A stretch of DNA of 20,501 nt, from IMG/VR virus record IMGVR_UViG_3300025112_002812, positions 1-20,501 of that record; one strand, written 5' to 3'. The stretch is from a virus. Of this stretch, positions 1 through 20,501 are shown piece by piece. The notes below the pieces were generated by a model. It did no database searches, was not told the DNA's origin, and saw only the letters and a program-made list of their open reading frames with translations. How positions within the stretch are numbered: the stretch's first letter is position 1; each line of letters opens with the position of its first letter. A program made the position numbers and the translations under genes.

Positions 1-895
1 TGACGGGACTATTGATTGGCGCAGGATGGCTCGTACTGTTCGCACGGGGGTTAGGTTCTTGGACAACGTCCTTACTACGAACCATTTTCCGATTCCGGAA
101 TGTGAAGAAGCAGGAATGCGCTCCCGGCGCATCGGCTTGGGAATTACCGGTCTCCACTACTTCCTCATCAAGGCGGGGTATAGATACGGGTCTGAGTCAT
201 GCCTTGAATTCCTGGAACGGCTATTCGCAACGATAAGAAACGAGGCGTATAAAGCTTCGATGTATTTGGCGAGGGAGAAAGGAAGTTTTTCTGCCTATGA
301 TTGGACTAAACTGAAAGATGAAAAGTTCTTTAAAACTTTACCTTCCCGCATTAGGTCGGATATTAAAAAGACAGGTCTACGCAATGCTGTTTTACTTACA
401 GTTGCGCCGACTGGAACTATTAGCATGGTATTGGGAGTCTCAACCGGTCTCGAACCTATATTTGCTCCTGTATATAAGCGTCGTTGGCGCACTGGGACTG
501 ATGGTGTCTGGAATGAGACTGTTGTTATTGACCCTCTGTTTAAGCAGTTGTATCTTCGAGGTCGAGATGTTTCGCATTGCGTTGGCGCGTATGACGTTTT
601 ACCGGAGGAACACATTAAAGTACAGGCGGTCGTTCAATCGTATATTGATTCGGCGGTTTCGAAGACTTGTAACCTTCCCGTGGGTTTTCAACCCTCGAAT
701 CTTTATGATGACCTCTTAACGTATGCGAACGATATGAAAGGGATTACTTTTTACAGGGCAGGTTCTAGAGGTAACGAACCTCTTGTAGCGGTTGACCACA
801 GCAGCTTGGATTTAGATGCTCTTATCCAAGAAGGGAAATTAGAGGAACTCGCGCAATCGGTGGAAACTTGCAGGAATGGAGTTTGTGAGTTATAA
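1..895 (+). CDS. nrdJ: Adenosylcobalamin-dependent (class II) ribonucleotide reductase, C-terminal part
   Basis: Partial gene: the frame is already open at base 2 and the beginning lies outside the window, so the ATG at 26 is probably internal. The protein reduces ribonucleotides to deoxyribonucleotides for phage DNA synthesis. Seen directly: the family block TVAPTGTIS followed by GVSTGLEPIFAPVYKRR, the SKTCNLP segment, GITFYRAGSRG near the end, and a C-terminal tail CRNGVCEL with a CxxxxC pair. In this family such C-terminal cysteines re-reduce the active site and take electrons from thioredoxin-type donors. The SKT.NLP and GITFYR.GSRG signatures favour the vitamin B12-dependent class II over class I NrdA. 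The catalytic cysteines and substrate-binding N-terminal domain are not visible. The stop overlaps the next start (TAATG at 893-897), so it is co-translated with the zinc ribbon gene and sits in a DNA-precursor group with dUTPase. Confidence 0.9.
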   Translation, partial: DGTIDWRRMARTVRTGVRFLDNVLTTNHFPIPECEEAGMRSRRIGLGITGLHYFLIKAGYRYGSESCLEFLERLFATIRNEAYKASMYLAREKGSFSAYDWTKLKDEKFFKTLPSRIRSDIKKTGLRNAVLLTVAPTGTISMVLGVSTGLEPIFAPVYKRRWRTGTDGVWNETVVIDPLFKQLYLRGRDVSHCVGAYDVLPEEHIKVQAVVQSYIDSAVSKTCNLPVGFQPSNLYDDLLTYANDMKGITFYRAGSRGNEPLVAVDHSSLDLDALIQEGKLEELAQSVETCRNGVCEL

Positions 896-1362
896 TGCCA
901 AATTACAATTACTACTGTAACCGATGTGACGGCAACCACACAGTTCCGCGCAAATATGAGGAAAGGAATAAATCTACTACTTGCCCCGACTGTGGAAAAA
1001 GAAGATGCCCATTGACGTATGATAACTCCAAGAATAAGACCGGAGGCGGTGGAGTGGTTGTCTTCGGTGGGGGCACGCCCAACTTCTATGGCACTGACAG
1101 CAGAATGGCACAGGAAAAGGATTGGATGGAGAACGAGGTAAAAAATACCAAAAATGCTCTTGAGTATAAATCCGGAGCCTCCCCATATTCTCGTGTGAAA
1201 ATTCCATATGAGAAATTAGAGAAAGAAGGTACTTTGAAAAAGGCATCTGAGGATAATAAAAGATTAAGAGTGAAGGGCGGACAGCACGTGGTGAAAGAAG
1301 CCGGTAAAAAAATGACTAAGGACGAAGTTGATAGAGCAGGAGAACGTGGTGATTCAGATTAA
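895..1362 (+). CDS. FmdB-like zinc ribbon protein, phage type
   Basis: A 155-residue protein with an N-terminal zinc ribbon: C8 and C11 pair with C30 and C33, after the aromatic MPNYNYYC start typical of FmdB-family ribbons. Behind it comes a Gly-rich stretch and GGGTPNFYG (residues about 58-66), a feature I associate with phage members of this family. The remaining 85 residues are charged and Lys-rich with no recognised domain. The family is loosely called regulatory, but its biochemical role is not established, so binding of nucleic acid or a protein partner is only inference. It starts inside the nrdJ stop (TAATG) with only a weak Shine-Dalgarno sequence, and its end overlaps the dUTPase start. 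Both points suggest translational coupling within the nucleotide-metabolism group. Confidence 0.6.
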   Translation: MPNYNYYCNRCDGNHTVPRKYEERNKSTTCPDCGKRRCPLTYDNSKNKTGGGGVVVFGGGTPNFYGTDSRMAQEKDWMENEVKNTKNALEYKSGASPYSRVKIPYEKLEKEGTLKKASEDNKRLRVKGGQHVVKEAGKKMTKDEVDRAGERGDSD

Positions 1363-1798
1363 AATTTTAAATAAGAGCGACAACCCAACCCCCGAATATA
1401 AAAGCGAGGGGGCTGCCGGGTTTGATATCGCAACGAACGAAGATGTAACCCTTACAGCAAGACAGGCTGTGTTGATAAGCACTGGACTGTATGTGGTTAT
1501 CCCTAAAGGATACGAAGGGCAGTTGAGACTTCGGAGTTCCATGTATCAGTCGAACATGGTCATGCCAAATGCCCCAGGCACAATTGACAGTGATTATAGG
1601 GGGGAGATTAAAGTTGCCCTCCTGAATACTAACCCTTATTGCTCCCGTAAAGTTAAAAAGGGAGAGAGAATTGCACAAATGGTGATTAATAAGCTTCCTG
1701 AGGTAGGCATAGAAGAAATTTCTGAAGAGGAGTTCAAAATGCCCCAAAACTTGACTATAAGAAATAGTAAAGGTTTTGGTTCAACAGGGAGAAATTAA
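1349..1798 (+). CDS. dut: dUTP diphosphatase (dUTPase)
   Basis: Hydrolyses dUTP to dUMP and pyrophosphate, keeping uracil out of phage DNA and supplying dUMP. All five trimeric dUTPase motifs are present, in order: AAGFDIA (motif I), RSSM (II), NAPGTIDSDYRGE (III, with the Asp and Tyr used for catalysis and sugar recognition), GERIAQMVI (IV) and a C-terminal GFGSTG (V). From the start chosen here the protein is 149 residues, normal for the family. The start is not certain. A TTG at 1328 would add seven residues, and two adjacent GTGs lie at 1346 and 1349. I chose 1349 because GGAG at 1339-1342 is 6 bases upstream, a better spacing than for 1346. It overlaps the preceding gene by 14 bases, and its stop overlaps the helicase ATG. 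Confidence 0.92.
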   Translation: MIQIKILNKSDNPTPEYKSEGAAGFDIATNEDVTLTARQAVLISTGLYVVIPKGYEGQLRLRSSMYQSNMVMPNAPGTIDSDYRGEIKVALLNTNPYCSRKVKKGERIAQMVINKLPEVGIEEISEEEFKMPQNLTIRNSKGFGSTGRN

Positions 1799-3075
1799 TG
1801 ACCTATTCATTTTCAGATAATATTCAGCGGGGGATAATCTACCTTGCAAAAAGCGACAAAGAATTTTTAGTACAGTGCGACCCAATTGTGAGGAGCTCCT
1901 ACTTCGAGTTCCCCCAACATCAGCGTATGTGGGGAGCTCTTAGTGGTTACTATAAATCATACGGGACGCTTCCAACTGACGAAGCTATCCTAGAAGAAAT
2001 TCGTCGGACGAAAAGCCAAAATGAGTTAATGTCCGATTATAAGGAAGAGCTTAGTAGTATTAACAAACTAGATGAAAGCTCCATTGATAATAGTCAGTAT
2101 TACTTGGATAGGGCAGAGGAGTTTGCAAGAGAGCAGTCTTTAAAAGAAGCTATCCTTGAGTCTGTTGATTTTATAAAGAGGAAGGAGTTTGGCAAGGTTG
2201 AGAGTTCTATTAAGTCCGCTTTGTCTGTTTCTCGTAACGTGGACCTAGGGGTAGATTACTTCCTAGGCATTGGCGATAGATGGGCGAAGCTTAAAGACCA
2301 GAAATTGGTACCGAAGTATAAGACGCCGTTTAACGCTATTAATTCCTCCCTTGAGGGGGGATTGTGCGGTAAAGAGCTGGCTATGGTGGTAGCGCCTCCT
2401 GGTGTAGGCAAATCCCTGTTTCTGGCTAATCAGGCGGTGACGTCAGTAATTGACGGGCACGACGTATTGTACATTTCACTAGAAATGTCCGAAGACAGAG
2501 TGGCACAGCGCCTAGACAGTATCTTTACCCGCATTAAACAGAAGGAGCTCCCTAACAGGGTATCAGATGTGGAGTCTCGTATTGGGGAAATTTCAAAGGC
2601 GACCAAGCTAGGTAGGCTAAGGATTAAAGAGTTTCCTACTAAAAGAGCCAGCGTCACACAACTCAGAGCCTTCATTAACCAACTTCAAAGCCATGAGGAT
2701 TTTCATCCAAGCGTGGTAATTATTGATTATTTGGAGCTTATGTCGAGTGACACTAATAGCCCTGAATACCAGAACCAAGAGCGACAAGCGCAAGAGCTTC
2801 GCGGCTTGGCCATTGAATTGAATTGCTTGGTGTGGACAGCTACTCAAACTAATAGGGAAGGCAAACGGGTTAAAATTATCACAGACGCGGAACTTGCGGA
2901 TTCTTACGGTAAGACTAGAGTTTGTGATTTGGTGTTCTCAGTAAATCAAACAGAGGAGGAATTCGATGAGGGGTTAGCTCGTTTGTTTATCATTAAATCT
3001 AGGAATGGAAAAGCAAGGTTCATTATTCCTGCAAAAATAAATTACTCAACCTTAGTATTGACAGAGGAAGTATGA
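1798..3075 (+). CDS. Replicative DNA helicase, DnaB/gp41-type
   Basis: A 425-residue RecA-fold helicase that would unwind DNA as a ring at the phage replication fork. The N-terminal 150 residues are helical and resemble the DnaB-N region only generally. The C-terminal motor is clear: Walker A APPGVGKS at 199-206, SLEM with its likely catalytic Glu at about 229, Walker B VVIIDY at 306-311, a Gln-containing sensor motif WTATQTNR at 346-353, and KSRNGKA near 400 matching the arginine-finger region. The length is close to DnaB (about 470) and T4 gp41 (475), slightly short. It starts inside the dUTPase stop (TAATG) with a good ribosome binding site (GGGAG, 6 bases upstream). No primase is visible in the window, either fused or separate. 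Confidence 0.88.
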   Translation: MTYSFSDNIQRGIIYLAKSDKEFLVQCDPIVRSSYFEFPQHQRMWGALSGYYKSYGTLPTDEAILEEIRRTKSQNELMSDYKEELSSINKLDESSIDNSQYYLDRAEEFAREQSLKEAILESVDFIKRKEFGKVESSIKSALSVSRNVDLGVDYFLGIGDRWAKLKDQKLVPKYKTPFNAINSSLEGGLCGKELAMVVAPPGVGKSLFLANQAVTSVIDGHDVLYISLEMSEDRVAQRLDSIFTRIKQKELPNRVSDVESRIGEISKATKLGRLRIKEFPTKRASVTQLRAFINQLQSHEDFHPSVVIIDYLELMSSDTNSPEYQNQERQAQELRGLAIELNCLVWTATQTNREGKRVKIITDAELADSYGKTRVCDLVFSVNQTEEEFDEGLARLFIIKSRNGKARFIIPAKINYSTLVLTEEV

Positions 3076-3413
3076 GTCCTAGACGAGCATTACCCAAACA
3101 CCCCTTGACAGTATACACTGGGATAAAAACATTTACAATCACGCAGAAGTCTTTAGCTAAAGACAATCTGTATGGGTGCGTAGAGTTTCCAAAGGCATTA
3201 CTCACCATAGACCCGAACCAAAGTATCGAAGATTATAAAAGTACTCTACTTCATGAACTCTGCCACATTGGTTTGGAAATCTTCGGACTTGATGACGATG
3301 ATGAAATACCCACAATAGGGAATGAATACTTAACAACCGTAATCTCTAACATGATTTTTCAATTAGCAGGGTTAAACCCTGAACTTTTTCAATATATTTT
3401 TAACAATGACTGA
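3072..3413 (+). CDS. Small HExxH metallopeptidase-like protein
   Basis: A 113-residue protein with the zinc-binding motif HELCH at residues 61-65, inside a helix (STLLHELCHIGLEIFGL). A Glu at residue 85 in NEYL is a candidate third ligand. The arrangement, helix-HExxH then a later helical Glu, is that of gluzincin or SprT/ImmA-like minimal zincins. No signal peptide or membrane segment is present, so it would act in the cytoplasm. The substrate is unknown. The acidic run DDDDE directly after the motif is a visible peculiarity. Its ATG overlaps the helicase stop (ATGA) and has GAGG upstream, and its end overlaps the next gene, so it is produced with replication proteins. Alternative: a non-catalytic phage protein that retains the zinc site. 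Confidence 0.55.
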   Translation: MSPRRALPKHPLTVYTGIKTFTITQKSLAKDNLYGCVEFPKALLTIDPNQSIEDYKSTLLHELCHIGLEIFGLDDDDEIPTIGNEYLTTVISNMIFQLAGLNPELFQYIFNND

Positions 3414-3846
3414 TATTAAAACCACTTACGATAGCTTAGCTGAGGAATATCTAAATCTCGCTAAGACTTACTTAACTATTGACGAAGATACCATGGACCT
3501 AGCAATCAAACGGCATTCATCTATCTTTGCTTTTTTTGGGTCGGTTCTGTCTTACGCTAAGAAGAAAAGCGACAAGCTTAGTACCTTACTAGAAATGCTT
3601 GAGGCGAAGCACATGGAACTCCGCAGAGCAGAGTTGGCCAGCCAAGGTACAAAAGCCACGCAAGGAGCCTTGAACGCTTACGTCCTAACGGTCCAGGAGC
3701 TAGTCGATTTGAGAGCACAGCTTTTGGAGGCTCAACATAAATACAACTTGGCGAGGAATATGGTAACATCCTTGGACCATCAAAAAGATATGTTGGTACA
3801 AATGTCTGCAAATAAACGTGCAGAAGTGAGGTTGCACGAACTATAA
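3406..3846 (+). CDS. UvsY-like coiled-coil protein, possible recombination mediator
   Basis: A 146-residue, almost entirely helical protein with no catalytic motif. The layout resembles T4 UvsY (137 residues), which loads UvsX onto SSB-coated DNA: an Ile-Asp near residue 25 (LTIDEDTMDLAIKRH), a long charged helix of about residues 45-78, then GTKAT at the start of a second helical half that ends in a basic helix with QKDML. I see no long identical stretch, so the call rests on size, pattern and position just upstream of a gp32-like SSB and in the same region as a UvsX homolog. It overlaps the previous gene by 8 bases and has no clear Shine-Dalgarno sequence, consistent with coupled translation. 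A candidate promoter for the next gene lies across its last codons. Confidence 0.4.
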   Translation: MTDIKTTYDSLAEEYLNLAKTYLTIDEDTMDLAIKRHSSIFAFFGSVLSYAKKKSDKLSTLLEMLEAKHMELRRAELASQGTKATQGALNAYVLTVQELVDLRAQLLEAQHKYNLARNMVTSLDHQKDMLVQMSANKRAEVRLHEL

Positions 3847-3848
3847 TA
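3827..3848 (+). promoter_or_regulatory. Candidate promoter for the SSB and glycan operon
   Basis: CTATAATA at 3841-3848 is the same 8-mer as in the candidate promoters before the genes at 14660 and 18040. The upstream box found there (TTAAG) is only partly matched, as TGAGG at 3827-3831, with the same 9-base spacing. Initiation about 7 bases after the hexamer would begin the transcript near 3854, right at the 5' arm of the GC-rich stem described next. The site overlaps the final codons of the upstream gene. Confidence 0.4.
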
Positions 3849-3852
3849 TATC

Positions 3853-3986
3853 GTGGGGGACAAAGGTTCCGAAGGAAGAAAGGGTCTGCCGTCGAAGCAC
3901 ATAAGGCTATCCAGTTGTTTGTACTAGAGCTGTAATTCCCGCTACACCCCCCACATTCACTACTAACAATAATTACAATTATAACT
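3853..3986 (+). promoter_or_regulatory. Structured, G-depleted leader of the SSB gene
   Basis: This gap contains no convincing gene. GTGGGGG at 3853-3859 can pair perfectly with CCCCCAC at 3948-3954, closing a domain of about 100 bases. Within it a small hairpin TTCC-GAA-GGAA (3867-3877) can form. From 3942 to 3988 there is no G at all, so no Shine-Dalgarno sequence precedes the ATG at 3987. TTGTT at 3915-3919 can pair with AACAA at 3965-3969, which would make a pseudoknot-like contact between the domain and the leader. T4 gene 32 mRNA is known to carry a pseudoknot followed by an unstructured leader where gp32 represses its own translation. This element has the same organisation, but no sequence similarity is claimed. 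It could instead be a metabolite-sensing or processing element. Confidence 0.45.
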
Positions 3987-4730
3987 ATGGTCAATTTAGA
4001 CGAACTACGAAAGAAATATGAGGAAGTTACCCAGCAAAACAGCGGTGGTAACAAAGATTTCCTCAGTAAATTTTTAATTACGAAAGAAGGGACATCCCTT
4101 GTACGAATTCTTCCTGCGAAGAACGAAGATGAGAACTTCTATGCGGAAACTGCCATCCATCGACTTGAGAATGACGGCCAGTTTAGAAACTATCACTGCC
4201 CACGAGTTAAGGGCAACAAGTGTCCTTTGTGCGACCTGTACTATGCTCTCTGGAAGACAGACAGCGACGACAACCATAATTTGGCACGAAGTATTAAAGC
4301 TCGCAAGCGGTATTATTTAAATGCTGTGGACCGTGAAACCGGAGCCGTTAAGATTTTGTCTATCGGTATGAAGTTATTCGGTAAGATTTTAGATTGCTTT
4401 TTTGATGATGATTACGGAGACATCACTGACCTTAAAGAGGGTTATGATTTCAAAGTGGTTAAAGACACTAATGGACAATTCCCCAACTACGATAAATCAG
4501 CGCCGAAGCCACGCCCTTCCGAGGCAGGCTCAGCGGCTGAAGTCGCGACTTGGATGGATGAACTCCACGATATTCAAAACTTGGTAAAGGTTGCGGAGTA
4601 TGATGAGCTAAAACAAATGGCTATGAACTATGAACTCGCTGCCGAAGGTATGGGAGGTTCTACTGGAGGCCAAGCAAAATCAGATGATGACTACTTGTCC
4701 CACCTTAAGAATCTCGATACCAACCAGTGA
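3987..4730 (+). CDS. Single-stranded DNA-binding protein, gp32-like
   Basis: A 247-residue SSB that would coat single-stranded DNA during replication and recombination. The gp32-like core is visible: LVRILPAKNEDENFYAE (residues about 38-54), corresponding to the T4 segment before the zinc site, then a probable zinc centre H58, C71, C79 and C82 (HCP...KCPLC). The N-terminus has RKK at residues 8-10, possibly equivalent to the cooperativity patch of T4 gp32. The C-terminus is Gly/Ser-rich, then acidic (SDDDYLSHLKNLD), as expected for the tail that contacts partner proteins. It is shorter than T4 gp32 (301). No Shine-Dalgarno sequence precedes the ATG; see the leader. Its stop overlaps the following GTG start (GTGA), so the glycan cassette is translationally tied to this gene. 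Confidence 0.82.
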   Translation: MVNLDELRKKYEEVTQQNSGGNKDFLSKFLITKEGTSLVRILPAKNEDENFYAETAIHRLENDGQFRNYHCPRVKGNKCPLCDLYYALWKTDSDDNHNLARSIKARKRYYLNAVDRETGAVKILSIGMKLFGKILDCFFDDDYGDITDLKEGYDFKVVKDTNGQFPNYDKSAPKPRPSEAGSAAEVATWMDELHDIQNLVKVAEYDELKQMAMNYELAAEGMGGSTGGQAKSDDDYLSHLKNLDTNQ

Positions 4731-5944
4731 GCGATAAGAAGAAGCTTAAGATTTTGGCGTGCCCTGCTAATAAAGGGGGGTGCGCCTATTATCGCATTAT
4801 CATGCCAATGGAGAAGTTGCAGGAACTCTATCCTGACGACGTTGAGGTTCGATTTAATTATGACCCTCTGGGCGCAGAGACTGCTAAAGAGAGAGAGGGT
4901 AAGCTTTGGGAACCGAAGGACTGCAAGGACCTTAATTGGTGTGATGTGGTGTTTTTTCAAAACATCCATAACTATGGGGGGCCTTACACGGTTGATATTC
5001 TTAGGGCTGCTAAGGCGTTGAATAAGTTCACCCACTACGATACCGATGACCTTTTAACGGATTTGTATGAGGGGCATAGGCTTGTAGATGTATACAAGAA
5101 ACAGAAGTTGGATGAGATGACTAAGGTTCTATATGCCAATTCAGATATGGTGTCTGTTACGCAAAGAAAGTTTGCGGAAAGAATTCAACCCTATGTGACA
5201 AAGGCGTTAGTTATTATTAAGAATGCTGTTGATTATGCTCTCCCGTGCTGGAATCTTCCGCGGCGTGAGGTCCCGAGTCGACTGAGAAAGCATACATGTA
5301 TAGGTTGGGCTGGGGGCATCCACCACGAAGAGGACGTAAAGGAATTTCGTGCGGTAGCCATGGGAGTGAATTCAAAGGTAGGACTTCAAAATGTGACGTG
5401 GAATTTTTTTGGAAGACCCCCGAGACCTTGCGAAGAGAAGGACAAATGGCAGCAAGACGTGTGGGATAACTACGAGAAGTATTTATCTTTTGGTGTAAAG
5501 GGCAACCGCAATGTGCTGTTCCATGGTGCCGCACCTTCCCATGACTATGGCCACTTCTTTACAGGTCTTGATATTGTGATTGCTCCTCTACAAATGAATG
5601 CCTTTAATGATTCCAAATCGGAGATTAAAGCTATGGAGGCAGGTCGATATGGGATTCCTCTTGTCGCTTCCAATGTTGGTTGTTATGATGAGATTATTAC
5701 AAATGGGGAAACTGGATTTTTGATTTCCCAGGATAACCCTCGGTCGGAGTGGGTTCGCGTGCTTACAAAGCTTTGTAAAGATAAAAACCTGCGAAAAGAA
5801 ATGGGGAATAACCTTAAGAAAATTACTGACGAATACTACGACATTAATAAAGTTGTAGGCGGAAGGTTAGAACTGTATCAGCAAGTTATGGGGATTAAAG
5901 AAAGAGCTATCGCGGCTGCAAAATATCAGGAGTTGCCACAATGA
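4727..5944 (+). CDS. Glycosyltransferase, GT-B fold (GT4-like)
   Basis: A 405-residue retaining-type glycosyltransferase that would transfer a sugar from a nucleotide donor. The N-terminal half has a Rossmann-like start (KILACPANKGGCAYYRI) and HYDTDDLL at 103-110. The C-terminal half carries IGWAGGIHHEED at 192-203 and the donor-binding signature SEIKAMEAGRYGIPLVAS at 298-315 with its conserved Glu pair, then NGETGFLI at 326-333. The length is standard for GT4. The start is GTG inside the SSB stop (GTGA) with no ribosome binding site of its own, so its translation should depend on ribosomes finishing SSB. No signal peptide or membrane segment is visible; it is probably cytoplasmic. The acceptor and sugar cannot be read from the sequence. 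Confidence 0.85.
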   Translation: MSDKKKLKILACPANKGGCAYYRIIMPMEKLQELYPDDVEVRFNYDPLGAETAKEREGKLWEPKDCKDLNWCDVVFFQNIHNYGGPYTVDILRAAKALNKFTHYDTDDLLTDLYEGHRLVDVYKKQKLDEMTKVLYANSDMVSVTQRKFAERIQPYVTKALVIIKNAVDYALPCWNLPRREVPSRLRKHTCIGWAGGIHHEEDVKEFRAVAMGVNSKVGLQNVTWNFFGRPPRPCEEKDKWQQDVWDNYEKYLSFGVKGNRNVLFHGAAPSHDYGHFFTGLDIVIAPLQMNAFNDSKSEIKAMEAGRYGIPLVASNVGCYDEIITNGETGFLISQDNPRSEWVRVLTKLCKDKNLRKEMGNNLKKITDEYYDINKVVGGRLELYQQVMGIKERAIAAAKYQELPQ

Positions 5945-6540
5945 TTAGTGCCCTTATTAAAACTATAGGTCGTTCAACTCTGCAGAGCGCTATCGACAGT
6001 GCTAACAGGGAAGGTATTAAGCCAATAGTTGTTTCTGACGGACACCCTCTATTCGACCCAGAGACAGACCAGATGATAGTTAGTGGGGTTTACTCTGCTA
6101 CTGAGTTGAAAAGGAATTGGGGTTGTTACGGTGCCGTAGCGGCAAACGCAGGGGTTGCTTTATGCGACACTGATTGGTTAATGATTTTAGATGATGATGA
6201 TGAGTTGGCAGAAGGTGCAGGGGATTTTATTAGAAAGCAGATACATAGCAGTCCTAATATTGATATATGGATTCCGGGTCTGGTGTTTAATAATGGGATG
6301 GTTTTGTGTGATGGCTCTGATAAAACAGTTCGCCCAGGGAACGTAGCAGTCCCTATCGCAAAGGTTGAGTGTTTCACGGAATCCCCATTTAGGACTAAGG
6401 TACCAGAGGAATATAAAGACTACGCAGATTTCTTTCAAATACAGGAAATGCACAAGGAAGGACATAATATTGAGTGGTTAGGTAAAGCTACTTACTTGGT
6501 TCGTCCACATCTAGAGGGTACAAACGGGAGAGGAAAATGA
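5941..6540 (+). CDS. GT2-like glycosyltransferase, short GT-A domain
   Basis: A 199-residue GT-A-type protein. The start SALIKTIGRSTLQSAIDS is the usual GT2 opening strand and helix. CDTDWLMILDDDDEL at 75-89 carries the acidic metal-binding motif, preceded by the nucleotide-side NAGVALC segment. The C-terminal part holds a short acceptor region with DYADFFQ. At 199 residues it is shorter than typical GT2 enzymes (250-350) and contains little beyond the catalytic core. It starts at ATGA on the previous stop, with AGGAG 8 bases upstream. It sits between a GT4 and a second GT2, consistent with sequential sugar addition. Donor and acceptor are unknown. Confidence 0.75.
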   Translation: MISALIKTIGRSTLQSAIDSANREGIKPIVVSDGHPLFDPETDQMIVSGVYSATELKRNWGCYGAVAANAGVALCDTDWLMILDDDDELAEGAGDFIRKQIHSSPNIDIWIPGLVFNNGMVLCDGSDKTVRPGNVAVPIAKVECFTESPFRTKVPEEYKDYADFFQIQEMHKEGHNIEWLGKATYLVRPHLEGTNGRGK

Positions 6541-7238
6541 ACTTCCCAAAAATGATTACTTTAATATGTTCTAATTTTAATTCTACTAAGTGGATTGACA
6601 GTTACCTGGAATCGGTTAATGACCAAACTCTTCCTTGTTTTAATATTCATTTTATTGATGCTGGGTCCACTGATGGGTCTTGGTTGAAAATTAATAATTT
6701 TAAATTTAGACAGGGGATTTCAGTGAAGTATACTATAGAGAAAGGATGCACAGTCTACGAAGCTTGGAATATAGGTTACAAAGAAGCTGATTCCCCCTAT
6801 TGTATGAATTACAATACAGACGACCGCTTGTTCCCTACGGCTTTAACAGTAATGTTGGAACACGTAAAAAGGGATAAGGACGTTGATGTTTTATACTCCC
6901 CTTGTTTTGTTGCTCATGATGATTCCCATACTCGATTTGCACAATTTTATCCGTGGCCTGAATTCACTAAGGAGGCTTTGATAAAAAACTGTATTTGTGG
7001 GCCATTCCCTCTCATTAAAAGAGATTCTGCGATAGACGTTGGTCTGTTTAATCCAAAGTTTACTATATCCGGAGATTATGAAATGTGGCTTAGAATGGAG
7101 GCTAGGGGTAAGAAGTTTAAAAAGGTCCAGGAGCCTATTGGGAGTTATTATTTAAATCCTAAGGGGGTAAGCACGGACCCTGAAAAACATGCTGAGCATG
7201 TTAAGCAAGATATTGCAATTAGGGAGTTATATGGGTGA
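6537..7238 (+). CDS. GT2 family glycosyltransferase
   Basis: A 233-residue inverting-type glycosyltransferase. The N-terminus (MITLICSNFNSTKWIDSYL) and FIDAGSTDGSW at 39-49 are the classic GT2 nucleotide-binding strand and SDGS-like turn. YEAWNIGYKEADSPYCMNYN leads into NTDD at 93-96, the metal-binding motif, and SGDYEMWLRM in the C-terminal half contains the acidic catalytic segment. Residues 170-233 form a short helical tail. The gene overlaps its upstream neighbour by 4 bases with GAGG close to the ATG, and overlaps the next by a GTGA. Which sugar it transfers cannot be decided. With GDP-fucose and dTDP-rhamnose pathways encoded nearby, a deoxyhexose donor is a reasonable inference. Confidence 0.85.
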   Translation: MNFPKMITLICSNFNSTKWIDSYLESVNDQTLPCFNIHFIDAGSTDGSWLKINNFKFRQGISVKYTIEKGCTVYEAWNIGYKEADSPYCMNYNTDDRLFPTALTVMLEHVKRDKDVDVLYSPCFVAHDDSHTRFAQFYPWPEFTKEALIKNCICGPFPLIKRDSAIDVGLFNPKFTISGDYEMWLRMEARGKKFKKVQEPIGSYYLNPKGVSTDPEKHAEHVKQDIAIRELYG

Positions 7239-7888
7239 AAAACGTCATTGCGTTCAGTTTGTGGGGGAACAATCCGGTGTATACAATAGGGGCTTTGCGT
7301 AATGCTGAGCTAGCAGAGAAAGTATACCCTGGATGGGCGTGTTGGTTTTACGTAGGTAAAAGCGTACCGCGGAAGATAGTTAAGTCTTTGCAAAAGAAGA
7401 GTAACTGTCGTGTTTTTGAAATGGGAGAAAGTGGCAACTGGGATTCCATGTTTTGGAGGTTTCTGCCAGCGGGAGACCCAGAGGTTGATGTTATGATTTC
7501 TAGGGATTGCGACTCTCGTTTGAATAGTAGGGAGAAGGCAGCTGTGGATGAATGGTTAAAATCCCCCAAGGCATTCCATATAATGAGAGACCACCCACAA
7601 CACACCACTGAAATTCTGGGTGGAATGTGGGGGGTGAAGGGGGATATTCTCCAAGACATGCCGTCTCTTATTAAAGAGTGGAAGCTGAGTGATTACTGGC
7701 AAGTGGACCAACATTTTCTAAAAGATAGTGTGTACCCCAGAATTGCCGACAACGCTATGGTTCATGATGAGTTTTTTTCAGGGAACCCCTTCCCTACCCC
7801 CCGCAAAGATAGGTACTTTGTGGGACAAGCGTTCGACGAAAATGACGAACCCTTATACCCAGAACATATGGAGGAAATATTACGGTGA
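7235..7888 (+). CDS. Putative GT-A-like glycan protein with DxD motif
   Basis: A 217-residue protein that I cannot assign to a named family with confidence. It opens with VIAFSLWGNNPVYTIGALRN, has YPGWACWFYVG at 31-41, then ISRDCDSR at 88-95, an acidic DxD-type motif of the kind that holds metal and nucleotide sugar in GT-A enzymes. IMRDHPQHTTEILGGMWGVK at 117-136 looks like an acceptor or catalytic loop. No membrane segment or signal peptide is present. The GTG start overlaps the previous stop (GTGA), and GGGAG lies 8 bases upstream. Position in the middle of a glycosyltransferase run supports the same general job. It could also be a polysaccharide-modifying enzyme with a GT-like fold. Confidence 0.55.
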   Translation: MKNVIAFSLWGNNPVYTIGALRNAELAEKVYPGWACWFYVGKSVPRKIVKSLQKKSNCRVFEMGESGNWDSMFWRFLPAGDPEVDVMISRDCDSRLNSREKAAVDEWLKSPKAFHIMRDHPQHTTEILGGMWGVKGDILQDMPSLIKEWKLSDYWQVDQHFLKDSVYPRIADNAMVHDEFFSGNPFPTPRKDRYFVGQAFDENDEPLYPEHMEEILR

Positions 7889-8817
7889 AAATTGATAAAA
7901 TTGTATTTTGCACGTCCGAAGAGTTCAGTCCCTTTTGGAATATTCAATCTTTTCTATGGAAGGAGAAATTAGGTATCGAGCCTGTAGTTCTTTTGTGGGG
8001 TAAAGTAGAGAATACCACCATGTCGGATAAGTACGGAGATATTATTGAAATGGAATATGATTCAGAACTTTTACCTTCTTTTCAAATGACATGGAGCAAA
8101 TTTTACCACACATCTACAGAACCAGACACTACATGGATTGTAGGTGATATGGATTTGATTCCTTTAAGTGCTAAGTACTTCAAAGAAGCAATATCAACTG
8201 TAGACCCAGGCGCATATACCCATTTAGCTTATGGTATTATTCCGAGGCAGTTAGGGGTTGGAGACGATGTTTTTATTAAGAACGGCGGTTACGTAAATAG
8301 CCCAGAGGGCGTGGACGTTCCCGCGTACTACCATGTAGCTAAAGGTAAAACCTTTACAAAAGCGTTGGGGCTTGAGGAGTGTTCTTTTAACGAACAGGTA
8401 AGGCGCGTAATTGCGGACGGACGTTTTGGGATGGGACCTGTATCAGGGAGGACCCGAGAGCAAGTCGCTTCTGAGTATTCTTTTCTGCCTATGTCTGATG
8501 AGGATAAGTTTTATTGGGTATCCGATGAGAATTATTCGTCGTACAGAATTTATAATTCCTGGAAAAAGGGAGTTATTGATTTTGTTCCGCGTATAACTCC
8601 AGTGGGGTGGCACCTCCGCGGTTCTCCAGAGTCGAGTAGTGCAGATAGAGTCGATAGAGCTTGTAGTCAGCCGGGAGGACCTTACATATATGGTAAAGAA
8701 AAAGCAAACGCAGGGCAATATATCGATGTTCATTGTCACCGTCCGTACCATGTTCAGGAGGACGCATTGCGCGAGTTACTTCGGGATGCGTGGGGCGAGG
8801 GCTTAGAAGGTGTCTAA
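7885..8817 (+). CDS. Unrecognised protein in glycan cassette, possible GT-A-like enzyme
   Basis: A 310-residue soluble protein. The first 30 residues form a strand-helix start (KIDKIVFCTSEEFSPFW). WIVGDMDLIPLS at 84-95 carries a GDMD motif resembling the metal-binding DxD of GT-A folds and would fall at the correct depth in the protein. The C-terminal half is rich in aromatic, His and Arg residues, with PVGWHLRGSPESSSADRVDR and a late DVHCHRPYH, but I recognise no family there. GTG start on the previous stop (GTGA), GGAGG 10 bases upstream. The neighbours on the 5' side are glycosyltransferases and the next gene is the kinase-aldolase fusion, so a role in glycan assembly is inferred only from context and the DxD-like motif. 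Confidence 0.45.
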   Translation: MKIDKIVFCTSEEFSPFWNIQSFLWKEKLGIEPVVLLWGKVENTTMSDKYGDIIEMEYDSELLPSFQMTWSKFYHTSTEPDTTWIVGDMDLIPLSAKYFKEAISTVDPGAYTHLAYGIIPRQLGVGDDVFIKNGGYVNSPEGVDVPAYYHVAKGKTFTKALGLEECSFNEQVRRVIADGRFGMGPVSGRTREQVASEYSFLPMSDEDKFYWVSDENYSSYRIYNSWKKGVIDFVPRITPVGWHLRGSPESSSADRVDRACSQPGGPYIYGKEKANAGQYIDVHCHRPYHVQEDALRELLRDAWGEGLEGV

Positions 8818-10123
8818 ATTAATTTCTATTGCGGGAAGTTCAGGGGTTGGCAAAACAACCCTTGCACGGTTACTGATGTTGGTGTTTCCAATCGATAAAT
8901 CTGTTATTATTAGTGGTGATAATTACCATAAATGGGAGAGAGGAAATAGCAATTGGGAATATTTTACACACCTAAACCCAGCAGCGAATAATCTAAACCA
9001 AGCCACGCGTGATTTATCACATTTGAAAGAGGCAGGAGAAGCTTGGATTCCTCATTATAGTCACCGCAGTGGAAAATTAGAAGGACCCGTGAATGTAAAA
9101 TCAAAGGATTTTATTATTTACGAAGGTCTTCATGCTTTGTATGGCACCGTTCCCCAAATAGCAGATGTTAAAATTTTTGTAGATACCGAACCTGAGTTGA
9201 AAATGCATTGGAAAATGGTAAGAGATACTGCGTCTCGTGGCTATAGCACAACTCAAGTTTTAGCTGCTTTAAAAGCCCGGGAAGAAGATGAGGTTAAATT
9301 TATTGAGCCTCAAAAGAGTGAAGCGGATGTTGTTATTAGGTTTAAAGTAAGTGGAGAAAAAGTGGTAATGGAGTATGAGAAGATTACCGGCAATGGAGGT
9401 GATTTGATTACCTCTTTGTGCGAAGCGTATGAAAAGCAAGTTGAGTTTATAGATTTGTGCGGTCAGATAGGAGCTAACAAAAACTTAGTAGGAAACAGAG
9501 GGGGGAATATATCCTACAAACTTAACGACAAGAGGGTGATTACTTCGTCAGGAACTAAACTAGCTGAGGTTAGTATGTTTAAAAACCACTGGTTCTCTGG
9601 GTCCCCCGAGCGCCCTTCTATGGAATCAGGAGTACATCAAAAACTAGGTGAAGTGGTTATTCACACACACCCTAAGTATGTTAATGTTTTGCTGTGTTCC
9701 ACAGAAGGAAGAGAGGTAGTAGACCGACTGTTCAGTGGATTTCCCCATCGTCATATTCCTTACGCCGCTCCAGGGAAAAAGCTAGCCAAGCAAAACTTTG
9801 GTGCTAGTCCTTGTGTATACTTTTTAGAGAACCATGGGTTGGTGGTGTCTGCGGATACTTTTGAGCAAGCTCGGCAGTGGACCGAAGACGTATGTAACTT
9901 ATGTAAAGAGTGGGTGAACATGAACAAAAAAGAGGTATCCGAAACTATAATAGATAAGTACCTATTCCCTGATGCGGTATTGTTTGAAGAAGAGATGATG
10001 GCTAATAAGGTTATTGCTGAATTGATTTTAAGTTTAGGGCTTACTCCTAAATACTTAACATCTCCTCAAGTCCACGAACTGAAGACAATGGAAGAAGAGA
10101 AATACAGGAGGTCTTTAAAATGA
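8810..10123 (+). CDS. Fusion: phosphoribulokinase/uridine kinase-like domain plus class II aldolase domain
   Basis: A 437-residue two-domain protein. Residues 1-190 are a P-loop kinase: GSSGVGKT at 9-16, SGDNYHKW at 35-42, FIIYEGLHALYG at 101-112 and MVRDTASRGYS at 136-146, with PQKSEADVVIRF at 167-178. YEGLHA and the RD...RG helix are characteristic of the phosphoribulokinase branch. Residues about 205-437 are a class II aldolase/ribulose-phosphate 4-epimerase-type domain: NRGGNISYKL at 229-238, TSSGTKLAEV at 245-254, PSMES with candidate catalytic Glu272, zinc ligands H285 and H287 in IHTHP, and a third His342 in ENHGLV. All metal ligands are kept, so the domain should be active. It probably phosphorylates and then cleaves, dehydrates or epimerises a small sugar. 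GTG start, 8-base overlap with the upstream gene. Confidence 0.82.
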   Translation: MSKLISIAGSSGVGKTTLARLLMLVFPIDKSVIISGDNYHKWERGNSNWEYFTHLNPAANNLNQATRDLSHLKEAGEAWIPHYSHRSGKLEGPVNVKSKDFIIYEGLHALYGTVPQIADVKIFVDTEPELKMHWKMVRDTASRGYSTTQVLAALKAREEDEVKFIEPQKSEADVVIRFKVSGEKVVMEYEKITGNGGDLITSLCEAYEKQVEFIDLCGQIGANKNLVGNRGGNISYKLNDKRVITSSGTKLAEVSMFKNHWFSGSPERPSMESGVHQKLGEVVIHTHPKYVNVLLCSTEGREVVDRLFSGFPHRHIPYAAPGKKLAKQNFGASPCVYFLENHGLVVSADTFEQARQWTEDVCNLCKEWVNMNKKEVSETIIDKYLFPDAVLFEEEMMANKVIAELILSLGLTPKYLTSPQVHELKTMEEEKYRRSLK

Positions 10124-10938
10124 AAATTATAATCCCCATGGCAGGCACAGGAAACCGTTTTGTAGAAGCGGGGTACACAGACCCCAAGCCTCTTATTAGA
10201 GCTAACGGGAAGAGAATAATTAATTATATTCTTGATTCGTTTGATAAGGATGATGAATTCGTTTTCATTTGTAATGATGTGCATTTAAGTACTACCAACA
10301 TGAGGGAGGTTCTTCTAGAGTTGTGTCCCACAGCTGAGATTGTTTCCATGCCCGTTCATAAGTATGGTCCTGTTCACACTGTTAAGGCAGCGTATGAGTT
10401 CGTCAAAGATGATGAGCCTATTATCATATCTTATTGCGATAACCCTCATATATGGGATTATGATGATTTTAAAAAATACGTGAAGGATGAAGACTTGGAT
10501 GGATGTATTCTCACTCACACAGGCTTTCACCCTCACACACTAAGTAACACTAAAATGGCATTTCTCAAAACTAAGGATGGGCTGCTGGAAGAAATTAAAG
10601 AGAAAGAGTGTTATACGGATGACCCTATGAGCGAACATGCATCCACAGGGTTGTATTATTTCCGTCGCGGTTCGGACGTAAAAAAATATTTCGACCAAGC
10701 CGTGGCAGAAGAGGTAACCTATAATGGGGAGTACTATGTGACCCTGGTCTACAACCTTCTTGTAGGGGATAATCTTAGGGTTGGGTATTACGCCACTCCA
10801 TTCGTCACTGTTTTTGGGACGCCCGAGGAGTTAGAAAATTTCAATGCGTGGTCATTTGTACTAGGAGGAACGCAGGTGTCCTCCTCTAAAGAATCTACTT
10901 TATGTTATAATTATTGGAAGGAATATTTTAATGAATGA
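10120..10938 (+). CDS. Sugar-phosphate-type nucleotidyltransferase
   Basis: A 272-residue NTP-transferase that would join a nucleotide to a phosphorylated sugar or other small molecule. The N-terminal signature IPMAGTGNRF (5-14) followed by DPKPLI (21-26) is the nucleotide-binding loop of this superfamily, and SYCDNPH (104-110) has the metal-binding Asp. The spelling IPMAG...GY..PKPLI differs from RmlA-type enzymes and resembles the class that activates unusual substrates in capsule clusters, for example cytidylyltransferases. This resemblance is by eye only. It has the best Shine-Dalgarno sequence in the window (AGGAGGT before the ATG at 10120) and overlaps the fusion gene by 4 bases and the HAD gene by 8. 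The natural partner would be the product of the upstream kinase-aldolase. Confidence 0.8.
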   Translation: MKIIIPMAGTGNRFVEAGYTDPKPLIRANGKRIINYILDSFDKDDEFVFICNDVHLSTTNMREVLLELCPTAEIVSMPVHKYGPVHTVKAAYEFVKDDEPIIISYCDNPHIWDYDDFKKYVKDEDLDGCILTHTGFHPHTLSNTKMAFLKTKDGLLEEIKEKECYTDDPMSEHASTGLYYFRRGSDVKKYFDQAVAEEVTYNGEYYVTLVYNLLVGDNLRVGYYATPFVTVFGTPEELENFNAWSFVLGGTQVSSSKESTLCYNYWKEYFNE

Positions 10939-11239
10939 AATGAACCAGGTAATACATGTTGACATCGATGAGACTATTTGCAATACACCAGACAACCCAA
11001 GGGTGTATGAAAAAGCAGAACCAATCAAAGAGAACATCGATAAGATTAATAAACTATATGATGAAGGCAACACAATAGTTTATTGGACTGCTAGGGGAAG
11101 TCGTAGTAAAATTGATTGGTATGATTTAACTAAATCCCAACTCGAACAGTGGGGCGCAAAGTTTCATCTATTGCGGTGTGATAAGCCATTTTTTGATATT
11201 TTAATTGATGACCGTACTATGCGTATAGAGGAACTATGA
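10931..11239 (+). CDS. Small HAD-family phosphatase
   Basis: A 102-residue HAD hydrolase without a cap domain. HVDIDETIC at 9-17 is motif I, with nucleophile D11 and acid/base D13. VYWTARGS in the middle is motif II with its Thr, and FDILIDDRT near the end is motif IV with its acidic pair. It is of the minimal type found in capsule gene clusters, where such enzymes remove a phosphate from a sugar or polyol intermediate. The substrate is unknown. Adjacent to the nucleotidyltransferase and kinase-aldolase genes, it is likely to act in the same pathway. Start: ATG at 10931, with AAGGAA upstream. An in-frame ATG at 10940 is possible. Confidence 0.75.
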   Translation: MNEMNQVIHVDIDETICNTPDNPRVYEKAEPIKENIDKINKLYDEGNTIVYWTARGSRSKIDWYDLTKSQLEQWGAKFHLLRCDKPFFDILIDDRTMRIEEL

Positions 11240-11703
11240 TTATAATCTCTCATCGTGGAAACTTAGATGGTGTATGTCCTGAGAAGGAGAATACATTAGA
11301 ATATATTCAAGAAGCCATTGATTCGGGGTATGATGTGGAAGTAGACTTGCGGGTAAAAGACGGAGGTCTGTACCTTGGTCACGACACCCCGGACCATGCC
11401 GTCACCTCTCAGTGGCTTGAGGAACGTTCCGAAAATCTTTGGATTCATGTTAAAGACTATAAAGCGCTAGTGTGGATTACTTCTCAAGACCATAAGTTTA
11501 TGTATTTCTGCCACGAGTCAGACACATACTGCTTAACGAGCAACGGGTATATTTGGTCTCACGACATAGAAAACGATATGAGCGAGTTGTGTATAGTCCC
11601 CCTTTTAGATTTAAGGTCAGTAGAAGGATTTTCCCAAACAAATTTCCACGCAGTCTGCTCAGATTTTGCGCATAAATGCCATGATAAGTTTAATTTAGAA
11701 TGA
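11236..11703 (+). CDS. Short glycerophosphodiester phosphodiesterase-like protein
   Basis: A 155-residue member of the PLC-like phosphodiesterase/GDPD fold by motif. ISHRG at 4-8 (H6, R7), ENTLEYIQEAIDSGYDVEVD with the metal ligands E35 and D37, and LGHD with the second catalytic His49 are all in family order and spacing. WIHVKD follows at about 70-75. It is much shorter than ordinary GDPD enzymes (230-300), so later barrel strands are reduced, but every catalytic residue of the first half is kept. Hydrolysis of a phosphodiester such as a glycerophospho- or nucleotide-linked compound is plausible. It has AGAGGA before the ATG and a 4-base overlap with the HAD gene. It could be the final enzyme of the neighbouring small-molecule pathway. 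Confidence 0.65.
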   Translation: MIIISHRGNLDGVCPEKENTLEYIQEAIDSGYDVEVDLRVKDGGLYLGHDTPDHAVTSQWLEERSENLWIHVKDYKALVWITSQDHKFMYFCHESDTYCLTSNGYIWSHDIENDMSELCIVPLLDLRSVEGFSQTNFHAVCSDFAHKCHDKFNLE

Positions 11704-12560
11704 AAATATTAATTATACAAGAGAACGGGAGGCATGACGCCAACCGCCATTTACGGGAATGCCATTCCATGAAAAGAGCCTTCAACTCTCATAACGTTGA
11801 TTGCGACGTGTGGGGTTTGGGCCACGAAAATTACGAAGAGGCTCCCGACTTTGAGTCCTACGATTTAATAATCAATTTGGAAAATTACGATGAAGCTGGG
11901 TGGGTTCCCGATTTATCGGAGATTAGGACTCCTGTTAAATTTTTATGGGTTATTGACGCTCATTTTAGGGGTATGGGTCCGTACCTGCGAGAGTATGTTC
12001 GGGGAGAGTACGATTTAATTTTACAAGCGACAAAAGATTTTCTAGGTGAAAACTCTATCTGGTTGCCAAACGCTTATGACGATGACTACGTGAAGCCAGA
12101 TGGGGGGGAGAAGTTATATGATGTTGGTTTTTGCGGTAACATTTTAAATCGTGGAGGTCTTCTCAATTTGATTGATGCTGAGTTTGGAGTAAAGAAAGAC
12201 ATCTTTGTTATAGGAGAGGATATGGTGAAAGCGATTAACTCGTATAAGGTTCACGTTAACGCTAATATCAGTTGCGACTTTAATTACAGAAATTTAGAAA
12301 CAATAGGCTGCGGAACAATTCTAGCAGCACACGACAGCACCGAGCAGTACGAATTGCTTGGGTTTAAAGATGGGGAAAATTGTATATTATTTAAAACTAT
12401 GGAAGAGTTTAAAGAAAAAGTTAGAAAAGTCCTTGCTGATGATTCTTACCGAACCAAAATGAGTAAGGAGGCAAAAAAACTTGCCAAAAAGCACACGTAC
12501 AAAGTAAGAGCAAAGACTATTATAGAAGAATGGAAAACGTTAAAGAAAGAACAACTGTAG
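11700..12560 (+). CDS. CgeB/GT1-like glycosyltransferase
   Basis: A 286-residue GT-B-like protein. It opens with KILIIQENGRHDANRHLREC, and KFLWVIDAHFRG (about 80-91) and LPNAYDDDYV (about 122-131) match the mid-domain of CgeB-type proteins. DVGFCGN near 142-148 begins the second domain. NYRNLETIGCGTILAAHDS (about 197-215) followed by DGENCILFKTMEEF is the donor-binding end of the GT1/GT4 fold with the conserved Glu, and the last 40 residues form a Lys-rich helix. The length is on the short side for the family. It starts on the previous gene's end (4-base overlap) without a clear Shine-Dalgarno sequence. It would add a further sugar in the same glycan. The sugar is not known. Confidence 0.7.
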   Translation: MKILIIQENGRHDANRHLRECHSMKRAFNSHNVDCDVWGLGHENYEEAPDFESYDLIINLENYDEAGWVPDLSEIRTPVKFLWVIDAHFRGMGPYLREYVRGEYDLILQATKDFLGENSIWLPNAYDDDYVKPDGGEKLYDVGFCGNILNRGGLLNLIDAEFGVKKDIFVIGEDMVKAINSYKVHVNANISCDFNYRNLETIGCGTILAAHDSTEQYELLGFKDGENCILFKTMEEFKEKVRKVLADDSYRTKMSKEAKKLAKKHTYKVRAKTIIEEWKTLKKEQL

Positions 12561-13456
12561 TATTTGGTGGAACGGGACTTGTGGGTTCCCACCTCAAGGC
12601 AGACCTAAAGCCGCCTAGGTCTCAAGTAGATTTGCGCGATATCGACCAGGTGCGCGAATTTTTTCGTGATAACGAGTTCGATACAATCGTAAACTGCGCA
12701 GGTAATGTGGGCGGTCTAGGCAAGAACATGAAGCAGAATTTGGAGATGTTCACTTCGAATATGGAGATGAACTACAACTTGTTGAAGGTTATCATGGAGA
12801 ACCCCGGAAAGATAAAAAAGGCTGTGGTGTTTCTGTCTACGTGTGTGTTTCCCGCTGAGGTGGAGTACCCCCTCACGGAGGATAAGCTACATTTGGGCCC
12901 CCCTCACTTTTCCAACAGTGGTTATGCCTACGCCAAAAGAATGACGCAGGTAATGGTGGACCTTATGAACGAGTCGGGGGAGTATGGTAAAATCATTACA
13001 GTAATCCCCACCAACTTGTACGGACCTCATGATACGTTCAACAAAGAGGACGGCCATGTAATTCCCGCACTTATTGCTAAGTGTTACGAGGCGGTATTGA
13101 ATGATTGTACTTTAACTGCATGGGGCTCTGGGAGCCCTTTACGGGAGTTCTTGTATGTTGAGGACGTCGCTGATATTATAGAAATTATATTGGATACTTA
13201 TGAATCCACTAAACCATTAATTTTATCGCATGGCGAGGAAGTAACAATTAAGGAGGCGGTGCTTGCAGTTTGCGAGGCCATGGGACTAGCCAATATCTCA
13301 TGGGATACCTCTAAACCAGATGGGCAACATAAAAAACCTTCTGACCCTACTGCGCTCCTAGAAGTTATTGGGGATTATAAGTTTACGCCCCTGAAGGAGG
13401 GAGTTGAGAAAGCAGTTAAGTTTTATCGGGAGAATTTTCCAAATGTCCGCGAATAA
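12530..13456 (+). CDS. fcl: GDP-L-fucose synthase
   Basis: A 308-residue short-chain dehydrogenase that would convert GDP-4-keto-6-deoxymannose to GDP-L-fucose by epimerisation and NADPH-dependent reduction. Visible: dinucleotide motif GGTGLVGS (13-20), CAGNVGG (56-62) in place of the usual AAKVGG, STC at 103-105 holding the catalytic Ser and Cys, YxxxK at 132-136, TNLYGPHDTF (161-170), HVIPAL with catalytic His176, and GSPLREFLYVEDVAD. The length is normal (E. coli Fcl 321). The ATG at 12530 lies 31 bases inside the upstream gene, the largest overlap in the cassette, and no later start keeps the nucleotide-binding strand. It precedes gmd, the enzyme that makes its substrate. Confidence 0.92.
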   Translation: MENVKERTTVVFGGTGLVGSHLKADLKPPRSQVDLRDIDQVREFFRDNEFDTIVNCAGNVGGLGKNMKQNLEMFTSNMEMNYNLLKVIMENPGKIKKAVVFLSTCVFPAEVEYPLTEDKLHLGPPHFSNSGYAYAKRMTQVMVDLMNESGEYGKIITVIPTNLYGPHDTFNKEDGHVIPALIAKCYEAVLNDCTLTAWGSGSPLREFLYVEDVADIIEIILDTYESTKPLILSHGEEVTIKEAVLAVCEAMGLANISWDTSKPDGQHKKPSDPTALLEVIGDYKFTPLKEGVEKAVKFYRENFPNVRE

Positions 13457-14438
13457 AACAGCATTTATTACAGGCATCAATGGGCAGGATGGCTCATACT
13501 TAACCGAACTTTTGTTAGGAAAAGGATACAAGGTAGTTGGGTTGGTAAGGAGGCTGTCTGTCCCCGAAAGCCAAACGTCACGGCTGGAAGAGGCTGGCGT
13601 GTACCCCCATGACAGGTTAGTCTTAGAGTACGGGGACCTGACGGACGAATCTTCTTTAATGCGTATTTTAACAAAATATAAAGTGGATGAGATTTACAAT
13701 TTAGCCGCCCAGTCCCACGTGCGTGTTAGTTTTGATGCCCCGCAGTATACCGCAGATGCTATCGCTAGAGGCACTTTGAACTTGCTCGAAGCAATGAAAG
13801 GGTGTTGTCCTACAGCTAGGATGTATCAAGCAGGGTCTTCTGAGATGTTTGGAAACTCCATTGACGCTGATGGGTTTCAACGTGAAACGACCCCAATGCA
13901 TCCCGTAAGTCCTTACGGCTGCGCTAAGTTATACGCGTACAACATATGCCGGACATATAGGGAGTCTTATGGGTTATTCATCTCTAATGGAATTTTGTTC
14001 AACCACGAATCCCCTCGCAGGGGAGGAACTTTCGTAACGAATAAAATTGTAAAGGGTGCATTGGACATTTATGAGTTTGAAGCAAACAGTTTGGACTTAG
14101 GAAATTTACAGGCAACGCGAGACTGGGGCCACGCAAAAGACTATGTTAGAGCCATGTGGATGATGCTTCAACACGATAAGCCTGACGATTTTGTTTGCGC
14201 TACGGGAGTATCCCATAGTGTGGGAGATGTGGTAGATTTTGTGTTTAACGCTTTAGGGTTGGTACGTGCCCAACATGTGGGATGCGACCCGAGATATTTT
14301 AGACCAAATGAGTTGAATGATTTGAAAGGAGATTGTTCTAAATTAAAACGGGTGCTGGGCTGGGAACCGGACATTAATTTTAAGCAACTTATGCAAGAGA
14401 TGATTGATGTGGAAAAAATGAGAAGAAAAATAAAATAA
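13443..14438 (+). CDS. gmd: GDP-mannose 4,6-dehydratase
   Basis: A 331-residue dehydratase that makes GDP-4-keto-6-deoxymannose from GDP-mannose, the first step to GDP-L-fucose. The signature GINGQDGSYL at 11-20, GSSEMFG at 131-137 with catalytic Glu134, YGCAK with Y158 and K162, and FNHESPRRG are all present. The common TRKI motif reads TNKI here, a small deviation. ATG at 13443 is chosen over an in-frame ATG at 13404 because it begins just before the Rossmann strand and has GGGAG 9 bases upstream; the longer form would add 13 residues of fcl-overlapping sequence. The overlap with fcl is 14 bases. No phosphomannomutase or GDP-mannose pyrophosphorylase is in the window, so GDP-mannose is probably taken from the host. 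Confidence 0.93.
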   Translation: MSANKTAFITGINGQDGSYLTELLLGKGYKVVGLVRRLSVPESQTSRLEEAGVYPHDRLVLEYGDLTDESSLMRILTKYKVDEIYNLAAQSHVRVSFDAPQYTADAIARGTLNLLEAMKGCCPTARMYQAGSSEMFGNSIDADGFQRETTPMHPVSPYGCAKLYAYNICRTYRESYGLFISNGILFNHESPRRGGTFVTNKIVKGALDIYEFEANSLDLGNLQATRDWGHAKDYVRAMWMMLQHDKPDDFVCATGVSHSVGDVVDFVFNALGLVRAQHVGCDPRYFRPNELNDLKGDCSKLKRVLGWEPDINFKQLMQEMIDVEKMRRKIK

Positions 14439-14452
14439 CCTACCTAGTGGGT
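14438..14452 (+). terminator. Weak hairpin after gmd
   Basis: ACCTAC (14438-14443) can pair with GTGGGT (14447-14452) around a CTA loop, one pair being G-U. It begins at the last base of the gmd stop codon and is followed by AAAAATTT rather than a run of T. It could end or pause the long glycan transcript, but it lacks the T tract of a normal intrinsic terminator. Confidence 0.2.
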
Positions 14453-14493
14453 AAAAATTTCTCTCATCAATTTATTTCAAGGGTAAATACTAT

Positions 14494-14628
14494 ATGAACA
14501 TCAAGAAAATGATTAAGCGGGGGATTATCCCCGACCCAGACGCAGCTGTTGTTGTACACCCCACTCCTGAAGCTAAAAAGAAAGAAACTCCCAAGAAAAA
14601 GGGAATCTTTAGCAAGAAAGACAAGTAA
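14494..14628 (+). CDS. Small Lys-rich protein of 44 residues
   Basis: The only ORF in the 220-base space between gmd and the recombinase gene. It encodes a 44-residue protein: a hydrophobic-basic first half (MNIKKMIKRGIIPDPD), a Val-rich centre and a Lys-rich tail (KKKETPKKKGIFSKKDK). The strong positive charge fits a nucleic acid or membrane-surface contact but allows no function call. AAGGG lies 11 bases upstream, which is rather far; another Met at codon 6 (14509) is possible. The regular start, stop and charge bias favour a real small gene, while the short length leaves doubt. Confidence 0.4.
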   Translation: MNIKKMIKRGIIPDPDAAVVVHPTPEAKKKETPKKKGIFSKKDK

Positions 14629-14630
14629 AA

Positions 14631-14653
14631 CTTAAGCCGTTCCTTCTATAATA
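14631..14653 (+). promoter_or_regulatory. Candidate promoter of the recombinase gene (TTAAG-N9-CTATAATA)
   Basis: CTTAAG at 14631-14636, 9 bases, then CTATAATA at 14646-14653. The -10-like TATAAT (14647-14652) puts initiation near 14659, that is, at the ATG (14660). No TTGACA-like -35 hexamer occurs at the normal 17-base spacing, so the upstream TTAAG box probably replaces it. The same arrangement recurs before the genes at 16100 and 18040. Confidence 0.6.
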
Positions 14654-14659
14654 GAGGGT

Positions 14660-15631
14660 ATGGTAAGTTTTCTAGACGACATTTGTAAGGAGTTGGACGG
14701 TGCGTCGCTCCTTTCCACTGAGAGCCAAGTCTTCGGTTACGTAGACTCCGGGTCTAAGGTTTTAAATAAAATTATTTCTGGAGATTTTGACGGGGGGTAT
14801 CCAATTGGTTCGATTACAGAAATTTATGGCGAGAGCAGCACGGCGAAGACAGTATTTCTTACTCACGCGTTCATCGGAGCGCAAAAACAGGGATACTATA
14901 CAGTCATGGTTGACAATGAGCATGCCTACTCCCCCTCTTTCGCGGAAAAGCTAGGCATTGATTCGGATAAGTTAATCTATACCGAGCCTGAAACGCTTGA
15001 GGATTGTTTTGAGACCATTGAGAAGGCTATTTTGGCTATCCGAAAGAAGGATAAAGAAACTCCAATTATTATTGGGTATGATTCTATCGGGTCATCCCCG
15101 TCTAGAAAAGAGATGGATGACACCTTTGGCAAAAACTCAGAGATGGGGGGAGCTTTACGTGCCAAAGTTGCTGGACAGTGCCTCCGGAGAATCAACCCCC
15201 TACTTAGGAAGTATAAAGCTGGTTTAATTATCGTTAATCAGGTGCGAAGCAAGGTTGGGGTGATGTTTGGAGACCCGCGAACTAGGGCAGGAGGAGGTAA
15301 AGCCCTTCTATACTACTGTGGGACGTCTCTGGAAGCCGCTTCTGGAAAAAGTGACGCATTGTACGATGACAGGAAAAACCCGTTAGGGATTACGGGAACC
15401 ATTAAAGCGGTGAAGAATAAAATCACTAAGCCGTTTCAATCGTGTGAGTTCAAGTTGTTGTACGACCAAGGGCTGATGCCAGAATACGGGCTAACGATTG
15501 AGTACTACAAACAAGGCTTAGCCACAGTACCCGCTAAAGGCTGGTACTCTATTGATGGCGGCAAAACAAAAAGCCGGTCTGCCGACCTGGATAGAAAGAT
15601 TATGGAGCAATTAAATGGAACGAATTCATAA
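14660..15631 (+). CDS. uvsX: UvsX/RecA-type recombinase
   Basis: A 323-residue strand-exchange protein for recombination-dependent replication and repair. The ATPase core shows GESSTAKT at 57-64 as Walker A, DNEHAY at 85-90 with the RecA-type catalytic Glu, Walker B PIIIGYDSIG at 135-144, and the L2 region NQVRSKVGVMFGDP followed by AGGGKALLYYC. The final Walker A glycine is Ala62; T4 UvsX also departs from the canonical Gly here, which supports a phage UvsX rather than a bacterial RecA. The length (323) is near RecA (353) and lacks most of the RecA C-terminal domain. GAGGG ends one base before the ATG, too close for normal use, which agrees with a leaderless or very short-leader message. The end overlaps the RmlC-like gene by 17 bases. 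Confidence 0.87.
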   Translation: MVSFLDDICKELDGASLLSTESQVFGYVDSGSKVLNKIISGDFDGGYPIGSITEIYGESSTAKTVFLTHAFIGAQKQGYYTVMVDNEHAYSPSFAEKLGIDSDKLIYTEPETLEDCFETIEKAILAIRKKDKETPIIIGYDSIGSSPSRKEMDDTFGKNSEMGGALRAKVAGQCLRRINPLLRKYKAGLIIVNQVRSKVGVMFGDPRTRAGGGKALLYYCGTSLEAASGKSDALYDDRKNPLGITGTIKAVKNKITKPFQSCEFKLLYDQGLMPEYGLTIEYYKQGLATVPAKGWYSIDGGKTKSRSADLDRKIMEQLNGTNS

Positions 15632-16058
15632 ATTAGACAGATTTCTAGATTCTAGGGGGTGGAGCCTCAACGACATTTTCAGGCTGTTTGAAGGGGAGGA
15701 GTTTCAAATTAATTATTCTGTTCTCCATCCTGGAGTTATTAAAGCATGGCATAGGCATAAATACCAGGATGATTATTTCTGTGTCCTTAAAGGTAATGCC
15801 CAGGTTGGGATTTTCTCGGAGGTTCCCAGTGCGGATGGAAAATTAAAAGGTCCCGAGAAGCACTTTATTGGGGAACACAACCCTGCCGTTGTCCGTGTAA
15901 AAGCAGGAGAGTGGCATGGTCTTACGGCTATAGGTTGTGAACCTGTTGGCCTTCTATACCTTGTAACTAGAAAATATGACCCTGAAAGCCCTGATGAAGA
16001 AAGGGCTGGTTGGGAAAATTTTGGACCGGAGGGTTTTTGGTTTCCTGAAAACAAATAA
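15615..16058 (+). CDS. rmlC: RmlC-like cupin, probable dTDP-4-dehydrorhamnose 3,5-epimerase
   Basis: A 147-residue cupin. WHRHKYQDDYFCVLKGNAQV (about 45-64) aligns with the RmlC entry strands containing the catalytic-type His and Tyr, and GEWHGLTAIG...LLYLVTRKYDP with the second half including the Tyr of the active site. It is shorter than E. coli RmlC (185), with reduced N- and C-terminal arms. The function would be epimerisation of dTDP-4-keto-6-deoxyglucose at C3 and C5, the third enzyme of dTDP-L-rhamnose synthesis; rmlA, rmlB and rmlD are present 2 kb downstream. It could instead be a ketoisomerase of the same cupin group. GGAG is 7 bases before the ATG, and the start lies within the recombinase gene. 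Confidence 0.68.
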   Translation: MERIHKLDRFLDSRGWSLNDIFRLFEGEEFQINYSVLHPGVIKAWHRHKYQDDYFCVLKGNAQVGIFSEVPSADGKLKGPEKHFIGEHNPAVVRVKAGEWHGLTAIGCEPVGLLYLVTRKYDPESPDEERAGWENFGPEGFWFPENK

Positions 16059-16060
16059 AT

Positions 16061-16084
16061 CTTAAGCGCAACCCTGCTATATAC
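16061..16084 (+). promoter_or_regulatory. Candidate promoter (TTAAG-N10-CTATATAC)
   Basis: CTTAAG at 16061-16066, then 10 bases and CTATATAC at 16077-16084. Initiation would fall near 16090, leaving a leader of about 10 bases that contains GAGGATAA as ribosome binding site for the ATG at 16100. This is the second of three closely similar sites and has the least perfect -10 (TATATA). Confidence 0.55.
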
Positions 16085-16099
16085 TTTAGAGGATAAGCA

Positions 16100-16441
16100 A
16101 TGAAACATATTCCCCCATCGGATACCGCTGAAAAGCATGGAAGAACAACTTCTATGAAGGCAAAGGTTAAGTCCTTTCCCTACATTCGAGTAGCCCTTCA
16201 ACAAGCTGATTATGGGACTATCTTTACAACTCCTCAGTCCGACGATATTTACGTTATCACCCATGGTACATGGGGAGATAAGTCCGCAAATAAAGTCGTA
16301 AAAAGTTTTAAACCGGATACACCCTTTGCTGAGATTAAAGGGTATTCGAAAAGAACAAAAGTTAAGCATGGTCGTTTAGGACAAAAACACAAAGGTGAAA
16401 TATCCGGCGGCTACAGTGTAAAAACAAATAAGGAAAAATAA
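16100..16441 (+). CDS. Unrecognised basic protein, 113 residues
   Basis: I do not recognise a family. The protein is soluble, strongly basic at both ends (AEKHGRTTSMKAKVK near the start, SKRTKVKHGRLGQKHKGE near residue 85-100) with a central segment of probable strands (IRVALQQADYGTIFTT, DIYVITHGTWG). It has no signal peptide, membrane segment or metal motif. It has a good ribosome binding site and its own candidate promoter, and it is the first gene of a unit of three ending in the Clp-type ATPase; its stop overlaps the next ATG. The basic tail could bind nucleic acid or act as an adaptor for the ATPase. These are guesses from charge and position only. Confidence 0.6.
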   Translation: MKHIPPSDTAEKHGRTTSMKAKVKSFPYIRVALQQADYGTIFTTPQSDDIYVITHGTWGDKSANKVVKSFKPDTPFAEIKGYSKRTKVKHGRLGQKHKGEISGGYSVKTNKEK

Positions 16442-16767
16442 TGTATACCCCTAAAACTTCCTACTTCTCGTCAACGAGGGTCCAAAAACTAGCCAAAGAG
16501 GTTATTGCGGACTGCCGTTGCGACAGGGATAGGGCTTTAGAGGCGTTTACTTATTTTAAAACTATGGTTGAGTCTAATCCGGATGACCACAAAGCGAAGA
16601 CGGAAATGAATAAAGCTCTACAGTTATCTCAAGATTCTAACGATAAAGTAGTTAGAATTTTAGATATGATGTTGAAAATGACACAAACCGAAATGAAAAC
16701 CGCTCCCCCAAAGAGCAACACTGACGATATAACTTTTGCATCTTTACGAAATGGCAAGAAAACATAA
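16441..16767 (+). CDS. Unrecognised helical protein, 108 residues
   Basis: No family recognised. Residues 10-75 are predicted by eye to be helical (VQKLAKEVIADCRCDRDRAL, then KVVRILDMMLKMTQ), ending in a flexible Pro/Lys tail. C25 and C27 (CRC) are the only cysteines. Compact helical proteins of this size in phages include adaptors, small terminase subunits and DNA-binding proteins, but nothing here separates these. It starts on the stop of the previous gene (TAATG) with AAGGA upstream and overlaps the ATPase gene by 17 bases, so it is made together with the ATPase and may be its partner. Confidence 0.6.
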   Translation: MYTPKTSYFSSTRVQKLAKEVIADCRCDRDRALEAFTYFKTMVESNPDDHKAKTEMNKALQLSQDSNDKVVRILDMMLKMTQTEMKTAPPKSNTDDITFASLRNGKKT

Positions 16768-18010
16768 AAAAACAGAAGACTTTGTAGTTTACAGCTCTAA
16801 CCTAGACGAATTTCTAAGATTAAGAAATTTCACAGACAAAGAGCTGGACAATTGCGTTAGTAAGGTCAAGACCCTTGTAACGAGTAATAAAAGCTCTATT
16901 AGGGATTACATTCACCTGTTAGTAACGTGCGTGGTTTACGACCATAAAAAGTATATCCATCCTGAAAAGGATGATGAAACGTACGATGCCCTTTTCGAAG
17001 CCGTCCTTGAAGCATACCCAATGTTTCAGATTGATTCTATCTGCGAAATGCTGAATACTAAGGTTATTACGGAGGAGTTAGGTCTTAAGGACTCCAACAG
17101 CCCGGCTGCGTCTGTTAAAAATTTGAAGGAACTAAAAGCGATAGAGAAAGGGTTAAAAACTCGGGTAATAGGGCAGGACACAGCGGTCGGTGAAGTGATT
17201 GATGCGTTAAAACTTAGAGCGGCAGGATTTTCTGGTTTTTCATCGTTTTTCTTTATAGGTCCTACTGGAGTTGGAAAGACTGAATTGGCTCGAGCTTTAG
17301 CAGAAGGCTACTTAGGTTCAAAAAAGAAGTTGTTGAAGATTAATTGTGGGGAATATTCTAACCCCCACGAGTATGCAAAGCTAATCGGCTCTCCTCCTGG
17401 GTATATTGGGTTTAACGAGAAGGGAATCTTAAGCGAAAAGGCTGACGAATCCTCGGAGTGGGTAATTCTTTTTGATGAGATTGAAAAGGCCAGTGGGAAG
17501 CTTCACAATCTTCTGTTGGGCTTTCTCGATGACGGAACTATTCAGGATAACCACGGCACCGAGCTTAATTTTAAAAATTCGGTGATTGTGTTTACTAGTA
17601 ATATTGGGATGGAGCACGTTGGTAAAAAAATGTTGGGATTCGGCTCAGGAGAGCTGTCGTATGATGATGTTAAAATTAATGTGATGGATGCCTTTAAGGG
17701 AAAGTTTCCTCCGGAGTTCATTAATAGGATAGACCAGGTTGTACACTTTAACCAACTTACACGGGGGGATACCGCCAAGATTGCCAAATTAAACCTGAAA
17801 GATTTGCCCATCAAGCCCACTAAAAAATTAATTGATTGGGTTGTGGCAGGCGGGTACTCTAAGGAGTATGGTGCTCGTAATTTAAAAAGGTTCATTAGGA
17901 AAAATGTAACATTAAAGTTAGCTGATGCGCTGTTAGAGGGCCCAAAGTTTAAACAATATGTCCCTTTGTTTTTGGATGGGGTTTTAAATGTGTCGGGAAT
18001 TAGTGAATAA
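16751..18010 (+). CDS. Clp-type AAA+ ATPase, single ring (ClpA/ClpC D2-like)
   Basis: A 419-residue protein unfoldase-like ATPase. Residues 1-135 are a helical N-terminal region I do not recognise. The AAA+ module matches the second ring of ClpA/B/C: VIGQ at 139-142, Walker A GPTGVGKT at 170-177, the substrate pore loop GYIG with Tyr218, Walker B VILFDE at 238-243, sensor 1 TSN at 282-284, arginine finger R326 in FINRID, and sensor 2 GARNLKR at 374-380. Between sensor 1 and the arginine finger sits LGF at 295-297, where ClpA and ClpC carry the IGL/VGF tripeptide that docks on ClpP and where ClpB has none. There is no protease domain. ATG at 16751 is chosen over a TTG at 16736. Neither has a clear ribosome binding site; coupling to the upstream gene is likely. 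Confidence 0.85.
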   Translation: MARKHKKTEDFVVYSSNLDEFLRLRNFTDKELDNCVSKVKTLVTSNKSSIRDYIHLLVTCVVYDHKKYIHPEKDDETYDALFEAVLEAYPMFQIDSICEMLNTKVITEELGLKDSNSPAASVKNLKELKAIEKGLKTRVIGQDTAVGEVIDALKLRAAGFSGFSSFFFIGPTGVGKTELARALAEGYLGSKKKLLKINCGEYSNPHEYAKLIGSPPGYIGFNEKGILSEKADESSEWVILFDEIEKASGKLHNLLLGFLDDGTIQDNHGTELNFKNSVIVFTSNIGMEHVGKKMLGFGSGELSYDDVKINVMDAFKGKFPPEFINRIDQVVHFNQLTRGDTAKIAKLNLKDLPIKPTKKLIDWVVAGGYSKEYGARNLKRFIRKNVTLKLADALLEGPKFKQYVPLFLDGVLNVSGISE

Positions 18011-18012
18011 TT

Positions 18013-18035
18013 TTTAAGACATTATTACTATAATA
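18013..18035 (+). promoter_or_regulatory. Candidate promoter of the rml genes (TTAAG-N9-CTATAATA)
   Basis: TTTAAG at 18013-18018, 9 bases, and CTATAATA at 18028-18035. The hexamer TATAAT ends at 18034, only 5 bases before the ATG at 18040, so transcription from this site would start at the start codon. No Shine-Dalgarno sequence is present in the 30 bases upstream, which agrees with a leaderless message. Confidence 0.6.
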
Positions 18036-18039
18036 ATAT

Positions 18040-18768
18040 ATGAAAGGAATTGTACTAGCTGGGGGCCTGGGTTCTAGATTGAAACCTCTGACCGACGCCA
18101 CTAACAAGCATTTGCTCCCTATCTACGATAGACCTATGGTGTATTACCCTATACAAACATTGGTAGACGCTGGGATTGAGGATGTTATGGTGGTTACAGG
18201 CGGACCTCATGCAGGAGATTTTATTAGAGTATTAAAAAATGGTGAAACGTTCGGACTTAAAAAATTACACTACGCCTACCAAGAAGGGGAAGGGGGTATT
18301 GCGCAAGCTCTCAGCATGGCTGAGACCTTTGTCGGAGATGATGACTGCGTTGTGGTTTTGGGGGATAATATTATTGCTGACGATATACATTGCCATGTTA
18401 GGGATTTTAGTGCTATTAGGGGCTGCATGGTCTTCACTAAGGAAGTGGCTGACCCGGAAAGGTTTGGTGTGATTGAATATGAACCTGTCGGTAAGGGAGT
18501 GGCTGATATTATAGAAAAACCTGTAACCCCTCCCTCTAATGATGCTGTAATTGGCTTGTATATCTATGATAGTTCTGTATTTTCAAAAATTAAATCACTT
18601 TCTCCTTCTGCAAGGGGTGAATTGGAAGTTACGGACCTAAATAGAATGTACCTTAAAGAAGGTAACCTGGAAGTTCGCAAGATAACCGGAACTTGGCTAG
18701 ATTGCGGAACCCCTGATTCTTTGGCGGAAGCCACTTCTAAATTTTATAATGACACAAAAGGACTCTAA
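18040..18768 (+). CDS. rmlA: Glucose-1-phosphate thymidylyltransferase
   Basis: A 242-residue nucleotidyltransferase that forms dTDP-glucose from dTTP and glucose-1-phosphate, the first step of dTDP-L-rhamnose synthesis. The N-terminal LAGGLGSRLKPLT (6-18), NKHLLPIYDRPMVYYPIQT (22-40), QEGEGGIAQAL (81-91), VVLGDN with the metal-binding Asp109, and ERFGVIEY are the RmlA signatures. It is the short form (242 against 292 in E. coli), lacking the C-terminal dimerisation/allosteric extension, so feedback inhibition by dTDP-rhamnose may differ. The start is certain because MKGIVLAGG is the conserved N-terminus. The candidate promoter ends 5 bases before it. The stop overlaps rmlB by 20 bases. Confidence 0.92.
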   Translation: MKGIVLAGGLGSRLKPLTDATNKHLLPIYDRPMVYYPIQTLVDAGIEDVMVVTGGPHAGDFIRVLKNGETFGLKKLHYAYQEGEGGIAQALSMAETFVGDDDCVVVLGDNIIADDIHCHVRDFSAIRGCMVFTKEVADPERFGVIEYEPVGKGVADIIEKPVTPPSNDAVIGLYIYDSSVFSKIKSLSPSARGELEVTDLNRMYLKEGNLEVRKITGTWLDCGTPDSLAEATSKFYNDTKGL

Positions 18769-19711
18769 ATTAATTGTTGTTACAGGCGGATGGGGCTTCA
18801 TCGGCTCCCGGTTTGTGAAAGCGGTACTCGAGAACACATCATATAATGTTAAAGTTATTGATAAGTTGACCTACGCTGGTAAACGGGTCAGGGTGTACAA
18901 CCACATAGACCCAAAATACCAGATGAGACTCCAAGAGCTGCGGAAAGACATCAACGACGTTTCCTTTGCTGACGTGGCGGAAGCCGAATATATCGTAAAT
19001 TTTGCAGCAGAGAGCCATGTTGATAATTCCATTAAAGATGGAAAACCCTTTATTAAAAGTAATATTGAAGGAGTATTTAATTTATTAGAGCGAGCGAAGA
19101 AAATAGAGGGACTTAAGAAGTTCGTTCAAGTTTCAACAGATGAAGTATATGGAGATATGTATGACCTCAGAGGAAGACAATATGCGGATGAGACCTTTAA
19201 GCTCCGCCCAAGCTCGTATTACTCGGCTTCGAAAGCATCGGCAGACCTCCTGGTCGAATCAGCCGCTCGCACGTTTGGAGTTCCTTATATTATTACAAGA
19301 AGTTGCAATAACTTCGGACCGAACCAAGACCCAGAGAAGTTTATCCCAAAAATCTTTAAATCCATCTCGAAAGGGGATGAAGTTCCTATTTACGGGGATG
19401 GCCTCCAGTCTCGCGAGTGGATTCATGTGGATGATAACGCGCAGATTATTTTAGAGCTCACGCTTTCGGGAGCGGAGGATGAAGTTTATAATATTGGGTC
19501 AGGATTTCACTACAAGAATATAGAAATTGTTAATTATATTGGGGGGATTCTAGGTAAAGAGGTATTACGAACGAAAGTGAAGGACCGTCTAGGTCACGAC
19601 CGAGTTTACAGACTGGACAGTAAGAAGGTGGAAGGCTTTCTTGGGGAGAGAGTATTTCAAACTTTAGAAGGGTACCTGAAGGACGTGGTCAATGAATCTG
19701 CAAGGGTCTAG
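18749..19711 (+). CDS. rmlB: dTDP-glucose 4,6-dehydratase
   Basis: A 320-residue extended short-chain dehydrogenase that converts dTDP-glucose to dTDP-4-keto-6-deoxyglucose with bound NAD. Visible: VTGGWGFIGS (11-20; Trp where Ala is usual), AAESHVDNSI (86-95), STDEVYGD with the T130, D131, E132 active-site triad, YSASKAS with Y158 and K162, NNFGPNQDPEKFIPK, and SREWIHVDD. Shorter than E. coli RmlB (361). The ATG at 18749 is 20 bases inside rmlA and has no Shine-Dalgarno sequence, so coupling is likely. Its end overlaps rmlD by 20 bases. Confidence 0.93.
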   Translation: MTQKDSKLIVVTGGWGFIGSRFVKAVLENTSYNVKVIDKLTYAGKRVRVYNHIDPKYQMRLQELRKDINDVSFADVAEAEYIVNFAAESHVDNSIKDGKPFIKSNIEGVFNLLERAKKIEGLKKFVQVSTDEVYGDMYDLRGRQYADETFKLRPSSYYSASKASADLLVESAARTFGVPYIITRSCNNFGPNQDPEKFIPKIFKSISKGDEVPIYGDGLQSREWIHVDDNAQIILELTLSGAEDEVYNIGSGFHYKNIEIVNYIGGILGKEVLRTKVKDRLGHDRVYRLDSKKVEGFLGERVFQTLEGYLKDVVNESARV

Positions 19712-20420
19712 AGTTGTTGTTACGGGCGGCACAGGTACGTTAGGCTCCACATTAATCCCCTTGTTGGAAGAAAAAGGAGCTTTTGTGGTTGCTCCAACCC
19801 GAAAAGAAATGGATATCACCAATGGACGCTCCGTTGGTCAGTTCTTTTCCAGCGGCAGAGGAGTTGGGTGTGACGTAGTCGTTCACTGCGCGGCGTTCAC
19901 CAACGTTCCTGATTCCCAGCTTCCCGTAAACCACCGTACGGTTATAAATACCAATATTTTAGGTACGGGGTATATCTCATCATGGGCTAAGCAAAAGCAT
20001 TTTAAAATGGCATACATATCTACGGATTATGTGTATGAGGGGACAGAGGGAAACTACGAAATAACAGATATCCCGAAACCTTTCTGCTTCTATGGTTATA
20101 GTAAGCTCGCAGGTGAAAGTTTCATTCCTGGCGATGGTTTAGTGTTCCGAACTTCTTTCCTCCCTAGGGGGTATTGGGGTGAAAATGCTTTAAAAATGGT
20201 CTTCGCGGACGTTTACACCTCTAAAGACTGGGTTGATATTATTGCTATAAAGATTATAGATAAATTAGGTGAATGTGGGGTATATAATATTGGAACCGAA
20301 AGGAAGCTTTTAAAAGACCTCGCGGTTCAAGAATACCCTGAAGTTGAGGAGATAAACGTAAATACTTTAAACTTTGTATATAAATATCCCAAAGATTCTT
20401 CAATGAAGGTAGATACTTAG
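19692..20420 (+). CDS. rmlD: dTDP-4-dehydrorhamnose reductase, short form
   Basis: A 242-residue short-chain dehydrogenase expected to reduce dTDP-4-keto-L-rhamnose to dTDP-L-rhamnose with NAD(P)H. Motifs: VTGGTGTLGS (10-19), HCAAFTNV (65-72), STDYVYEG (110-117) with Thr111, YGYSK with Y134 and K138, RTSF, and the C-terminal PKDSSMKVDT resembling the LDT end motif of RmlD. About 55 residues shorter than E. coli RmlD (299), the loss lying in the substrate-domain half. The motifs fit reductases of this group; the exact nucleotide sugar is inferred from the rmlA-rmlB context. AAGGA is 8 bases before the ATG. Confidence 0.82.
   Translation: MNLQGSRVVVTGGTGTLGSTLIPLLEEKGAFVVAPTRKEMDITNGRSVGQFFSSGRGVGCDVVVHCAAFTNVPDSQLPVNHRTVINTNILGTGYISSWAKQKHFKMAYISTDYVYEGTEGNYEITDIPKPFCFYGYSKLAGESFIPGDGLVFRTSFLPRGYWGENALKMVFADVYTSKDWVDIIAIKIIDKLGECGVYNIGTERKLLKDLAVQEYPEVEEINVNTLNFVYKYPKDSSMKVDT
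20379..20386 (+). promoter_or_regulatory. Possible T4-type late promoter TATAAATA
   Basis: An exact TATAAATA inside the end of rmlD, 45 bases before the ATG of the last gene. In T4-like phages this octamer alone marks late promoters. Another copy lies at 19943-19950 well inside rmlD, so chance occurrence in AT-rich codons is quite likely. Confidence 0.15.
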
Positions 20421-20430
20421 GACCATAACT

Positions 20431-20501
20431 ATGAGCATGACAACTAATCCACGAGAGAAGCATCCAGGAACCCAGAGGCAATACCTAAACCTTCAGGCGT
20501 C
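20431..20501 (+). CDS. Start of an unidentified gene, cut by the window end
   Basis: An ATG at 20431 opens a frame without stop for the remaining 23 codons (MSMTTNPREKHPGTQRQYLN at the N-terminus). AGGA lies 8 bases upstream in the short gap after rmlD, a normal ribosome binding site. A second in-frame ATG is at codon 3. Too little is present to suggest a function; it would belong to the same transcript as rmlA, rmlB and rmlD. Confidence 0.5.
   Translation, partial: MSMTTNPREKHPGTQRQYLNLQA

Follow-up and report, generated by a model that had tools for sequence, protein, structure and literature searches.

A -10-only promoter class of uncultured marine T4-like phages, with transcription starts predicted at the start codon

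The sequence CTATAATA, here called the class A box, precedes uvsX, gp32 and an rfbA-like gene in the phage DNA analyzed and is best read, with a probability of about 0.8 judged from sequence, as a -10-only promoter whose start site falls at the start codon and whose mRNA would be leaderless. The box would act as a -10 element without a -35 for uvsX, gp32, and a gene for a gp55-like sigma factor and, depending on the lineage, for gp41, rfbA, and others. Counted from the C of the box, transcription would begin about 12 nt downstream. In most class A genes this base would be the first of the start codon, A or G, so that translation would proceed from a 5'-terminal AUG or GUG without a Shine-Dalgarno (SD) sequence. 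The rfbA site would fit this scheme exactly and the uvsX site to within 2 nt, while at gp32 the same start point would open a leader that folds into a hairpin at its 5' end. A second class of boxes, CTA(A/T/G)ATA (class B), usually located farther upstream and accompanied by an AGGAG-like site, would serve the structural (late) genes and includes a site at 16077.

The phage group and its class A boxes

The window, i.e., the whole stretch of DNA analyzed, is a complete IMG/VR record of 20,501 nt and a fragment of a T4-like phage; it also carries sugar-nucleotide genes, and no Rfam families or tRNAs were found in it. A second record of 51 kb (L004/G001), nearly identical to it, extends this content by tail, baseplate, and head genes. 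The search with UvsX returned 62 related, uvsX-bearing loci in viral contigs, the best match among phage isolates being about 32% identical, and no relative of the phage was found in the bacterial genome contigs searched for a host. The phage group is described as an uncultured family of marine T4-like phages. The contigs, in which genes were called by a simple script, are fragments and are related to one another, so that the counts given below are not independent. The features of the window that bear on class A, together with two further identified genes, are as follows.

1798: gene of a DnaB/gp41-like helicase
3841..3848, + strand: CTATAATA box of gp32/SSB, its TAA also serving the upstream gene 3406-3846 as stop codon
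3853..3986, + strand: predicted gp32 leader RNA, which begins with GUGGGGG, pairing with a downstream CCCCCAC to form a 5'-terminal hairpin
3987..4730, + strand: gp32-like single-stranded-DNA-binding protein (Pfam gp32, 1.9e-19)
14646..14653, + strand: CTATAATA box of uvsX, with the ATG at 14660, 6 nt past the box; predicted transcription start at 14658-14660, leader of 0 to 2 nt
14660..15631, + strand: uvsX, RecA family (Pfam RecA, 3.4e-43)
16751: gene of a Clp-type AAA ATPase
18028..18035, + strand: CTATAATA box of the nucleotidyltransferase gene, its C standing exactly 12 nt ahead of the ATG; T at -1
18040..18768, + strand: rfbA-like sugar nucleotidyltransferase (Pfam NTP_transferase, 3e-52)

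A fixed spacing separates the box from the start codon in most class A genes. In 39 non-redundant contigs, 41 of the 116 gene-strand copies of CTATAATA are followed by exactly four nucleotides and ATG, versus 2 of 76 copies on the other strand, and an unbiased positional k-mer scan (1,495 genes, 40 contigs) returned the CTATAATA motif, with its C at -12 from the start codon, as the top motif. Boxes of the form CTATWAYA were found before 95 starts, and 65 of them lie exactly 12 nt before ATG or GTG (hexamer TATAAT-N5-ATG), the arrangement of leaderless, -10-adjacent genes, in which the hexamer ends 5 to 6 nt from the start codon. Those at -12 are spread over 24 gene families, and the families with a class A box include uvsX, gp41 (several with GTG), rfbA, GDP-mannose-dehydratase-like genes, a RusA-like resolvase, a small sigma factor, and a dCMP-deaminase-like gene, among others, the names RusA-like, small sigma, and dCMP-deaminase-like having been assigned partly by eye. 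The set comprises replication, recombination, nucleotide, and late-transcription genes of the T4 middle type (uvsX, gp41, gp32, dUTPase, the dCMP-deaminase-like gene, and the gp55-like sigma gene). For uvsX itself, CTATAATA or a near variant lies no more than 14 nt from the ATG in 34 of 36 distinct upstream sequences; the boxless uvsX of L027 carries GGGAG instead. The uvsX of the window has a spacing of 6 rather than 4, i.e., 2 nt longer than the class norm. An inverted repeat surrounds the box in several uvsX promoters (14641-14657 in the window and just before 10001 in L016), with the arms CCTTC-TATAATA-GAGGG in the window and AGCCATGCC-TATAATA-AGGCATGGCT in L016; it is a possible operator or hairpin.

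The motif was recovered in a second search with the gp55-like sigma, in which loci of already examined contigs were excluded by name and some of the remaining ones were close to them: CT(A/T/G)TNA(T/C) stands at exactly -12 in 28 of 37 distinct upstream sequences, and a pyrimidine occupies -1 in all 28. By comparison, when every ATG of the gp41 loci is considered, 0.13% have the slightly tighter pattern CT(A/G)TNA(T/C) at -12. When gp41 was searched in a similar manner, only 1 of 38 upstream sequences had the box; therefore, the operon heads that carry class A vary by lineage. In eight related contigs, CTATAAT-N4-Y-ATG occurs 22 times and the reversed pattern twice, while in T4, Syn9, P-SSM2, S-PM2, HTVC008M, SP-15, LIS04, RM378, KVP40, and S-CRM01 (1.9 Mb) the 3 matches do not exceed the reversed-pattern control. 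On these sequence counts, the arrangement is a trait of the uncultured group that the ten T4-like isolates lack. The notion that these are functionless AT-rich matches owed to chance does draw on the AT-richness of the intergenic DNA, which explains the TTAAG half of the motif described below; for CTATAATA, however, it is refuted by the fixed spacing in 24 families, the strand bias, and the recovery in the second search, and we give it practically no credence.

Two further observations concern sequence around the genes. The TAA within CTATAATA is often the stop codon of the preceding gene, so that promoter and gene end overlap (3838-3848 in the window and gap-6 genes of relatives). A short repeat, AAAAGTCAAAA, sometimes in tandem as (AAAAGTC)n, reaches about 20 copies in a contig, almost all of them on the gene strand, and is found in both coding and intergenic DNA; its copy number varies between close relatives, it is present in G002 (38.7-50.9 kb), G003 (44.5-45.1 kb), G016, G011, L050, L035, and G013, and it is absent from G001.

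Predicted transcription starts at start codons

The base before the start codon is an indirect pointer to a transcription start. A pyrimidine occupies -1 in 64 of 65 genes with a box at -12 (98.5%); the share is 63% where the box is spaced differently and 59% among 486 other genes (Fisher p 8e-13, uncorrected for relatedness among contigs). A pyrimidine at -1 followed by a purine at +1 is the initiator context expected of a transcription start. The arrangement TATAAT, 5 nt, and ATG would put the RNA start on the A of the ATG or no more than one base away. In some bacteria, start codons are generally preceded by a conserved pyrimidine or dipyrimidine (PMC3160421), so the key control is the dependence on spacing, and here the pyrimidine at -1 does depend on the exact spacing of the box. 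SD-like tetramers are found in 6% of class A genes, compared with 62% of the genes behind late-type boxes and 11% of control stretches.

A -35 element is likewise missing. With spacers of 16 to 18 nt, at most 1 of the 95 boxes at each spacer has TTGACA with one mismatch or fewer, and a hidden -35 was rejected, as no spacer is enriched for TTGACA. Because canonical -35/-10 promoters occur in the same phages, the missing -35 is a feature of class A. The minus strand of G006 (4.2-9.7 kb in reverse-strand coordinates) holds a cluster of near-identical early promoters, TTGACA-N17-TATACT with an extended -10 (TGTTATACT); several of the canonical TTGACA/TATAMT promoters of this contig have an ATG 6 to 9 nt after the hexamer, and by this spacing the early mRNAs may be leaderless too.

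The gp32 gene, in which the box is set apart from the start codon, provides an independent check. Its class A box lies 46 to 168 nt upstream of the ATG in the relatives, and when the RNA is folded from the class A offset, the first paired base is nucleotide 1 to 3 in 13 of 13 relatives, versus 34% in shuffles; the leader sequences differ among relatives, and the start of the stem is retained. The leader of about 35 to 155 nt, with its 5'-terminal hairpin in 13 of 13, is possibly an mRNA stabilizer or an autoregulatory site. These data also bear on whether the element works in translation, as an AU-rich start-site signal or a repressor target, rather than as a promoter. The fixed distance to the start codon and the lack of an SD sequence would suit such a role; against it stand the occurrence of the same box 46 to 168 nt from the ATG of gp32, where the class A offset coincides with a 5' hairpin, and the identity of the box to a -10 consensus together with its possible overlap with an upstream stop codon, and we regard a role in translation as improbable. 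Under the promoter reading, the start at the class A offset and the middle-type timing suggested by the gene set are both predictions from sequence.

In L022, L023, L025, L035, L036, and L039, the gene upstream of rfbA is closed by a terminator-like hairpin followed by a T-run, immediately ahead of the class A box of rfbA; the window lacks this hairpin.

TTAAG and the activator proposal

An earlier note had described a single recurring promoter motif in which TTAAG precedes CTATA, and the letters are indeed present. The pattern TTAAG-N(9/10)-CTATA occurs in the window, which is the whole record, at 14632-14650 (N9), 16062-16081 (N10), and 18014-18032 (N9), 3 matches versus 0.38 expected and a count reached in 0 of 100 shuffles; none of the three sites has a TTGACA-type -35, as the note had stated, and its view that -35-less phage promoters head separate transcription units is supported. 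The half of the motif that is conserved, well in excess of chance, is CTATAATA. TTAAG is not kept among relatives, however, and by itself it is frequent: the + strand of the window holds 33 of them.

14632..14636, + strand: TTAAG before uvsX, conserved no further than the nearest relative
16062..16066, + strand: TTAAG before the class B box, not conserved
18014..18018, + strand: TTAAG before rfbA, not conserved

The claim that all three short gaps carry TTAAG was selective, for although the three sites are real, the gaps at 14439-14493 and 20421-20430 and the 140-nt gap at 3847-3986 lack it. The partial match reported before the SSB gene is a CTATAATA box at 3841-3848 with no TTAAG. Nor is there one recurring motif: CTATAATA stands at 14646 and 18028, whereas 16077 is CTATATA followed by AGAGGA. 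Since 16077 aligns with class B, the three sites are two of class A and one of class B.

The same note proposed a promoter resembling T4 middle promoters, with an activator dimer bound to the palindrome CTTAAG near -30 in place of the -35 contact. In its favor, there are three exact matches in the window; the gene set and the absent -35 resemble T4 middle promoters, in which 12 +/- 1 bp separate the -10 from the MotA box upstream (PMC2988021); and 14 nt ahead of the C in the class A box the share of T is 58%, a weak A/T preference near the expected position and the sole remaining signal at the TTAAG distance. The proposal meets several lines of counterevidence: (i) in the aligned orthologous promoters of close relatives TTAAG is lost, being retained at uvsX only in L005/G002, a relative 91% identical, and missing from all three sites in L006/G003, and it stands at N9 in 3 of the 95 boxes of the CTATAATA class; (ii) a pattern scan of IMG/VR returned 120 stretches with CTTAAG-N9/10-CTATAATA, and just two of them, identical in sequence, are followed by a start codon at the proper distance; (iii) profiles of MotA and AsiA each matched 0 of 17 related contigs, which are fragments, while the T4 positive control was matched; and (iv) one of the three, 16077, is a late-type site. 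On the conservation data and the IMG/VR scan, TTAAG or CTTAAG is not supported as an activator site, dimeric or not, TTAAG next to the box is by its distribution probably chance, and the model as a whole is very unlikely. What holds of the likeness is that the uvsX and rfbA sites precede a replication, recombination, and DNA-metabolism set; a conserved box near -30 is missing.

Conserved upstream activator motifs in general were also sought and rejected: the best positional k-mers were GATT at -30 and AAAA at -18, in a scan that ended at 5-mers and did not control for gene family. The GATT k-mer falls in the rfbA terminators of relatives.

Late-type boxes, sigma-like proteins, and known systems

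The boxes CTAAATA, CTATATAA, and CTAGATA are strongly enriched upstream of genes, mostly 20 to 28 nt from the ATG and often with AGGAG-like sites. They precede tail tube, baseplate, and other structural genes and are, like T4 late (gp55-type) promoters, TATAAATA-like and -10-only.

14483..14489, + strand: GTAAATA box upstream of a small lysine-rich ORF, whose ATG (14494) follows after 4 nt
16077..16083, + strand: CTATATA box of class B, aligned with CTATATA/CTAAATA/CTAGATA of orthologous promoters
16088..16093, + strand: AGAGGA, SD-like, of the class B gene 16100-16441

GTAAATA or GTAGATA followed by N4-ATG is conserved in G002 and G003, and the box at 14483 is, on this conservation, probably a late-type box in the leaderless position.

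The profile of sigma70 region 2 (Sigma70_r2) matched 16 of the 17 related contigs, through two types of protein. The first, of about 130 amino acids, carries region 2 only, as in the gp55 family (Sigma70_r2, 4.9e-6, Pfam); it matches the late sigma of HTVC008M (hhalign, 2e-5) and, weakly, T4 gp55 itself, its fold matches are to sigma domain 2, including gp55 (7d7c), with all E values above 0.1, and its gene has its own class A box. The second, of about 195 amino acids, combines region 2 with a C-terminal helix-turn-helix, and its gene is part of a cobS-like operon; most of the protein's nearest fold matches are to sigma factors, and both its sequence and fold matches are weak. It was located as follows.

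G002, 44854-45426: sigma-like protein of about 195 amino acids
G011, 45579-46163: the same type
G016, about 97.7 kb: the same type
L255, about 4.8 kb: the same type

A special form of the leaderless-promoter explanation would be a sigma cascade, in which the 195-amino-acid protein reads class A, and the gp55-like sigma, expressed from class A, reads class B. We put this forward tentatively. Two Sigma70_r2 protein types in the relatives, the class A box of the gp55-like gene, and the position of the second protein in the cobS-like operon with fold matches mostly to sigma factors would all agree with it, as would the class A consensus, which allows CTGTAAT and CTATAAC, a tolerance that would be unusual for sigma70. 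The pairing of protein and box is, however, conjectural for both proteins, the matches of the second protein are weak, and a perfect TATAAT would suit the sigma70 of the host as well. Somewhat more speculatively still, the lineage could have exchanged MotA/AsiA middle control for a two-sigma cascade, a small phage sigma starting a whole temporal class of genes exactly at their start codons and thereby linking the choice of promoter to a leaderless mode of translation.

Marine T4-like phages are abundant, and the control of middle genes outside T4 is little known. If the leaderless reading is true, the middle genes (leaderless) would be set apart from most late genes (SD-led) by both promoter and mode of translation, and a simple sequence rule would serve for gene-start correction and operon prediction in hundreds of environmental contigs.

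Mechanistic relatives of the class A promoter are already known. Leaderless, -10-adjacent genes of Deinococcus-Thermus and Actinobacteria have TANNNT about 10 to 12 bp before the start codon (PMC12340547, PMC3160421); they share with class A the -10 directly before the ORF, the lack of an SD sequence, the strict spacing, and the dispensable -35, whereas here the carriers are T4-like phages with a host not known to belong to those phyla, the box is CTATAATA, and only a replication/metabolism class of genes is involved. The middle and late mRNAs of the Thermus phage phiYS40 are leaderless (reviewed in PMC3594737) and thus offer the precedent of a whole temporal class of such mRNAs in a phage, as predicted here; host and promoter are unrelated, however, and in our phages the predicted class is of the middle type, with most late boxes followed by an SD sequence. 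With T4 middle promoters (PMC2988021), class A has in common the gene set (T4 PuvsX is a middle promoter), the -10 TATAAT, and the absence of a -35, but it differs in having no conserved box near -30, no MotA or AsiA found, and a start predicted at the start codon. T4 late promoters, finally, are -10-only and read by gp55 (PMC2988020), with the consensus TATAAAT (quoted in PMC3037559); class B CTAWATA resembles this consensus, and a gp55-like sigma is present in the group, whereas class A, although equally -10-only, departs from the T4 late type in sequence, placement, and genes.
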